A stretch of DNA of 64,000 nt from Thermoplasmata archaeon (GTDB taxonomy: Archaea > Thermoplasmatota > Thermoplasmata > Methanomassiliicoccales > Methanomethylophilaceae). Under the pieces are notes generated by a model. That model searched no databases, was not told the DNA's origin, and saw only the letters and a program-made list of their open reading frames with translations. The translations under genes were made by a program, and so were the position numbers. Within the stretch, counting starts at the first letter, position 1. Each line of letters opens with the position of its first letter. Shown here in pieces: positions 1 to 64,000 of the stretch. The stretch covers positions 1 to 64,000 of the forward strand of contig SUSY01000004.1 of assembly GCA_015063185.1 (NCBI GenBank). Reading direction: 5' to 3'.

Positions 1-119
1 GACTTACCCCGAGGATACTTGATGATCTCGGCCTTACCCTTTCCAAACTACTCCTCTATGGATGGTGTCCTGTTCGATAAGGGTAAGGCCGAGATCATCA
101 AGTATCCTCGGGGTAAGTC
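1..119. repeat. Inverted repeat at the window edge (41-bp arms)
   Basis: Bases 1-41 are the exact reverse complement of bases 79-119, with a 37-base loop (42-78). The right arm is ordinary coding sequence of the LRR protein (FDKGKAEIIKYPRG...); the left arm gives a run of unrelated residues in the same frame. This is the pattern of a fold-back assembly end or chimera, or less likely a real hairpin. Confidence 0.9.
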
Positions 120-2985
120 TGGGGAGACCTACACGATTCCAGATACAGTGGTTTCTATCGCCAATGGAGCATTCTCCAGATGTTCTTTGACCTCCGTTTT
201 AATATCGGGGGATCTGATATCGATAGGTGACAATTCGTTCGAATACTGTTCGAAACTCACAACCATCAAGCTTCCTGAGAGTCTGACCTCCATCGGTGTA
301 TCTGCGTTCAACAAATGTTCCAAGCTTGCCGCTATCGAGATATTCAGCGGTGTGGAATCGATTAGCGAATCCGCATTCGGAAACTGTTTAGCACTATCAT
401 CGGTGACCCTATCCGATGATGTGAAGGTCATCGGCACACAGGCATTCGAGAACTGTGTGGCACTTGTGTCCATAGATCTGCCCGAAAGTCTGGAGGAGAT
501 CGGAGCATGCGCTTTTATGGGATGTACTGCGCTCGAATCCATTGTCATACCGGACAAAGTGGTCTCCATAGGTTTAACTTATGGAAATAGTACGAACGAT
601 CATGTCGGTGCGTTCGAGGGTTGTACAAAACTTGCCTCCATAACCTTCGGTAAGTCTGTGGAGATAATTGGACGGTGTGCATTCTCAGGTTGTGTGATTC
701 TTGACAACGTCGTTATACCTGACACTGTGAGTACGATAAGCAATTACGCATTCTACCGTTGTGCAGGATTGGCCTCCATCGTTGTTCCGAATGGGGTCAC
801 GGAAATCGGTTATTCCGCATTCGAATACTGTACGGGACTCACATCGATCATCATAGGTGATGGTGTAGAGACCATCAGGGGAACGGCATTTGCACACTGT
901 TCCAATGTTGAGACTCTTGTGATTGGAAACAATGTTGACCTGGTGGAGACGGACGTCTTCTCAGGAATGGGTAAATTGACGGATTTGACGATGCCCATAA
1001 GTCTGGGTCTGTCCAATGGTAATCTTCCCTATTCCAAGTTCGTCAACAGCACGTCCGTCGTCAACATAACCCTGACCCCGGGAACCGGGGACGGATTTGA
1101 TGGTTATGCGAACGATTTCAATCTTGCCACTCTCCCTTGGAACTATCTTCTTGTAGAGGATACCGAGGTCAAGAAGACGTTCAGACTCAGGTTCGCGAAT
1201 GGTATCGATTCCTTGGGTGCACACGACTTCGATGGTTTCTCCTTCTATGACAGTGATGGGATCACACCTCTGAGCAATACCGTAGGGGACCTTTGCGGTT
1301 ATGTGTACATCGGAACATATGACAGGATGGTCAGGCAGGCTGTGGATTCATACGAACGCACCGTAAGTTTCGATGCCAACGGTGGAACCGGTACGATGGA
1401 ATCTATCACAGTACTCACCTTCGATAGGTTCTATCCGGTTTGTACCTTCACCCCTCCATCCGGTAAGGCATTCCTGGGATGGGCTTTGACGTCCGACGGC
1501 GATGCGATCAAGACGTCCATCGGTGTATCGGAAGACTCCACCCTATACGCCGTATGGGGTGAGAAGAAGGTCATCGTGACATTCGAAGTAGACGGAAAGG
1601 AATACGATTCCTTCGAGATCGATGCCGGTACCATAGTCACACCACCAAAGGATCCGTCCAAGGATGGATACGTATTCAGAGGATGGTCCCCGAGCATCAC
1701 TGTGCCAGTATTGGATGACCAGGTGTTCACGGAAGTGTTCGTGGAGCTGTTCTCGGTCATATACAAGGTAGATGGAAACATCATGGAGACCCAAGAGCAT
1801 GCTGCCGAGGATTCCGTACCGGTCCTGGAACGGTATGTTAAGGAAGGATACACAGTATCCGAATGGACCACATCCGATGTGATCGTGGACGATGGTCATT
1901 TCATCATCGGTTTCAAGGATGTGACATTCAATGCGACATCCACGGTGAACAGGTACTCCGTGACCTACAAGGTCGATGGCGTACAGGTCGGGGATGCCGA
2001 GGAGTACGATTATGCTACGATCGTCACATTACGTGCAAAGTACGTGAAGGTAGGGTACGATGTCAGCGATTGGGAAAGCGACCAGGTCACAGTATCAGAT
2101 GGCAGATTCACACTCGGTGCGGAGGATGTGACATTCGAGGCCACCAGCGTGCCAGAGGAGTACGAGATCTCATTCGTGTTGGCCGATGGAACCGTTGTGG
2201 AGAACATCATCGTGTCATATTCCGAAGTGATTGTTGCACCCAATGACCCAGAGATGGATGGTACGAACGATCTGACATTCAGGTTCGTAGGATGGGAGGG
2301 TTTCACGATCGGAATGGTCGCGACCCGTGATGCTACATTCACGGCCATTTTCATGGCAGAGCCCACATCATGTCCCGATCCCGTGAACGGAGATGTGACC
2401 TTCAATGCGGAAGTTGTGGATGAGATCCAGTTAGGGGCCGGCATAATGGGCGAGGTCATGTCCTTCGTCGGAACGGGTTCATCCTCCCTCAGCATCCTGT
2501 TCAACCATGGTTCCATCAGTTTCGATGACCAATCCCTTTCGGAATTGGATGGTTCGGAGGTCATTTCCATCAAACAGGTGGACGATGACGATCTGCCACA
2601 GAACATAGCATCTCAGGTGAACGATCGCCCTGTGTTCGGAGTGATTGCAGGTGACGTACATGACTTCGGAGATGGAAGACTGACCATCAGACTGAGATAC
2701 GACCTGGGTTCCAACGAGTCGGGTGATCACCTTGAAATCTGGCATTACAAGGCCGATGGTAGCAAGGTGAGCGAGGATTGCACATATGATGAGAACGGAG
2801 GATATGTCGAGTTCACGACCGACAACCTGTCCTACTTCGCCATCATGTATGTGGAACCGACCGACGACGGCGGAAATGACGATGGTGATGATGGAGGAAT
2901 CAATATCCCACTCATCGCAGGTATCGCAGTAGGTATCATCGCGGTCATCGGAATCGCAGCGTTCCTGTTCTTCCGCAGGTCGTAA
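1..2985 (+). CDS. BspA-like leucine-rich-repeat surface protein, 5' end missing
   Basis: Large secreted or cell-surface protein, partial at its N-terminus. Roughly residues 40-320 are tandem LRR_5 (BspA/TpLRR) repeats of the form IGxxAFxxCxxLxSIxIPxxV. Residues about 440-780 hold several InlB_B/Flg_new-type and MucBP-like beta modules (FDANGGTGTMES; YKVDG repeats). An acidic Gly-Asp linker (DDGGNDDGDDGG) then leads to one hydrophobic helix and a short Arg tail, a usual membrane-anchor layout. The frame is open from base 1. The only start codons before the LRR homology (TTG at 19, ATG at 22) lie inside an inverted copy of bases 79-119, so they are probably not real and the true start is outside the window. 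Such proteins are common in gut methanogens and are thought to mediate adhesion; that role is inferred. Confidence 0.85.
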   Translation, partial: DLPRGYLMISALPFPNYSSMDGVLFDKGKAEIIKYPRGKSGETYTIPDTVVSIANGAFSRCSLTSVLISGDLISIGDNSFEYCSKLTTIKLPESLTSIGVSAFNKCSKLAAIEIFSGVESISESAFGNCLALSSVTLSDDVKVIGTQAFENCVALVSIDLPESLEEIGACAFMGCTALESIVIPDKVVSIGLTYGNSTNDHVGAFEGCTKLASITFGKSVEIIGRCAFSGCVILDNVVIPDTVSTISNYAFYRCAGLASIVVPNGVTEIGYSAFEYCTGLTSIIIGDGVETIRGTAFAHCSNVETLVIGNNVDLVETDVFSGMGKLTDLTMPISLGLSNGNLPYSKFVNSTSVVNITLTPGTGDGFDGYANDFNLATLPWNYLLVEDTEVKKTFRLRFANGIDSLGAHDFDGFSFYDSDGITPLSNTVGDLCGYVYIGTYDRMVRQAVDSYERTVSFDANGGTGTMESITVLTFDRFYPVCTFTPPSGKAFLGWALTSDGDAIKTSIGVSEDSTLYAVWGEKKVIVTFEVDGKEYDSFEIDAGTIVTPPKDPSKDGYVFRGWSPSITVPVLDDQVFTEVFVELFSVIYKVDGNIMETQEHAAEDSVPVLERYVKEGYTVSEWTTSDVIVDDGHFIIGFKDVTFNATSTVNRYSVTYKVDGVQVGDAEEYDYATIVTLRAKYVKVGYDVSDWESDQVTVSDGRFTLGAEDVTFEATSVPEEYEISFVLADGTVVENIIVSYSEVIVAPNDPEMDGTNDLTFRFVGWEGFTIGMVATRDATFTAIFMAEPTSCPDPVNGDVTFNAEVVDEIQLGAGIMGEVMSFVGTGSSSLSILFNHGSISFDDQSLSELDGSEVISIKQVDDDDLPQNIASQVNDRPVFGVIAGDVHDFGDGRLTIRLRYDLGSNESGDHLEIWHYKADGSKVSEDCTYDENGGYVEFTTDNLSYFAIMYVEPTDDGGNDDGDDGGINIPLIAGIAVGIIAVIGIAAFLFFRRS

Positions 2986-2993
2986 ACAAAACC

Positions 2994-3022
2994 GGAGGGG
3001 ACATCCCCTCCATCCCGTTTTT
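2994..3022 (+). terminator. Hairpin plus T-run after the LRR protein gene
   Basis: GGAGGGG (2994-3000), loop ACAT, CCCCTCC (3005-3011), followed by GTTTTTA with a five-T run at 3018-3022. It lies just after the TAA of the surface-protein gene. Confidence 0.7.
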
Positions 3023-3110
3023 ATCAAATCCGCGTACACAATAGTGGTTTTTGCCAGTTGGACATAAGACTTAATAACAAAAACGAAGTTATAATTGTAG
3101 GAGAAATTGG

Positions 3111-3968
3111 ATGTCGTCTGGTAAGAGGGATACGGTCATTATCGCATGCGTAACGTTCGAGGTCGACAAGATTGTATCACCTGTACTCCACTATGAGGCA
3201 GCCCGCATCCATCTTTTGAGTTCCTCGACAGGCGAGGATGTCTATTCCGAGTTCTACAAGGAAGTGTGTGACCAGATTCATCAGAAGTCCCCTAAGACCG
3301 AGATCATCCCTCACCGGTCTAAATATGACCCAGTGACGGGGTACGATGGTTTCACTGTTTTCGATTTCCAATCCGTGATGAACGAGGTCCTATGTATCAT
3401 AGAATCGGAGAAGGCATCCAGTAAGGATCTTCCGCAGATATTCGTAAACATATCTGCTGGCACATCCGAATACTCAGCGGCCTCCCTGATGGCGTCCATG
3501 ATGCATTACGATATCGTGAAGCCGTTCACCGTCTCCGCTCTGGAATATGCCGTACCCATCGACAAGGTCAGGGACATCTACTACCGTGATGGGAAGCCCG
3601 TGGGTCAGACGATAAGGAGCAGGGAACCTCGTTCGATCACATCGTATCCCATCGAGAAACCCGATGAGGAGAGGGTGCTGGCACTTGCGATCTTAAAGGA
3701 ACAGATCGACGCAGGGGATACATGTGCTGCCACCATGATGAAGCGCCTTAACGAGGCGAAACTGTTTGAGGATTACGATACGGGATACAATGACAAACCG
3801 CAGCAGAAGGATGTCATGAAGTACCAGCGTAACTTTGTAGATTTATGGATAAAGGATGGTTGGATCGAGAAAGTATCTAAACGTAAGACCAGGATAACTG
3901 CTGAAGGAGAAAGTATTTTGAAAGTGTTCTCGAAGAGTTATCAGATAAAGAAGGAAAGCGAGGGATAA
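3111..3968 (+). CDS. CARF-like (HFX_2341/DUF6293 type) protein with C-terminal winged HTH
   Basis: 285-residue predicted ligand-responsive DNA-binding protein. Residues about 1-165 look like a Rossmann/CARF-type sensor: beta-strand starts at TVIIACVTFEVDK, the segment IHLLSSS, and the glycine-rich NISAGTSEYSAASLMA near 115-130, which resembles the ligand loop of CARF domains. Residues about 185-280 form a winged helix (LALAILKEQI...; DLWIKDGWIEKVSKRKTRITAEGE). The layout matches the HFX_2341 and Csa3 families, in which the sensor is thought to bind a cyclic or other nucleotide. No CRISPR array or cas gene is in the window, so a CRISPR link is not supported here. The start has a good ribosome site, GGAGAAATTGG-ATG. 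A hairpin terminator covers the stop. Family assignment is from recognised pattern, not a search. Confidence 0.7.
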   Translation: MSSGKRDTVIIACVTFEVDKIVSPVLHYEAARIHLLSSSTGEDVYSEFYKEVCDQIHQKSPKTEIIPHRSKYDPVTGYDGFTVFDFQSVMNEVLCIIESEKASSKDLPQIFVNISAGTSEYSAASLMASMMHYDIVKPFTVSALEYAVPIDKVRDIYYRDGKPVGQTIRSREPRSITSYPIEKPDEERVLALAILKEQIDAGDTCAATMMKRLNEAKLFEDYDTGYNDKPQQKDVMKYQRNFVDLWIKDGWIEKVSKRKTRITAEGESILKVFSKSYQIKKESEG

Positions 3969-3985
3969 TCCCTCAGATGTTTTTT
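3960..3985 (+). terminator. Terminator of the CARF-like gene
   Basis: GAGGG (3960-3964), loop ATAAT, CCCTC (3970-3974), then six T at 3980-3985. The stem overlaps the last codons of both convergent genes. Confidence 0.65.
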
Positions 3986-4368
3986 CTGGGACATTCTCCA
4001 CATTTAGTCAGTGGTACGTTGGATCCCTGGTTCTGGTAAATCTCATTGATCATTCCAGAATCCTTGAAGAATGCACATAGGTCACACAGTTCCACGGACA
4101 GGTCCGTATTTTCTTGATCCAAGCGTCTGGCTATGTCCTTTATCTTGGAGTAGAACTCATCCTTGTGACTGCTTCCGTCGACGTATTTGTTACCTCCGCG
4201 CAATCCTTTCACATATTGCGATATTGCGACGTTGGTGACGCCGAAGAGTTCCGCCACCTTTGATTGTGTGTACCCGTAGTCATCCACGAGGATCTTTGCG
4301 ATGGAACCTCTGGCTGTAGGCAACAGTTCGAAGACGACCAATTCGCATGGCATCTTCCTCGATGCCAT
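3973..4368 (-). CDS. COG2522-type XRE-like HTH regulator with C-terminal Cys cluster
   Basis: 131-residue predicted transcription regulator. Residues about 15-60 carry a helix-turn-helix (GYTQSKVAELFGVTNVAISQYVKG). The C-terminal half has CDLCAFF and ends in CGECPRK, four cysteines in two CxxC pairs that could bind a metal or Fe-S centre. This matches the archaeal COG2522 family. Its ATG lies 1 bp after the hisA stop, so it is probably the last gene of the his operon and may respond to amino-acid state; that is an inference. Its 3' end meets the CARF-like gene tail to tail. Confidence 0.8.
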   Translation of the reverse strand: MASRKMPCELVVFELLPTARGSIAKILVDDYGYTQSKVAELFGVTNVAISQYVKGLRGGNKYVDGSSHKDEFYSKIKDIARRLDQENTDLSVELCDLCAFFKDSGMINEIYQNQGSNVPLTKCGECPRKNI

Positions 4369-4369
4369 A

Positions 4370-5083
4370 TCATGCCTCCCAAGGCGTGGACCAGTTCCAG
4401 GGTTCAGTGAGTCCGGTATAGATGGACACGCCTACGACGGCACTGTCCACTCCATATCTGGCGAGAGTCTTTGCATCGTCTTCGCTGGTAACCCCACCGG
4501 ATGCGATGACCCTGTGGCTACACATGGATGTGAACTTCTTGATCCATTCCTCGTCGATTCCCTTTCCCTGCCCTTCGACATCGATGTTCGTGTTGAGGAT
4601 ACCGTATATCGGCACGTCCTCCATCGATCCGAGCATCCAGCTGAGGGTCATGGAGGATGCCTCCTGCCAACCTTTGACGGTGATGTTACCGTTCTTCGTG
4701 TCGAGTGCGAGGATGAGTTTGTCGGGGAATGTCATGGCCATCTCTTTGAACCATTCACGATCGGTGACGCCCCTGGTACCGATGATGACCCTGTCAACGC
4801 CTGCATCGAGGAGCTTCCTGATGGTGGACTCCTTCCTTATGCCCCCTCCGACCTGTACGGGGACCTTGGAGTTCTTCGCGATGTACTTGATGGTATCCAG
4901 ATTGTCATCCTCACCGAATGCTGCATCGAGGTCTACGATATGGAGATATTTTGCGCCCTTATCGATCCATGACTGGGCCACCTCGGCCGGATCTGGCAGT
5001 TTGATCTTCTCTGTTCCGGGCACTCCGCCCACAAGCTGAACGACCTGGTGGTTCATGATGTCGATTGCAGGTATGATTTTCAT
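4370..5083 (-). CDS. hisA: HisA, ProFAR isomerase
   Basis: Phosphoribosylformimino-5-aminoimidazole carboxamide ribotide isomerase, a (beta/alpha)8 barrel that makes the fourth-step intermediate of histidine synthesis. Recognisable features are MKIIPAIDI at the start with the catalytic Asp, VDLDAA, the phosphate loop VGGGIR, and IASGGV in the C-terminal half. An ATG two codons upstream (5089) is possible, but the ATG at 5083 overlaps the hisH stop as ATGA and has GAGGA six bases ahead, so I prefer it. Third biosynthetic gene downstream of hisG in a tightly packed operon. Confidence 0.93.
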   Translation of the reverse strand: MKIIPAIDIMNHQVVQLVGGVPGTEKIKLPDPAEVAQSWIDKGAKYLHIVDLDAAFGEDDNLDTIKYIAKNSKVPVQVGGGIRKESTIRKLLDAGVDRVIIGTRGVTDREWFKEMAMTFPDKLILALDTKNGNITVKGWQEASSMTLSWMLGSMEDVPIYGILNTNIDVEGQGKGIDEEWIKKFTSMCSHRVIASGGVTSEDDAKTLARYGVDSAVVGVSIYTGLTEPWNWSTPWEA

Positions 5084-5682
5084 AGACATTCCTCAGCGAA
5101 TTTAACGAAGTTTGAAATGAACTTTAGACCGGATGCACTGCTCTTCTCCGGATGGAACTGCGTTCCGATGAAGTTCTTCTTCCTGAACATCGTTGGGAAG
5201 TCGAACCCTTCGTATTCCGTTGTTCCACATATGAGGGAGCGGTCCATCGGTTCGCAATAGTAAGAGTTGGCGAAATAGAAGTAACGGTTCTCCACACCAT
5301 CCATCAGAGGGTCGTTGGTCTTCACCATGTTCCATCCCATGTGGGGGACTTGTTTAGCCTTGAGTTTGACGACCTCCCCTTTGATGAATCCGAGTCCGGG
5401 GGATGTGCCCTCCTGACTTCTTTCTGTAAGGATCTGGGTTCCGATACAGATTCCCAATCCCGGGGTACCAGATTCAAGTTTATCGCAGATCTCCTCTCTA
5501 TATGGGAGGAGGGCTTCCATGGTCTTGTCGAATGCTCCGACTCCAGGGAATGCTATGCATTCCGCATCGAGCAATTTCTCCATAGAGGTGACCACTGTGA
5601 CCTTAGCGCCACAATTCTCTAAGGACTTCCTGAGTGAGTGGAGATTTCCCACTTTGTAATCGGCAAGGCTGATGTTCAGCAT
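5080..5682 (-). CDS. hisH: HisH, glutamine amidotransferase subunit of IGP synthase
   Basis: Class I glutaminase that supplies ammonia to HisF for imidazole glycerol phosphate formation. The triad is visible: the nucleophile Cys in GLGICIGTQIL, and His and Glu in GTQFHPEKS. Length, 200 residues, is usual. It overlaps hisC by 7 bp at its start and hisA by 4 bp (ATGA) at its end. The partner hisF is not in the window. Confidence 0.94.
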   Translation of the reverse strand: MLNISLADYKVGNLHSLRKSLENCGAKVTVVTSMEKLLDAECIAFPGVGAFDKTMEALLPYREEICDKLESGTPGLGICIGTQILTERSQEGTSPGLGFIKGEVVKLKAKQVPHMGWNMVKTNDPLMDGVENRYFYFANSYYCEPMDRSLICGTTEYEGFDFPTMFRKKNFIGTQFHPEKSSASGLKFISNFVKFAEECL

Positions 5683-6725
5683 TCATCAATCACCTCAGCG
5701 ATTTTGTCCAGTAGGATATCGTTGAGCTCTCTGGTACCGATCGTGGTCCTTACACAGTTCTCCGTTCTTCTCTTGGATCCGAAATCACGGATCATGACTC
5801 CCTTCTCCTTGAGTTTGGATACGAGTACGGCATGATCAATTGGGGATCTTGCCATAATGAAGTTGGAATTGGATGCGAACGTCTCGAATCCCAGTTTTTT
5901 GAGTCCTGCATCAAGGTAGGGGCGTTGTTCGTTGACCATCTCCACGCTCCTTTTGATGAAGTCCTGGTCCTTCACCGCTGCTATTGCAGCAATCTCACTG
6001 ACCGAGTTGAGCGAGTACGGGATCTTTACACACGTCATCATGTCTGCGACGGATTTTCCTGCGACAGCGTATCCTACCCTCATTGCTGCCATGGCATATG
6101 CTTTGGAGAATGTTCTGAGGACTATCAGATTGTCGAACTCATTCACTCTGGAGATCATGGATTCAGATGCATATTCTCCATAAGCCTCATCCACTATGAC
6201 GATGCCATCGGTCTTTTCGAGAATCTCTTCGATATCCTTGCTCCTAAAACTGTTGCCTGTGGGGTTGTTGGGGGAAGGCATGATCATGACCTTGGCCTTA
6301 GGTGCAAGCATGGCGTCCACATCGAGTTGGAAATTTTCGTCCAGATCGACATTGATGGATTTTCCACCATTGAGTTCGATGAAGTAGTTGTAGAGTGAGT
6401 AAGATGGTACGGGTGAGACACAACTGTCCCCCCATTCCGTGAATGTCTTGAACGATACGTCAAGCATTTCATCGGAACCGGAACCGACGATGAAGTTGTC
6501 GCGTTCCAGGTCGTAGAGTTCCGCAAGGGCATCACGAAGACCGTCGGAATAGGTGTTGGGGTATCCGTTGATGTTCAGCTCAAGGTTCTTGAGTGCCACC
6601 TCTGCCGCAGGATTGCTACCGAGAACGTTGGTGTTGGTGTCAAGACGAATCTCACCGTGAAGTTCCGGGTTATAGTACTTCTCGAAACTTCTGGTGGTGG
6701 ATCTCATAAGATCCCTGGAGGCCAT
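5676..6725 (-). CDS. hisC: HisC, histidinol-phosphate aminotransferase
   Basis: PLP-dependent fold-type I aminotransferase, converting imidazole acetol phosphate and glutamate to histidinol phosphate. The PLP lysine lies in LRTFSKAYAMAAMRVGY, and the Asp/Tyr motif in GIVIVDEAYGEY. The frame is open for 66 more codons upstream, but those codons lie over hisG and read as low-complexity Ser/Arg sequence. The ATG at 6725, giving MASRDLMRSTTRSFEKYY, begins 1 bp after the hisG stop and matches the family start. Confidence 0.92.
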   Translation of the reverse strand: MASRDLMRSTTRSFEKYYNPELHGEIRLDTNTNVLGSNPAAEVALKNLELNINGYPNTYSDGLRDALAELYDLERDNFIVGSGSDEMLDVSFKTFTEWGDSCVSPVPSYSLYNYFIELNGGKSINVDLDENFQLDVDAMLAPKAKVMIMPSPNNPTGNSFRSKDIEEILEKTDGIVIVDEAYGEYASESMISRVNEFDNLIVLRTFSKAYAMAAMRVGYAVAGKSVADMMTCVKIPYSLNSVSEIAAIAAVKDQDFIKRSVEMVNEQRPYLDAGLKKLGFETFASNSNFIMARSPIDHAVLVSKLKEKGVMIRDFGSKRRTENCVRTTIGTRELNDILLDKIAEVIDEC

Positions 6726-6726
6726 C

Positions 6727-7590
6727 TTACTGCACCAGCCTTTCGATGGGGAGGGTGAGGATTCCGGTTCCTCCGAACTCCTTGAGCTTGTTGACCGCAT
6801 CGTAGATCTCGGTGTTGTCGACCACGACATGAATGGCGACCATGTCGGATGTTCCAGCGAGTTCCATGACGGTTGGGCCTGCGAGTCCGGGAAGTGCCTT
6901 CTCGATCTCTCCGAGTTTGGCACGTGGTACGTCGGCCATGAGGTACTTTTTCGTCTCTGCGTTCATGACGCTGAGGATCGCGTTGGTGATTCCCGAAATC
7001 TCGTGTTCGTTGGTCTCGAGGGACTTGTGGTTAGCGAGGATTACCGCTTCGGATTCGAGGATGGTCTGTATCTCCACGAGGCGGTTGGTCTTGAGGGTGG
7101 ATCCGCTGGATACGAGGTCCACGATGAAATCGGACACTCCCATGTATGGCATGATCTCTGCAGCACCGGTGACCTCCACGATCTCGACGTTCTTTCCGAC
7201 GGATTCGAAGAATTTCCTGGATACATTCACGAAGGATGTGGCGATGCGGCTTCCATCGGGGATGTCCTCGATGTTCTTCACGCCAGATGCCTCAGGTACT
7301 GCCACCGAGAGGCGACAGTGTCCGAACCTCAATGGCAGGATCTCCTTGACATCCACGCATGCGTTCGCAATCTGATCCTGTCCGGTGATACCGATGTCTA
7401 CGGCTCCGGAATGGACGAAGACAGGGATGTCCTGTGCACGTACGAAGATGACTTCGATGTCCTTGTTCCTAACCTTGACGTAGAGCTTCCTACCCCATCC
7501 CTCTCCGAGATCCAGTCCGGATTTGATTAGAAGGTCCACAGCTCTTTCATTCAATCTACCTTTGTTCGGTACCGCCATTTTGAGGGTCAT
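6727..7590 (-). CDS. hisG: HisG, ATP phosphoribosyltransferase (long form)
   Basis: First and committed enzyme of histidine synthesis, joining ATP and PRPP. The N-terminal half has the periplasmic-binding-protein-like fold (AVPNKGRLNERAVDLL, GITGQDQIAN) and the PRPP-binding stretch DLVSSGSTLKTNRL. The last ~75 residues form the regulatory ACT-like domain of the long HisG form, so histidine feedback is likely. I use the ATG at 7590 (MTLKMAVPNKG) because AGAGGT lies six bases upstream; an upstream in-frame start at 7623 would add an unusual leader. First gene of hisG-C-H-A plus a COG2522 regulator. Confidence 0.93.
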   Translation of the reverse strand: MTLKMAVPNKGRLNERAVDLLIKSGLDLGEGWGRKLYVKVRNKDIEVIFVRAQDIPVFVHSGAVDIGITGQDQIANACVDVKEILPLRFGHCRLSVAVPEASGVKNIEDIPDGSRIATSFVNVSRKFFESVGKNVEIVEVTGAAEIMPYMGVSDFIVDLVSSGSTLKTNRLVEIQTILESEAVILANHKSLETNEHEISGITNAILSVMNAETKKYLMADVPRAKLGEIEKALPGLAGPTVMELAGTSDMVAIHVVVDNTEIYDAVNKLKEFGGTGILTLPIERLVQ

Positions 7591-7610
7591 TCTGTTACCT
7601 CTGGTGGACG

Positions 7611-7650
7611 GGTACGTGCACATTATAATTAAGGGTTTACGCGCGCGAGG
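7611..7650 (-). promoter_or_regulatory. Putative his operon promoter with CGCGCG palindrome
   Basis: Read on the minus strand, a CGCGCGCG block at about 7640-7648 is followed by AAACCC and then the AT-rich TTAATTATAATG (7620-7632), a plausible TATA element about 35 bp from the hisG ATG. The same GC block sits just ahead of the TATA-like box of the FKBP and isocitrate dehydrogenase genes. Confidence 0.45.
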
Positions 7651-7674
7651 GATCCGAATCGATAGGTTCGGATG

Positions 7675-9081
7675 TCATAGACAGATGTTCCAGCGTCCGC
7701 GGGTTCCTCCGATACGTTGGATGTAATTTTTCTCTTTCATGGATTTGATGATACGGGATACCTTGCTCCTTTCTATGCCTGTCTCTTTCGAAATCCTATC
7801 CAGTGTTATGGTCGGATCCCTTCCGATGAGCCGTATGATCGATTCTTCAACACTCTTGGATTCCGCCCACTGATTGGATTTCAACATAACAGTCACTGTT
7901 TCCGGTTCGGTCGTTTCCTCATAGTCGGGATCTGGCATTCCGTTATTGCGGCATATGGATACGACATCGCTCACTCCGCTACCCGCTCTCTCTGCCATAC
8001 CTATGAGTCCCATCATAAGTGCCAGATGTGGATTGCGTGGATCACTGATGCCACCTTTGATCATATCTTGGAGTGACATTCTCAGATTTCCTGGGTTTCT
8101 GACGGAGAATGATGTCGGTCTCCATTCCACTCTGATTCCCCTAAGTCCGGCATAGTCAGCATGTGCCAGTGCATTGATCATCAGTTCCCTTTGGATCCTT
8201 ATGAGGTATGTGTCGTCAATGCGGGACATACCCTCAAGGTTCTTTCCGCGATTGTTCATCAATACAAGCCTGTTGGATACATTGGTTAGGAATGTGTAGA
8301 TGTTTCCTGTGAATTCGCCTGTGCCTGTGGACAATCTAAAGGTCCAATCCTTTGAGTCATTGGCGAATTCCAGGTAATCCAGATGATAGTTCGGGAATTT
8401 CGACATGATACTATAGTCGTATCCAAACATCAACAGTCCTGCCATCGTAGGATATAATCCGTTGGGTGTCTTGGAGCATGCACCGATCAGTCTTAGAAAT
8501 TCCTCATTGCTTTTTGCATTCCAAGGGTGTGCGGGATTCCTAGAGGACATTCTTTCTCTGAATGATTTGATGGATTGGATGTCAAGGTCATCGATGGTGA
8601 GGTCCAACGCGATTTCAGAATCGAGTGGCGTATCCGAAGCATCCCTCAACATCTGTTTCAACTCATCGATGGAACAATGGTAATCTCCCTCTCCATTCCT
8701 TTTGTAGGTACCATTTTCCATTGTGCCGTTGATGTATATGGGGCGCTTTCTCCTTTCGGCACGTGGGATGTCTACACATATGAGGGTTTTTTCATCAATT
8801 CTGATTGTCTTAACATCCTTGGGTGCGATGAGATTAATATTCACCTTCTTATCGTCATTAAGCAGGTCCCAAAGGTCCTTTATGATCTTATCTGGATCAT
8901 TTACACCTATGAGCATATGGGCATCATCTATTCCCATTATCACTCTGCCTCCGAAGGTGTTTGCGAATGCGGAATAGGTTGGCCAAAAATCTTTTGAAAG
9001 GCCATTTTTACAAGATTTGAATTCAAGAGTTATGGACTCTGAATCCATAACCTTTCCATTAACGACCTCCAGCTGTTCCAT
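7675..9081 (-). CDS. AlbA_2 (Schlafen-like) domain regulator with HATPase_c_4-type region and winged HTH
   Basis: 468 residues. Residues about 12-130 form the AlbA_2/Schlafen-type domain once called AAA_4 (TLEFKSCKNGLSKDFWPTYSAFANTFGG, VIMGIDD). The middle (LIRIQRELMINALAHADY, RNPGN, GISDPRNPHLALMM, ERAGSGVSDVV) matches the COG2865 HATPase_c_4 segment. The end (ITLDRISKETGIERSKVSRIIKSMKEKNYIQRIGG) is a winged helix-turn-helix. Such proteins are usually called ATP-binding or RecG-like transcription regulators, often linked to defence or mobile regions; the real role here is unknown. The gene stands alone behind a very AT-rich upstream region with palindromic sites, suggesting autoregulation. 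Confidence 0.85.
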   Translation of the reverse strand: MEQLEVVNGKVMDSESITLEFKSCKNGLSKDFWPTYSAFANTFGGRVIMGIDDAHMLIGVNDPDKIIKDLWDLLNDDKKVNINLIAPKDVKTIRIDEKTLICVDIPRAERRKRPIYINGTMENGTYKRNGEGDYHCSIDELKQMLRDASDTPLDSEIALDLTIDDLDIQSIKSFRERMSSRNPAHPWNAKSNEEFLRLIGACSKTPNGLYPTMAGLLMFGYDYSIMSKFPNYHLDYLEFANDSKDWTFRLSTGTGEFTGNIYTFLTNVSNRLVLMNNRGKNLEGMSRIDDTYLIRIQRELMINALAHADYAGLRGIRVEWRPTSFSVRNPGNLRMSLQDMIKGGISDPRNPHLALMMGLIGMAERAGSGVSDVVSICRNNGMPDPDYEETTEPETVTVMLKSNQWAESKSVEESIIRLIGRDPTITLDRISKETGIERSKVSRIIKSMKEKNYIQRIGGTRGRWNICL

Positions 9082-9087
9082 AAAAGA

Positions 9088-9168
9088 TTATATCACTTTG
9101 ATATAATAATTATTTCGATTATATCATTTAGTTGTTTTATTATATCATAATTATATCACTTGATATAA
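9088..9168. promoter_or_regulatory. Cluster of TTATATCA/TGATATAA operator-like sites
   Basis: The half-site TTATATCA occurs at 9088, 9119, 9140 and 9151. Two copies are completed into inverted repeats by TGATATAA: 9088-9106 with a 3-bp spacer, and 9151-9168 with a 2-bp spacer and perfect 8-bp arms. The cluster lies 7-87 bp upstream of the AlbA_2 gene start, so it fits binding sites of that HTH protein. Some copies may double as TATA boxes. Confidence 0.65.
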
Positions 9169-9174
9169 TCCAAA

Positions 9175-9909
9175 TCATATGTGCGGGAACAATATCTTGG
9201 TGACGTCGGATTCCGTACTGCTGACACTTACCATTTCCGGGATTTCTCCACACATCGCGATCAGTCCGTTGGAGACGCACACGCATCCGGAAACGTCATC
9301 GATGGATGCGATATCCCCAGATGCCTGGCTCATCTCTTCCGAAGTCCCTTCTCTGATCATGTTCCCGAATGCGGTGGCACAACAATCCGCTAATACTGGG
9401 TCATTGGAGAATACGGTACAAATCCCGCTGTTCCCGAAGGATATGGATGGACCGACTTTCCCGGATGACGAGCATATGCTGAACACACGGTCGGTCGGAG
9501 GGATGCTGAACGCGATGTCCTTGAACCTATCGTCACCAGAGAACACCCCTATGATCGTGGTTTCGTTGGTTCTCATACAGATGTCTCCTCCGTTATCGAT
9601 TATTATGTGGTCGCAACCGTCCTCGATCGCTGCATTTACGGCATACTTGGCAATCGCCCCGGCGACACCTGCCATGGGCCCTACATTGGAAAGAATGGAT
9701 GACTGGCACATATGTTGTACAAGGTGATGGTCATCTTTCAGGGGAGAGTATGGTTCAAAAGTGGTGCCGAAGAAGGGATCTTCGGCGATTTTATTCTCTA
9801 TTATGAATCTGGCACTATGTACCGCATCCTTCACGATGGGGAGGTATCTCTCATCGCATATGATGCGGAGGGCGGTCTGCCCCAATTCATAGTGTGTTCT
9901 GACGATCAT
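9175..9909 (-). CDS. UPF0280 / COG2122 ApbE-like protein, homocysteine-forming set
   Basis: 244-residue member of the UPF0280 family, related to the ApbE flavin-transferase fold. Typical segments are VGPMAGVAGAIAKYA, IIDNGGDICM and SSGKVGPSISFGNSG. In Methanosarcina this family, together with the COG1900 and NIL-ferredoxin proteins, is genetically linked to making homocysteine from aspartate semialdehyde; the exact role of this subunit is unclear. The frame opens further upstream, but the ATG at 9909 overlaps the ferredoxin stop as ATGA and gives MIVRTHYELGQT, so I take that. Last gene of the asd run. Confidence 0.87.
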   Translation of the reverse strand: MIVRTHYELGQTALRIICDERYLPIVKDAVHSARFIIENKIAEDPFFGTTFEPYSPLKDDHHLVQHMCQSSILSNVGPMAGVAGAIAKYAVNAAIEDGCDHIIIDNGGDICMRTNETTIIGVFSGDDRFKDIAFSIPPTDRVFSICSSSGKVGPSISFGNSGICTVFSNDPVLADCCATAFGNMIREGTSEEMSQASGDIASIDDVSGCVCVSNGLIAMCGEIPEMVSVSSTESDVTKILFPHI

Positions 9910-10307
9910 ATGGAGAGTGTTACTGCATGGGTCGGACATGCTGTGAGGCAAGATCCGCATGCGATGCATCTCTCGAAGTTGAGATCGATGTCCCAAGTAT
10001 CCTTATCGATGGAGAAGGCCCTTGCAGGACAGATCGATACACAGGATCCGCAATCGATGCATTTGTCCATATCGCGATAGATGTGTTTACTTAGAAGGAC
10101 TGTCTCCACACCGATCTCGTTCAGGTATCTGACACTGTTGTCGATGTTCTCCTCGTTTCCACGAAGTCTTACGATCATCATCCCGCCGTTGTCATCTATC
10201 TCCGCCCTAAGGACGCTGGGTTCGAGGTCGAACTTTGTGACCAATGCATAGGTGATGGATTCCTGAAGGTTGTGATCGTTGAATACGAGCTTGTACTTTC
10301 TGTCCAT
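9906..10307 (-). CDS. NIL domain plus 2[4Fe-4S] ferredoxin
   Basis: 133 residues. The N-terminal ~75 residues form a NIL domain (ACT-like). The C-terminal part has two ferredoxin motifs, CIDCGSCVSICP and CIACGSCLTACP. It belongs to the group encoded beside COG1900 homocysteine-synthesis proteins in methanogens and probably passes electrons for the reductive sulfur-insertion step. It lies 4 bp behind the COG1900 gene and overlaps the UPF0280 gene by 4 bp. Confidence 0.9.
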   Translation of the reverse strand: MDRKYKLVFNDHNLQESITYALVTKFDLEPSVLRAEIDDNGGMMIVRLRGNEENIDNSVRYLNEIGVETVLLSKHIYRDMDKCIDCGSCVSICPARAFSIDKDTWDIDLNFERCIACGSCLTACPTHAVTLSI

Positions 10308-10311
10308 TATA

Positions 10312-11460
10312 TCACTCCCTGATCTCCAGTGATTTCACTCCGCTGTCCTTGGGTAGGTTGAAGGAGGGTGTTGTCAACTCGAACTCTCCCTTCTCGATCC
10401 AATCCTTGAGTTCGTTCGCGATGATACGGGCATACTTGTAGGAGGAGAGCGGTGAGGTCCTGATGGTAAGTCCTTCGTACTCGATGGATCCGCTCCTCAG
10501 GTCAGCATAGCTGTACTGTTGCATCGCTGGTCTGCTGCTACTTGTGATACTGTAATCCATCATGTTTGCGAAGATCTCCTCATCCGAGATCGCACAGTTC
10601 TTCATGATGTTCGCGTTAAGGATGGGGATCGGTACTCCGATACCGACGGCCATAGATGTGCCGTATCCGTATATGTCAAGCCCTCTGATGTACTTGTTAC
10701 TCATCTGTTTCAGGTCCCCGATGACCGCGAGTGTTCTGGAACCGGAGATGGGCACACCGTTCTTCTCGGGTTTCTGGGTGTTGAACTGTGTTCCCTGCCA
10801 TGCGACGTATCCGATTCCCCCTCCGAGGAAGATTCTGGTTCCAGCACCGATGGTGTCGAGGTGTGGGTCGTTGAGGAGAGGGGACAACTGTCCTGCGGAA
10901 CTGTAGGTCGCGTTCTTCATCCTGGGCAGGAGCTTTCCCATGTACGTGTGTAGTGTCCTGTCGGATGTGTTGGTTGCGATACCATAGTTCTGGTAGGAGT
11001 TTCTTGGGTTGTAGAGGTACGCTTCGTTGAGCTCATCGAGAGTGAATGATGTCCTGATGTTTTTTCTGACGTAACAGTCAGTTCCGGGGCCCCATGCTTC
11101 GAGTTCGATCCTCTTTCCGGCAAGGAGATCCTCGATTACGTGTGCCCCTCCGTATCCTTTGATGGTCTCACTGGTAGCTGTGGCTCCGACGTACGTATCA
11201 ACGGCAGCAAGTCCGCCGTACGCTTCTACGCCGTTCACGCGGATGTTGCACATTCTGATTGGTGGGTCGCTGTGACCGAAGTTGAGGAATGCTCCCGATG
11301 AACACATCGCACCGAACGTACCTGTGGTGACGACATCTACTTCCTCTGCGGCCTTCTCGGCACCCTTGCTCCTCACGAGGTCTATGACCTCTTCTGCCGT
11401 GTAGATGACAGCCTTACCACTGCGAATCTTCTCGTTGATCTGTTCGATCGTCTTTGCCAC
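10312..11460 (-). CDS. COG1900 (HcyBio, DUF39) homocysteine biosynthesis protein
   Basis: 382-residue HcyBio-family protein, the core enzyme of the archaeal route that turns aspartate semialdehyde into homocysteine without O-acyl-homoserine. Family landmarks are VVTTGTFGAMCSSGA (Cys about 53), GGATTxxxx-like GGAHVIEDLLAGK, the stretch WGPGTDCYVRK (Cys about 129), and FLGGGIGYVAWQGTQ. The two cysteines fall where the family has conserved, likely catalytic, cysteines. The adjacent asd gene makes the presumed substrate. No CBS domains follow, unlike some homologues. Confidence 0.9.
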   Translation of the reverse strand: MAKTIEQINEKIRSGKAVIYTAEEVIDLVRSKGAEKAAEEVDVVTTGTFGAMCSSGAFLNFGHSDPPIRMCNIRVNGVEAYGGLAAVDTYVGATATSETIKGYGGAHVIEDLLAGKRIELEAWGPGTDCYVRKNIRTSFTLDELNEAYLYNPRNSYQNYGIATNTSDRTLHTYMGKLLPRMKNATYSSAGQLSPLLNDPHLDTIGAGTRIFLGGGIGYVAWQGTQFNTQKPEKNGVPISGSRTLAVIGDLKQMSNKYIRGLDIYGYGTSMAVGIGVPIPILNANIMKNCAISDEEIFANMMDYSITSSSRPAMQQYSYADLRSGSIEYEGLTIRTSPLSSYKYARIIANELKDWIEKGEFELTTPSFNLPKDSGVKSLEIRE

Positions 11461-11469
11461 GTTAGCACC

Positions 11470-12531
11470 TCAGATAAGACCCTTCTTAACGGCAAGTTCT
11501 GCGTTAAGGACGGATCCTCCAGCACCTCCCCTGAGTGTGTTGTGGGAGAGGGCGAAGATTTTGTAGTATTCTTCCTTCTTTCTGATCCTTCCAACCGTGA
11601 CTGCCATTCCCTTGGACCTGCCGGTTCCACCTGCGAACACATCGTATGCGGGTTGGGGGCGGTTGGCCTCCTTCCTGACGATAATGGGTTGTGGGGGTGC
11701 GGATGGGAGGTCGAGTTTCTGCGGTTCTCCTTTGAATTCCTCGAAAGCGGCAATGATCTCCTCCACGGTTGGTTCGCATCCGAGTTTGAGCGTGAGGGAT
11801 TCCAGGTGGCCGTCTACGACAGGTACCCTTGCACAGTTGGCGAAGGTCCTGAACTTGGCGAAGTTGAACTTACCGTTTTCGTAGGTTCCGAGCATCTTCG
11901 CGAGCTCGGATTCCATCTTCTCCTCCTCTCCTCCAATGTAGGGGATGACGTTACCCACTGCATCGAGCGAGGGGACTCCTGGATAACCCGCTCCGGAGAG
12001 AGCCTGATAGGTGGAGATGAACGCCTCCTTGAGTCCGAAGGTGTCTCTGAGGACTGCGAGCGGTGCTGCGATCCCTGTGGAGGAACAGTTGGCATTGGTG
12101 ATGATGAATCCGCCGTTGGAGAAAGTCTTCTGGTCCTTCACGGAGAACAGGTGGTCTGGGTTGACTTCGGGGATGAGAATGGGGACATCCGCATCCATCC
12201 TGTGGGAACCGGCATTGGTGAACACTCCGACCCCGTTCTCCGCAAGTTCGGTCTCGGTGGGTCCTGCGAGATCTGAAGGGATTCCGCTGAATGCGATACG
12301 ACAATTCTTGGCGATCTTGGAGACATCCATCACCTCTATCTTGGTGTCGAGGGTTTCTTCCTTGTAGACGTAGTCCCTAACCTTGAGGACGTCCCTAAGG
12401 CTTTTACCTTCGGACCTCTCGGATGCGTAAAGTCCCTCCATCTCGAAATAGGGGTGATCCTCGAGCATTTCGATGAACCTCTGTCCGATCATTCCGGTGG
12501 CGCCTAAAATTGCAACTTTGATTTTCTCCAT
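11470..12531 (-). CDS. asd: Aspartate-semialdehyde dehydrogenase (archaeal/fungal type)
   Basis: Reduces aspartyl phosphate to aspartate semialdehyde with NADPH. The Rossmann motif is VAILGATGMIGQRF, the catalytic cysteine is in ITNANCSSTG, and the substrate-binding region includes QALSGAGYPGV. A His near RVPVVDGHLES completes the site. An in-frame GTG at 12540 lies 9 bp upstream. I choose ATG 12531 because GTGAT five bases ahead looks like the ribosome site. It leads an operon with the three homocysteine-forming genes, so its product may be channelled to methionine as well as threonine and lysine. Confidence 0.92.
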   Translation of the reverse strand: MEKIKVAILGATGMIGQRFIEMLEDHPYFEMEGLYASERSEGKSLRDVLKVRDYVYKEETLDTKIEVMDVSKIAKNCRIAFSGIPSDLAGPTETELAENGVGVFTNAGSHRMDADVPILIPEVNPDHLFSVKDQKTFSNGGFIITNANCSSTGIAAPLAVLRDTFGLKEAFISTYQALSGAGYPGVPSLDAVGNVIPYIGGEEEKMESELAKMLGTYENGKFNFAKFRTFANCARVPVVDGHLESLTLKLGCEPTVEEIIAAFEEFKGEPQKLDLPSAPPQPIIVRKEANRPQPAYDVFAGGTGRSKGMAVTVGRIRKKEEYYKIFALSHNTLRGGAGGSVLNAELAVKKGLI

Positions 12532-12640
12532 TCTAATCACGTGCCTAATAATGAGACTGGCAGTATTCGGTACATTAAAATGGTTACTGCTGTGAATATT
12601 CTTATATGAATAAAAATTGAGATAGCCAGCGGAGGGGAGG

Positions 12641-12925
12641 TCAGTCGAAGTAGTGTCTTTGCCTTTCCTTCGAGATGTGGAGGATCACATCCGCGATCCT
12701 GCGGGCCTCATCCTCGGTCAGTCCGACCTCTTCGCAGAGTTCGTGGTACCGGTTGATGACCTCAAGTTCCTTGGATTCGTCCCAGTAGAACATCTTCTCC
12801 TTCTTCTTGGCCTCGGCTAGCTTATCGGCGATCTCCATGCGTGTGGCTATGCACTCTATGATGGATTGGTCGATCTCCTCGATCATCGATCTCAATTCAT
12901 CCGTATTGGCCATGATTTCTACCAT
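12641..12925 (-). CDS. Chorismate mutase (AroQ type)
   Basis: 94-residue all-helical chorismate mutase converting chorismate to prephenate for Phe and Tyr. AroQ-fold residues include LRSMIEEIDQSIIECIATRMEIADKLAEAK with Arg and Lys in the usual places and a late Gln-Arg segment (ISKERQRH). A second in-frame ATG at 12913 is an equally possible start. It is separated from asd by about 100 bp. Confidence 0.85.
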   Translation of the reverse strand: MVEIMANTDELRSMIEEIDQSIIECIATRMEIADKLAEAKKKEKMFYWDESKELEVINRYHELCEEVGLTEDEARRIADVILHISKERQRHYFD

Positions 12926-13012
12926 TGTGGGTCACGGATAAAAGGGTTCCGCAGGGGGTATGATGTAGATGTGGAAGAACTTATGCTATACTTTATACGT
13001 CAGTGTACATAT

Positions 13013-13519
13013 ATGTGGTGTATGGAATTATTGAACAAGGTCTTCAGAGGATTTCCATCGCAGGAGAAGGTCGTTTCGGAATTGTTGAGGTCGGGTATAC
13101 GTGTCATAGACGGTACTGCGTACTGCAATTCAATCGAGATATCCGATTCCGCTCTCGGACGTGCTGCCAACGTCGATCGTAGGGTTGTCAGGGCAACGTT
13201 GGAGAAGATCGATTCCAATCCTCGCTTGAAGACGATGTTCTCCAAGATGATCTCCATCTCGCTCATGTCCGACATCGCTTCCGAGATGGGATGTACGACC
13301 ATAGAGATAATCCCCGAGGATGCCAATGAGCCAGGTATCCTTGCTGATGTATCTGCGACGGTCTATCGCGCAGGTATCGCCATACGTCAGGCGGTCGTCA
13401 TCGACGATGCCAGAGGGGATGATCCGCGTTTGGTGCTTGTGTTGGATGGAACCTTCCCCCCTGAGTATCTTCCTGCACTCAGAGGTTGCCGTGGGGTTAA
13501 GTCAGTCATCCTGATGTGA
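13013..13519 (+). CDS. ACT-domain regulator of amino-acid metabolism (COG2061-like)
   Basis: About 168 residues. The N-terminal half (FPSQEKVVSELLRSGIRV, ALGRAANVDRRVVRATLEKI) looks like an HTH-type module; the C-terminal half is an ACT domain (IEIIPEDANEPGILADVSATVYRAGIAIRQAV). This domain order is known in archaeal proteins called regulators of amino-acid metabolism; direct targets are not known. TATA-like ACTTTATAC at about 12989-12997 lies roughly 20 bp before the ATG at 13013, so the transcript may be leaderless; ATG 13022 is an alternative. Divergent from chorismate mutase and convergent with the ABC permease. Confidence 0.82.
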   Translation: MWCMELLNKVFRGFPSQEKVVSELLRSGIRVIDGTAYCNSIEISDSALGRAANVDRRVVRATLEKIDSNPRLKTMFSKMISISLMSDIASEMGCTTIEIIPEDANEPGILADVSATVYRAGIAIRQAVVIDDARGDDPRLVLVLDGTFPPEYLPALRGCRGVKSVILM

Positions 13520-13521
13520 TC

Positions 13522-14250
13522 TCATTTCAAGGTGGCCTTGCGGAACTTCCTTCCGCACAGGATCACCATTACCACGGAAAGTGCCAGCAGTATTCCCATC
13601 TCCATGAGTGGGAAGTTTCCTGCGGCTGCTGCTCTGGTGGCATCGATGGCATAGCTGAGCGGGTTGAACTTGGCGATCCACCAAAGCCAAGTAGGCATCA
13701 TGTCATAGGATACCAACGCAGTGGATGCGAAGTACAATGGCATGGATACGAATGATTGGAACGCGGCATATGAATCGTGGTTACCGAGATACAGTGCCAC
13801 AGTGGTGCCGAGTGCGGAGAAGAAGACTCCGAACATGAACAGGATGAGATACATCTCCAGATATGCCAAAGGTGAGAGTATCGTCGCACCGATGAGTATG
13901 GAGATTACAAGGATCACCGTTGCCTGAAGGAGCCCTCTGATCGTGATGAACATGATCTTACCTGCAAGGATGGATTCCCTCGGTGCGGGCATTGCCAGGA
14001 ATTTGTTCAGATACCCTAGCATCTTGTCAAACATCAGGGACGAACCTCCTGAGAGTCCAGCTGTCATCACGGTCATGACCAGGATACTGGGCGTCACGTA
14101 ATCCAGGTAGTTACCATCCCAATCGACGGGCATTACCAGTCCCATGAACAGCAACCACGCGCATGGCATAGCAAGTGTGGACAGGACGTTCATAGGTGCT
14201 CTAGACCATCTGATTATGTCGCGTCTGACATATGCCAGTGCTCTGTACAT
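13522..14250 (-). CDS. ABC-2 type permease (DrrB-like)
   Basis: 242-residue inner-membrane exporter subunit with about six hydrophobic helices and an ABC-2 core (AKFNPLSYAIDATRAAAAGNF is the typical late motif). It starts 1 bp after the ATPase stop and forms the pair with it. Substrate unknown; homologues export drugs, lipids or polysaccharide. Confidence 0.9.
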   Translation of the reverse strand: MYRALAYVRRDIIRWSRAPMNVLSTLAMPCAWLLFMGLVMPVDWDGNYLDYVTPSILVMTVMTAGLSGGSSLMFDKMLGYLNKFLAMPAPRESILAGKIMFITIRGLLQATVILVISILIGATILSPLAYLEMYLILFMFGVFFSALGTTVALYLGNHDSYAAFQSFVSMPLYFASTALVSYDMMPTWLWWIAKFNPLSYAIDATRAAAAGNFPLMEMGILLALSVVMVILCGRKFRKATLK

Positions 14251-14251
14251 C

Positions 14252-15214
14252 TCAGCGCCTCCTCATCATGTTCTCGAACTGTTTCTGATTGAAGGAGTCC
14301 GAGTCGGTATTCATCCTACCTACGGATTGTAGGTACACATCCTCCAGGGTTGGTTCCCTTACGGTGGACGAATAGACTTTGATCCCTTTGCGATTGAGTA
14401 GTGTCAGCATATCGGGGAGAGCTTCGGAACCGTTATCGGATGTGAGCATAATCTCTCCATTCTCATCCCTAACGATGGATAGTCCCTCGGGGATATCCGT
14501 CAATGGTTCATGGGTATCAGTTCTGATGGTTATGACCGATTTCATAGTGGACGTCAGGTCGGAAGGTACTCCTTCGTTCACCAGGTCACCTTTTTTCAGG
14601 ATACCTACTCTGTCACAGTATCTCTCAGCCTCATCCATCTGATGGGTGGTGACGAAGATTGTGACACCGTGGTTCTTTAGATTGACTATGTATTCCCATA
14701 TGGAACGTCTGGCAGCCACATCCAATCCAACGGTGGGTTCATCCAGGAACAGCACTTCCGGTTGATGTACCAGTGCCTGTGCCAATTCCAATCTTCTTCT
14801 CATCCCTCCGGAGTATCCCTTGGTCAATTCATCGGCACGGTCACTGAGGTTCATGATCTCCAACGCATCCTCGACACGTCTTCTTCTCTCATGTCTATCC
14901 CTTATACCGTAGAGGCGTGCGAAGAAGTCCACGTTCTCTCTGCCGGTCATCCTGATGTCCACAGCCATATCCTGTGGTACGTAACTCATGCACTCCCTGA
15001 CGGCGGATTGTTCTGTGGCTATGTCATGGCCACAGATGACAGCGGTCCCTGCGGTGGGCCTCATCAATGTGGTGAGCATACTGACCGTTGTGGTCTTCCC
15101 GGATCCGTTAGGTCCTAGGAGTCCATACACCTCATTGTCCACGGATAGGTCTATGCCATTGACCGCACGGTTGTTCCCATAGTCCTTGGTAAGGCCTTGT
15201 GCCAGTATCTTCAT
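14252..15214 (-). CDS. ABC transporter ATP-binding protein (DrrA-like)
   Basis: 320 residues. Walker A is GLLGPNGSGKTTT, the signature is KGYSGGMRRRLELAQAL, Walker B is VLFLDEPTVGLD, and the switch His lies in FVTTHQMDEAE. The ~90-residue C-terminal tail is typical of the daunorubicin-resistance group. ATG overlaps the cobN stop (ATGA), so it is translated in the same operon; a link between the exporter and corrinoid or cobalt handling is only contextual. Confidence 0.92.
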   Translation of the reverse strand: MKILAQGLTKDYGNNRAVNGIDLSVDNEVYGLLGPNGSGKTTTVSMLTTLMRPTAGTAVICGHDIATEQSAVRECMSYVPQDMAVDIRMTGRENVDFFARLYGIRDRHERRRRVEDALEIMNLSDRADELTKGYSGGMRRRLELAQALVHQPEVLFLDEPTVGLDVAARRSIWEYIVNLKNHGVTIFVTTHQMDEAERYCDRVGILKKGDLVNEGVPSDLTSTMKSVITIRTDTHEPLTDIPEGLSIVRDENGEIMLTSDNGSEALPDMLTLLNRKGIKVYSSTVREPTLEDVYLQSVGRMNTDSDSFNQKQFENMMRRR

Positions 15215-18200
15215 CTTCTCGCCTTCCTGTCGTGTATCTTGTTCATCAGTTCGGCAATATCTCTGCCGATGGGTAGTTCATCGGGAGACATCATAGGGGC
15301 TTCCCCTCCTTGGATGTCCTCCCCGTCCGAAAGGTCCTCCATCCAGGATTCTATCTCCAGATAGGAGCTCCTGAGTCTATCCAGGACCTGTTCGTCTGCA
15401 TCCCATATGCCTCTGCTCTCCGCTTCCAACAATCTGCGCGAAATCTCCTCTGCAGCATGTGGGTTGTTGTTACCGAAGAACCTTCTCATCTCCGGATCAT
15501 TGATGTATGTATCGGCGATGCCGTCGAAGATAGAATCCTCCACATCTCCGGTGGATGCACCCCATCCGTACACTCTGGTGATCTTCTTCATCATGTCCGC
15601 GGCACCTTTGTATCCATGGGATTTCATGCCCTCTATCCATTTCGGATTCAGGAGTTTGGATCTGACCACGCGACCGATCTCATCCGATAGCGTACGCACA
15701 CCGACCGCATCCCTTTCCCTGGTATCCCCATAGTATGTGTTCACCTTACCTTCGGACATCTGTCTTGCGGCAGCGGTCAATCCTCCCTGGTTGCTGTAAT
15801 AACAGCAACATCCGAGGAGGTCATGGTCATCCGATACCACCTTGTTGAATGTGAGCGATACGTTCTCCAATGCGGATGCGAACTGCATGCGTGACTCGGT
15901 ACCTTTCCTTCCTCCCCCATATGCATATCCGTTGACGGAGATGTATATGCCGGCCAGGTCCTTCTCGTCGGTCCAGGCACCTGACAGTACAGCTAGGTTC
16001 ACCCCGCTTGTGTACGTTCCGGGTTTCGATGAGAACAGTCTTGCAGTGGCATCGGAGATCTCCATTCCGGATCCCATATCCTTTCTGACATGTTTGGCTA
16101 CGAAGTTCACATCATCCGGTTCATCCAGTGCCGCCACTGCTCTGATGGCGGAATCCACGAGATCCAACCTGTCTGGGAATGTGTCCCTGAGGATTCCGGA
16201 GATTCTTGCGGTGATGTCTATTCTCGGATGGACGAGGTCCTTCTGTGGTATGATCCTGAAGGACTCCACATGTCCGGAGTGATTCCATAGGGGTTCGACA
16301 CCCAGTAACGAGAATATCTCTGCCATCATCTCCCCGTCCGCGGCCATGATGTCATTGGTCATCCATTGGAATGCTACGGATTCGGGATATCCTCCTTCAT
16401 CGTCCACATATTTGTCAAGCAAAGCATCTGCGAGACGGGTTCCGACCCTCCATGCGGAACGTGTAGGTACCCTTCTGGGATCCAACGAATAGAAGTTTCT
16501 GCCGGTCGGTAGGACATCATCTCTTCCTCTGGATATGTAGCCGGATGGGCCTGCGGATGTGTAACCGCCGTTCAATGCGTTGATGAGACTACCGATCTCA
16601 TCCGATCCGGATATGCGGGAAGCGATGTCCTTAATACGTTCAACGTACCCCTCCAGTCCTTCTATCGGATCGGAGCCTATGGACGAGAGGATGGCAGTCC
16701 GGTCCAAGCCTCTCAGTGCGAGTTTGATTATGATGTTACACCTCTTCACAACGGTCTCTGCCAGGGAACCGTTGGTCGCTCCCCTATCCTTGTCAAAGCG
16801 ATTCCTATCACTCAGGAGCGATTGGTAGTCCAACCCCATAGCGGATGCGACAGCCTGTGGTAGGGACGGTTCCCCGGAACGTGTCATGATGGAGGATATC
16901 GTGTCCACCATCTGTTGAAGGTCCAACATCGAACCGAAGGTGTGCATACCCGTTTCCGTACGGCTGTTCCTCATGAGGGACAACATGTCATGGCATCTGG
17001 CGATTATGATGTCCATATCTCCGTCGTGGTCTGCGGGGACATCGTCCAATCCACATTCCTCCATGACCTCGAGGATCTCGTGTTGAAGTGCATGTGCCCT
17101 TGCGGGATCGAATCTGGAGGTCTCGTATTCCGTGACTATGTCATCCAATCTCTGGAACGCTCCGTATAGGCCGCCGGATGCGGTCGGTGCCTGCATGTGT
17201 CCTATGAGTGTGGAATAGATACGTCTCTTCGCCACGGACCCCTCCGGAGGATTGTCCGTATTGTACGTATAGAATATCGGAATGTCCTTGACGGTTATGT
17301 CCGGATAACAGTTCTCGGAAAGTCCGATCGACTTTCCCGGAAGGAATTCGGTCGTACCATGTGTTCCGACGTGGATTATCGCATCCGCGTTATAGATGTC
17401 TCTGATGTAATGGTATGTTGCAAGATATTGATAGGACGGCGGACATTCCGGATCGTGAAGTATCATGCAGACCGATCCGTCACATTTTGCCCCCATGCAT
17501 CCGCGCTTTGGTTGGACCATGACGATGGCATTGCCGAGTTTTATGCCTGTGATCAGGATCTCCCCGTCAATGCACATGGCCTCTCCGGGAGGCTCTCCCC
17601 ATGAGGCGATCATCTTATGCTTGATCTTGTCCGGAAGTGTGGAGAAGTACCTGTCGTACTCTTCGGAGGACATCACGTATACGCATCCCCCGCTGTCACG
17701 TATGCTCTCTTTGGAAGTCCATCTGAATTCGGAGTACGCCTTACGTTCCATGAACATCGAGGTGAGCGATTCCGCATCCTCGGGAACGATCACATTGTAT
17801 CCTGCATCCTTCAGCCCGCGTAGTATGCTGATCACGGAAGCGATCGAATCGAGGCCTGCTGCCGATCCGATATTGGCTTCTACGGATGCGCATGGGCTGT
17901 TGTTCAGGATGAGGACGATCCTCTTTTCGGAATTGTCCTTCTCCGATAGGGCGATTCTCCTTTTGATCCTCTCTGCAATCCTGGTGCATCTGCCCGGTAT
18001 CGGTACTCTGTTGTACATATCGGTGGAATCCGCACGTGTGGCAGCCATCATGATGGGTTCGATCACTCCCTCGAACTCTGGCATAGTGACGCTCCATGGG
18101 ATGTCGGAAGTGATTCCATCGGACGATTCCCAATCCTCTATCGAGGATTCGAGGGAGATGATCGGTTGGAAGACAGGTATGTTAAGGGTTGTCAACTGCT

Positions 18201-18990
18201 CATCCGTCAATCTGGAGGAGGTCTCGTGATCCAGGTCCGGACGTTTGCCGATCAGGAATGTGACCATCTTCACCAAAGCGGAGACTACAGGTCTTCCATC
18301 CCTGACCAGATAAAGGTCTATGCACTCGGAGATGTTCAGCGATCCGATCTCCTCGTTGTGAAGGGAATTGGTCATTATCGGGAGTGTCCCGAGTCCTATC
18401 CTTTCCAATTCGGAGATGAGTTCATCCTCTATTGTGTGTTGATTGCTGATCCACGAACTCCTGGAGACGATGAGTGCGACGAACTTCCTATCGCGGTAAG
18501 GGTACCATTCGAGATACTCCTCCGTTGAAGTGAATATATGGTCTCCGGTGTCGGGGTGTACGATGCCGTGCCACGGGATGGATCTCGGTTCATCGTATTC
18601 CACGGAATCATCGATGAACGTGTTCTCAAGATAGCGGAACATGTTCCTGATGTTGGTCGTGTCACCGTTCTGCTCGTAGGCATACGTCTTCGATACTATC
18701 TTGGGATCGACGGTGGACATGCTCCAATACGACGGGTCCTGACCGAAACAGATTATCCTCTTGTTTTCGAGTTTGGATATCGGTTGGATCAGTTCGTCCC
18801 AGAATTGGTGGGTGGTACGATGGAGTATGATGAGGTCCGATGATTCCATCTCCTTCATCAGAAGTTCTAACCTGTTCCTGTCGGTATCCAATTCCCTTTC
18901 CGAGAACACCTTCGTCTCGAATATGGATTCCCCGGAGATGGATGTGACGGTCGGATACAACGTATCCCAGATGACGATCGTAAGCTTCAT
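15211..18990 (-). CDS. cobN: CobN-like cobaltochelatase large subunit
   Basis: 1259-residue CobN/BchH-family chelatase subunit that inserts cobalt into the corrin ring, with the AAA+ and VWA subunits encoded just upstream. Typical segments are HVGTHGTTEFLPGKS, the central glycine-rich AVASAMGLDYQSL region, LPTGRNFYSLDPRRVPTRSAW and YGWGASTGDVEDSIFD. An in-frame start exists at 19047, but the ATG at 18990 gives MKLTIVIWDTLYPTV one base after the stop of the VWA frame. In a methylotrophic or corrinoid-dependent methanogen this supplies cobamide for methyl transfer. A magnesium-chelatase role is unlikely but F430-type nickel insertion cannot be excluded from sequence alone. Confidence 0.9.
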   Translation of the reverse strand: MKLTIVIWDTLYPTVTSISGESIFETKVFSERELDTDRNRLELLMKEMESSDLIILHRTTHQFWDELIQPISKLENKRIICFGQDPSYWSMSTVDPKIVSKTYAYEQNGDTTNIRNMFRYLENTFIDDSVEYDEPRSIPWHGIVHPDTGDHIFTSTEEYLEWYPYRDRKFVALIVSRSSWISNQHTIEDELISELERIGLGTLPIMTNSLHNEEIGSLNISECIDLYLVRDGRPVVSALVKMVTFLIGKRPDLDHETSSRLTDEQLTTLNIPVFQPIISLESSIEDWESSDGITSDIPWSVTMPEFEGVIEPIMMAATRADSTDMYNRVPIPGRCTRIAERIKRRIALSEKDNSEKRIVLILNNSPCASVEANIGSAAGLDSIASVISILRGLKDAGYNVIVPEDAESLTSMFMERKAYSEFRWTSKESIRDSGGCVYVMSSEEYDRYFSTLPDKIKHKMIASWGEPPGEAMCIDGEILITGIKLGNAIVMVQPKRGCMGAKCDGSVCMILHDPECPPSYQYLATYHYIRDIYNADAIIHVGTHGTTEFLPGKSIGLSENCYPDITVKDIPIFYTYNTDNPPEGSVAKRRIYSTLIGHMQAPTASGGLYGAFQRLDDIVTEYETSRFDPARAHALQHEILEVMEECGLDDVPADHDGDMDIIIARCHDMLSLMRNSRTETGMHTFGSMLDLQQMVDTISSIMTRSGEPSLPQAVASAMGLDYQSLLSDRNRFDKDRGATNGSLAETVVKRCNIIIKLALRGLDRTAILSSIGSDPIEGLEGYVERIKDIASRISGSDEIGSLINALNGGYTSAGPSGYISRGRDDVLPTGRNFYSLDPRRVPTRSAWRVGTRLADALLDKYVDDEGGYPESVAFQWMTNDIMAADGEMMAEIFSLLGVEPLWNHSGHVESFRIIPQKDLVHPRIDITARISGILRDTFPDRLDLVDSAIRAVAALDEPDDVNFVAKHVRKDMGSGMEISDATARLFSSKPGTYTSGVNLAVLSGAWTDEKDLAGIYISVNGYAYGGGRKGTESRMQFASALENVSLTFNKVVSDDHDLLGCCCYYSNQGGLTAAARQMSEGKVNTYYGDTRERDAVGVRTLSDEIGRVVRSKLLNPKWIEGMKSHGYKGAADMMKKITRVYGWGASTGDVEDSIFDGIADTYINDPEMRRFFGNNNPHAAEEISRRLLEAESRGIWDADEQVLDRLRSSYLEIESWMEDLSDGEDIQGGEAPMMSPDELPIGRDIAELMNKIHDRKARR

Positions 18991-18991
18991 T

Positions 18992-19759
18992 TCACACCTG
19001 TGTAGCGTTCTTGGTTGCCTTGGAAATGGCATCGCTTCCGATGTCATCGAGTTTCATGTATTTGGCATCGAGTACATCGGCCATCTTCTTCGCGAGTCCG
19101 AGTTTGATCATCCCCTGTTCAGTATCGAGGAACAGGGATCTGAACCCGTTGTCCCTTATGGATGCACAGACCTTCAGACTGTCATCCGTGGGATCGTTGT
19201 CCTTCACCAATGGGATGTTGCCTCTTCCATCGGATACGACGACCAAGAGGTACAGGTCCTTGGGGCGCTTTACACGTTCGTTGATCATCAGTCTCTCGGC
19301 AACGGTCAATCCTTTGGCCAAAGGAGTCTTTCCGCCGGTCGGCATTACCTCCATCCTTCTTTTGGCCAATTCAACACTGTTCGTGGGAGGTACCAGAACT
19401 TCTGCACCCGGTCCTCTGAAAGAGACTAGGGCGACCCTGTCCCTCTTTTGATATGCATCCGTAAGTATGGAGAGCATCGCGCCCTTGACAGCGGACATCC
19501 TCTTCTTTGCCCCCATGGATCCGCTGGCATCCACGAGGAACACGATGGTGACCCCTGTTCTGCGTTGATAGACCTTCTCCATCACATCGGATTCTTTTAT
19601 GGACAATGTTCCGTCCGGAAGTACGCTACCGTTCCTTGCAGCTGTCCTTACGGTTGCATCGATGGCTATGCTGTTGGGTTTACCGTGCGGTATCCTGCTA
19701 CCTACATATCTGCCGGAATACGACTCCGTCTCGGAACGTCTTCCTGTACTGTCCCGCAC
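18992..19759 (-). CDS. chlD: ChlD-type VWA half of the chelatase, in the -1 frame of the upstream gene
   Basis: Von Willebrand A-domain segment with the MIDAS motif in FLVDASGSMGAKKRMSAVKGA, the Thr in GGKTPLAKGL and Asp in VVSDGRGN. Upstream is the Ser/Arg-rich linker (DSTGRRSETESYSGRYVGS) usual in ChlD. The first in-frame start is a GTG at 19759 with no clear ribosome site, yet the frame stays open and reads ChlD-like ([15 protein letters not shown]) back to the slippery CCCTTTC at 19807-19813. A -1 shift there would give one 642-residue AAA+/VWA protein of normal ChlD length, with cobN 1 bp downstream. Confidence 0.88.
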   Translation of the reverse strand: MRDSTGRRSETESYSGRYVGSRIPHGKPNSIAIDATVRTAARNGSVLPDGTLSIKESDVMEKVYQRRTGVTIVFLVDASGSMGAKKRMSAVKGAMLSILTDAYQKRDRVALVSFRGPGAEVLVPPTNSVELAKRRMEVMPTGGKTPLAKGLTVAERLMINERVKRPKDLYLLVVVSDGRGNIPLVKDNDPTDDSLKVCASIRDNGFRSLFLDTEQGMIKLGLAKKMADVLDAKYMKLDDIGSDAISKATKNATQV

Positions 19760-19813
19760 GATACCGTCGATCCTCAGTTGCGGGTTGATTTCCGAGGATC
19801 TTATGCGAAAGGG
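19753..19813 (-). promoter_or_regulatory. Predicted -1 programmed frameshift signal (heptamer plus H-type pseudoknot)
   Basis: On the minus strand: CCCTTTC (19813-19807) fits X XXY YYZ with the upstream gene frame C-CCT-TTC. Spacer GCATAA (6 nt) contains the 0-frame stop TAA. Stem 1 pairs GATCCTCGG (19800-19792) with CTGAGGATC (19777-19769), nine pairs with one G-U. Loop bases CCCGCA (19784-19779) are complementary to TGCGGG (19758-19753), six pairs, forming stem 2 of a pseudoknot. The -1 frame continues into the VWA domain. Confidence 0.85.
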
Positions 19814-20919
19814 TCGGTGGACTTGAAGTTCTTCGTAGAGGTGCCATCAGAGGTGGCACTACCGGTCTGTTCGGATTGTTCGATATCCTTTCCGATGGCC
19901 TCTTCTACGGCATCCTCTATCCTTCTCTCGTCAGTCTCTGGATCGTCGAAAGGTGTCTTCTTCATACGGTGTGTGAGAACCAGCGTTGCTGCTTCACGGA
20001 TATCGTTCTGATTGACATCGGTTCTGCCTGCGAATGCGGCGATGGCGGACGAGGTCTTCATCATTGTGATGTCTCCGCGGTGTCCGTCCACTCCGAGTTT
20101 GATGCATATATCTACGATGATACGCAACATTTCCTTGGATATCTTGACCTTCGGAAGGAGTTCCTTTGCCTTCAGTATGGCATCCGCGGTAGCCTCGTCC
20201 TCTCCGGACCATTTCTCGATAAATGCTTTCTGATCCTCCTCGAACTCCGCACGTCTGAGGATGATCTCCAGTCTGGTTTCGGGATCGTCGATACCGATGA
20301 CGTTGACGCAAAGTCCGAAACGGTCGAGGAGCTGTGGTCTCAGGTCACCCTCCTCGGGATTCATGGTACCGATGAGGATAAAATCGGAAGGGTGGGAGTA
20401 CGATATGCCTTCACGTTCGACGGTATTGACCCCCATAGCGGCAGCATCCAAGAGAACGTCGACTATGTGATCGTTGAGGAGGTTCACTTCGTCCACATAC
20501 AGGATGTTCCTGTGTGCTTCGGCAAGGATGCCGGGTTCGAACTTCCTTTCACCGTGCTTAATGGCGGCAGAGATGTCCAGAGTACCGACGACCTTGTCCT
20601 CTGTCGCGGATATCGGTAGTTCCACGACCCTCATCCTTTGGCTTGCTGTCTGGAGTGCTGGGCTTTCCCTGCATTTCTTGCACATCTCCTCGGGATGATT
20701 GGGGTCGCAGGAGAATTCGCATCCTACGACCACATCATGCTTGGGAAGGAGTGCCGCCAAGGACCTCACGGACGTGGATTTGGCGGTTCCCCTGTCCCCT
20801 TTGATCAGTACTCCTCCGATCCCGGGGTTGATAGCGTTCAGCATCAGGGCGGTCTTCATACGCTCCTGGCCGACGATGGCCGAGAATGGAAAGAGCACAC
20901 GCTCGTGATGCTCGGACAT
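19801..20919 (-). CDS. ChlI-like AAA+ chelatase subunit (0-frame product of chlD)
   Basis: 372-residue AAA+ ATPase of the magnesium/cobalt chelatase type. Walker A is [15 protein letters not shown], Walker [14 protein letters not shown], sensor 1 [25 protein letters not shown] Cys cluster ([13 protein letters not shown]) sits in the usual insertion. It ends after an acidic linker at TAA directly behind the slippery heptamer. Read normally it is a ChlI-like small subunit; after a -1 shift it is the N-terminal half of ChlD. AGGTGA lies before its ATG, which comes 4 bp after the carB stop. Confidence 0.9.
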
Positions 20920-20923
20920 CGAT

Positions 20924-23900
20924 TCACCTGTGGAATTCCTTCATTCCGCGAACGCCGAGCTTCTGGTCCCTCGCGACTTTAATCGCAGCGACAGCGATGT
21001 TGGCTCCCTGTACCGTGGTCATCGAAGGGATCTCCAGTTCGACCGCGGTACGGCGCATGGTGGCACCGTCCCTGACCGCTCCGCTCTTGAGTGAGGGGGT
21101 GTTGATGATCAGATTGATCTTGCCCTGCCTCATCAGGCTGAGTCCGTCGATTCCCATGTTCTCGTTGACCTTGAATACGGTGGTCGCAGGGATGTTGTTG
21201 TTCCTAAGGAATGTGGAGGTTCCTTTGGTCGCGTAGATGGTGAATCCCATCTCGTTGAGTGCTTTTGCGGCAGGAAGGATATTGTCCTTATCATCATCGT
21301 TGACGGTGATGTACACTCCTCCCTCGGTAGGCAGTTTGTTTCCTGCAGCCACGAGCGCCTTGTAACATGCGATATCGAAATTCTCATCGATTCCCATGAC
21401 CTCTCCTGTGGACTTCATCTCTGGTGTGAGGATGGAGTCCACTCCGACCAGTTTCAGGAACGGGAAGACGGAGGCCTTGATGGCATAGTGGTCGAGGGTC
21501 TTGTATCCGGAACCGAGTCCCACATCCTTGAGGGTCTTTCCGAGCATGATCTGTGTGGAGATCTTCGCCAGTGGGATTCCGGTGGCCTTTGAGATGAATG
21601 GGACCGTCCTGGAGGATCTGGGGTTTGCCTCGATCATGTAGATCTTTCCGTTCTTAACTGCCAACTGGAGGTTCATGAGTCCGCGGATGTTGAGTCCGAG
21701 TGCTACCTTCCTGGATACTTCGAGGACCTCTTCGAGCTCAGCATTGGTGAGGGTGAACGGTGGGAGGACCATTGTGGCATCTCCTGAATGCACTCCTGCG
21801 TACTCCACGTGTTCCATGATTCCTCCGACGAACACATCGGTTCCGTCACAGAGGAGGTCGACATCCAGTTCGACTGCCTGTGTGAGGTACTTGTCGATCA
21901 GGATGGGGTGGTTCCTGGAGACCTTGACGGCAGTCTCGACGTAGGTCCTGAGTTCATCGGTGGAGTAGACGATCTCCATCGCACGTCCTCCAAGCACGTA
22001 GGAGGGTCTGACGAGTACGGGGTATCCGATATCCTCTGCGATGGCCTTGGCCTCTTCGAAGGAGTATCCGGTACCGGACTTTGGTTGTTCGATCTTGAGG
22101 TCGTCCATGAGCTTGGAGAACCTTCTCCTGTCCTCTGCCACATCCATGTCGTCGGGTTTGGTTCCGAGGATCTTGGTATTGGTGCCTTCGAGTGCCTTCT
22201 CCAGATCCAATGCCAGGTTGACACTGGTCTGTCCGCCGTACTGACAGATGACTCCGTCCGCTTCCTCGGCCTCGATGATGTTGAGGACATCCTCGAGGGT
22301 CAGAGGCTCGAAGTAGAGTCTATCGGAGATGTCGAAGTCGGTGGACACTGTCTCGGGATTGTTGTTGATGATGACTGCATCGATCCCCTCATTTTGGAGT
22401 GCCATGACAGAGTGGACGCAGCTGTAATCGAACTCGATACCCTGTCCGATCCTGATGGGACCTCCACCGATGATGACGACACTCTTCTTGGACTTGTCAC
22501 GTTTGAGTTCCGTGGTGCGTCCGTATGTGGAATAGAAGTAGGGGGTCTGTGCCTCGTACTCTCCGGCGCAGGTGTCGACCATCTTGTAGGTGGGGACGAT
22601 TCCCATCTCCTTCCTTGTCTTGCGGACAGACATCTCGTCGGCTCCGGTGAATTTCGCAATCACGGCATCTGCGAATCCCATGTCCTTGGCGGCCTTCATG
22701 AGTTCAGGAGTCATCTTCTCGTTGGCGAGTCTCTGCTCCATCTTCACGATGTTGTCGAACTTGGTGATGAAGAACGGATCCCACTGTGCGAGTTTGGAGA
22801 CCTTCTCGATTCCCCATCCTCTTCTGAGTGCCTCTGCGATGGCGAACATGCGCCTATCAGTGGCATGGATGAGCTCATCCTCGATTTCCTCATCGGAAGC
22901 ATCCATCCTATCAAGGTGGTTGACTCCGATCTCCAGGGATCTGATGCCCTTGAGGATCGCTTCCTCGAAAGTGCGTCCGATGGCCATGGTCTCTCCGGTG
23001 GACTTCATCTGTGTACCAAGATGCCTGTCGACGGTACGGAACTTATCGAAAGGCCATCTGGGGATCTTCATGACCACATAATCGATAGCGGGTTCGAATG
23101 CCGCGGAGGTGGTTCCGGTGACCTTGTTGGGGATCTCGTCGAGGTTGTATCCGACTGCAATCTTTGCGGAGACACGCGCAATCGGGTATCCGGTGGCCTT
23201 GGATGCCAATGCGGACGATCTGGAGACACGGGGGTTGACCTCGATGAGCCTGTAGTCACCGTTCTCAGGGTTGAAGGCGAACTGTACGTTGCATCCTCCT
23301 TCGATTTCGAGGGCACGGATGACCTTCAGTGAAGCCGTCTTGAGTCTCTGATGGTCCTTCGCGGAGAGGGTGAGGCAGGGTGCACAGACGATACTTTCAC
23401 CGGTGTGGATACCCATTGCATCGATGTTCTCCATGTTACAGATGATGATGCAGTTGTCATTATGATCCCTCATGACCTCGTATTCGTATTCCTTCCATCC
23501 AAGGACGCTCTCTTCGATGAGGACCTGGTGGATACGGGAGTATGCAAGACCCCTTCCACAGATGTCTCTGAGTTCCTCTTCGTTGTATGCGATACCTCCG
23601 CCGGTACCTCCGAGGGTGTATGCGGGTCTGACGAGAACAGGGTATCTTCCGATGTACTCGACCGCTTCGAGAGCTTCCTCGATGGATGTACAGGTCCTAC
23701 TGAGCGGCACGGGCTCTCCGATGGCCTCCATGGTCTCCTTGAAGAGTTCCCTATCCTCGGATTTGGCGATGGCATCGGGCTGTGTTCCGAGAAGTGTGAC
23801 CCCGAGTCTGTCGAGCGTTCCGTTCTCTGCGAGTTCGGAACAGATGTTGAGTGCGGTTTGACCTCCCATACCTGCCATGATACCGTCTACACCCTCCTTC

Positions 23901-24130
23901 TCGATGATCTTGGCAACGATGTCCGCGGTCATTGGTTCGATGTAGACCGCATCGGCCATGTCGAGGTCGGTCTGGATGGTTGCAGGGTTGGAGTTGACGA
24001 GGACCGTCTTGTATCCTTCCTCTCTGAGTGATTTACAGGCTTGTGATCCGGAGAAGTCGAACTCCGCTGCCTGTCCGATGACGATCGGACCTGATCCGAT
24101 GACCATGAGCTTCTTGAATTCCTTTCTCAT
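20924..24130 (-). CDS. carB: Carbamoyl-phosphate synthase large subunit
   Basis: 1068 residues, full length. Two homologous ATP-grasp halves (each with [19 protein letters not shown] / [18 protein letters not shown] and [16 protein letters not shown] / [15 protein letters not shown]) are followed by an MGS-like allosteric domain from about residue 930. It makes carbamoyl phosphate from bicarbonate, two ATP and ammonia for arginine and pyrimidine synthesis. Overlaps carA by 4 bp (ATGA). Long antisense open frames over it are codon-bias shadows. Confidence 0.95.
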
Positions 24131-25191
24131 TTCCTCGCCTCCATCATCTTGGTGAAGTCCTCGTAGACAAATGCGGTGTCAGAGGATTCTCCGGGGGTGT
24201 ACTGACAGGTGATGATGGGGAGATCCTTGTGTCTGGTGCCTTCCACGGATTTATCATTGATGTTGATCTGGTCTGCGATCAGTCCGGTGCCCTCGAGGGA
24301 TGCATCGTCGACTGCATATCCATGATTCTGAGTGGTGATGTAGATCCTGTTTCCACAGCGGACGGGTTGACTGGTCCCTCTGTGGCCGTATTTGAGTTTG
24401 TATGTCTTTCCACCGAGTGCAAGAGCGACGACCTGGCTGCCAAAGCAGAGTCCCATGATGGCGGTCTGGGTAGAGAGGTCCTTGACGGTCTTCACGACGG
24501 TATCAATGATTGCGGGGTGTGCAGGGTTTCCCGGTCCGTTGGCGATGACCACTCCGTTGACACCTGCATCCATTATGACCTGTGCCGGGGTGTCGTATGG
24601 GAAAACCTTGAGGTTATATCTTGCCGAGAGCGAGTCCTTGATGTCATTCTTGAGTCCGCAGTCGATGACTCCGACGGTGAGGTTCTTACCGTTATCGATG
24701 GAGTATGCGGATTCACAGGAGACCTTTGCGACCAGGTTCTCATCTGAAACCTTCTTTAATTCGGTCATGACCGAATCTATTTCGGATTTGTCGAACACAA
24801 TCGCTCCTCTGAGGGTTCCGTTCTTACGGATCCTGATGGTGAGTTCGCGGGTATCGATTCCTGCGATAGCGGGAATCTGATGCTCCTTGAGGAAATCATC
24901 GAGTTTCCTACCGTTGTACATCGGTGAGGGGTCTTTACAGTACTCCTTCACGACGAGTCCACTGATCCATACATTGTTGGACATGTATGCATCATCGGTG
25001 ATTCCATAGTCGCCGATAAGAGGGTATGTAGAAATGAGTATCTGACCACAGTTGGTGGGGTCGGTAAGACATTCCTGATAGCCTCCCATAGCAGTGTTGA
25101 AAACGACTTCTCCGAAGTTGACCTTCTCAAATCCGAAGGCCTCTCCTTCGAGAACCGTTCCGTCCTCGAGAACAAGATAGTTAGTTGCCAT
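24127..25191 (-). CDS. carA: Carbamoyl-phosphate synthase small subunit with altered glutaminase triad
   Basis: 354 residues: N-terminal CPSase small-subunit domain (GEAFGFEKVNFGEVVFNTAMGGYQE) and C-terminal class I amidotransferase. The nucleophile Cys is kept in GLCFGSQVVALALGG and NHGYAVD is present. The C-terminal motif that normally reads QYHPEASPGP is QYTPGESS here, so the catalytic His and Glu are absent, as if four residues were deleted. GGNHPV is also changed, to GTSQPV. Glutamine hydrolysis is therefore doubtful, and CarB may use free ammonia with CarA as a structural partner. First gene of the long carAB-chlD-cobN-ABC run. TATA-like ATTAAATAG lies about 30 bp upstream. Confidence 0.92.
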   Translation of the reverse strand: MATNYLVLEDGTVLEGEAFGFEKVNFGEVVFNTAMGGYQECLTDPTNCGQILISTYPLIGDYGITDDAYMSNNVWISGLVVKEYCKDPSPMYNGRKLDDFLKEHQIPAIAGIDTRELTIRIRKNGTLRGAIVFDKSEIDSVMTELKKVSDENLVAKVSCESAYSIDNGKNLTVGVIDCGLKNDIKDSLSARYNLKVFPYDTPAQVIMDAGVNGVVIANGPGNPAHPAIIDTVVKTVKDLSTQTAIMGLCFGSQVVALALGGKTYKLKYGHRGTSQPVRCGNRIYITTQNHGYAVDDASLEGTGLIADQININDKSVEGTRHKDLPIITCQYTPGESSDTAFVYEDFTKMMEARK

Positions 25192-25278
25192 CGGAGATTC
25201 TTACATTCTCATTTTCTATTTAATCTGTAGCCCTGAGGTAAGACAGGCATCGTTCTGAGTTGTCGGATTGTGAACATA

Positions 25279-25313
25279 ACGCGCGTGTTGTTATTTTCTC
25301 TATATATATTAAG
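25279..25313 (+). promoter_or_regulatory. Pelota gene promoter region with ACGCGCGT palindrome
   Basis: ACGCGCGT at 25279-25286 is a perfect palindrome, followed about 14 bp later by the TATA-like CTATATATATTA (25301-25312). The region also serves the divergent carA gene. Confidence 0.45.
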
Positions 25314-25366
25314 TGAATAGGGCCAAGGTGGCAGGTGTTAATAGCAGGATTGTCATAGGGGCGATT

Positions 25367-26392
25367 ATGAGGTACTCGCAGAACGAGAAGGGCATCAGCG
25401 TCCAATTGGAAAGTGACGACGATCTGTGGCACCTGTACAACATCGTGGAGGTAGGGGACCTGGTCACCGCATCCACCATGCGCAGGGACGAGAAGGCCAG
25501 GAACGCTGTGGCTGACCAACGTACCGAGAAACGTAGGATGACGTTGGGGATCAGAGCTGAGAAGATCGAGTTCTCCGAGGAGGACCTCAGGTTAAGGGTC
25601 CTCGGTGTCATAGAGGAGGGTCCACAGGACATAGGTCAACACCATTCGCTTATGATGGAGGTCGGCGAGAGGGTGACCTTATCCAAGAAACATTGGAAGG
25701 ATACGCAGATAGAGAGGTTGAAGCGTGCTGTCGCCGATACGAACAAGCCCAGGATGGTCTTCGTTGCGATGGATCAGGACGATGCGACCATTGCGGTATT
25801 GAGGCAGTTCGGTCTGAAGGAGATCGCGTGTGTCCGTTCACAGAGGTCCGGTAAACAGTACCAGGACGATTCGAAGGGACAGGACTATCATGGGGAGGTC
25901 ATTTCCAAGTTGAAGACCCTGGCGGAACCGAATATGCCGTTGGTGCTTCTGGGCCCAGGGTTCGAGAAGGAGAGGTTCGCCGATTCGGTAAAACCACTGG
26001 GTCTATTCACTTCCACGTTCGTGTACCATACCGGGCAGAGCGGTATGCAGGGTGTCAACGAGCTCATGAAGAAGGGGATGGGTGCGGACCTTCTCAGGGA
26101 GTCCAGGGTAGGGGTGGAGATGGAAGCCGTCGAAAAACTGATGGAACACATCGGTAAGGACGGTCTCGCCACATATGGAAATCAACAGGTCGCGGATGCG
26201 GCCGATGCAGGAGCCATCGAGACACTGTTAATCCTCGATTCCAAGTTACGCGAGGAGGACCTGGATAAGGTCGTACGCACGGTAGAGGTTCAGAAGGGCA
26301 ACGTCATAGTAGTGTCCGCACAGCATGATGGTGGTAAGCAACTCGCATCGTTGGGTGGTCTAGGGGCAATTCTCAGATATCGTCTTGCATGA
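25367..26392 (+). CDS. pelA: Pelota, archaeal Dom34 homologue (ribosome rescue)
   Basis: About 341 residues. Pelota rescues stalled ribosomes with aEF1A and ABCE1. The three-domain layout is visible: N-terminal Sm-like domain (VQLESDDDLWHLYNIVEVGDLV), then an eRF1_2-like RNase H fold (MVFVAMDQDDATIAVL), and a C-terminal eRF1_3 domain ending with SAQHDGGKQLASLGGLGAILRYRL. An in-frame GTG at 25313 would start earlier, but ATG 25367 aligns with the family N-terminus (MRYSQNEKGISVQL) and follows AGGGGCG. Strong archaeal marker. Confidence 0.9.
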   Translation: MRYSQNEKGISVQLESDDDLWHLYNIVEVGDLVTASTMRRDEKARNAVADQRTEKRRMTLGIRAEKIEFSEEDLRLRVLGVIEEGPQDIGQHHSLMMEVGERVTLSKKHWKDTQIERLKRAVADTNKPRMVFVAMDQDDATIAVLRQFGLKEIACVRSQRSGKQYQDDSKGQDYHGEVISKLKTLAEPNMPLVLLGPGFEKERFADSVKPLGLFTSTFVYHTGQSGMQGVNELMKKGMGADLLRESRVGVEMEAVEKLMEHIGKDGLATYGNQQVADAADAGAIETLLILDSKLREEDLDKVVRTVEVQKGNVIVVSAQHDGGKQLASLGGLGAILRYRLA

Positions 26393-26632
26393 TGTGCCAG
26401 ATCTCATAATTGCCGATTTCGTGCATCGATATCCGATTTCCATCTTAGTTATGTTAGGTACTCTACGAAATTTAGTATCAGCATTACGTATTACGCAGTA
26501 TTTTTGTAATTTACTACGAATTCAGTAAAATGTATAACGATTGAAATGGCAGTGTCTGACAAAGGTATAAAAACAACAATGGAATCCAGCCTTTTATTAA
26601 TAAAATAAATCCCGACCACTGGAGAGGCTGAG
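26393..26632 (+). promoter_or_regulatory. AT-rich leader before citrate synthase
   Basis: 240 bp with no gene. It is rich in TTACG/TTAC words, and holds the imperfect inverted repeat TTACT-ACGAATTC-AGTAA at about 26512-26529. A TATA-like TTATTAATAAAATAAA lies about 30-45 bp before the ATG, and GGAGAGGCTGAG is the ribosome site. No known riboswitch recognised. Confidence 0.4.
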
Positions 26633-27991
26633 ATGAGAAACAACATTGACGAAACCAAATTCATCAAAGAGAGAAGCGAGATCTGTTCTAACAGGGACTT
26701 CATTCCCGTCGATCTCTACAAGAAATACGATGTCAAGAGAGGACTTCGTGACAGCAACGGAAAAGGTGTCCTTACTGGGCTCACCAACATCTCCAGGGTT
26801 GATGGGTTCGATACCATCGATGGGGTCAGAACGCCCATCGAAGGACGCCTCTGGTTCAGAGGCATCGATATTACCAAGCTCGTAGCCGGTGCGAACTATC
26901 ATGTCGGCGGATTCGAGGAGGCAGCATATCTTCTGCTCTTCGGCGATCTTCCGAACATGGAACAGTTGGAGGAGTTCAAGCAGGTCATGAACCAGAACAG
27001 GGTCCTCCCAGTCACGTTTGTCAGGGATGTCATCCTGAAGGCACACAACAAGGACATCATGAATTCCATCACAAAGAGTGTCCTCACATTGTCCGCGTAC
27101 GACCAGAATCTCTCGGACCTCTCCATCGAGAACGTACTCAGACAGTGCATCTATCTCATCAGTGTGTTCCCCATGTTGGCCGTTTACGGTTATCAGGCAT
27201 ATGTCTACTACGATTGCAACGATAGCCTCTATATCCACAGGCCGGATCCAAATCTCTCCACAGCCGAGAACATCCTTAAGATGCTCAGGCCGGATGGAAA
27301 GTACACGGAGCTCGAGGCAAAGGTCCTCGATGCATCGCTCATGCTCCACATGGAGCACGGGGGAGGAAACAACTCTACGTTTACTACAAGGGTCGTTACA
27401 TCCACAGGATCCGACACATATTCGGTCATTGCAGCCGCACTCTCATCCCTCAAGGGACCTAAGCACGGTGGGGCCAATATCAAGGTCATGGAGATGATTT
27501 CGGACATCAAGGAGCATGTTCCTGACACCACCGATAAGAAAGCAGTCGAGGAGTATCTCATCAAGATTCTCGATAAGCAGGCATTTGATAAGCAGGGACT
27601 CATCTACGGAATGGGTCATGCGGTGTACTCCATATCTGATCCCAGGGCTACGGTCTTCAAGAGGCTCGTCGAGAAACTTGCTGTCGAGAAGCACCGTGAG
27701 AAGGATCTCCAGCTTTACAAGGATATCGAGGAGATGTCGCCTGAACTCATATGTGCCAGGAGGCATGCGTTCACTGGTGTCAGTGCCAATGTGGACTTCT
27801 ATAGTGGATTCGTCTACAACATGTTGGGGATCCCACCCGAACTCTTCACTCCTCTCTTCGCCATCGCAAGGGTCGTTGGATGGAGCGCTCACCGTATCGA
27901 GGAGCTCGTCAATTCCGGAAAGATCATCCGTCCTGCATATCAGAGCGTGATGGAGGAAAGGGATTACACTCCTATGGATCAGCGCGAGTAA
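26633..27991 (+). CDS. gltA: Citrate synthase
   Basis: 452-residue citrate synthase-fold enzyme condensing oxaloacetate and acetyl-CoA. Active-site residues are visible: His in MEHGGGNNSTFTTRV, His in GPKHGGAN, and Asp in GVSANVDFYSG near the C-terminus. It resembles the longer group common in Firmicutes, so transfer from bacteria is possible. With the isocitrate dehydrogenase at 31.3 kb it would give the oxidative branch to 2-oxoglutarate for glutamate; aconitase is not in the window. A 2-methylcitrate synthase activity cannot be ruled out. Confidence 0.9.
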   Translation: MRNNIDETKFIKERSEICSNRDFIPVDLYKKYDVKRGLRDSNGKGVLTGLTNISRVDGFDTIDGVRTPIEGRLWFRGIDITKLVAGANYHVGGFEEAAYLLLFGDLPNMEQLEEFKQVMNQNRVLPVTFVRDVILKAHNKDIMNSITKSVLTLSAYDQNLSDLSIENVLRQCIYLISVFPMLAVYGYQAYVYYDCNDSLYIHRPDPNLSTAENILKMLRPDGKYTELEAKVLDASLMLHMEHGGGNNSTFTTRVVTSTGSDTYSVIAAALSSLKGPKHGGANIKVMEMISDIKEHVPDTTDKKAVEEYLIKILDKQAFDKQGLIYGMGHAVYSISDPRATVFKRLVEKLAVEKHREKDLQLYKDIEEMSPELICARRHAFTGVSANVDFYSGFVYNMLGIPPELFTPLFAIARVVGWSAHRIEELVNSGKIIRPAYQSVMEERDYTPMDQRE

Positions 27992-28005
27992 ACCCAAACA
28001 CCTCT

Positions 28006-28062
28006 GACGTCCATCCTCGTGGTGGACGTCGGAGATCTGGTTCTACAATGGGGCGATAGCCC
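28006..28062. terminator. Inverted repeats between convergent citrate synthase and MATE genes
   Basis: GACGTCCA (28006-28013) pairs with TGGACGTC (28023-28030), and GGGC-GATA-GCCC (28051-28062) is followed by TTTCTT. Either may end transcription of the citrate synthase gene; a role for the opposite strand is unclear. Confidence 0.45.
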
Positions 28063-28100
28063 TTTCTTATTTAACATAATGTCGAAATTACACATCTGGC

Positions 28101-29471
28101 TCATTCCATCAGATGTGGAGTGAACGGCTCCTTCTTGAGGAATCCGCATTTGTGCCCATGCCTGTATACGAGGAGGATCGTAAGACACAGTGTGAGTCCC
28201 TCAGTGATTATACTGGAATAGGTAAGACCATATGTGCCGAATGCGAGGGACATTATGCATAGGACAGGGATACCCAGATAGACCGTCCTGGTAAAGGAGA
28301 TGAGGTTGGCATGTTTGCTGTCCGAGGCAGCGACGAACATCGATGCGACGAACATGTTCAGTCCTGTCATTATGAACGTGTAGGACATGGTTGTAAGATA
28401 TGCATTGACACGTTCCTTGGTGTATTCGCTTTCCATGAACAGGTCTGCAATGACGGTATCGAAGATCTGCAAGGTCACCATTCCGATAAGACCCAGGACG
28501 ATGGCGAATATCATGCCTGTGCGGAACATCATGATGATCCTGTCCTTGTCTTCCTTACCATAGAAATACGATGTCAATGAGATGGAACCCTGATTATATC
28601 CTATGTAGAGCGAGTTGAGCAATGCCTGCAGGTTTATGGCAATGGACCTCGCGGCAATGGATTCCGTTCCGGTGAGTTTCACGCTGAACATCAACAGCAG
28701 CGTGGTGGAGATCGCCAATGTGAGGGTGTTGATTGTCTGAGGGAGTCCGTTCTTACAGATCGGGATCAGTATCCTCAGATTCTTGGATGGCAGTTCGCGT
28801 TTCAATATGGATTTCTTGTCGAAATAGAGGAGGTACACGCATCCCAGGGTGGAGAACATCGTACCGACTATTGTGGAGTACCCGGTACCGGAAAGACCCA
28901 GACCCGTGAAAGAGATCATATAGAAATCGTACACGATGTTGAGGATCAATCCAAGCGAGAGGAGGGCGGTAGCGGATTTACCCCTGCCTGTGACGATGAG
29001 TATCTGGGACACTAGATATTGCATCATGAAGAACGGGATGGCGAAGGAGAATGCCTGTCCGTATTCCATAGCACCGGAGAGTATGACTCCGTTTACGCCT
29101 ATGAAATGGGTTATCGTTCCGATGATGGTCGCGAACATCAGCATGATCGTTATGCTGACGGTCGTCACGAAGAGGATGATCGTGGACATATGCGAACTGG
29201 CACGTTGATATTCCTTACGTCCTATCAGATATCCTATGTGTGATGCCGAACCGGAAGCGAACATCATGCTGAGTGCGGTGAGAAGATACTGTATTGGAAG
29301 GATGGATACGATGGAGGCGAGGGCATCGGGACCCAGTTTGGTTACGACCACGAGTGCATCTGCTACACCGTAGGTCGATGTCAGCAGAACGGTGAATATC
29401 GAAGGGAGGATGAAGAGTATCGCCTTTTTTCCGGAATCGATCACTTCCATCTTGCTGGCTTCATCTTCCAT
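28101..29471 (-). CDS. MATE family efflux transporter
   Basis: 456 residues with about 12 hydrophobic helices in two MatE halves (FILPSIFTVLLTSTYGVADALV..., repeated near residue 230). Cation-coupled export of drugs or metabolites; substrate unknown. It follows ABC-F and isocitrate dehydrogenase genes on the same strand, with a 27-bp gap. Confidence 0.88.
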   Translation of the reverse strand: MEDEASKMEVIDSGKKAILFILPSIFTVLLTSTYGVADALVVVTKLGPDALASIVSILPIQYLLTALSMMFASGSASHIGYLIGRKEYQRASSHMSTIILFVTTVSITIMLMFATIIGTITHFIGVNGVILSGAMEYGQAFSFAIPFFMMQYLVSQILIVTGRGKSATALLSLGLILNIVYDFYMISFTGLGLSGTGYSTIVGTMFSTLGCVYLLYFDKKSILKRELPSKNLRILIPICKNGLPQTINTLTLAISTTLLLMFSVKLTGTESIAARSIAINLQALLNSLYIGYNQGSISLTSYFYGKEDKDRIIMMFRTGMIFAIVLGLIGMVTLQIFDTVIADLFMESEYTKERVNAYLTTMSYTFIMTGLNMFVASMFVAASDSKHANLISFTRTVYLGIPVLCIMSLAFGTYGLTYSSIITEGLTLCLTILLVYRHGHKCGFLKKEPFTPHLME

Positions 29472-29498
29472 GGTCCGCGCCCCATATGAAAGCGATCC

Positions 29499-31310
29499 TC
29501 ATTTCGTTTCGTCGGATGGTTTTTCGACAGCGATCTTCTTCCTCTGACGGCCACCGGTCTTCTTGAGTTTTCCTTGACTGATTGCCCACTCGTAGTTCTT
29601 CATCTCGGTGGGTGCGACCAGTACACGATCGCCCTTGGCGAACTTCTTACCGAGTGCCCAGTTTGTGAACGGTGATATGACCCTGTATTCGTCGGCATCC
29701 ATGACGATCTCGGTGGTGTTGGGCCTACCCTTTGTGGCTGAGTATGTGCCAGTAGTGAGTTTTATGTGTCCATCTCTGACCTCGCAGACCTTGTTGCACA
29801 CGGTGTCGAGGAAGTACCTGTCGTGGGTGACGGTCAGGATCGTACCGTTATACTCATTGAGTGCCTCTTCCAAGGCATGTCTCGCCGGGATGTCGAGATA
29901 GTTGGTGGGTTCGTCCAGAACGAGCACGTTGGTCTCTTGGAGCAATAACAGTGTCAGGGACACTCTGACCCTCTCCCCTCCGGAGAGATATCTCATCTGT
30001 TTGTCCACTTCCTCGTCGAAGAGCAACATCCTTGCAAGGAGTTTCCTCGCTTCGGCACGTCTGTCCTTACCGATGACCTGAAGGATCTGTTCCTCGGGTG
30101 TGAGGTTCAGATCGAGGTTCTCATGGTTCTGGCAGAAGTATCCGATCTTCGCACCCGGTGCGATCCAAAGCTCTCCCTCTGAGGGGATCTCGCCGATAAG
30201 TGCTTTGATCAGAGTGCTCTTACCCTCACCGTTGGCACCGAATATTCCGATCTTCTCTCCTTTATGGATGTCCAATTCGATATCGGAGAGGATCGTCCTT
30301 CCGCCCAATGAGACGGACAACCCCTTGGCGGTGATGACGTTCTTTCCGGATTTGGGAGCGGATTGGATCCTGACGGTGATCTCCTTGTTCTTCTCGGGTG
30401 CTTCCTTCTCCTCCATCTTCTCGATCAGTTTCTGACGCGTCTTGTGGGTGGTCAGGAACCATTGATCGTGATGGAGTTTCTCCGCGATCTCTTCCTGTCT
30501 CTTCTTCTGGGTGACGTACTTGTCGTACTCCTTCTGCATACGGTCCAGGTCGAGCATCTTCTTCATTATGAACGCGGAATAGTTGCCCTTGTATTCCCTG
30601 GTCTTGCCGTTGGAGATCTCGACGGTACGGGTGGCCATCTTGTCGAGGAAGTATCTGTCGTGGCTGATCACCACGCAGGCGGTATGAGAGTCCAGAAGGA
30701 AGTCCTCCAGCCATTCCACGGTATCTATGTCGAGGTGGCTGGTAGGCTCGTCGAGGAACAGCAGGTCGCAGTCCTCCGCCTGGACGACGATCCTGGAGAG
30801 CATGACCTTGGTCCTCTCTCCTCCGCTGAGGGTGTCCATGTCCCTGTCCATGATGCCCTGGGATAGTCCGACCGTTTCCAAGGCGGAGATCTGCATCTTC
30901 TCGTCGTCACTGGCGTTCTTGGAGAGTTGGCTCTCCAATCTGGCGTATTCGGTGGTGACGGTATTCCAATCGATATCGTCCCTTCCCGATGCCATGATGT
31001 CATCGAGCTCCCTCATCCTGCGTTTTATGTTCTCGATGTGTCCGTACGGACGACCGAGAACGTCCCTCACGGTCAGACCTTTGGCATCCTCCGGGAATTG
31101 TGGGAGGTAACCGATCCTTTGGGTGTTGACTATGAGTTCACCCGTGTCGCAACGGTCCTCTCCCAAGAGGATCTTGAGGAAGGTGCTCTTGCCGGCACCA
31201 TTTACTCCGATCAGGCCGATGCTATCGCCCTTGTTGATCTGGAGGTCGGCTTTGGTGAGCACCTTCACAGGACCGAAGGATTTCGTGAGGGATTCTGCTC
31301 TGAGCAGCAT
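29499..31310 (-). CDS. ABC-F family ATPase (first copy)
   Basis: 603-residue soluble protein with two ABC domains and no membrane helices. Walker A motifs are GVNGAGKSTFLKIL and GANGEGKSTLIKAL; signatures are LSGGERTKVML and LSGGERVRVSL; Walker B are LLFLDEPTSHLD and VLVLDEPTNYLD. The charged linker between (about 240-310) is the P-site tRNA interaction motif region. ABC-F proteins act on the ribosome E site in translation or antibiotic protection. C-terminal ~70 residues form an extra basic tail. A second copy is at 57.6 kb. Sits 9 bp behind isocitrate dehydrogenase. Confidence 0.9.
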   Translation of the reverse strand: MLLRAESLTKSFGPVKVLTKADLQINKGDSIGLIGVNGAGKSTFLKILLGEDRCDTGELIVNTQRIGYLPQFPEDAKGLTVRDVLGRPYGHIENIKRRMRELDDIMASGRDDIDWNTVTTEYARLESQLSKNASDDEKMQISALETVGLSQGIMDRDMDTLSGGERTKVMLSRIVVQAEDCDLLFLDEPTSHLDIDTVEWLEDFLLDSHTACVVISHDRYFLDKMATRTVEISNGKTREYKGNYSAFIMKKMLDLDRMQKEYDKYVTQKKRQEEIAEKLHHDQWFLTTHKTRQKLIEKMEEKEAPEKNKEITVRIQSAPKSGKNVITAKGLSVSLGGRTILSDIELDIHKGEKIGIFGANGEGKSTLIKALIGEIPSEGELWIAPGAKIGYFCQNHENLDLNLTPEEQILQVIGKDRRAEARKLLARMLLFDEEVDKQMRYLSGGERVRVSLTLLLLQETNVLVLDEPTNYLDIPARHALEEALNEYNGTILTVTHDRYFLDTVCNKVCEVRDGHIKLTTGTYSATKGRPNTTEIVMDADEYRVISPFTNWALGKKFAKGDRVLVAPTEMKNYEWAISQGKLKKTGGRQRKKIAVEKPSDETK

Positions 31311-31319
31311 GTGTACCGC

Positions 31320-32543
31320 TCAGTTCTTGTTCGCCGCTATGAGAGCGTCGACGTAATCCTGCCAAACCTTCTCGAGATCGGGCCTCTGGATGGTGTCCAT
31401 GATGTACTCGGCGAACTCGTCTCCGGTGGCACCGGTGTCCCTTCCGGTCATGACCAGTTTCTTCTCGAACTGGCAACATACGTCGAGGGCCATGTTGAGC
31501 TTCTTGGCTTTCTCCGCCTCTCCGATGTGGTCCATCATCATTGCGACCGCCTTGATCATGGAGCAGGGGTCAGCATACTGTGCGCGTCCCTCGGTGACCA
31601 TCCTGGGAGCGGATCCGTGGATGGCCTCGAACATCGCGTACCTGGTTCCGATGTTAGCGGATCCCGCGGTTCCGACACCTCCCTGGATTTGTGCTGCCTC
31701 ATCGGTGATGATGTCACCGTAAAGGTTGGGCAGGACGAATACCTTGAACGCGGACCTTCTGGCGGGATCGATGAGCTTCGCGGTGGTGATGTCGACGAAC
31801 CATACATCGTGCTTGACCTCGGGGTAGTCCTTCGCGATCTTGTCTGCGAGATCGACGAACAGTCCGTCGGTGGTCTTGATGATGTTGGCCTTGACGATGA
31901 TGGATACATAGTTCTTTCCGGTGTTCTTCGCGTTCTCGAATCCGGCACGGATGATCCTCTCGGTTCCCTGGAGGGTCGCGACACAGAAGTCCATCGCGAG
32001 GTCGTCGGTGACGAAGAATCCGTCGCTTCCGAGTGCGTAGGATCCCTCGGTGTTCTCCCTGTAGAATGTCCAGTCGATTCCGAGTTCGGGAACGGAAACG
32101 GGTCTGACGTTGGCGAAGAGGTCGAGTTCCTTCCTCATCGCGACGTTTGCGGACTCGATGTTGGGCCATGGGTCTCCCTTTGCGGGGGTGGTGGTCGGAC
32201 CCTTGAGGATGACATGACACTTCTTGAGCTCCTCGAGGGTATCGTCGGGGATCGCTTTCATGACCTCCACACGTCTCTCGATGGTGAGTCCGTCGATGAT
32301 CCTGATCTCTGCCTTTCCAGCCTCGAGTTTGTCCTTGAGGAGGAATTCCATGACCTTCTGTGCGGATGCACAGATGTAGGGGCCGATTCCGTCTCCTCCA
32401 CATACTCCGACGATGAGCTTGTCGAGTTTGGAGTAGTCCACGGGTGCGCCCTCTTCCTTGAGTTTCTCGACCCTGTTGAGCTGCTTCTCGAGGAGAATTC
32501 CGAACTTCTCCTTCGCTGCTTCGATTGCCTTCTGGTCAACCAT
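31320..32543 (-). CDS. icd: Isocitrate/isopropylmalate dehydrogenase family, likely isocitrate dehydrogenase
   Basis: 407 residues of the beta-decarboxylating dehydrogenase family. Motifs: GGDGIGP, the substrate loop SANVAMRKELDLFANVRPV, the catalytic Lys in IVKANIIKTTDGLF, metal-binding Asp in LYGDIITDEAAQIQGG, and the cofactor loop EAIHGSAPRM. The SxNxxxR substrate loop and citrate synthase nearby favour isocitrate over isopropylmalate. NAD or NADP choice is not clear by eye. A CGCGCG block precedes the TATA-like TTATTTTATTAC upstream. Confidence 0.82.
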   Translation of the reverse strand: MVDQKAIEAAKEKFGILLEKQLNRVEKLKEEGAPVDYSKLDKLIVGVCGGDGIGPYICASAQKVMEFLLKDKLEAGKAEIRIIDGLTIERRVEVMKAIPDDTLEELKKCHVILKGPTTTPAKGDPWPNIESANVAMRKELDLFANVRPVSVPELGIDWTFYRENTEGSYALGSDGFFVTDDLAMDFCVATLQGTERIIRAGFENAKNTGKNYVSIIVKANIIKTTDGLFVDLADKIAKDYPEVKHDVWFVDITTAKLIDPARRSAFKVFVLPNLYGDIITDEAAQIQGGVGTAGSANIGTRYAMFEAIHGSAPRMVTEGRAQYADPCSMIKAVAMMMDHIGEAEKAKKLNMALDVCCQFEKKLVMTGRDTGATGDEFAEYIMDTIQRPDLEKVWQDYVDALIAANKN

Positions 32544-32572
32544 TTGTTTTCACCTAGTGGGTGAATGGGGAA

Positions 32573-32600
32573 TGTAATAAAATAAGGTATCGCGCGTGCA
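32573..32600 (-). promoter_or_regulatory. icd promoter with CGCGCGATACC element
   Basis: On the minus strand, GCACGCGCGATACC (32599-32586) runs straight into TTATTTTATTAC, a TATA-like box about 30-40 bp from the icd ATG. The same CGCGCGATACCTT string precedes the FKBP gene TATA box. Confidence 0.5.
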
Positions 32601-32604
32601 CACT

Positions 32605-33297
32605 CTACTCTGACGGCCACAGTTCCAGGTCCATCCATGTATCGGAGGAGTCCTTCAGTTCGGAATACCTTTGCATCAGTGTGTCCAAACTATGTAACGG
32701 TAGATTCATCAGAGTGAAGAGTTGGATGATGAGTGTACGAAGGTCCTCTTGGACATTGCCGTCTCCGGTGTAGAGGTACCTGTCCACGAACTTGGTGAAG
32801 CTTCCGTCGACGGAGATCATGACCTGTCTTATGTGATTCTCATCGAATGGTACTCCGAACCTTCCTGATACGGTAGATATCCATTCGGTGTCGAGGTCCA
32901 CGATCTTATCGAATGTATCCCAATTGGAATATGCCTCATGGAAGAGTTCTCCAACCTTGGGAATCTCCTTCGCGATGTGCAATTCTAGTAGATATGGAAG
33001 TGCCAGTGCGGTCATGTAATCCATATCCTGTTCCAGGAGGTGATTACATTTCTCCTTCCTCTTCTCGATCGTGTGCATGAATATGTAGTCAAAGATGTGA
33101 TCCTTACTGGGGAAGAGGTTGTACAGACTTCCGTTAAGGATCTTGGCACGATATGCAATCTGTCTCATGGTGGTCTTGTCATATCCCTGTTCCATGAACA
33201 GTTCGAATGCGACACGTGCTACGGTATCACGCATCTGCGCTTTCTTTTCCTTACGGGTGCTGGTACTGTCCTCATTCGGTTCGGATTGGCCAACCAT
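32605..33297 (-). CDS. TetR family regulator of the divergent MMPL exporter
   Basis: About 230 residues. The N-terminal TetR helix-turn-helix reads DTVARVAFELFMEQGYDKTTMRQIAYRAKILNGSLYNLFPSKDHIFDYIF; the rest is an all-helical ligand domain. In-frame starts reach back to a TTG at 33357, but that lies inside a palindromic operator. TATA box TTAAATAT (33341-33334) would start RNA near 33311, so ATG 33297 or GTG 33312 fit better. It probably represses itself and the MMPL gene through the two shared operators. Confidence 0.88.
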   Translation of the reverse strand: MVGQSEPNEDSTSTRKEKKAQMRDTVARVAFELFMEQGYDKTTMRQIAYRAKILNGSLYNLFPSKDHIFDYIFMHTIEKRKEKCNHLLEQDMDYMTALALPYLLELHIAKEIPKVGELFHEAYSNWDTFDKIVDLDTEWISTVSGRFGVPFDENHIRQVMISVDGSFTKFVDRYLYTGDGNVQEDLRTLIIQLFTLMNLPLHSLDTLMQRYSELKDSSDTWMDLELWPSE

Positions 33298-33341
33298 CTT
33301 CTTGATGATCACATGAACCCAATTATCCGGAGGATATTTAA

Positions 33342-33359
33342 TTTTGAGCATGTTCAAAA
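33342..33359. promoter_or_regulatory. Operator 1 of the tetR/MMPL intergenic region
   Basis: TTTTGAGCATGTTCAAAA, an 18-bp near-perfect palindrome (one mismatched pair), directly upstream of the tetR TATA box TTAAATAT (33341-33334 on the minus strand). Confidence 0.75.
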
Positions 33360-33424
33360 TTTATTGTTAAAAGCAGGGCAGATTTTGATTATTAACATAT
33401 GAATCGGACCACTATTCTACATTT

Positions 33425-33456
33425 TTTTGAGCGTGTTCAAACAACTCTTATATATC
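33425..33456 (+). promoter_or_regulatory. Operator 2 and TATA box of the MMPL gene
   Basis: TTTTGAGCGTGTTCAAAC (33425-33442) repeats operator 1 with two changes, followed six bases later by TTATATATC (33448-33456). The ATG at 33476 lies about 24 bp from the box, so the message has little or no leader. Confidence 0.75.
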
Positions 33457-33475
33457 ATATTACAATCGCGATTAC

Positions 33476-36400
33476 ATGGCCAATATCTATTCGAAATTGG
33501 CGGATTTGATCGAGAAACACCCAAAGAGGGTGATCTTGACTTGGATCGTCGTCCTCCTGTTGGCACTTCCGGTCGGTGTCATGACCATGACGCAGCCCGG
33601 AGTTCTCCAATATGACATGACCTCGATGGTCGGTGACGATTCCGAATCCGTCCAGGGATTGAACATCATTGCTGATACCAATTATTTCAATTCGGGTTCC
33701 ACGGGTATGGACCCCATTATCGTCGTCGAAGTCCCCAAGAATCCTTCTATCGATTCCGATGTCAAAAAGGATGTAGACGCTTTTATTGCAGAACTATACA
33801 AGCTTTTAGATGCAAAATATGGTGAGAATTTTGTTTCTAAGCTCGAGACCATGAATGCCGGATTCTACTCCAAAGAGGAATCCGGCTCCGGAATCGTGAT
33901 GGTAGCACTCTCCTTCAACATCGAGGAAGTCAACGTCAACAAGCAGATCCCTGAGATCAGGGACTACGTCTCCAAAGCGAAGGAGGTAGCGGGTATCGAT
34001 AACGTCACCTATGTCACCGGCTCCTCTGCCATCGGTTTCGATACCGAGGACGGTGCTATGACCGATGTGAAGAGGATCGATCCCTTCTCTATCCTTCTTG
34101 TTCTTATTCTCATCGGACTGTTCTTCAGGTCCTTCGTATCCGCTGCCACACCTCCCTGTGTCATCGGATTCGCATATGCGATGACCCTTGCAGTCATCTA
34201 CGGACTTTCCCAGCTCATGGGCATCTATTACATGACCAGCACCATCGTGTTAATCGCGATGCTCGGTGCAGGTTGCGACTACTGTATCTTCATCCTGTCT
34301 AGGTACAGGGAGGAGCGTATGGCAGGAAAGGACCATAACGAGGCACTCCGTGAGGCAATCGTTTGGGCCGGTGAATCGATCACCACCTCCGGAATCTCCG
34401 TCATCATCGGATTCGGAGCCATGTCCCTCTGTTCCTTCGCGATGATCAAGACCATGGGAATCGTCCTGGCAGCAGGTATCGTCTTCGCACTGCTTGCGGC
34501 ATTGACCCTGATTCCTGCAATCATCGCTGTGGTCGGTGACAAGATCTTCTATCCCAACAAGGCCGAGAAGCTCGACCCCAAGGGAAAGACCATGAACAGC
34601 TGGTACGGATCCATTGTCAAGTTCGGTCACAGGTACTTCAGATCCTCTGCAGAGCATGCGACCAAGTATGCCGTACCCATTGTCCTCGCAGCAGTCCTCA
34701 TCACCCTTCCCCTCGGATATGTCGCAGTGAACAACTCCGGTTCGTTCGACATGATCAGTACGATGCCCGAGAGTGAGTCCAAGGAAGGAGTCGAAGCGAT
34801 CACCGAGAACGCCTACGGTGGACTCATTATGCCCACCTATGTCCTCCTTGAGGTCGACAACGATGATCCGTTGTACACCATATCCAGCGTCAATGTCAAC
34901 GGTAATCCGGTTCCCACATGGAATTGGAGTACCGAGGGCAAGAAATACGCAGAATATTCGACGGATCTTGCGATGTCCATTTGGAATGCGGACGACAGTC
35001 TCATGACGTTAATGAAGGGTGAAACAGGAGGCAATATCGCATACGCTGTGGGTGCTATGGACTTCAAGAGTCTGATGGATCTTGCGTCCATGGCCAGTCT
35101 CCTTGGTATCCCACCTGAGGTTGTTCTCGAGCGTTTGACCTCGCCATTCCCTGAGGTGATGGTGAACACCATCAACATGTATCTCGGACTCATCGTAACT
35201 GGCGGATTCGATACCCCTGAGGATGGTTACGCAGCTATCAACTATGTCGTCAATATGGGTCTTGGAACGGTTTCGGAGATTCACGATGGAAAACAGTATC
35301 TCAAGATGACCGTCGTCGTCAAGGACGAGCCTATGTCCGAACTCTCTATGGAAACCGTCACTTCCATCAAGGAGATAGTCAACGAGGAGATGGACAAACG
35401 TAACAGCTTGGACATCGAGAAGGCATACGTCACCGGTACAGTTCCTGTGCTTGTCGATATGTCCGAGTCCATCAACAAGGACTTCAAGATGATCGAGGTC
35501 GTCGTCATCGTCCTGATCGCATTGTTGCTGTTCTTCGTGATGAAGTCCTATCTCACGCCTCTCCGTTCATTGGTGACCATCATCATGAGTGTCCTTTGGA
35601 CTCTCGGATTGACATTCATCGTGTTCGAGGGAATCCTCGGAGTGCCTGTGACCTTCATCATGCCGATCATCCTGTTCGTCATCTGTCTCGGTCTCGGTAT
35701 GGACTACGACATCCTGTTGACCACCCGTATCAGGGAGAATGTCAGCAAGGGAATGTCCAATGACAAGGCGATCAAGGAAGCCATCGTCAAGTCCGGATCC
35801 ATCATCACAATATGCGGAATCATCATGGCCGGAGCGTTCGGAACCATGATGCTGTCCACATCCCCGATGCTTCAGGAGATCGGATTCGCACTGTGCTTCG
35901 CCATCGCAGTCGATGCATTGGTCATCCGTACCTATGTCGTTCCCGCACTCATGCACCTCATGGGCAAGTGGAACTGGGTCGGACCCAAGTGGCTCGTCAG
36001 GGATGGAAAGGACATTCCCGCACTCCTCGCCGAAGCGAAGGATGACGGCACCCTCGACAGCATAGACGAGTATCTCGCGTATGACAGCGGATACAGGTTC
36101 TGCACCGGATTCAGGGCAGGCATGTATGGACTCGTCTCCGTCCTGGCATTCGCAGTCGGAGTGTTCGTCTCCTGGATCGCAATGGGCAAGCCCGCATTCG
36201 ATACCATAGCGTTCATCGACATCGTGAGCGCTGCAGGAAATGCAGGAACCGCTGCCACCATCGCTATGGTGGTCTCCGCGATCTTCATGTTCCTCGCAGG
36301 TATCTGTGCCATCAACTGTCTGAAGGGAACCGCTAAGGCATCCGGTCTCATGATGGGTGCAGGCGCACTCGCCATCGTGGTCGCCATCTTCATGTCCTCC

Positions 36401-36628
36401 TCCGAGGCATGGGGTGTCGCATTCGCATTGGTAGGTCTCGCATCCGTCGCATTGTTCCGTCCCGTGAAGGGCAAGGGCAACGCGGTGCTGAGCGGTATCG
36501 CCGTCGCAACACTTGTCGCAATGGTCGCCGTGTACTTCAACGAGGTCTTCTTCGTCACCATGCTCCTTTCGCTGGTGTCGATGGCTGCCTTCTTGGTCAC
36601 GTCCGTAGCATTGATCGTCAAAGGTTGA
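33476..36628 (+). CDS. MMPL/RND-family (HAE3-like) exporter with C-terminal membrane extension
   Basis: 1050 residues. Two RND repeats each have one helix, a large extracytoplasmic loop (about 40-200 and 440-650) and five helices with the family motifs around GADCYCIF-like GAGCDYCIFILSRYREE and GLGMDYDILLTTRIRE. This family exports lipids, drugs or hydrophobic compounds using the ion gradient. After the usual end (about residue 830) come some 200 residues with five or six more predicted helices rich in Ala and Gly, which most MMPL proteins lack. Controlled by the divergent TetR gene. Ended by a strong hairpin. Confidence 0.88.
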   Translation: MANIYSKLADLIEKHPKRVILTWIVVLLLALPVGVMTMTQPGVLQYDMTSMVGDDSESVQGLNIIADTNYFNSGSTGMDPIIVVEVPKNPSIDSDVKKDVDAFIAELYKLLDAKYGENFVSKLETMNAGFYSKEESGSGIVMVALSFNIEEVNVNKQIPEIRDYVSKAKEVAGIDNVTYVTGSSAIGFDTEDGAMTDVKRIDPFSILLVLILIGLFFRSFVSAATPPCVIGFAYAMTLAVIYGLSQLMGIYYMTSTIVLIAMLGAGCDYCIFILSRYREERMAGKDHNEALREAIVWAGESITTSGISVIIGFGAMSLCSFAMIKTMGIVLAAGIVFALLAALTLIPAIIAVVGDKIFYPNKAEKLDPKGKTMNSWYGSIVKFGHRYFRSSAEHATKYAVPIVLAAVLITLPLGYVAVNNSGSFDMISTMPESESKEGVEAITENAYGGLIMPTYVLLEVDNDDPLYTISSVNVNGNPVPTWNWSTEGKKYAEYSTDLAMSIWNADDSLMTLMKGETGGNIAYAVGAMDFKSLMDLASMASLLGIPPEVVLERLTSPFPEVMVNTINMYLGLIVTGGFDTPEDGYAAINYVVNMGLGTVSEIHDGKQYLKMTVVVKDEPMSELSMETVTSIKEIVNEEMDKRNSLDIEKAYVTGTVPVLVDMSESINKDFKMIEVVVIVLIALLLFFVMKSYLTPLRSLVTIIMSVLWTLGLTFIVFEGILGVPVTFIMPIILFVICLGLGMDYDILLTTRIRENVSKGMSNDKAIKEAIVKSGSIITICGIIMAGAFGTMMLSTSPMLQEIGFALCFAIAVDALVIRTYVVPALMHLMGKWNWVGPKWLVRDGKDIPALLAEAKDDGTLDSIDEYLAYDSGYRFCTGFRAGMYGLVSVLAFAVGVFVSWIAMGKPAFDTIAFIDIVSAAGNAGTAATIAMVVSAIFMFLAGICAINCLKGTAKASGLMMGAGALAIVVAIFMSSSEAWGVAFALVGLASVALFRPVKGKGNAVLSGIAVATLVAMVAVYFNEVFFVTMLLSLVSMAAFLVTSVALIVKG

Positions 36629-36638
36629 TGATAGAAAC

Positions 36639-36671
36639 GAGGGGGTAATCCCCCTCTTACTTTTATTTTGG
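36639..36671 (+). terminator. Terminator of the MMPL gene
   Basis: GAGGGGG (36639-36645), loop TAAT, CCCCCTC (36650-36656), then TTACTTTTATTTT. Same design as the hairpins at 2994 and 3960. Confidence 0.8.
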
Positions 36672-36689
36672 TTCCACATATTCTGGTAC

Positions 36690-37700
36690 ATGATCAGACC
36701 GAAGTTCCTCTCCGCAGGGGACCTCATAGGGGTGACGGCCCCCTCGGCAGGTGTATCCGAGCCTACCGATATCAGTCGTTTTGAGAACGCCGTATCAAAT
36801 CTAGAGAAAAGAGGGTATCATGTCAGGATGACCTCCAATGTCTATTCCGATATGGATGGGGATAGGAGTTCTCCTGCCGAACAGAGGGCAAGGGAATTGG
36901 ACTCCCTCCTTTCGGATCCGGATGTTACATACATCGTGTCCGCCAAGGGTGGTGATTATCTCAACGAGATATTCGATTATACTGATCTTTCGGCCATATC
37001 GGACAATCCGAAATGGGTGCAGGGTTATTCGGACAATACAGATGTGCTGTTTGTCATAACGACGATATTCGACATTATGAGCGTGTATTGTGGAAACTTC
37101 GGGGATTACGGAATGGAACCGTGGCACCGCAGTATCCAGGAGAACATAGAGTTCCTCGAGGGGAAGAGGATCGAACAATCCTCATTCGATACATATGAGG
37201 ACATGTTCAAGGACAGGGTCACCGGTCTTGAACCGATATGTGGCGATCTCCCTGTATCATGGAGATCGGAATCCGATGTCACCTTCTCCGGAATAGCCTT
37301 GGGCGGATGTACGGATAAGTTGGCACTTATGGTAGGTACCAGAAGGGACAGGGTCAGGGACTTCGTCGAGCGCTATAGGGATGACGGGATAGTCTGGTAC
37401 ATGGAGAGGTTCGCAGGCAACCGTGAGGATGTGGTCAATGACCTCAGGTCGATGATGGAGAACGGTTGGTTCGAACATGCATCCGGATTCCTCTTCGGTA
37501 GGCCCATGTTCTATGATGGGGAGGACTATGAGGATGCAGTACGTAGCGTATTGGGAGATCTGGGTCTCCCTATGGTGTTCGATGTGGACATCGGTCATAA
37601 GGCCCCACGTATGACCGTGATCAACGGTGCTAGGGTCGTGGTGGAGGTCAAGGGGGATTCTGGAAGGATATCATATCCCGGTCTGACCGAAGGTTATTAA
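36690..37700 (+). CDS. Peptidase S66 (LD-carboxypeptidase / MccF-like)
   Basis: 336-residue serine peptidase. Opening PKFLSAGDLIGVTAPSAG is typical; the nucleophile Ser is in WVQGYSDNTDVLF, the Glu in IVWYMERF, the His in VDIGHKAPRM. S66 enzymes trim murein tetrapeptides or, as MccF, cleave microcin-C-like aminoacyl nucleotides. As an archaeon should have no murein, an MccF-like detoxification role is more plausible, but this is inference. Stand-alone gene after the MMPL terminator, 22 bp before the pseudouridine synthase. Confidence 0.87.
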   Translation: MIRPKFLSAGDLIGVTAPSAGVSEPTDISRFENAVSNLEKRGYHVRMTSNVYSDMDGDRSSPAEQRARELDSLLSDPDVTYIVSAKGGDYLNEIFDYTDLSAISDNPKWVQGYSDNTDVLFVITTIFDIMSVYCGNFGDYGMEPWHRSIQENIEFLEGKRIEQSSFDTYEDMFKDRVTGLEPICGDLPVSWRSESDVTFSGIALGGCTDKLALMVGTRRDRVRDFVERYRDDGIVWYMERFAGNREDVVNDLRSMMENGWFEHASGFLFGRPMFYDGEDYEDAVRSVLGDLGLPMVFDVDIGHKAPRMTVINGARVVVEVKGDSGRISYPGLTEGY

Positions 37701-37710
37701 TCGCGCGCGA
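37701..37710. promoter_or_regulatory. TCGCGCGCGA palindrome before the RluF-like gene
   Basis: Perfect 10-bp palindrome just after the S66 stop and 12 bp ahead of the next ATG. Same sequence as at 40136-40145. Confidence 0.5.
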
Positions 37711-37722
37711 GGATGTGAAACC

Positions 37723-38436
37723 ATGGTAGACGGTGAACCGGTACGTATCAACAAGTATCTGGCGGATTGTGGAGTTTGTTCCAGGAGGCAGGCCGATGAG
37801 ATGGTCGCTCAGGGTAGGGTGACCGTTGACGGAGAGACTGCCGTCACAGGTACAAAGGTCGTACCGTCACAGGATGTTCGCGTGGATGGTAAGAACATCA
37901 AGGATGACGGAAAGACCATCGTTCTTCTTCTCAACAAACCGGTCGGTATAGTCTGTACCACGGCAGAGGATGAGAAGGACAATGTGGTCAAGTTCGTCAA
38001 CTACAAGAGGAGGGTCTATCCGGTCGGACGTTTGGACAAGGATTCCAGGGGCCTGTTGATCCTCACCAACAGGGGAGATCTGGTCAACGGCATCATGAGG
38101 TCCAGATACGATCATGAGAAGGAGTACATAGTCACGGTACACAGACCGGTCACACAGAAGTTCCTCGACGGGATGTCCGCAGGGGTACCCATCCTTGGTA
38201 CGAAGACCAAACCATGTGTCACCGAGAAACTTGGAAAGTATCGTTTCAGGATCATCATAACCGAAGGGTTGAATCGTCAGATTAGGCGTATGTGCGAGTA
38301 TTTCGATTATGTCGTCACCGACCTCAAGAGGGTCCGTATCCTCGACATCGAACTTGGGGACATACCTGAAGGTAAATGGAGGCAGGCCACCAAGGGTGAG
38401 GTCTACAGCCTTCTCAAGTATGCGGGGTTGAAATGA
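37723..38436 (+). CDS. Pseudouridine synthase, RsuA/RluB/RluF type
   Basis: 237 residues: S4 RNA-binding domain (VRINKYLADCGVCSRRQADEMVAQGRVTVDG) then the PseudoU_synth_2 domain with the catalytic Asp in VGRLDKDSRGLLILTNRGD and late motif EGLNRQIRRMCEYF. Modifies a uridine in rRNA, probably 23S by likeness to RluF. The RsuA/RluF group is bacterial in origin; most archaea use Cbf5 and Pus10, so this is probably acquired. Overlaps the Sel1 gene by 4 bp. Confidence 0.9.
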   Translation: MVDGEPVRINKYLADCGVCSRRQADEMVAQGRVTVDGETAVTGTKVVPSQDVRVDGKNIKDDGKTIVLLLNKPVGIVCTTAEDEKDNVVKFVNYKRRVYPVGRLDKDSRGLLILTNRGDLVNGIMRSRYDHEKEYIVTVHRPVTQKFLDGMSAGVPILGTKTKPCVTEKLGKYRFRIIITEGLNRQIRRMCEYFDYVVTDLKRVRILDIELGDIPEGKWRQATKGEVYSLLKYAGLK

Positions 38437-39539
38437 TGGACATGGAGGAGATCAGATCCATGATAGCGAGTGAGGGCCGTGAGAAGGCCGATGGTCTGAG
38501 GTTGCTCAGGAATGCGGCCAACCAGGGTGATGTGTCCGCCGCTGTCGAATTGGGTATAATCTACATGCAGGGTACGGTTCTCGATCAGAACACGGAGGAA
38601 GCGGCCAAATGGTTCAAGAAAGCGGCCGATAAGGACGATCCCGAGGCACAGTACTGTCTCGGAATGCTCCATGAGTACGGTGATGGTGTCAAACAGGATC
38701 TGGATAGGGCTCTGGAACTCTACACCCGGGCTGCAGAGAAGAACCATCCCGGTGCCTTGTTCACCAGAGCGATGTTCCTCGAGGAGGGCATCTCATGTGA
38801 AGCTGATGTGCCGGAGGCAATGCGGTGTTATGAAGAGTCCGGTCTTCGCGGCAATCCCGATGCAATGTATTACATGGGTGTATTCACACAACACGGATTG
38901 AACGGTAAGGCTGTGAATCCGTTGGAGGCCATCGAATGGTACTGTCGTGCGGCCGAGCGTGGACATCCCGAGGCACAGTATGCATTGGGTGCCATCTACG
39001 AAGATGGAATCGGTGTGGACAAGAATATCAAGAAGGCGATCAATTGGTACTCGGTTGCCGCGAAGGGTGGAAGTGCCAGAGCACAATGCGCGTTGGGTTA
39101 TATGTATGACAACGGGGCAGGTCTGGTACAGGATAGTGAGAAGGCCTTCGAACTGTATCTGATGGCTGCCAATCAGGGTAATGATGTGGGTCAGTTCAAT
39201 GTCGGCGATGCGTACCTCAACGGTGTGGGTGTGGAGAAGGACGAGGTGGAGGCATTCAAATGGTTCGCATTGTCCGCCAATCAGGATAACATGCTGGCTA
39301 TGTGCAATGTCGGATATATGTTGCAACACGGCATCGGTACTGCTAAGAGGGAGTCTGAGGCCGTCAAGTGGTACGTCCGTGGAAGTGAGGCAGGCTCGGA
39401 ACTCTGCACATTCAACTTGGCTGCGATGTATGAGAACGGTATCGGTGTTGAGCAGGATCAGGTCAAGGCAAAGGAACTATACCTTAAGGCCGATGGTATG
39501 GGGATGAAGGGCGCTAAAGAACGTGCGGAGAGGCTCTGA
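38433..39539 (+). CDS. Sel1-repeat (TPR-like) protein
   Basis: 368 residues made of about nine 36-residue Sel1-like repeats (AQYCLGMLHEYGDGVKQDLDRALELY pattern) with no signal peptide. Likely a protein-protein interaction scaffold in the cytoplasm. Starts at ATGA overlap with the RluF-like gene; the YwqG gene follows after 1 bp, so the three are co-transcribed. Bacterial-type family; partners unknown. Confidence 0.92.
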   Translation: MMDMEEIRSMIASEGREKADGLRLLRNAANQGDVSAAVELGIIYMQGTVLDQNTEEAAKWFKKAADKDDPEAQYCLGMLHEYGDGVKQDLDRALELYTRAAEKNHPGALFTRAMFLEEGISCEADVPEAMRCYEESGLRGNPDAMYYMGVFTQHGLNGKAVNPLEAIEWYCRAAERGHPEAQYALGAIYEDGIGVDKNIKKAINWYSVAAKGGSARAQCALGYMYDNGAGLVQDSEKAFELYLMAANQGNDVGQFNVGDAYLNGVGVEKDEVEAFKWFALSANQDNMLAMCNVGYMLQHGIGTAKRESEAVKWYVRGSEAGSELCTFNLAAMYENGIGVEQDQVKAKELYLKADGMGMKGAKERAERL

Positions 39540-39540
39540 T

Positions 39541-40062
39541 ATGATCGGATTCGAGATATGCGACAGAGGGGAGGCTGAATACGAAGGGTCCAGATTCTTC
39601 GGTGATCCTGTCGTTCCCGAGAAGTGGGCGGACAAGGAACCTTGGCCGGAGGATGACATATTCATGTGCCAGATCAACCTTGAAGACCTCAAGGGTTTCG
39701 ATACGGAGGGACTTCTCCCCGAGGAGGGGTACCTGTACTTCTTCGCCGACGTCTCAGATGGAATCATCATCCACCCTATCCTGTCCTTGGATGAGCCAGA
39801 CACAATCTATGAAGATTGCAACATGGGTTTCGAGGATGAGACGTCCGACGATATTTTCACAGACTGGGTCATAAAGTTCGGAAAGGGAAACGGTTCGATC
39901 CTCTCACGTGAAGGGGACAGGATAGCCCTGTTGGAGTTCGACCCACGCCACACGCAGATGGATTTCCTGAAAGGTATCGGTGGTAGGGTCCGCGTATCTG
40001 TCACTGAATCCGAACTGAGGTCCGGGGACCTTTCCGGTGCGGTCACGGATGTTGTTCGGTGA
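39541..40062 (+). CDS. YwqG/DUF1963-like protein
   Basis: About 173 residues resembling the DUF1963/YwqG fold: FFGDPVVPEKWADKEPWPEDDIFMCQINLEDLK and GYLYFFADVSDG. Function is not known. I start at ATG 39541, 1 bp after the Sel1 stop, with GGAGAGG as ribosome site. YwqG genes often sit with Sel1 or SMI1/KNR4-type genes in bacteria, so this pair may have come together. Confidence 0.75.
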   Translation: MIGFEICDRGEAEYEGSRFFGDPVVPEKWADKEPWPEDDIFMCQINLEDLKGFDTEGLLPEEGYLYFFADVSDGIIIHPILSLDEPDTIYEDCNMGFEDETSDDIFTDWVIKFGKGNGSILSREGDRIALLEFDPRHTQMDFLKGIGGRVRVSVTESELRSGDLSGAVTDVVR

Positions 40063-40135
40063 CATTCGGATGATGTCTGGCGTCCTGGACCGGTTCCGGA
40101 TGCCGCATCTCTTTCTGTCCGCCGATGTCTAGTAA

Positions 40136-40157
40136 TCGCGCGCGATACCTTTATAAA
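40136..40157 (+). promoter_or_regulatory. FKBP gene promoter: CGCGCG palindrome plus TATA box
   Basis: TCGCGCGCGA (40136-40145), then TACC, then TTTATAAA (40150-40157). The ATG at 40180 is about 23 bp from the box, predicting a leaderless message. Confidence 0.65.
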
Positions 40158-40179
40158 CGATTCTTTTAATGCCAGCGTT

Positions 40180-40881
40180 ATGGCAAATCTCAAGAAAGGC
40201 GACATTGTTCGCATGAACTACGATGCATGCATCCTCGGATCCGATATTGTCTTCGACACCACCTTCGCTGACAAGGCAAAGGAGGCAGGAATCTTCAACG
40301 AGAAGTACTCCTACGCACCCATGCCCTACATCGTTGGTTCCGGAAGGTTCTTCAAGGTCCTCGATGAGGCAATCGCAGCGGCAGAGGTCGGAAAAGAGGT
40401 CACCATCGAGGTTCCCTGCCAGCAGGCAGCAGGAGAGAAGGATCCCAAGCTCATCGAGACCTTCACCGTCAAGGACTTCTACAAGCAGGAGATCCGCCCC
40501 TACCCCGGACTCGAGGTCAAGCTCGGAGACCGTACCGGTACCGTCGTGACTGTCGGTGCAGGCCGTGTCAAGGTCGACTTCAACAACAAGCTCGCAGGAA
40601 AGGACCTCAAGTATACCTTCACCGTCACCGAGGTCATGGAGTCCGATGAGGACAAGGCAATGGCAATCGCACAGATGGACTTCGGATCCAACGAGGGCTT
40701 CAAGTTCGAGTTCGGAAAGGACAAGATCTCCATCTACACTCCTGACATCGTCAAGTTCAACCAGAACTGGCTCATGACCAAGTTCAGGATCGTCAACGAC
40801 ATGCGTGAGGCCTTCGGAATCGACACCATCGAGTTCATCGAGGTTTGGGAGAAGGCACCCGCTGCAGAGAAGAAGGAGTAA
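40180..40881 (+). CDS. FKBP-type peptidyl-prolyl isomerase, long archaeal SlyD-like form
   Basis: 233-residue cytoplasmic folding helper. The N-terminal FKBP domain (KGDIVRMNYDACILGSDIVFDTT, MPYIVGSGRFFKVLDEAI) is interrupted by an IF insert and followed by a ~90-residue C-terminal domain found in long archaeal FKBPs. It catalyses proline isomerisation and holds unfolded chains. Codon choice is markedly biased (GGA, AAG, ATC, GAC), suggesting high expression. Single gene with strong promoter. Confidence 0.9.
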   Translation: MANLKKGDIVRMNYDACILGSDIVFDTTFADKAKEAGIFNEKYSYAPMPYIVGSGRFFKVLDEAIAAAEVGKEVTIEVPCQQAAGEKDPKLIETFTVKDFYKQEIRPYPGLEVKLGDRTGTVVTVGAGRVKVDFNNKLAGKDLKYTFTVTEVMESDEDKAMAIAQMDFGSNEGFKFEFGKDKISIYTPDIVKFNQNWLMTKFRIVNDMREAFGIDTIEFIEVWEKAPAAEKKE

Positions 40882-40883
40882 GG

Positions 40884-40917
40884 TTACGGCCTTACCTTTC
40901 GAAACCTTTTTATCCAA
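40884..40917 (+). terminator. Hairpin after FKBP gene; overlaps tRNA promoter
   Basis: GTAAGG and CCTTAC form a six-bp stem with loop TTACGG just at the stop codon (about 40879-40896), followed by CCTTTTTATCC at 40906-40916. That T-rich string is also at the right distance, about 25 bp, to be the TATA box of the tRNA gene. Confidence 0.5.
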
Positions 40918-40938
40918 TATCTTTCATCACACCTTTGA

Positions 40939-41016
40939 GGACGAGTGGCCTAGCTTGGATATGGCGGCAGCCTCCTAAGCTGCAAGCCAAGGGTTCGAAT
41001 CCCTTCTCGTCCGCCA
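40939..41016 (+). tRNA. tRNA-Arg (anticodon CCT)
   Basis: Cloverleaf read by eye: acceptor GGACGAG (40939-40945) pairs with CTCGTCC (41006-41012); D stem GCC/GGC; anticodon stem GCAGC/GCTGC with loop CTCCTAA, anticodon CCT at 40974-40976; T arm AAGGG-TTCGAAT-CCCTT. Discriminator G and an encoded CCA (41014-41016) follow. Reads the AGG codon, which is common in this genome. No intron. Confidence 0.93.
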
Positions 41017-41314
41017 TCCATTATTATAATCAAAAATAGTGACCAGTGAGCTTCTTCCTCACATATCGTCATTGTCGTTTAGAAAGCTATCGCTATCATA
41101 GGTTTCCGGAAGGTGATTTTCCTTGTGATTCGAGTCACTGCGGAATGATCATCTTATTCTTCGGTCATCCGATATCGGAGACCCTACTCGCTCCGATCGA
41201 ACGGGACCGTACTCTGCAATCTTATGCTTCGTCCGATACATCATCGTATGGCACCAATTGAGTCCTGCACGCTTTCCGACCCCGCCTCCCGCATTCACCT
41301 CTCATCGTATGTGT
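41017..41314. other. Gene-free stretch after tRNA-Arg
   Basis: About 300 bp with only short open frames without known motifs or ribosome sites. It separates the tRNA from an insertion-sequence remnant. A tRNA 3' end is a common integration target, but I see no repeated copy of the tRNA end nearby. Confidence 0.4.
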
Positions 41315-41782
41315 TCACTCTAACGTGCTTTCCTCCGTCACATCCTTCAGACCGAAATCCTCTCTCTGGGATTTCTCGTCCTCGTGTGATAGTAACAATG
41401 CTTCGGAATCCGATACGTACATCCTGCGGTTCTTCAATATCAAATAGACCACCGTCAACAGCTTCCTTCCCGCTGCGACCATCGCTTCCCTCTTAGGTCT
41501 CCCTCTCTCCATCAGTCTTCTGTACATCCTGGTGACGACGGAATCCTTCCGGTATTTCACATGACTCAAGACACATAACATCAGCAGATATCTGGCAAGT
41601 TCGTCTCCCCTATGCGTGGTAGCACAGTTGGGATTGGAATCCGATGAGGACCTCATCTTCGGTACCACACCGAACGATGCGGTGAATCTCCTAGAATCCG
41701 GGAATCTGCCTATGTCTATGATCAACGATGTGAAATATGCGGAGGATAGGACGCCGAAACCCGGTATCGAATTATAATTCAA
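41315..41782 (-). pseudogene. IS110/IS1111-family transposase, C-terminal remnant
   Basis: About 155 codons match the Transposase_20 (IS116/IS110/IS902) C-terminal part: SIPGFGVLSSAYFTSLIIDIGRF, FTASFGVVPKMRSS, HRGDELARYLLM, and RKLLTVVYLILKNRRMY. The N-terminal DEDD RuvC-like catalytic half is missing. The frame begins inside a 24-bp tandem repeat that carries stop codons, so the break point lies there. Probably inactive. Confidence 0.8.
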
Positions 41783-41816
41783 TCAACTCATTGAATTATA
41801 ATTCAATCAACTCATT
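41769..41816. repeat. Two 24-bp tandem repeats at the break of the IS110 remnant
   Basis: GAATTATAATTCAATCAACTCATT-type unit at 41769-41792 is repeated exactly at 41793-41816, followed by a decayed third start. Each unit holds the palindrome GAATTATAATTC. Confidence 0.9.
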
Positions 41817-42232
41817 GAATCGTGATTTAATGAATATCTGGCTCATTCTAATTTTATAGGCCTTTATCTTCGTCCATATGGTCGATATACCACCCCACAG
41901 AGGACCTTATAAATTCCGAGGGTCCCAACACCATCCGTCATGCTGCAGAAACGTACTGACATGGCAACGGTGTCGAACGGTCGGAGGAATCGAGAAGACG
42001 GTTCGATATGTGGCAGAGTTGACCCATTCCATCAAGTGAGTTTCCACTGCAACTTGCAGTTAAGTCCCATTTGATTGTCCGTCACATCGTGATATTGGGT
42101 ATCGTGACAAAGATTGGGCATTCAGATGAGTCGATCAGGATTGCTGTAAATACCGAATAGACTACCGAATAGATCACTGTGTAGACGCTTACAGTTCATA
42201 TTCGTCTGTTTGGCACTATGGCGCTTCAGCGT
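41817..42232. other. Gene-poor scar between IS remnant and membrane protein
   Basis: About 415 bp without a convincing gene. It holds a TATA-like CTTATAAAT (41907-41915) ahead of a 44-codon ATG frame (41940-42074) of biased, unrecognised content, a perfect inverted repeat ACTGCAA-C-TTGCAGT (42046-42060), and a direct repeat ACCGAATAGA near 42153 and 42167. Confidence 0.4.
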
Positions 42233-43150
42233 CTATTCCTCAACGGACTCCTGCATCTTCAACTCCCTGATCTCATCGGATGTCAGAGCTATCAGGCGCA
42301 TGGCCATTCCAACGATGACCGTACTGATTCCGATACCGCTAAACACTACAAGCAGTTCTTTGGCATCCTTAGGCATATCGGCACCGAATTGGAACAACAT
42401 TGCAGTTTCTAGTGTTAATATGGATACCAATGCTGCTGCCACCACCGCTGCTCTGATGATCGTCACCACGAAGTTTCCGTATTTGCTGAACCTTATCAGA
42501 TTGATGATGGCCAATCCACTGGTGAAGAAAGTATACGCTGCCATGAAGTAGATAACAATACCTTCGTAATGATATCCTGCATCTCTGTAGATGATCATCC
42601 TGATTGCAATGAGTAGGATCACGTTGAGGGTCAGCAGGATGATGGAACAGAACCTGGTGATGCGTAGGTCATCGATCCTGTTGATCCCGAATCCGACCTT
42701 CTTGTGGAATCTATAGAGGATCACGCACATCCCGAATAGGACTGAGTAGTATGCGGCAATGACGAGGAACCAGACGGAGTGATACAGATAGTATGTCAAA
42801 ACATTGATCGCGATGTAGCCTATGTTAATGGCGATGGAGAAGTAGAGGCGAATCTGTGATTTGAAAAGTATATCTATCCTATATCTTTCTACGATCGGAA
42901 TCGAGCATATTTTTTCCACGACCGGAATGGCCAAAACCCAATTCTTGATGTCCGAAATCTTGGAATGCAGGGTCTCATAGAGACGTACGCATGAGGCTAC
43001 CAAGGTGTAGAACGGAATTATGTATGCCACTATCCCGACGGTGGTGTCCGCATAATCCGAAGGAAGCATAAGTATTAGGATTAGTACACTCACACCGATT
43101 AGGCCTATGAGCATCCTGGGGGATGGTCGTAAGATATCTCTTGCTTCCAT
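42233..43150 (-). CDS. Hypothetical multi-pass membrane protein
   Basis: About 305 residues with seven or eight hydrophobic helices (MLIGLIGVSVLILILML, TVGIVAYIIPFYTLVAS, LYFSIAINIGYIAINVLTYYLY, and others) and a short acidic tail. No family recognised. The frame opens from a TTG at 43207; ATG 43150 (MEARDILRPSPRM) is the first ATG and gives a normal topology. Ends in TAG; reading through would add about 40 codons. Stands alone, next to the IS scar. Confidence 0.7.
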   Translation of the reverse strand: MEARDILRPSPRMLIGLIGVSVLILILMLPSDYADTTVGIVAYIIPFYTLVASCVRLYETLHSKISDIKNWVLAIPVVEKICSIPIVERYRIDILFKSQIRLYFSIAINIGYIAINVLTYYLYHSVWFLVIAAYYSVLFGMCVILYRFHKKVGFGINRIDDLRITRFCSIILLTLNVILLIAIRMIIYRDAGYHYEGIVIYFMAAYTFFTSGLAIINLIRFSKYGNFVVTIIRAAVVAAALVSILTLETAMLFQFGADMPKDAKELLVVFSGIGISTVIVGMAMRLIALTSDEIRELKMQESVEE

Positions 43151-43271
43151 TGTCTCGCCATATGTGTTGGACGCAGTCCAATACGCAACGGTGATTGTGT
43201 TGGCCAATAAATATGCCTATGGGCGTTGTATGTCTAAACGGTCAGAATCCGACGGATCATATAGTCCACGA

Positions 43272-44579
43272 TCATGAGATCTGTTTGCCTATCGTCTCAT
43301 TCAATAGCTTGAGGAATTCGTCTTTCTTTTCCTTATGTATGGATCCGCCGGCTGCGTTGGCATGGCCTCCGCCATTTCCGCCCACTGCTCTGGTACATTC
43401 CCTCATGGCCGCGGCCATGTTGACGCCCTTGTCCAGTGCCAGATCCGTACATCTCGATGACAGGCTGTATTTCTTACCCTCAGGTTGGAATCCGACAATG
43501 GGTTTCATCGGATCGCCAAGGTATCTGGAATACATTCCAGCAACGGTACCGGTCACCCCGGATACAGTATTGATGAAGAACTGTATGTTCTCCATGACAA
43601 TCGTACCGTTCTTGGAAAGGTCGTCGGCACATCTGAGGAGGCGTTCGGTATATTTCATGTACGTGGACTCAGCGATCGGACTCTTTCCGTCGAGACAGAG
43701 ATCGATTCCTGCATCGCCCTTCTCGGATCTGCCGCACGCGTCTATGATCCTTGACAGTCTTTCAGCATCCATCCCGTACGTGGGAAGATGATATCTGGGT
43801 TGGATACATTGGTCGATGATGTGATCGGACACCCCTTGTGACCTCAGTCTGCCCAGCACTTCGTATTCCAACCTTTTCTTTTCTATTTGATCGGACAGGT
43901 CGACGATGTTCAGGGATGCCAACAATTCCTTCACACCGGTAATGTCGCCCGATATGCCTTTGATGAATGGGTCTATGGATTCGTACAGGGAGTGAGTGAT
44001 ATCGCCGGATGGGATCAACGAATCGTCCTGGCATATTATCCGACCGTCTTCGATGGCCGAGTCTATGATCCCTTTATTCACGCCTTTGAATCCACCGATG
44101 TGTTGTTTGTCGCCGATCATACCTGCTATTGCGATCTCGACGAGGTCCTTGTTATCGCCCATTGCCTGTGCGAACAGGTATGCCATGGTGGATGCACAGA
44201 CCTCATGGGAACCATCTATGCCTGCGTTATGACAGTTAATGTATGCCACATGGTTGAGGTCGATATCTGTGAGAGGTTCGTGGTGATCAAGGATGATGCA
44301 ATCCTTGCCGAGTTCCCCCAATTCATTCAGATAACTCGTTCCCATGTCGGTCATGATCATACATTCGAATTCTGTGTCCTTGATCTTCTCCATCTGCTTG
44401 GGTTCCAGTGTAGGGAATATGGTCACATCGAATTCGATTCCGGATCTGCGAAGGGAGGATGCGACTACAGAAGCGGATGCTATACCGTCCGCATCGTAAT
44501 GTGAGAACAGGTGGATCCTGTCGTGGCATTTGGCGATCTCCGCTGCCTTTTCAAAACGTCCCTTCAACCGTTCGATCAT
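43272..44579 (-). CDS. DHH/DHHA1 family phosphoesterase, RecJ-like
   Basis: 435 residues. The DHH domain has HLFSHYDADGIASASV, TDMGT, and ILDHHEP, which bind two metal ions. The DHHA1 domain ends with GGNGGGHANAAGGSI. Archaeal proteins of this type (RecJ-like, GINS-associated nuclease relatives) degrade ssDNA 5' to 3' or short nucleotides. Exact substrate is not settled by sequence. Divergent from the ACT-metallo-beta-lactamase gene across 87 bp. Confidence 0.88.
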   Translation of the reverse strand: MIERLKGRFEKAAEIAKCHDRIHLFSHYDADGIASASVVASSLRRSGIEFDVTIFPTLEPKQMEKIKDTEFECMIMTDMGTSYLNELGELGKDCIILDHHEPLTDIDLNHVAYINCHNAGIDGSHEVCASTMAYLFAQAMGDNKDLVEIAIAGMIGDKQHIGGFKGVNKGIIDSAIEDGRIICQDDSLIPSGDITHSLYESIDPFIKGISGDITGVKELLASLNIVDLSDQIEKKRLEYEVLGRLRSQGVSDHIIDQCIQPRYHLPTYGMDAERLSRIIDACGRSEKGDAGIDLCLDGKSPIAESTYMKYTERLLRCADDLSKNGTIVMENIQFFINTVSGVTGTVAGMYSRYLGDPMKPIVGFQPEGKKYSLSSRCTDLALDKGVNMAAAMRECTRAVGGNGGGHANAAGGSIHKEKKDEFLKLLNETIGKQIS

Positions 44580-44666
44580 AGGACATCAAGTATTGTTCCT
44601 TAATTTAATGCTATTCGGCATTGGTCATCTACGGGGTATTAATGTTATGACCTGATTGCTACATTG

Positions 44667-46073
44667 ATGAGACATACCTATGTAATAAGGGTGGAGGACA
44701 AGGCCGGATCATTTCTCAAGGCAGCAAGGGTCATAGGTTCCTGTGGCGGGAACATCGTCCGTACCAGTTACAATAGGTCCGTCGATAGCAATACCATGTT
44801 CCTCGAGGTCGCAGCGGATAACGAGTCGATATTCGATCGCATATCCGAAGGCCTCGGTTGGATGGGGTATCTGGAGGACGGTGAGGAGGACACGATCCTC
44901 ATCAGCATACGTATCCCGGACGTGCCCAACGCTGTGATCCCTGTTCTGGAGATATTGAACAGGTTCAACGTGAACATCTCGTACATGAATGCTCAGGACA
45001 ACGGGACTCCCGAGCAGCATTTCAAGATGGCCATCCACATCGATGATCCCTCGATGACCAAGGCCGTTCTGGATGGTATCGCCGAATATTACGAGGTGAC
45101 CATCCTCGATTATGAGATGACCGATAAGGTGCTCGATAACACGGTATTCTACATGACATTCGCATCCGATATGAGGAAGATCCTCTCCCTGAACGATTCG
45201 GATTCGAAGGAGATGATGATCTGCTCCAACAGGATCATGCAGATACTGGATGATAGGGGCGAGTTGCCTTTCAAGACGTTCGAATATGTGAGGAAGTTCG
45301 CGGAGTTCGTGGTACAACACGGTGGTGACAGGTTCGAACCAAGATATTCCGTTCGCGAGATCGGGGACCTTAGGATGCATATCGTAGAGCCGGCTTGCGG
45401 AAGTACGGTGTATGTGTTGGAGTCCGACGATTCGTTGTTGTTCATCGATGGTGGTTTCTCATGTTATGCCGACGATACATTCAGATTCATAGAATCGAAG
45501 ATTCCCAATCTCGCATCGATGGAGAGGGAGATATTCATCACCCATCCCGATCTGGACCATGTGGGTCTTTGTCCATACTTCACCAAGGTCCGTCTGAGTG
45601 GAACGGCGTACGATGACTTCCTTGCAGAGGAGGAGGGGAGAGACAGGTACAGGGAGTCCAATCCCAACCATGCTCCATACTATAGGATAAGTGCCATCAT
45701 CGCACAATACAGGCCATTTGGTACCGATTGGATGGACATCATCGGTAGAAGGAACGGTGATGACGTCTATGAAAGGATCGGATCATTCGACTTTGGTGGA
45801 CATGAGTTCACGGCGTTCGAAGGCAACGGTGGTCACGTCGATGGGGACACAATACTTGTATGTGACGATCTGGGTCTTGTGTTCACCGGTGACGATTTCA
45901 TAAATGTCAGGGATTCTACGAAGGAACAAAGGGAATTCAACACCCTTGCACCGTACCTGATGCAGAGCGTGAATATGGATTCAGACAGAGCCAGACTCTG
46001 TCGTAAGTACATCGAGTCCGAGTTCAGAGGTTATCTGGCATGCCCCGGACACGGACCCCCTATGGAGATTTGA
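44667..46073 (+). CDS. ACT-ACT-like / metallo-beta-lactamase fusion protein
   Basis: 468 residues. The N-terminus is an ACT domain (RHTYVIRVEDKAGSFLKAARVIGSCGGNI) with a second ACT-like unit at about 75-150 (LISIRIPDVPNAVIPVLEILNRFNVNISYM). Residues about 235-468 are a metallo-beta-lactamase fold: GSTVYVLESDDSLLFIDGG, ITHPDLDHVG (HxDxDH near 290), FEGNGGHVDGD, LVFTGDD and final CPGHGPP. The first metal motif has Asp where many have His, as in ComEC. An amino-acid-sensing hydrolase or flavodiiron-like protein is possible; role unknown. ATG 44667 follows a TTG in frame. Confidence 0.82.
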   Translation: MRHTYVIRVEDKAGSFLKAARVIGSCGGNIVRTSYNRSVDSNTMFLEVAADNESIFDRISEGLGWMGYLEDGEEDTILISIRIPDVPNAVIPVLEILNRFNVNISYMNAQDNGTPEQHFKMAIHIDDPSMTKAVLDGIAEYYEVTILDYEMTDKVLDNTVFYMTFASDMRKILSLNDSDSKEMMICSNRIMQILDDRGELPFKTFEYVRKFAEFVVQHGGDRFEPRYSVREIGDLRMHIVEPACGSTVYVLESDDSLLFIDGGFSCYADDTFRFIESKIPNLASMEREIFITHPDLDHVGLCPYFTKVRLSGTAYDDFLAEEEGRDRYRESNPNHAPYYRISAIIAQYRPFGTDWMDIIGRRNGDDVYERIGSFDFGGHEFTAFEGNGGHVDGDTILVCDDLGLVFTGDDFINVRDSTKEQREFNTLAPYLMQSVNMDSDRARLCRKYIESEFRGYLACPGHGPPMEI

Positions 46074-46298
46074 TCAGTATCTGATAGGATCCTTGTCCTT
46101 TCTCCTTCTTTCCATCATCCTGCAGTAGTCTTTGTATTTGTCTACGATGTCTTGAGGAGTATCTTCCATGAAATCCCTGACGAATCCAACTCCGTCGACA
46201 TCCTCGAGCAGTACGTACCTCCACCATCTGGGTTCTGCGATAGTCATGATGTCATCGTGAGGATTGATAGGAATGCGAACCGTATGGTGTTCCTCCAT
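46074..46298 (-). CDS. Small hypothetical protein
   Basis: 74 residues, hydrophilic, with EPRWWRYVLLEDVDGVGFVRDFMEDTP and a basic C-terminal part. No family recognised. It ends base-to-base with the ACT-MBL gene stop on the other strand. Amino-acid composition is normal for coding sequence. A 66-bp gap separates it from the DUF1846 gene upstream on the same strand. Confidence 0.55.
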   Translation of the reverse strand: MEEHHTVRIPINPHDDIMTIAEPRWWRYVLLEDVDGVGFVRDFMEDTPQDIVDKYKDYCRMMERRRKDKDPIRY

Positions 46299-46364
46299 CC
46301 AATGATGTTTCCCAAAGTGTTCGAGTCATCCATCATATCCGGCATGGACATCTATCTGAAAGCG

Positions 46365-47852
46365 TCAGTTCCCGTGGAATAGACAGTTGGTCTGATATTC
46401 GGGTTCACATGAGATGTACATTCCCAATTTCTTGAACGATATCTCATTGACACTGGAGAGGATAATGGAACAGTGCGCATCACATCCCTTCAGTTCCGGT
46501 AATTTGGAGAACGCCTTCTCAGCGTTGGGATCCTCGTTGGCAGCGATTGATAGTGCCACCAACATCTCATCGATGTGGAGTCTCGGGTTCTTGTATCCAA
46601 GATAGTCGACCTTCAGTCTCTGCATCGATTTGATCACTTCGGGAGAGATCAGAAGCACGGAATCATCCAATCCTGCAAGAATCTTCAGTGCGTTCAGGAT
46701 CATGGCAGAGGATGCACCAAGAAGCGATGATGATTTTCCGGTGACGATAGTTCCGTTGGGGAGTTCTGCTGCAACGATGACCCTGCTGTTATCGTTCTTC
46801 ATGTAGTCTCTCACGACACGTACGACATTCCTATCCTCGGGAACGATGCCTGCACGTTTCATCAAGAGGTCCGATTTGAAGACGATCTCCTCGTCGACAC
46901 GTCCCTCCCTTCTGAGTCTGAGGGTAGCGAAGAAACGTCTGATGATCTCCGCGTTGGCCGCTTTCTTCACAGCATCTGAATCGACGATACAGTTGCCTGC
47001 CATGTTGACGCCCATATCGGTTGGTGATTTGTAGGGGGATTCCCCGTAGATCCCTGCCAGCATGGCATTCAGGACGGGAAAGATCTCCACATCTCTGTTG
47101 TAGTTGACAGTCGTGACACCGTATGCCTCGAAATGGAACGGGTCCAGCATGTTTGCATCGTTGAGGTCAACGGTTGCGGCCTCGTATGCGATGTTCACAG
47201 GATGATTGACAGGAAGATTCCAAACAGGGAACGTTTCAAATTTGGAGTAGCCTGATTTCTGACCCATTCTGTGTTCATGATATAATTGTGACAGGCATAC
47301 TGCCATCTTTCCGCTTCCAGGTCCGGGTGCGGTCACGACGACCAAGGGTTTCGAGGTCTTCACGTATTCGTTCTTGCCGAATCCATCATCGCTCGTGATG
47401 TGAGCGATGTTCGCAGGATATCCTGCTATAGGATAATGTCTGTACACCTCGAGTCCCAGGGATTCGGCTCTCTTTATGAACTGATCTACGGATTCCTGTC
47501 CGGAATAACGGGTGACCACAAGTCCACATACATGGATGCCTCTATCGCTGAAGGAGTCCACCAATCTGAACACCTCCATGTCGTATGCGACGTTGATGTC
47601 CCTGCGGACCTTGTTCTTGACGATATCTTCGGCGTTGATGACGACGATCGCTTCCGCCATGTCTCCGAATTCCATCAACATCCTGATCTTACTGTCAGGT
47701 GCGAAACCTGGGAGTACGCGAGAGGCATGATAATCGTCGAAAAGTTTGCCACCGAACTCCAGATACAATTTTCCACCGACGCTCTCTACCCTTTCTTTGA
47801 TATGTTCGGATTGCGTCCTGATGTACTTCTCGTTATCGAATCCCGGTGACAT
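46365..47852 (-). CDS. DUF1846 family protein
   Basis: 495 residues, cytoplasmic, matching the DUF1846 family throughout (FDNEKYIRTQSEHIKERVESVGGKLYLEFGGKLFDDYHASRVLPGF at the start, APGPGSGKMAVCLSQLYHEH in the middle, near-C-terminal LPELKGCDAHCS). The GPGSGK sequence resembles a phosphate-binding loop. Family function is unknown; members are mainly bacterial Firmicutes-type, so transfer is likely. I start at ATG 47852, which has GAGGA upstream and the family N-terminus; an ATG at 47876 is also in frame. Confidence 0.9.
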   Translation of the reverse strand: MSPGFDNEKYIRTQSEHIKERVESVGGKLYLEFGGKLFDDYHASRVLPGFAPDSKIRMLMEFGDMAEAIVVINAEDIVKNKVRRDINVAYDMEVFRLVDSFSDRGIHVCGLVVTRYSGQESVDQFIKRAESLGLEVYRHYPIAGYPANIAHITSDDGFGKNEYVKTSKPLVVVTAPGPGSGKMAVCLSQLYHEHRMGQKSGYSKFETFPVWNLPVNHPVNIAYEAATVDLNDANMLDPFHFEAYGVTTVNYNRDVEIFPVLNAMLAGIYGESPYKSPTDMGVNMAGNCIVDSDAVKKAANAEIIRRFFATLRLRREGRVDEEIVFKSDLLMKRAGIVPEDRNVVRVVRDYMKNDNSRVIVAAELPNGTIVTGKSSSLLGASSAMILNALKILAGLDDSVLLISPEVIKSMQRLKVDYLGYKNPRLHIDEMLVALSIAANEDPNAEKAFSKLPELKGCDAHCSIILSSVNEISFKKLGMYISCEPEYQTNCLFHGN

Positions 47853-47952
47853 GGTATCCGATTCCTCATGGGTCATCGCGGATAAAACGGTTTTGTGCTT
47901 AAAATGCGCATATGTGTCTCATGTGAGGGCATAGTGGAGTGGAGGATTGAAT

Positions 47953-48012
47953 TTAGGTAAAACTAAGTGTTAGGTTTACCTAAAACTTAAATAGTCTTTA
48001 GGATATCCTAAA
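47953..48012 (+). promoter_or_regulatory. feo operon promoter with three DtxR/IdeR-like sites
   Basis: TTAGGTAAAACTAA (47953-47966, imperfect), TTAGGTTTACCTAA (47970-47983, six-bp arms) and TTTAGGATATCCTAAA (47997-48012, a perfect 16-bp palindrome). TATA-like TTAAATA lies at about 47987-47993 between sites two and three. The last site ends three bases before the feoA ATG, so the message is probably leaderless and blocked when an iron-bound DtxR-like repressor sits there. Confidence 0.75.
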
Positions 48013-48015
48013 CAT

Positions 48016-48270
48016 ATGGAGAGACAAGATGCCAACATTCCCGTAGGGGTTCCGCTGTTCAGTGTGAAGGCGGGTACCAGAGGCAAGATCGGCAGGATTG
48101 GAGGTAAGGATGAGGTGAGACGTCACCTCTACGATCTCGGATTCACCGTCGGAGAGTATCTTACCGTTATGCAGGGATGTGGAGGGGATTTAATCGTCGA
48201 TATCCGCGGTTCCAGAATCGCTATCGATCGTTCGATAACCTCTAAGATCATGATCTCCCCGGAGGCTTGA
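48016..48270 (+). CDS. feoA: FeoA domain protein 1
   Basis: 84-residue SH3-like FeoA protein (GVPLFSVKAGTRGKIGRIGGKDEVRRHLYDLGFTVGEYLTV), a small cytoplasmic partner of FeoB. First gene of a four-gene ferrous-iron uptake operon, under DtxR-like palindromes. Confidence 0.9.
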   Translation: MERQDANIPVGVPLFSVKAGTRGKIGRIGGKDEVRRHLYDLGFTVGEYLTVMQGCGGDLIVDIRGSRIAIDRSITSKIMISPEA

Positions 48271-48330
48271 TTATGGTATCAGTTGAATTATTCGCGGGAA
48301 TCCGCGGGACGTCCTTTGGGAGGTAATCTC

Positions 48331-48555
48331 ATGACCAAGACATTGAGAGATGTAGAATACGGTGTCCCCGTAAAGGTGATAAGGATCAATGGCGAGGGTC
48401 CCGTCAGAAGAAGGATCATGGATATGGGAATCACCAAAGGGTGCAGTATCACCGTCAACAGGTGTGCTCCTCTCGGAGATCCAATCGAACTTACGGTGAG
48501 GGGTTACGAGCTTTCGATTAGGAAGGCTGACGCAGAGAAGATCGAAGTCGAGTGA
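48331..48555 (+). CDS. feoA: FeoA domain protein 2
   Basis: 74 residues from ATG 48331 (MTKTLRDVEYGVPVKVI), preceded by GGGAGGT. FeoA core GEGPVRRRIMDMGITKGCSITVNRCAPLGDPIELTVRGYELSIRKADAEKI. Two separate FeoA genes before FeoB are a recurring arrangement in anaerobes. A longer frame from 48283 is unlikely because it lacks a ribosome site. Confidence 0.92.
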   Translation: MTKTLRDVEYGVPVKVIRINGEGPVRRRIMDMGITKGCSITVNRCAPLGDPIELTVRGYELSIRKADAEKIEVE

Positions 48556-48614
48556 ACCTCATTTTCCCATTTTGAAATTAAGTAATTAGCTAAGGCTATC
48601 GAAGGAGGAATGTA

Positions 48615-50732
48615 ATGAAAACAATATCACTTGCGGGCAATCCCAACAGTGGTAAGACTACGGTGTTCAACAAGCTCACCGGTAGTTCCCAACGTGTTGG
48701 AAATTGGCCCGGTGTCACGATCGACCGTAAGGAAGGTCGTATCAAGGGGTTGGACTCCGCCACTTTGGTGGATCTTCCCGGAATCTATTCCCTTTCACCA
48801 TACTCTCCAGAGGAGGTTGTGTCCAGGGATTATCTTCTGAAGGAGAGGCCCGACGTTATTCTCAATGTAGTCGATGGTTCCAACCTCGAAAGGAATCTGT
48901 ATCTTACGGTACAGTTGATGGAGGTCGGAATACCTGTCGTCATCGCATTGAACATGATGGACATCGCGAGGGCGAAAGGATTCGAGATAGATTCCGACGC
49001 ACTTGGTAACGCACTCGGTTGCAAGGTCATCGAGGCGACTGCTGCCAAGGGAGAGGGAATGGAGGAGATCAAGAAAGCGATCTCAGAAGTGTCCTCTAGC
49101 GATCTTCCCAAGAATGTGACCTTTGGCAAGGATGTCGAGGACGTTCTGGAGATCATCACATCCAAGCTCAAACCCACAGTTCCCAGGGACATAAGACGTT
49201 GGGCAGCCGTCAAGGTGTTCGAGAAAGATGCGTCTGCATCCGATTACATTTCCGAAGATGTGTCTGCGGAGATCGAGGCTATCGAACAGGCACATGACGA
49301 TATTTCTGAAGCGATCATCATCGATCAGAGATACAATGCCATCTGTGATATCGTTTCCAGAGTTCTGGTGATGCCCTCATCCGGACGTAAGAAGACCCTT
49401 TCCGATAAGGTGGATGACATAGTCACCGGCAGGATCCTAGGATTCCCCATTTTCTTCGGAATCATGGCCTTGGTGTACACGATCGCTATGCTCGAGGGTT
49501 CTCCGGGTTGGTATGCGACCGATTGGCTCAACACATACATCGGTGACGAGTTCATCCCTATGGTTGCCGATTGGCTTGCCGAAATAGGTGTCGAAGGCAT
49601 GCTCTTCGGTCTCATCGTCGATGGTATCCTCTCGGGAGTGGGTGCGGTCCTCGGATTCCTCCCTCAGATGTTGGTCATGTTCCTTCTCCTCGTTCTGCTC
49701 GAAGAGGTCGGGTACATGTCCAGGGTCGCTTTCGTCATGGACCGTATCTTCAGAAAGTTCGGACTTTCCGGTAAATCCTTCATCCCATTGCTCGTAGGAA
49801 CCGGATGCGGTGTCCCCGGGGTCATGGCATCCAGGACCATCGAGAACGAGAGGGACAGGAGGATCACGGCTATGACCACCACCTTCATGCCCTGTGCGGC
49901 GAAGCTCCCTATCGTGGCACTCATCGCAGGTGCGATCTTCAACGGAAATCCCCTTGTGGCACTCGGATGTTACTTCGGTGGAATCCTTGCAGTGCTCATT
50001 TCGGGAGTCATCCTGAAGAAGTTCAAGAGATTCGCGGGCGAACCCACTCCGTTCATCATGGAACTCCCCCCATATCACGCACCTTCAGTCGTAAGTGTCG
50101 GACTCGCAACCCTTCAGAGGGGTTGGGGATTCGTGAAGAAGGCGTTCACCATCGTTCTTTTGGCGACCGTCCTCATCTGGTTCCTGTCCTCGTACACTTG
50201 GACCTTCCAGGAGGCGGAGATCATCGACGATTCGATCCTCGCATCCATCGGTAACGCAATTTGCGGAATCTTCGCACCTCTCGGATTCGGTAACTGGGAG
50301 CTTTCGGTTGCGACCATCACCGGTCTCATGGCCAAGGAGGACCTTGTCGGAACCCTCGGTACCATTGCCGGAATCGAGATCGAGGAGGCGGAGGGAGACC
50401 TGTGGCTTTGGCTTGCGACCATCGTCACACCGATTGGGGCAGTAGGATTGCTGGCATTCAACATGCTCTGTGCACCGTGTTTCGCAGCCATCGGTGCTAT
50501 GCACCGTGAGCTTGGTGGTTGGAAGGCTACCGCATTCGCAGTCGGATACCAGTGCGTGTTCGCATACGTCTGCTCGCTCATCCTCGTCCAGTTCGGTGGT
50601 CTCCTCTTCGGATATGACGTCAACATAGGTTACATGGTGATGGCCATCGTGGCAGCGGTCGTATTGGCATACTTCATCATAGCGAAGGATCCAATTGGGA
50701 ACATCAAGGCATTGGCTGGAAAGGAGGCATGA
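48615..50732 (+). CDS. feoB: FeoB ferrous iron transporter
   Basis: 705 residues. N-terminal G domain: G1 AGNPNSGKTTVFN (8-20), G3 DLPGIYSL, G4 NMMD; then a helical GDI-like segment and a membrane part from about 275 with Gate motifs (SFIPLLVGTGCGVPGVMASRTI and AKLPIVALIAGAIF). Moves Fe2+ into the cell. Ribosome site GGAGGAATGTA ahead of the ATG. Overlaps the next gene by 4 bp. Confidence 0.96.
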   Translation: MKTISLAGNPNSGKTTVFNKLTGSSQRVGNWPGVTIDRKEGRIKGLDSATLVDLPGIYSLSPYSPEEVVSRDYLLKERPDVILNVVDGSNLERNLYLTVQLMEVGIPVVIALNMMDIARAKGFEIDSDALGNALGCKVIEATAAKGEGMEEIKKAISEVSSSDLPKNVTFGKDVEDVLEIITSKLKPTVPRDIRRWAAVKVFEKDASASDYISEDVSAEIEAIEQAHDDISEAIIIDQRYNAICDIVSRVLVMPSSGRKKTLSDKVDDIVTGRILGFPIFFGIMALVYTIAMLEGSPGWYATDWLNTYIGDEFIPMVADWLAEIGVEGMLFGLIVDGILSGVGAVLGFLPQMLVMFLLLVLLEEVGYMSRVAFVMDRIFRKFGLSGKSFIPLLVGTGCGVPGVMASRTIENERDRRITAMTTTFMPCAAKLPIVALIAGAIFNGNPLVALGCYFGGILAVLISGVILKKFKRFAGEPTPFIMELPPYHAPSVVSVGLATLQRGWGFVKKAFTIVLLATVLIWFLSSYTWTFQEAEIIDDSILASIGNAICGIFAPLGFGNWELSVATITGLMAKEDLVGTLGTIAGIEIEEAEGDLWLWLATIVTPIGAVGLLAFNMLCAPCFAAIGAMHRELGGWKATAFAVGYQCVFAYVCSLILVQFGGLLFGYDVNIGYMVMAIVAAVVLAYFIIAKDPIGNIKALAGKEA

Positions 50733-50920
50733 ACATGTCCGTATCTACCATCGTAGTTGGAGTGGTCGTTGTCGCAATCATCGCCGCAGCGGCATTCGTG
50801 GTGATCAGGGACCACCGCAGTGGAAACCATTGTGCCAGCTGCAGAGGATGTAGTATGGGGTCCTGTGGCGGGAAGCGTTCCTGTTGTCAGGATTTCGACG
50901 ACGAGGAAAAGAAGGACTGA
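50729..50920 (+). CDS. FeoB-associated Cys-rich membrane protein
   Basis: 63 residues: one membrane helix (VSTIVVGVVVVAIIAAAAFVVI), then HCASCRGCSMGSCGGKRSCC with seven cysteines and an acidic tail. This matches the FeoB-associated Cys-rich small protein family, possibly helping iron delivery or redox control. The ATG overlaps the feoB stop; an ATG two codons on is also possible. Confidence 0.88.
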   Translation: MNMSVSTIVVGVVVVAIIAAAAFVVIRDHRSGNHCASCRGCSMGSCGGKRSCCQDFDDEEKKD

Positions 50921-51046
50921 GGTCCCCCTATTCTTAAACTCTTTATCATCCACTTTTTTATGGAATGACTTGAGCACTTATACATTTTACACCTGTCTAT
51001 TAATTTATTTTTTAACTAGTACGTATTTTATATACAATTCAATACG

Positions 51047-51422
51047 ATGTATAGTTTGCAGGGTATGGAAGGGAATCGGACTGCAGTCATGGTTTTCTTT
51101 CAATGTCCAGGGGCTAAGTCCCGGGATCCCTTGTAGGGCGTGTTCAATGGGCGTATCATGCACATACAACTGCACTTATCCGAAAGGAAGAGGCTACTGT
51201 GACAACGTTGTTGTCAATACGATATCTTTGAATGATGAGACATTCGTTCCTTGGACTTTCAAGTGTCCGAGATTCGATCTTCATGATTCTTTCAGGATAT
51301 CGGATGCGATTGAAACGTCCCATACTTTCGTGGATGTCATCGCCTCAATCTATTCGATAGATAATGGTTCGATTCTGAACAGGTTTTTGGTGATGATATT
51401 GACTGTAATATGGTATAGTTAG
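51047..51422 (+). pseudogene. Possible frameshifted small Cys-containing gene
   Basis: Between the feo operon and the surface protein lies 560 bp. A 29-codon frame (51047-51136, contains VMVFFQCPGAKSRDP) is followed in the +1 frame by a 91-codon frame (51147-51422, contains CTYNCTYPKGRGYCDN and VPWTFKCPRFDLHDSFRISDA). Both read like protein rather than noise, and a TATA-like TTTTATATAC (51025-51034) lies before the first. Together they could be one broken gene of about 124 codons. No family recognised. Confidence 0.35.
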
Positions 51423-51484
51423 TGATTTTCAGGATTTTTCGAATTGAGAACATAGTAGGACTTCTAAAAAGGAGTGTGAATAGA

Positions 51485-53797
51485 ATGGCAACAGGTTCAA
51501 AGATGGCGGAGATTGGCCTGGCGGTTGCGATAGCACTCGTTTGTGTAGCTGCAGTATCCTATGCGATCTGTGACGAGGGTCCAGTTGATCTGGAAATCTC
51601 GGTGGATGGTGCAGGTACTACATATCCAGCTCCGGGCACATATTCTGTCGAAAAGGGCAAAGATATTACTATCGACATACAATCCTCGGAGGGTTGGTTG
51701 TTATCGAAGGTGACAGTGGATGGTTCGGAAACGTACTTCGGTAAACCCGATGTCTCGATTTCGGTGGCCATGGATTCGGGCAAATCCATTGTGGCACATT
51801 TCATACCTCTCGATGTATCGGTTCCGGAGTCCAAGGAATTCGCTTACGATGGCGTTACACATGTCGCGTACGAGGACAATCAGTTCTATACTGTGAAAGG
51901 GGGGTCAGCCACCGATGCTGGAAACCACGAAGCCATATTGTCCTTGAGGTACCCAGAGTTCAGTCGTTGGTCCGATATGTCTGCTGAGGACAAGATTGTG
52001 TCATGGTCCATCGCACCAATGGTCATCTCTGCCTCCGATTTCAAACACATCGATGATGTGGTATACACCGGACAGAGCATACGTCCCACACTCGTCCCTA
52101 TGGGGTTATTGACCACTGATGACTTTATATGCAACTATGGTGAGAACATTCATGCAGGAATTGGTACCGTAGATGTCTTCGCAAAGGGGAACTTCACAGG
52201 CAATCTGACCTTGGAGTTCAACATACACAAGAAGGATCTGGTCTTGAGCACATTCGCTGTCGATGGTAACGAGATCCGTTACGGAGATGAAGTTCCGGAA
52301 TACAAACATGTGTTCTCAGGCTTCGTTACCGGTGAGGGTGAATCCGATCTGTCAGGTGCCGTGGAACTCTTCTGTGATTATGGTGCAGGTTCGGATGTGG
52401 GGGAATACATCATCAGAGCCAGCGGTGTGTATTCCGATGATTATGCGATCATTAACGATCACGGATCAATCATTGTGAAGGCGTTACACCTCTCCGCGGA
52501 CTATTTCGAACCAATACCTACGATGGAATATCTCGATGAAAGGGTGATGCCGACTGTGACGTTATCCGCTATCGGTGAATCATACGGTCTCAACATAGAT
52601 CGGGATTGTATCATCACCTATGGAAGTAACGATAGTGTGGGTATGGGTTCGGTGTTCATCTCTGGAAAGGGTAATGCTACGACCGAGAAGAATGGGGTGG
52701 ATGAACCGGTAGAATTGGTCTTCAACATTATCCCATATGATGTACCAGATACATGGGATGGTACAGTGGATACATCATGGTATAACGATGTGGATACCGA
52801 ATTCACACTCGTTTCTGCAGAACAATTGGCCGGTCTTGCAACTATCGTCGATGGTGGCGATTCTTTTGCAGGTAAGATTGTTAAGCTGGATACCAGTATC
52901 GATCTCTATAAGGTAGGTGAGGGTGGGGAACGCATCTCATTCGATCCGATCGGTGACAAGGTCACCTTCGAGGGAACATTCGACGGACAGGGTCATACAA
53001 TCGAGAACCTTTACATCAGCGGTTGGGATCTCGGATATGAATGGGGCAGTTATGGTTCCATAGGGTTATTCGGAAATATCGATGGTGCGACGATCGAAAA
53101 TGTGATTATCAAAGGTGCAGAGGTTCTCATAGAGGGCGGAGATGTGGGTGGAATCTGCGGTTCCGCGACAGGTGTCTGTTCCTTCGAGAACATATCCATC
53201 GAGGACAGTATCTTTGCAACATACAACAACGGTCTTGGAGGTATCATCGGATGGTCCGGTTCTGGAGATTATACCTTCAGTAACATCTCTATTGCGAAAG
53301 GGGTTGTCCTTGCAGGACTCTGGGGATCCTATGACAGTTCCATCGGTGGTATTGTCGGTCAGGCCGAGTCAGGTGCAACGTACGATTTCAAAGATGTGGA
53401 CGTGCATTGTCGTATCGATGCATACAACGATGTCACAGCATCATATGATTACTACAACTATCGTATGTGTGGAATGTTGATCGGTCGTTGTACTGAGACC
53501 GTTACAATTGATGGGTCAAACTATCCTGATATGTCCAAGTATAACGTGTCCTGTAACAATGTCACAGTTACCTATGAGGATTGGGCGAACTATCATTATT
53601 GTAGGGCGGATGGTGCAAGAGGAATACGTGTGGAAGCAGGATATGCATACGATGGCATCTCTGCAGAATACGATCATTCCGTGTGTACCATGCACCATAT
53701 GGAACTCATTCCGTTCGACCAGATATTCGGTGGTGCCCAGTATGGGGTGAAAGGTCTGAAGACATATGAAGGGGTTACGGTGATCTACAACAACTGA
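51485..53797 (+). CDS. Secreted or membrane-anchored surface protein with MBG-like and GLUG repeats
   Basis: About 770 residues. The N-terminal helix AEIGLAVAIALVCVAAVSYAI serves as signal or anchor. Residues about 35-110 look like a beta module (ISVDGAGTTYPAPGTYSVEKGKDITI), and about 110-430 are repeated MBG/Ig-like units (EFAYDGVTHVAYEDNQ; WSIAPMVISASDF; VYTGQSIRPTLVP). Residues about 460-650 carry GLUG-type motifs (FEGTFDGQGHTIENLYISG; IGLFGNIDGATIENVIIKGA; VGGICGSATG). No C-terminal helix is seen. Earlier in-frame starts from GTG 51422 exist; ATG 51485 follows AAGGAG. Likely an adhesin or shell protein. Ended by a hairpin at 53823. Confidence 0.8.
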   Translation: MATGSKMAEIGLAVAIALVCVAAVSYAICDEGPVDLEISVDGAGTTYPAPGTYSVEKGKDITIDIQSSEGWLLSKVTVDGSETYFGKPDVSISVAMDSGKSIVAHFIPLDVSVPESKEFAYDGVTHVAYEDNQFYTVKGGSATDAGNHEAILSLRYPEFSRWSDMSAEDKIVSWSIAPMVISASDFKHIDDVVYTGQSIRPTLVPMGLLTTDDFICNYGENIHAGIGTVDVFAKGNFTGNLTLEFNIHKKDLVLSTFAVDGNEIRYGDEVPEYKHVFSGFVTGEGESDLSGAVELFCDYGAGSDVGEYIIRASGVYSDDYAIINDHGSIIVKALHLSADYFEPIPTMEYLDERVMPTVTLSAIGESYGLNIDRDCIITYGSNDSVGMGSVFISGKGNATTEKNGVDEPVELVFNIIPYDVPDTWDGTVDTSWYNDVDTEFTLVSAEQLAGLATIVDGGDSFAGKIVKLDTSIDLYKVGEGGERISFDPIGDKVTFEGTFDGQGHTIENLYISGWDLGYEWGSYGSIGLFGNIDGATIENVIIKGAEVLIEGGDVGGICGSATGVCSFENISIEDSIFATYNNGLGGIIGWSGSGDYTFSNISIAKGVVLAGLWGSYDSSIGGIVGQAESGATYDFKDVDVHCRIDAYNDVTASYDYYNYRMCGMLIGRCTETVTIDGSNYPDMSKYNVSCNNVTVTYEDWANYHYCRADGARGIRVEAGYAYDGISAEYDHSVCTMHHMELIPFDQIFGGAQYGVKGLKTYEGVTVIYNN

Positions 53798-53822
53798 GGC
53801 AGGTCCGTAGTTTGAACACAAT

Positions 53823-53850
53823 GACAGGGTCCTTGGGCCCTGTCTTCATA
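53823..53850 (+). terminator. Terminator-like hairpin after the GLUG protein
   Basis: GACAGGG (53823-53829) and CCCTGTC (53838-53844) pair around an eight-base loop, followed by TTCATACCATTT. Confidence 0.5.
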
Positions 53851-53997
53851 CCATTTACCTGATACGTGTGTGAGTACGAGCACCATCGTATCGGGCTTAC
53901 GTCTTTCTGTCCAGTCACTCGAATGGATCAGCATTCAGGCGGAATGGGGAGAACATATACCATGTGGCCACTCCGAGTCCGGATGCGGAGTTCTGAG

Positions 53998-54597
53998 TCA
54001 TTTGCATCTTTTGGCATACGTCAACAACAGGAACTCGTACACCGTGGTCAGATCGGCGGTAAGTATCCCCAAGTCCTCCAAAGGTTCGATCAGTTCCTTG
54101 CAGTGTCTCTGAAACACCAGGAAATCGGTGAAACCTTCCCCAGGTTTCGGAAGTCCGAGGTATTCGAACACCGCTCTTGTGAACATGTTCAGGGGTACGT
54201 ACTTGGAAGGGTCGATCAATGATGCCAGTTCTGTCCTCACATCGGAATCCATGTGCTTTAGTTCCAGTATGTAGTCCCCGCGGGCCATGATCTTACCTCT
54301 GGCCAATGTGATGATGAATCCGCTGAGGAGGCTATGTGGATTGTCCTTGATTATCAGCTGTGCCACATCTTCGTACGATTCGGTCAGGTCGGTGAAGTAC
54401 AGGGATTCGCACCTGCTCAATATGGTATAGATCTCGTCATCCCTGAGGTCCCTCACTTTCTTGTAGTTCCTTTGGGCGATCTCCTTCACCGAGTCCCTTC
54501 TGTATGCGATCAGTTCTGTGTTCTTTAGTTTGTTGAACCTGTAGGCATAACGGAAGTCCTCCAGCGCCTTCTTCATCCTAGATTCGTTGCATTCCAT
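53998..54597 (-). CDS. Hypothetical protein
   Basis: 199 residues, soluble and mainly helical, with no recognised domain. Features: basic N-terminal region (ALEDFRYAYRFNKLKNTELIAYRR), the middle LRDDEIYTILSRCESLYFTDL, and a C-terminal LTTVYEFLLLTYAKRCK. ATG 54597 overlaps the PAP2 gene by 20 bp and has AAAGGGG nine bases upstream, so both are in one transcript. Confidence 0.7.
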   Translation of the reverse strand: MECNESRMKKALEDFRYAYRFNKLKNTELIAYRRDSVKEIAQRNYKKVRDLRDDEIYTILSRCESLYFTDLTESYEDVAQLIIKDNPHSLLSGFIITLARGKIMARGDYILELKHMDSDVRTELASLIDPSKYVPLNMFTRAVFEYLGLPKPGEGFTDFLVFQRHCKELIEPLEDLGILTADLTTVYEFLLLTYAKRCK

Positions 54598-55144
54598 CGA
54601 CGACGACCCCTTTCCTTCTTTTCACATATGCCATTATCGCATATGACAGTGCGACCGATGCCATACCTACCGCGATACCTCCCAAAATATCTGTTGGGTA
54701 ATGCATGAACAGATACATCCTGGAGAACATCACCGATATCGCGAATATCGACATCAGGTATCCCCATCCTCTGAAGTGTTTGAGCAATATCGCAGTGACA
54801 ACGGTCACACCTGTTGCATGCCCGGACGGGAACGAGAACTCGGTGCTGGCTGGAATTATGAGGGATACGCCGAACTCGTCATATGGTCTGATACGCGCCA
54901 CCGTAGGTTTCAGTATGCCGTTGCAGATGACAATGGAAATGACAAGTGCCAGCATCATGGTCACACCGATCCTTCTGGTGTCCTTCCTGTATGTCAGTAC
55001 GGCGGCAAGAATGAACCATACTATGTCTGCTGTACACAGTAATGATACTGCGGACATCAACGAATCCATGAATCCGCATGTCAGGTTATCCCGTATCCAG
55101 AACAACACATCCGATTCCCAATCCATAGTATCCTCGAGTTCCAT
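54578..55144 (-). CDS. PAP2-family membrane phosphatase
   Basis: 188 residues with about six helices. All three phosphatase motifs are present: KPTVARIRP, PSGHATG, and SRMYLFMHYPTDILGG. Removes phosphate from a lipid pyrophosphate or phosphatidate, for example polyprenyl carriers. Ends in TAG. First gene of a two-gene unit. Confidence 0.9.
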   Translation of the reverse strand: MELEDTMDWESDVLFWIRDNLTCGFMDSLMSAVSLLCTADIVWFILAAVLTYRKDTRRIGVTMMLALVISIVICNGILKPTVARIRPYDEFGVSLIIPASTEFSFPSGHATGVTVVTAILLKHFRGWGYLMSIFAISVMFSRMYLFMHYPTDILGGIAVGMASVALSYAIMAYVKRRKGVVVDGMQRI

Positions 55145-55166
55145 TCACAAAATGCTATGTGGTTGG

Positions 55167-57224
55167 TCACATCCTCAATGCTCTGAGCGAATTCATTATC
55201 GCCAGTATGCAGGCTCCGACATCTGCTATCACAGCGTACCACATCTCCGACATACCTAGGAGGGTCAATATCAGGACCGCCATCTTTATTCCGAGTGATA
55301 GTATGATGTTCTGTCTCACTATCGACATCGTTCTGCGGGATATCCTCATCACCAAAGGTATCTTGGACAGGTCATCTCCTGCGATTATGATATCGGATGC
55401 TTCCAATGCGGTATCGGAACCGATCCGTCCCATGGATATGCCTATGTCCGCCCGTCTCAACGTCGGACCATCATTGATGCCGTCTCCTACGAATACGGTG
55501 TGGCCATTGGAACCGGCCATCAATTCTTCCACGAAATCCATCTTGTCCTGAGGTAGCATACTGGACCTGTACTCGTCGATGCCCAATCTGGATGAGATGT
55601 CCTCCGCGATGGAGTCCTTGTCGCCGGTGAGCATGACCGTTCTTTTGACACCCAATTCCTTCAATTCGGATAGTGTGGATCTGGCATTTCCTTTGGGCGT
55701 ATCCTCCAGATCTATATGTCCCAGATATCTTCCGTCATAGGCCACGTGTATGGATGAACATCCTTCGGGATCATCGACTTCAAACCCGAGGTCGGACATG
55801 AGTCTCGAATTGCCGGCGTATGCTTCCGATGATCCGATCATTCCGGACATCCCCTTTCCCGGGATTTCCTTGACGTCCTTGACGATAAGGTCGGATCCAC
55901 CGAATTCCATGCATATCGCTTTGGCAAGCGGATGGTTGGAGTTGCTTTCCAATGCGAACGATACATTTTCTATGAGGCTTTTCTCATCCGACACCACATC
56001 TACGACCGAGAATCTTCCTTCGGTCAGTGTACCGGTCTTGTCGAATGCCATGGTGTCGATACGTGACAGCATCTCCAGGTAGTTCCCTCCCTTGATCAGG
56101 ATGCCATTGGACGAGGCGCATCCGATACCGCTCATGATGGTCAAAGGTATCGATATGACCAATGCACATGGGCATGAAAGTACCAGGAACGTCAATGCCC
56201 TGTAGATCCATACCATGGGGTCCTCCCCTAACATGGCCGGTACGATCGCCACCAATAGTGCCAGTACACATACGGTTGGGGTATAGTATCTGGCGAAGCG
56301 TGTGATGAACCTCTCGCTCTTGGCCTTCTTCTCCCCTGCATTCTCCATCATGTCCATGATGCGGGTCATCGTCGAATCATGGAATGTGTTCGTAACACGG
56401 ATCGACACTGTTCCGGATATGTTAAGGGAACCGCTGAGGACATTGTTGCCGACATCCGCGGTGGTGGGAATGGATTCTCCTGTGAGGGCACTCGTATCCA
56501 GTTCCGTACTTCCCATCACGATGATTCCGTCCAAGGGGATGTATTCACCAGGTCTGACGGATATCACATCATCGATCGATACGGATCCCGGATCCACATC
56601 CCTGATGCCCATCAATGTCTCAAGGTGTGCCACCTTAGGGGCCATGTTCAACAATCCGGTGATCTTCCTCCTGGAATTGCCCACGGCATAGTCTTCCAGC
56701 AACTCTCCGATGGAGAAGAACACCATTACCGCAGCGGCTTCGGTGTATTGGCCTATCAGTATCGCGCCTACCGTCGCGACCGTCATCAGGAACGACTCGT
56801 TGAACACATCTTTGCGCAATATGCCCCTTAATGCGGAGACTATGGTGTCCGCACCGGAGAGTACGAACACCAAGACGAACACGATCGCGGATTGGTCGTG
56901 TCCAACGGCTCCGGATAGGTCCAGTGCGAGCGTGATCAAGAAGACGGTCGCACATCCAATGGTCCTCAGAAGGTTCCATCTGCTTCCCTCCCCTTCGGTC
57001 ACCCCTTCGTTCAGGAGGAATCTGGTACCTGGTTCGATCCTGTCTGCGATGTCCTGTACCAATCCTCTGAGGTGTTCTGGCTCCATGTCCGTGGAGATCC
57101 ACATCATTCCCGTGGACATGTTCAGGGATGCGGATTCTACGCCATCCATGTCTTGGACGGCACGTTCTATCTTCTCGGCACAACTGGCACAGTTGAGCCC
57201 CTCGATTTTGAAACGTATCCTCAT
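55167..57224 (-). CDS. Heavy-metal P-type ATPase (Zn/Cd/Pb exporter type)
   Basis: 685 residues. The N-terminal HMA domain has GLNCASCAEKIE (Cys 12 and 15). Membrane CPC motif is LVLSCPCALVISIP; phosphorylation site is AFDKTGTLTEGRF; the HP motif is ESNSNHPLAKAI; the hinge is FVGDGINDGPTLRRADIGISM. CPC with an ArsR gene and operator upstream points to Zn, Cd or Pb export (PIB-2) rather than copper. Overlaps arsR by 4 bp. Confidence 0.92.
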   Translation of the reverse strand: MRIRFKIEGLNCASCAEKIERAVQDMDGVESASLNMSTGMMWISTDMEPEHLRGLVQDIADRIEPGTRFLLNEGVTEGEGSRWNLLRTIGCATVFLITLALDLSGAVGHDQSAIVFVLVFVLSGADTIVSALRGILRKDVFNESFLMTVATVGAILIGQYTEAAAVMVFFSIGELLEDYAVGNSRRKITGLLNMAPKVAHLETLMGIRDVDPGSVSIDDVISVRPGEYIPLDGIIVMGSTELDTSALTGESIPTTADVGNNVLSGSLNISGTVSIRVTNTFHDSTMTRIMDMMENAGEKKAKSERFITRFARYYTPTVCVLALLVAIVPAMLGEDPMVWIYRALTFLVLSCPCALVISIPLTIMSGIGCASSNGILIKGGNYLEMLSRIDTMAFDKTGTLTEGRFSVVDVVSDEKSLIENVSFALESNSNHPLAKAICMEFGGSDLIVKDVKEIPGKGMSGMIGSSEAYAGNSRLMSDLGFEVDDPEGCSSIHVAYDGRYLGHIDLEDTPKGNARSTLSELKELGVKRTVMLTGDKDSIAEDISSRLGIDEYRSSMLPQDKMDFVEELMAGSNGHTVFVGDGINDGPTLRRADIGISMGRIGSDTALEASDIIIAGDDLSKIPLVMRISRRTMSIVRQNIILSLGIKMAVLILTLLGMSEMWYAVIADVGACILAIMNSLRALRM

Positions 57225-57511
57225 TCTATCAGGTGCTCGTATGCTTTTGATATGATGTCGTGGACGTGTTCGTCACTTATCGAATAGATCACCGATTTGC
57301 CATCCCTTCTGGATCTGATGAGGTCCCTGTCCTTCAGTATCCTGAGCTGATGGGATACGGCGGAAGGGCTCATGTGAAGAGTATCGCATATGCAATTCAC
57401 ACACATCTCTCCCGACTCCAATGCGTACAGTATTCTGAGTCTCGTCGGATCACCCAATGTCTTGAAGAACAGGCCTAATCCTTCGAACAAGTGGCGGTCA
57501 TCTATATTCAT
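57221..57511 (-). CDS. ArsR/SmtB-family metal-sensing repressor
   Basis: 96 residues: winged helix FKTLGDPTRLRILYALESGEMCVNCICDTLHMSPSAVSHQLRILKDRDLI. The ESGEMCVNCICD stretch matches the alpha-3 Cys-containing metal box of CadC/SmtB-type sensors, and the C-terminal H..H pattern (DEHVHDIISKAYEH) could give the alpha-5 site. The frame can open at 57559, but the start at ATG 57511 avoids placing the operator in the gene. Represses itself and the metal exporter until metal binds. Confidence 0.9.
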   Translation of the reverse strand: MNIDDRHLFEGLGLFFKTLGDPTRLRILYALESGEMCVNCICDTLHMSPSAVSHQLRILKDRDLIRSRRDGKSVIYSISDEHVHDIISKAYEHLIE

Positions 57512-57512
57512 A

Positions 57513-57543
57513 CATTTGAATAATTGTTCAAATGATATAAGGG
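57513..57543 (-). promoter_or_regulatory. ArsR/SmtB-type operator and TATA box
   Basis: CATTTGAA (57513-57520) and TTCAAATG (57527-57534) form perfect 8-bp arms around TAATTG. On the minus strand it reads TTGAACAATTATTCAA, close to known SmtB/ArsR sites. CTTATATCA (57543-57535) just upstream is the probable TATA box, putting RNA start near 57513, next to the ATG at 57511. Confidence 0.8.
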
Positions 57544-57590
57544 TGTCTGTCGGAGCCATCGTTTTCTAGGAGTTCCACATACGGTCGGTC

Positions 57591-59348
57591 ATGCTCCTCA
57601 AGGCACAGTCGGTCTCCAAGGCGTTCGGTCCAGTGAAAGTACTCGAAGACGTCAGTCTTCAGATCAATAAGGGCGATCGCATAGGTATCGTAGGTGTCAA
57701 CGGAGCAGGTAAGAGTACCTTCCTGAAGATCCTCATGGGTATCGAGACTGCTGATACGGGTGAGATCACCCGTAGGACCAACAAGATCGGGTACATGAAG
57801 CAGTTCGCAGAGGGGTTCGAGAATGTGACCGTCCGTGAGGTCCTTAGAAAACCGTACGGCATGACCGAGGAGATCGTTCGTCGTATGAAGGAGATCGAGG
57901 ACATCATGATGATGGGCGGAGATATAGATTGGAACGCCCTCGCCGAGGAGAACGCTCAGTTGGAATCACAGATGGCCAAGTTTGATATGGAGTTGGAGGA
58001 CAACCTCAACAGGATCCTCGATCAGGTCGGATTCCCCCGTGGTCAGATGGACTGTCAGATGTCATCCCTATCCGGAGGTGAGAGGTCCAAGGTGATGATC
58101 GCAAGGTTGGCCGTTCAGACCGAAGGTTGCGATCTTCTCATCATGGACGAGCCCACATCGCATCTGGACATCAGCACTGTCGAGTGGATGGAGAAGAAGA
58201 TCCTCTCGGCAGGTTGTGCTGTCGTCGTCATAAGTCACGACAGGTACTTCCTCGACAGGATCACCCAAAGGATCATGGAGATCGAGAACGGGAAGTCGAG
58301 GGAGTACAAGGGCAACTATTCCGCATTCGTCGAGAAGAAGAACATGGAGATCGAGAGGGCGATGAAGGAGTACGAGAGGTACACCGACCAGAAGAAGAAG
58401 CAGGAGGCCATCGCGAACCAGATGTTCCATGATTGTCGCCGTTACATGAGCGATTACAAGACCCGTCTCATGATGATCTCCAAGATCGAGGAGAAGGAAA
58501 GGCCCGATGACAAGAAGGAGGTGTCCATGAAGATCCAGGCCGCCCATAAGGCAGGTAAGAATGTCATCATCGCCAACAACGTATCCATAGACCTCGGCGG
58601 GAACACGATACTCAGCGGTATCAACCTCGATATACAGAAAGGGGATAAGATCGGTATCTTCGGATCCAACGGTGCCGGAAAGACCACTTTGGTCAATGCT
58701 CTGCTTGGCAGGATCCCATCCAACGGTGAATTGTGGCTCGCACCCGGTGCAAAGGTCGGATACTACTCACAGCATCACGAATCGTTGAACCTGGACCTCA
58801 CGGCCGAGGAACAGATGCTGATGATCATCGGAAAGGACAGGAAGGCGGACGCACGTAAGATGTTGGCAAGGTTCCTCCTCACCGGAGATACCGTCACCAA
58901 CAAGATGTCCACTCTATCCGGCGGACAGAGGGCGAAGGTCGCACTCTGCCTCCTCCTTCACGAACCTACCAACATGCTCGTTCTTGACGAACCCACCAAC
59001 TACCTCGACATAGATACCAAGCACGTTCTGGAAGGGGCATTGGCGGAATATGACGGGGTTGTACTCACCATCACACATGACAGATACTTCCTCGACAACG
59101 TCTGTAACAAGGTGGCCGAAGTTGCCAACGGTAAGGTCACTGTTCATAATGGTAACTATACAGACCTGAAGGGCGAACCGGTCATAGAGGTGCAGGAGAA
59201 GGTGGAGTCGTACGTGGTCCTTGCACCGTTCACGAATTGGGTGAACAAGAAGAAGTATGCCAAGGGCGATAAGATATCGATATCCGAATCGGAATGGAAA
59301 GGGTTCGAGAACGCGTTCAACCAGGGCAAACTCAAGAAGAGGTCGTGA
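57591..59348 (+). CDS. ABC-F family ATPase (second copy)
   Basis: 585 residues, two ABC domains, no membrane helices. Walker A: GVNGAGKSTFLKIL and GSNGAGKTTLVNAL; signatures LSGGERSKVMI and LSGGQRAKVAL; Walker B LLIMDEPTSHLD and VLVLDEPTNYLD. It begins MLLKAQSVSKAFGPVKVLEDVSLQINKGD, nearly the same as the copy at 29.5-31.3 kb, and both share the basic C-terminal tail, so they are paralogues. Likely ribosome-acting translation or resistance factor. Its promoter region is shared with divergent arsR. Confidence 0.9.
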   Translation: MLLKAQSVSKAFGPVKVLEDVSLQINKGDRIGIVGVNGAGKSTFLKILMGIETADTGEITRRTNKIGYMKQFAEGFENVTVREVLRKPYGMTEEIVRRMKEIEDIMMMGGDIDWNALAEENAQLESQMAKFDMELEDNLNRILDQVGFPRGQMDCQMSSLSGGERSKVMIARLAVQTEGCDLLIMDEPTSHLDISTVEWMEKKILSAGCAVVVISHDRYFLDRITQRIMEIENGKSREYKGNYSAFVEKKNMEIERAMKEYERYTDQKKKQEAIANQMFHDCRRYMSDYKTRLMMISKIEEKERPDDKKEVSMKIQAAHKAGKNVIIANNVSIDLGGNTILSGINLDIQKGDKIGIFGSNGAGKTTLVNALLGRIPSNGELWLAPGAKVGYYSQHHESLNLDLTAEEQMLMIIGKDRKADARKMLARFLLTGDTVTNKMSTLSGGQRAKVALCLLLHEPTNMLVLDEPTNYLDIDTKHVLEGALAEYDGVVLTITHDRYFLDNVCNKVAEVANGKVTVHNGNYTDLKGEPVIEVQEKVESYVVLAPFTNWVNKKKYAKGDKISISESEWKGFENAFNQGKLKKRS

Positions 59349-59365
59349 TGAACATAAGTGTTCAT
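59348..59365. repeat. Inverted repeat ATGAACA-TAAG-TGTTCAT
   Basis: Perfect seven-bp arms directly at the ABC-F stop and 58 bp upstream of the FNT gene. May be a terminator stem or an operator. Confidence 0.5.
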
Positions 59366-59422
59366 TATTGACCATCATTATTAAAAGACGGGTGTCAGAT
59401 GATAACTCCATAAGGTGTTGTC

Positions 59423-60049
59423 ATGGATTGGTTCAAATGGCTCATAAGGGCGATTCTTGCCGGAATGTGCATCTCTATCGGTGGAATCGTCTTTATCCAG
59501 ACCTGGGGCGGCAATCCACAGTTGAAATGGGTAGGGGCGTTCCTCTTCTCTCTCGGTCTGTTCGCTGTCGTCACATATGGGTTCAATCTCTATACAGGTA
59601 AGGTCGGTTACATATTGCAGAATGATAGGGTCTATCTGTTGGAGGTCCTGATCACGATAGTCGGAAACTTCATCGGGTGTCTCATTGTCGGATACTTTTT
59701 CCAGTTCCCCCTTGCGGAAACGATGGTTCAGGGCAAGATCGATCTCTTCTTGGCGGATGGCGGAATCATCGATGCCATCGTGAAAGGAGTGATGTGCGGC
59801 GTCCTGATGTATATCGCCGTCGATGTCTACAAGTCCAAGGGATCTTACCTGGGCGTGTTCATCTGCGTCCCCGTGTTCATCCTCGCTGGATTCGAACACT
59901 CCATCGCGGACATGTTCTACATCTCGTCAGCCATGATGTGGAGCATGGATACCTTCCTGTTCACTCTCGCCATCCTGTTCGGTAACCTCATCGGTTGCTG
60001 TCTGATCCCGGCGTACAGATTATTTGTCAACGGCGAGGAGAAGGCTTAG
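59423..60049 (+). CDS. Formate/nitrite transporter (FNT) family protein
   Basis: 208 residues with about six helices, matching the FNT channel family (ILAGMCISIGGIVFI, GAFLFSLGLFAVVTYGFNLYTGKVGYI, GVMCGVLMYIAVDVY, FEHSIADMFYISSAM). Shorter than the usual 260-280 because the loops and tail are reduced. Likely passes formate, nitrite, hydrosulfide or another small anion. AGGTG ribosome site. Its TAG stop is followed five codons later by an in-frame TGA. Overlaps the nuclease gene tail to tail by 4 bp. Confidence 0.88.
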   Translation: MDWFKWLIRAILAGMCISIGGIVFIQTWGGNPQLKWVGAFLFSLGLFAVVTYGFNLYTGKVGYILQNDRVYLLEVLITIVGNFIGCLIVGYFFQFPLAETMVQGKIDLFLADGGIIDAIVKGVMCGVLMYIAVDVYKSKGSYLGVFICVPVFILAGFEHSIADMFYISSAMMWSMDTFLFTLAILFGNLIGCCLIPAYRLFVNGEEKA

Positions 60050-61014
60050 AACAATTTGGTCTGATAGGGCCTCTTCTTGACATCCCGGGACTTTCCCGGG
60101 GTGTCCTTTCCTTTCAATGTATCGGCAGTGGAGAATCCCCCCATGGATTCCGCCGTATTTCCGGACGGGAACGGTGTGGTGAACTCTGCTTTCTGTTTAT
60201 TCACGAACTCCTCGATGAGGGACACCACTTCCTCGTCACGTTTGTTGCCCGGGGTCCATTCGATGATCACGCGCCCGTTGGATGCACGGGACCTGAGGTT
60301 ATTATACCATTCCTGTGCATCGAACATGACGATATCGATCTCAGGATGGGAATCGGTCACTCCGATGTACGTGTTGCTCTCATTTGGTTCCCAGGACTCC
60401 GGATCCTCATAATCCTTCTCCTCGAGGAATCCGACCGCAAACACGATCTTCCTTAATTCAGGGGATGTGAGCTTACAGTAGAGGGATGCCTGGAGGACAT
60501 AATGTTCGGGGACGGTGAACTTCTCGTTCTGGAACCATGATTCGCGTTTCTCGACGCCTGCGGTCTTGATCTCGAGTACGGCCGCACGTGTACCGTCCTT
60601 GAAATCGACGTATCCATCCACCATCCCTCCGAAATCGGGGTGGTCGCAGTTCACCAATCCTTTGCGATAGTACGGGCTGCTCTTACCGAAATGGTTGTAC
60701 CAGCACTGGTCCGGATCGATAGGTTCCTCTATCTTGAACTCGGATCCGAGCGAATCCATCTTTTCGGGATGTTTACGGACATAATCCCTGATCTTGGGTT
60801 CGATGACCTTTCCCGCACGGGTGTACTTGTTGTCCACCTCTTCGGAGAACAGTTTGCAGATATCACATGCTACTTCGAACTCACTGCAATACGCGTTACG
60901 GTCGACTATCGATGCCAATCTCGTTCCTGTGATCTTCTTGAACTTGTTGGCAGAGAATGTGACGGTATGGTTCTCACGATCGATACTGACCATGTCGCCT
61001 GCGTAGTTGCTCAT
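60046..61014 (-). CDS. YqaJ-like / PD-(D/E)XK nuclease
   Basis: 322 residues. Nuclease residues are in order: AGKVIEPKIRDYV (Glu), GGMVDGYVDF (Asp), AAVLEIKTAGV (E-x-K) and HYVLQASLYCKL (Gln), as in YqaJ/lambda-exonuclease-type recombinases. The C-terminal ~60 residues are a low-complexity Gly/Ser/Lys tail ending in PYQTKLF, which resembles a PCNA-interacting (PIP) peptide. No phage or recombination partner gene is nearby. Cytoplasmic DNA processing is inferred. Confidence 0.8.
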   Translation of the reverse strand: MSNYAGDMVSIDRENHTVTFSANKFKKITGTRLASIVDRNAYCSEFEVACDICKLFSEEVDNKYTRAGKVIEPKIRDYVRKHPEKMDSLGSEFKIEEPIDPDQCWYNHFGKSSPYYRKGLVNCDHPDFGGMVDGYVDFKDGTRAAVLEIKTAGVEKRESWFQNEKFTVPEHYVLQASLYCKLTSPELRKIVFAVGFLEEKDYEDPESWEPNESNTYIGVTDSHPEIDIVMFDAQEWYNNLRSRASNGRVIIEWTPGNKRDEEVVSLIEEFVNKQKAEFTTPFPSGNTAESMGGFSTADTLKGKDTPGKSRDVKKRPYQTKLF

Positions 61015-61099
61015 ATGCTCCCTTATACTATCCCTGTTTTAATGCTTTTCAGAATACGACACCGTGAGTGCCAAATATGGTTACATTGTATGGAGACAT

Positions 61100-61636
61100 A
61101 TGACTAAGGTACTGATCGTCGTGGACTATCAGAATGATTTCGTGACCGGTCCTTTGGGATTCGAGAAGGCCAAGGAACTCGAGGCTCCGATTCTGAAGAA
61201 GCTGGAGGAGTATTGGAACAGGGGTGACATGATTGTGTTCACCAAGGATATGCACGAGGCCGAGAAGTACCTTGAGACCCAGGAGGGCAAGTATCTGCCG
61301 ATTCCACACTGTGTCGACGAGGAGGGTTCCGCCATATACGGTGAGGTGGCAAAGTACTGTCATGAGGGGAATACCGTCGTAAAGAAGTGCTTCGGAAGCG
61401 AGGACCTCTGTGCCAGATTCTATTTCTACGAGGGTATCGAGAGTTTTGAGTTGGTGGGTGTCGTCGGAAGCATCTGTGTCCTTTCCAATGCAGTCCTGCT
61501 AAAGGCCAACTATCCCGAGATCAGGGTCATCGTCGATGCCAATTGCATCGCATCGCCAGACGATAGCATGAACGAGAAGGCAATGGACGTCATGCAGAAT
61601 TTACAGATCGATGTAATCAACAGGCGTCAGAACTGA
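61100..61636 (+). CDS. Cysteine hydrolase (isochorismatase/nicotinamidase family)
   Basis: 178 residues. Catalytic triad visible: Asp in LIVVDYQNDF, Lys in TVVKKCFGS, Cys in VGSICVLSNA. Nicotinamidase-like for NAD salvage is the closest guess, but no metal-binding DxHxxxH is obvious: the position reads DMHEAEKYL. Start is ATG 61100; the frame opens 12 codons earlier with poor support. Divergent from the nuclease gene. Confidence 0.85.
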   Translation: MTKVLIVVDYQNDFVTGPLGFEKAKELEAPILKKLEEYWNRGDMIVFTKDMHEAEKYLETQEGKYLPIPHCVDEEGSAIYGEVAKYCHEGNTVVKKCFGSEDLCARFYFYEGIESFELVGVVGSICVLSNAVLLKANYPEIRVIVDANCIASPDDSMNEKAMDVMQNLQIDVINRRQN

Positions 61637-62547
61637 GAGCCGATGGACCTATTGATCCTTCCGGCGAACAGGTTCCTGAAGGATGGTTGCATCTTTGAAT
61701 TTCCGCTCATGACCTTTCTGACGGATATCGGAACACCCTGATAGATGATATTGTCCGTGATGGATACATTGGCCTTCATACTGGGTCTTATGGCCTGGTA
61801 TGCGGCCTGCATTCTGCCGAGGATGGTGTTCAAGGTACCGGAGATGGAATAGACGTTCTTCGTAATGAAATCCTTCGCATTCGTGAATTCCGTCACTCCC
61901 ACAAGGAACGGGTTGTACTGCTTCTCCTTGAAGTCGTCCTCCAGGTCTTCTATGGCATCCATCACATAGATCCAGATTCCCATATTCAGGAACAGTTCCT
62001 CTAATTCGGGCGTCCACTCGTCATCCACTATCTCTCTAAGGACCCAGATCATGGACATTGCTGATGTCCTGCCCATTTCAATGGGATCGTTGCATCCTGC
62101 AGCCTCCTTCTCTCTGAGTTCCTCATATCCCTTCATAATCAGTTCATCATAGTGCGGAAAATCATGTCTGGCTCTTTCGATGGAACGATTGAGCCAGAGC
62201 AATCCAAAATTGGATTTCACAGAGGGTCCATCCATCCTGTCATCGATGAGTCCATTGTTAGCGACAAGAACGGTATATGCTGCCATCTTATTCAGGAGGT
62301 CAGTATGTCTCTTACTGTGTCTGAAGACACAGAACTTTCCTGTATCTGGTACTTTGATGATCTCTCCCTCGTCCATGATGGAGTTGAGGATGAGGTTAGC
62401 GAAGGTCATCTCGTAACTGACGATGATCGTGGACATGACGCCATACCCGTCCCTGAGCTGGTGGCACGTCTCGCAGTAGTATCCGCGGTACGCAGCGACC
62501 TCCTCGCTGGACATCATTGGTTCCATGGGTATGGTGTAGCCGAACAT
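61627..62547 (-). CDS. DUF5685-like protein
   Basis: About 306 residues. The start MFGYTIPMEPMMSSEEVAAYRGYYCETCHQLRDGYG matches the DUF5685 family, with a CxxC pair. The rest is helical, with Asp-rich LMDAIEDLEDDFKEKQYNPF recalling a helical-bundle metal or polyprenyl-type site. Function unknown. TATA-like TATTTTAAT about 62570-62580 would put RNA start close to the ATG at 62547, so I use that; a GTG at 62568 and ATG at 62565 are upstream in frame. Divergent from the Cys-rich peptide gene. Confidence 0.75.
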   Translation of the reverse strand: MFGYTIPMEPMMSSEEVAAYRGYYCETCHQLRDGYGVMSTIIVSYEMTFANLILNSIMDEGEIIKVPDTGKFCVFRHSKRHTDLLNKMAAYTVLVANNGLIDDRMDGPSVKSNFGLLWLNRSIERARHDFPHYDELIMKGYEELREKEAAGCNDPIEMGRTSAMSMIWVLREIVDDEWTPELEELFLNMGIWIYVMDAIEDLEDDFKEKQYNPFLVGVTEFTNAKDFITKNVYSISGTLNTILGRMQAAYQAIRPSMKANVSITDNIIYQGVPISVRKVMSGNSKMQPSFRNLFAGRINRSIGSQF

Positions 62548-62590
62548 GTGGTGAATTATGGGCATCACATTAAAATAGGTTTACTTACAT

Positions 62591-62620
62591 GCCTAAGTAT
62601 TAGGCCAGTCAATAAACTGG
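62591..62620. promoter_or_regulatory. Two adjoining palindromes between DUF5685 and Cys-rich peptide genes
   Basis: GCCTAA-GTA-TTAGGC (62591-62605) and CCAGT-CAATAA-ACTGG (62605-62620) lie back to back in the shared promoter region of the divergent genes, pointing to a regulator of this small locus. Confidence 0.6.
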
Positions 62621-62632
62621 TATGGTGAGTAA

Positions 62633-62893
62633 ATGTCCGAAGAGCAGAAGACTACCCAGGAATTGACAGAAGAGTACATGGATCAGTCCATGCCCGCTTC
62701 CGCACACATGACATACGCCCCTCCACAGGGAAAGTACGCAGAGAATGACCCCCATGTTGGAGGTCCCGGCTGTTACGACTGCTGCGGATACCACTGCTGT
62801 GTCGAACTCATCGCTGTTGTCGTTATCGTTCTCGTCTGCTGTGCATACGGAACTGATGGAACTTGCTGCGATTACTGCTACTGGCCCTTCTGA
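62633..62893 (+). CDS. Small Cys-rich protein, possible precursor peptide or CYSTM-like protein
   Basis: 86 residues. The first ~42 are polar and Glu-rich (MSEEQKTTQELTEEYMDQ), like a leader. The last 41 hold ten cysteines, mostly in CC pairs: GCYDCCGYHCC, then a hydrophobic core VELIAVVVIVLV, then CCAYGTDGTCCDYCYWPF. GGTGAG lies four bases before the ATG. A SPASM radical SAM gene starts 40 bp downstream, so it could be a modified peptide. The layout also resembles Cys-rich transmembrane (CYSTM) modules, in which case it is simply a small membrane protein. No family match is certain. Confidence 0.65.
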   Translation: MSEEQKTTQELTEEYMDQSMPASAHMTYAPPQGKYAENDPHVGGPGCYDCCGYHCCVELIAVVVIVLVCCAYGTDGTCCDYCYWPF

Positions 62894-62932
62894 TTGGGCT
62901 TTTGGTCGTAACCAGGATCACGGGCGGATACT

Positions 62933-64000
62933 GTGAAGCAGTCCCTGTTCGTGATCATGAAACCCACTCTTAACTGCAATGCCCACTGTAGGCATTGCTA
63001 TCATCGCCCTTCTGAATGTACTGACGAAGTGATGTCCGAATCCACGTTGGAGAAGGTCATTTCCATGGTCAGAGCGGAATATGATTCCGCATGGTATATC
63101 TGGCATGGAGGGGAACCACTGCTAGCCGGTGAACAGTTCTTCCGTAAGGTCGTGTCGTTACAGAAGAAGTACTATGACAAGGCCATCATGCGTTGCGGCA
63201 ATACGATCCAGACCAACGGTACGCTTCTAAGGTCCAGGTTCATAGAGTTTTGCAGGGACAACAGGATCAATCTGGGTCTATCCTTCGAGGGCGGTTTCGA
63301 TGGCGGGTTGAGACCAGACATCGATTCCAGAAGGATCGAGGAGGTCGTGGCTTACATGGTGAAGAAGGGACACATGTTCTCCATCACATCCACCGTACAT
63401 GGCGGAAACCTGGATCGCATGGACGATATGTATGAGTCGTTCAAGAGGATGGGTGCATCGTTCTGTTATTCCCCTTCCTTGAGAATGGGTGGCGGATTGG
63501 ATAACGAGGACCTGTACCTCGATGCTGATGCGTATGCGGACATGTGTATCGAGATGTTCGAGAAGTGGATCCATGATGTGGATGTGACCATCCCCGTGAT
63601 GCCATTCAACCAGTACATATCATCCGCCCTCAATGCACCGAATGTCTCCGATTGTGCACACTCCTCTTGTCTTACGAAGTGGATTTGTGTATATCCAGAT
63701 GGAAGTGTCTATCCTTGTGGAAAGCCCTGTGTGGAGAGATATCGTCTCGGTAACATCAACGAGGTGTCCTCCATCGATGAACTGTTCAAATCCGACGGAT
63801 TCAGGAACATCCTCGTGGATTCCATCGAGAGGCGTAAGAAGTGTAAGGAGTGTGAGATCTTCCCCAAGTGTGGCGGAGGTTGTACCGTCGATGCTATGGT
63901 CGATGGGGATGTGCAGTCTCCCGGTGGATTCTCATGCTTGGTCTACAAGAAACTGTTCATGCACATTGCAGCTACCATGGTGAGGATAATCTCCCAGAAG
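62933..64000 (+). CDS. Radical SAM/SPASM enzyme, 3' end outside the window
   Basis: 356 codons seen, no stop. The radical SAM cluster motif is CNAHCRHC near residue 15-22, followed by IWHGGEPLL. The C-terminal SPASM region has SCLTKWICVYPDGSVYPCGKPC and CKECEIFPKCGGGC, which bind auxiliary Fe-S clusters. This layout is that of anaerobic sulfatase maturases and peptide-modifying enzymes of the AnSME/SPASM group. GTG 62933 follows GGCGG; ATG 62957 is an alternative. In-frame TAA at 62909 limits the upstream end. It lies on the same strand behind the ten-Cys protein. Confidence 0.87.
   Translation, partial: MKQSLFVIMKPTLNCNAHCRHCYHRPSECTDEVMSESTLEKVISMVRAEYDSAWYIWHGGEPLLAGEQFFRKVVSLQKKYYDKAIMRCGNTIQTNGTLLRSRFIEFCRDNRINLGLSFEGGFDGGLRPDIDSRRIEEVVAYMVKKGHMFSITSTVHGGNLDRMDDMYESFKRMGASFCYSPSLRMGGGLDNEDLYLDADAYADMCIEMFEKWIHDVDVTIPVMPFNQYISSALNAPNVSDCAHSSCLTKWICVYPDGSVYPCGKPCVERYRLGNINEVSSIDELFKSDGFRNILVDSIERRKKCKECEIFPKCGGGCTVDAMVDGDVQSPGGFSCLVYKKLFMHIAATMVRIISQK

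Follow-up and report, generated by a model that had tools for sequence, protein, structure and literature searches.

A chlI/chlD gene of a gut methanogen, a Thermoplasmata archaeon, in all likelihood employs −1 frameshifting to yield both the ChlI (small) and the ChlID (medium) subunit of a CobN-type chelatase, as judged from sequence comparisons. The gene lies within a 64,000-nucleotide stretch of DNA (the window) from a host genome of 1.41 Mb in 52 contigs. All elements listed in the preliminary description of this DNA are present and the signal recurs at the same place in seven other genomes, confirming its observation as a whole, and its frameshift interpretation gains support from the conserved signal and the gene arrangements of relatives. 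The features of the locus are:

20919-19801, minus strand: complete ChlI-type AAA+ small subunit in the 0 frame, 372 aa, ending in STDPFA (Mg_chelatase and AAA_lid_2)
19813-19807, minus strand: slippery heptamer C_CCT_TTC, in phase with the ChlI frame (sequence)
19807-18992, minus strand: ChlD-type VWA part in the −1 frame, 271 aa after the slip (VWA_2; BchD chain 2x31_A)
19803-19801, minus strand: 0-frame stop TAA, in the 6-nt spacer (sequence)
19800-19792, minus strand: stem 1, 5' arm GATCCTCGG (nine pairs kept in eight genomes)
19784-19779, minus strand: probable stem 2, 5' arm CCCGCA, in the stem 1 loop (pairing)
19777-19769, minus strand: stem 1, 3' arm CTGAGGATC (pairing and covariation)
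19758-19753, minus strand: probable stem 2, 3' arm TGCGGG (pairing)
18990-15211, minus strand: cobN, CobN-type large chelatase subunit, 1259 aa (PF02514, 1158.6 bits)
15214-14252, minus strand: ABC transporter ATPase, whose start overlaps the stop of cobN (order kept in relatives)
14250-13522, minus strand: ABC-2 type permease (family search and relatives)

The ChlI-like and VWA parts lie in different frames of one gene

A single gene encodes the ChlI-like and the VWA part, the former in the 0 frame and the latter in the −1 frame. Matches between the 372-aa ChlI frame and solved ChlI chains extend to residue 346, and the VWA part carries the metal-site motif VDASGSMG. Joining both parts gives a product that passes the NCBIfam model TIGR02442 ('putative cobaltochelatase') with 787 bits versus a cut-off of 779, which neither half passes, and that shares 56% identity with the 663-aa fused protein of a relative (G014), the alignment being ungapped across the junction from KNFKSTDPF. 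Comparison with RGIG5541 (Candidatus Methanomethylophilaceae archaeon; G001), the closest signal-bearing relative and a member of the same genus, gave dN/dS values of 0.05 (ChlI part) and 0.08 (VWA part); the gene is constrained in both coding frames, and these ratios indicate that both parts are under purifying selection. As seen here, a single functional gene can be split in two by annotation pipelines.

In agreement with the preliminary description, the ChlD-like −1 frame has no convincing start of its own: no ATG, GTG or TTG precedes the GTG at 19759, the first candidate, which itself lies inside the second arm of the probable pseudoknot. The VWA part might nevertheless be a separate gene, started at this GTG by coupled re-initiation about 40 bases after the ChlI stop, but we consider this very unlikely. 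The GTG is found at that place in five Methanomethylophilaceae-type copies, with GAGG or GGGG 12 bases upstream, but it is GTA in three copies from the family of Methanomicrobium, where the only start codons of that stretch are TTGs at other places (seen in RGIG7908). Moreover, the 16 codons before the GTG encode protein conserved in fused homologues, and it is on these codons and the GTA that independent initiation fails. Re-initiation would also leave the invariant heptamer unexplained.

Layout of the slip signal

At its 3' end the 0 frame reads ACC-GAC-CCT-TTC-GCA-TAA, and the −1 frame continues with CGC-ATA-AGA-TCC into the VWA part. The in-phase CCCTTTC reported earlier at the end of the 0-frame gene is present and has the phase X_XXY_YYZ; the stop had been placed six bases after it, and there is a TAA in this spacer, but it starts three and ends six bases after the heptamer. 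Stem 1 was correctly described as a 9-bp stem starting six bases 3' of the heptamer. Its loop is 14 nt long, and the H-type pseudoknot of the preliminary description holds insofar as CCCGCA can pair with TGCGGG, but this second helix is less certain than stem 1; connectors of 7, 1 and 10 nt would make a workable H-type geometry.

Across the 18,427 codon positions of 41 long ORFs in the window, in-phase CCCTTTC is unique to the junction. When the same protein was recoded with these genes' own codon usage, a 9/9 stem arose at the same place in 0.8% of the draws, and stem 1 together with a second helix of the observed length in 0.018%. Single-sequence folding z-scores were weak (−1.7 to −0.1), so the case for stem 1 rests on covariation and codon resampling. 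RNAalifold pairs the CCC of the heptamer with a downstream GGG, a competing pairing in invariant columns that is neither supported nor excluded.

We infer from this layout that ribosomes translating chlI would encounter C_CCT_TTC shortly before a stable stem, which is probably part of a pseudoknot. Some of them would read to the TAA one codon on and release a complete ChlI-type small subunit; on others both tRNAs (Pro and Phe) would slip back by one base, so that translation would proceed through the VWA part and a 642-aa ChlID medium subunit would result. The slip rate would set the ChlI:ChlID ratio, and both products would act as a single metal chelatase together with the CobN encoded by the next gene. 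Transcriptional rather than ribosomal slippage would likewise give two products from one gene, but as the event joining the frames it is extremely improbable: the runs comprise three C and three T only, much shorter than the usual transcriptional slippage tracts, and slippage of this kind needs neither a fixed phase nor a fixed spacer nor a covarying downstream stem.

Conservation and covariation of the signal

The signal proposed for ribosomal frameshifting is conserved among relatives. The preliminary description had suggested aligning related archaeal chlD genes, and in this alignment C_CCT_TTC is identical at the same place in 8 of 8 species-level genomes and stem 1 covaries. Among the eight are two genera of Methanomethylophilaceae-type archaea, and the other three genomes come from the family that includes a Methanomicrobium MAG. 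Five carriers belong to the same order (G000, which is the host genome itself, G001, G010, G022 and G031, the last corresponding to Methanomassiliicoccales archaeon RumEn M2), with model E-values of 1.7e-22 or better, and Methanomicrobium sp. RGIG7908 (L072), which came from a scan of named genomes, is accompanied by two more genomes of its family, G171 and G173. The 0-frame stop in signal genes is TAA, or TGA in one genus. No further signal case was found in 390 genomes drawn from the phylum; a DNA pattern with two mismatches gave many chance matches, and weak model matches in G148, G074, G087, G157 and G177 were left out of the count. Even though related chlD genes are mostly in one frame, a recent frame-breaking mutation (pseudogene) or a sequencing or assembly error, such as the missed T that the preliminary description had considered, has virtually no probability left, as identical letters in eight species-level genomes exclude a missed base and both parts are under purifying selection.

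All nine pairs of stem 1 are kept in each of the eight genomes and three of them show changes on both sides, namely pair 1 (G-C, G-U, A-U), pair 5 (C-G, U-A) and pair 8 (G-C, G-U, A-U). The signal is also constrained at the RNA level. We counted synonymous changes, i.e. differing codons for the same residue, in the 22 codons from GAC up to and including the second pseudoknot arm for pairs of genomes within a group. There is none between the host genome and RGIG5541 (0/20, versus 38% gene-wide), AS10tlH2TH and RumEn M2 (0/22 versus 37%), RGIG7908 and G171 (0/21 versus 30%), RGIG7908 and G173 (0/21 versus 30%), and G171 and G173 (0/22 versus 14%), and one between G010 and AS10tlH2TH (1/22 versus 44%). 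The stretch without synonymous change stops just after TGCGGG. Of the 14-15 same-residue codons, 8 differ between the two large groups, yet the nine pairs of stem 1 are kept.

For stem 2, 88.9% of the cells are paired, with no double (compensatory) changes. Only the Methanomethylophilaceae-type copies retain it in every column; those of the Methanomicrobium family can form CTCCC/GGGAG, a shift of the register by one column. Because of this one-base shift and the lack of compensatory changes we grade stem 2, and hence the pseudoknot, as probable, whereas stem 1 is well supported by the alignment.

The signal gene and a fused chlD with separate chlI replace each other

Three genomes without the signal (G014, G016 and G007) have chelatase loci of the same subfamily and carry a one-frame chlD of 663-707 aa with a separate chlI beside it that is 67-69% identical to the ChlI part of the signal gene. 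The ChlI, ChlD and CobN subfamilies and the archaeal family are the same as for the gene studied here, and the chlI/chlD pair likewise lies beside cobN, but there are two genes and no signal instead of one gene with the signal. Homologues with two independent genes, named in the preliminary description as evidence that would speak against frameshifting, were not found among the orthologues, which have either the heptamer or a fused chlD plus a separate chlI. In G022, G031, G150, G171 and G173, some of which are incomplete, the signal is present and there is no other chlI match. The related archaea thus provide a natural comparison between a signal gene alone and a one-frame gene with a separate chlI.

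G000, G001 and G010 have the signal and further chlI genes (54-57% identical). G001 additionally contains the 61-residue start of a further ChlI-type frame (L169:1530-1712, G001:C20), which is 68% identical, cut by the contig end and oriented divergently from a substrate-binding-protein-like gene; it could belong to the chlI subfamily of the signal gene. Owing to these other chlI genes and the cut frame the small subunit might have another source in these three genomes.

In the ChlI tree, one clade (99/98) unites the signal genes with the separate chlI genes and with the N-terminal parts of these fused chlD. Such a pattern is expected from a duplication that turned one gene into two, or from the opposite change, and it agrees with the stage model of PMC9227772. 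The VWA and ChlI trees leave the order of the two arrangements unsettled, with signal and fused-plus-separate genes in one clade. The signal genes of the Methanomicrobium family (L072:1526-3546, L165 and L166) group with those of the Methanomethylophilaceae type, apart from chlD of Methanoregula and Methanospirillaceae, and this tree position suggests that the signal gene was transferred between two classes of gut methanogens.

Gene neighbourhood and possible substrate

On the minus strand the gene order is carA, carB, chlI part, chlD part, cobN, ABC ATPase and ABC-2 permease, and neighbouring genes overlap or lie a few bases apart; carA and carB were named from the sequence. The adjacency to cobN noted earlier is correct, cobN starting one base after the chlD stop. 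CobN models score high on its product (e.g. 1444 bits, below the cut-off of 1468). The subunit families of an aerobic-type cobaltochelatase are present, with ChlI and ChlD as the small and medium subunits beside CobN, but 'cobalt' is only the usual family name, and insertion of cobalt into a corrin precursor is a putative activity.

The cbi (cobalamin) cluster of the same genome holds a CbiK-like gene (240.7 bits, cut-off 400) and, beside it, a second, separate chlI/chlD pair (L035:6425-10134, G000:C45); an ABC-2 transporter and the beginning of another cobN are found nearby. With the CbiK-like gene and the second pair in one genome, another substrate is conceivable for the complex. HmuS, a CobN relative, is reported to remove iron from heme (PMC12583661). 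A tentative reading, rather doubtful as a whole, is that a non-A-rich archaeal −1 signal with a pseudoknot moved as a unit between two classes of gut methanogens and serves a CobN-type enzyme other than the cobaltochelatase of B12 synthesis; such an enzyme might, for example, act on another tetrapyrrole or remove a metal as HmuS does from heme.

Relation to known frameshift systems

The precedent that the preliminary description names for frameshifting in chlD is real (PMC3711429, PMC5009743, PMC9227772). Programmed −1 frameshifting of fs-chlD genes was described by Antonov 2013 (PMC3711429), which reports shift rates of 10-63% in E. coli for such chelatase cassettes, and fs-chlD is also the subject of Antonov 2020 (Mol Biol Evol 37:2268), as cited in PMC9227772; for fs-chlD genes with a cobN nearby, PMC9227772 proposes that one gene gives two products. 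The locus very probably is a further member of this class, given the shared ChlI-like and VWA parts in the 0 and −1 frames, the stop right after the slip site, a downstream RNA structure (its stimulatory role being predicted here), the cobN partner and the proposed output of small and medium subunits. Archaeal members, in Methanocaldococcus and Methanococcus, are known too. The shift sites given in the accessible parts of the published work are poly-A (A_AAA_AAR), whereas the gene described here has C_CCT_TTC with a covarying stem, and by its sequence it is distinct from published fs-chlD in this non-poly-A slip site and in the stem, which is probably part of a pseudoknot. Furthermore, the fs-chlD class tends statistically to lack a separate small-subunit gene, whereas the host genome has the second chlI/chlD pair. 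A literature search for CCCUUUC with frameshifting matched only one, unrelated, paper on a fungal virus.

In Sulfolobus solfataricus, −1 frameshifting of fucA1 has experimental support (review PMC8211752). In both archaeal cases, ours being known from sequence, a stem-loop follows the heptamer of the −1 shift, but fucA1 shifts at A_AAA_AAT and gives one full-length enzyme, and full-length homologues of other genera do not retain its slip site.

Few tests of cellular −1 frameshifting in archaea are known to us, and the signal makes a good test piece for it, being short, nearly invariant and covarying, with a clear output of two subunits of one AAA+ machine.

Frame splits in two further loci, L088 and L074, lack the CCCTTTC signal. 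The first of them, a chlI/chlD junction of the bacterial isolate Yes70-11 (L088:2010-2260), has ten consecutive A just before the frame change, similar to the poly-A type published for fs-chlD. In the RumEn M2 assembly (L163:4059-8625), and in no other, cobN is split between two frames and the end of chlD has lost its frame, while the slip signal is intact; these breaks are probably assembly errors. Finally, the chlD linker of G050 (L015:1201-1501) contains two in-frame TAG codons, which may be read through, as archaea of this group use pyrrolysine.
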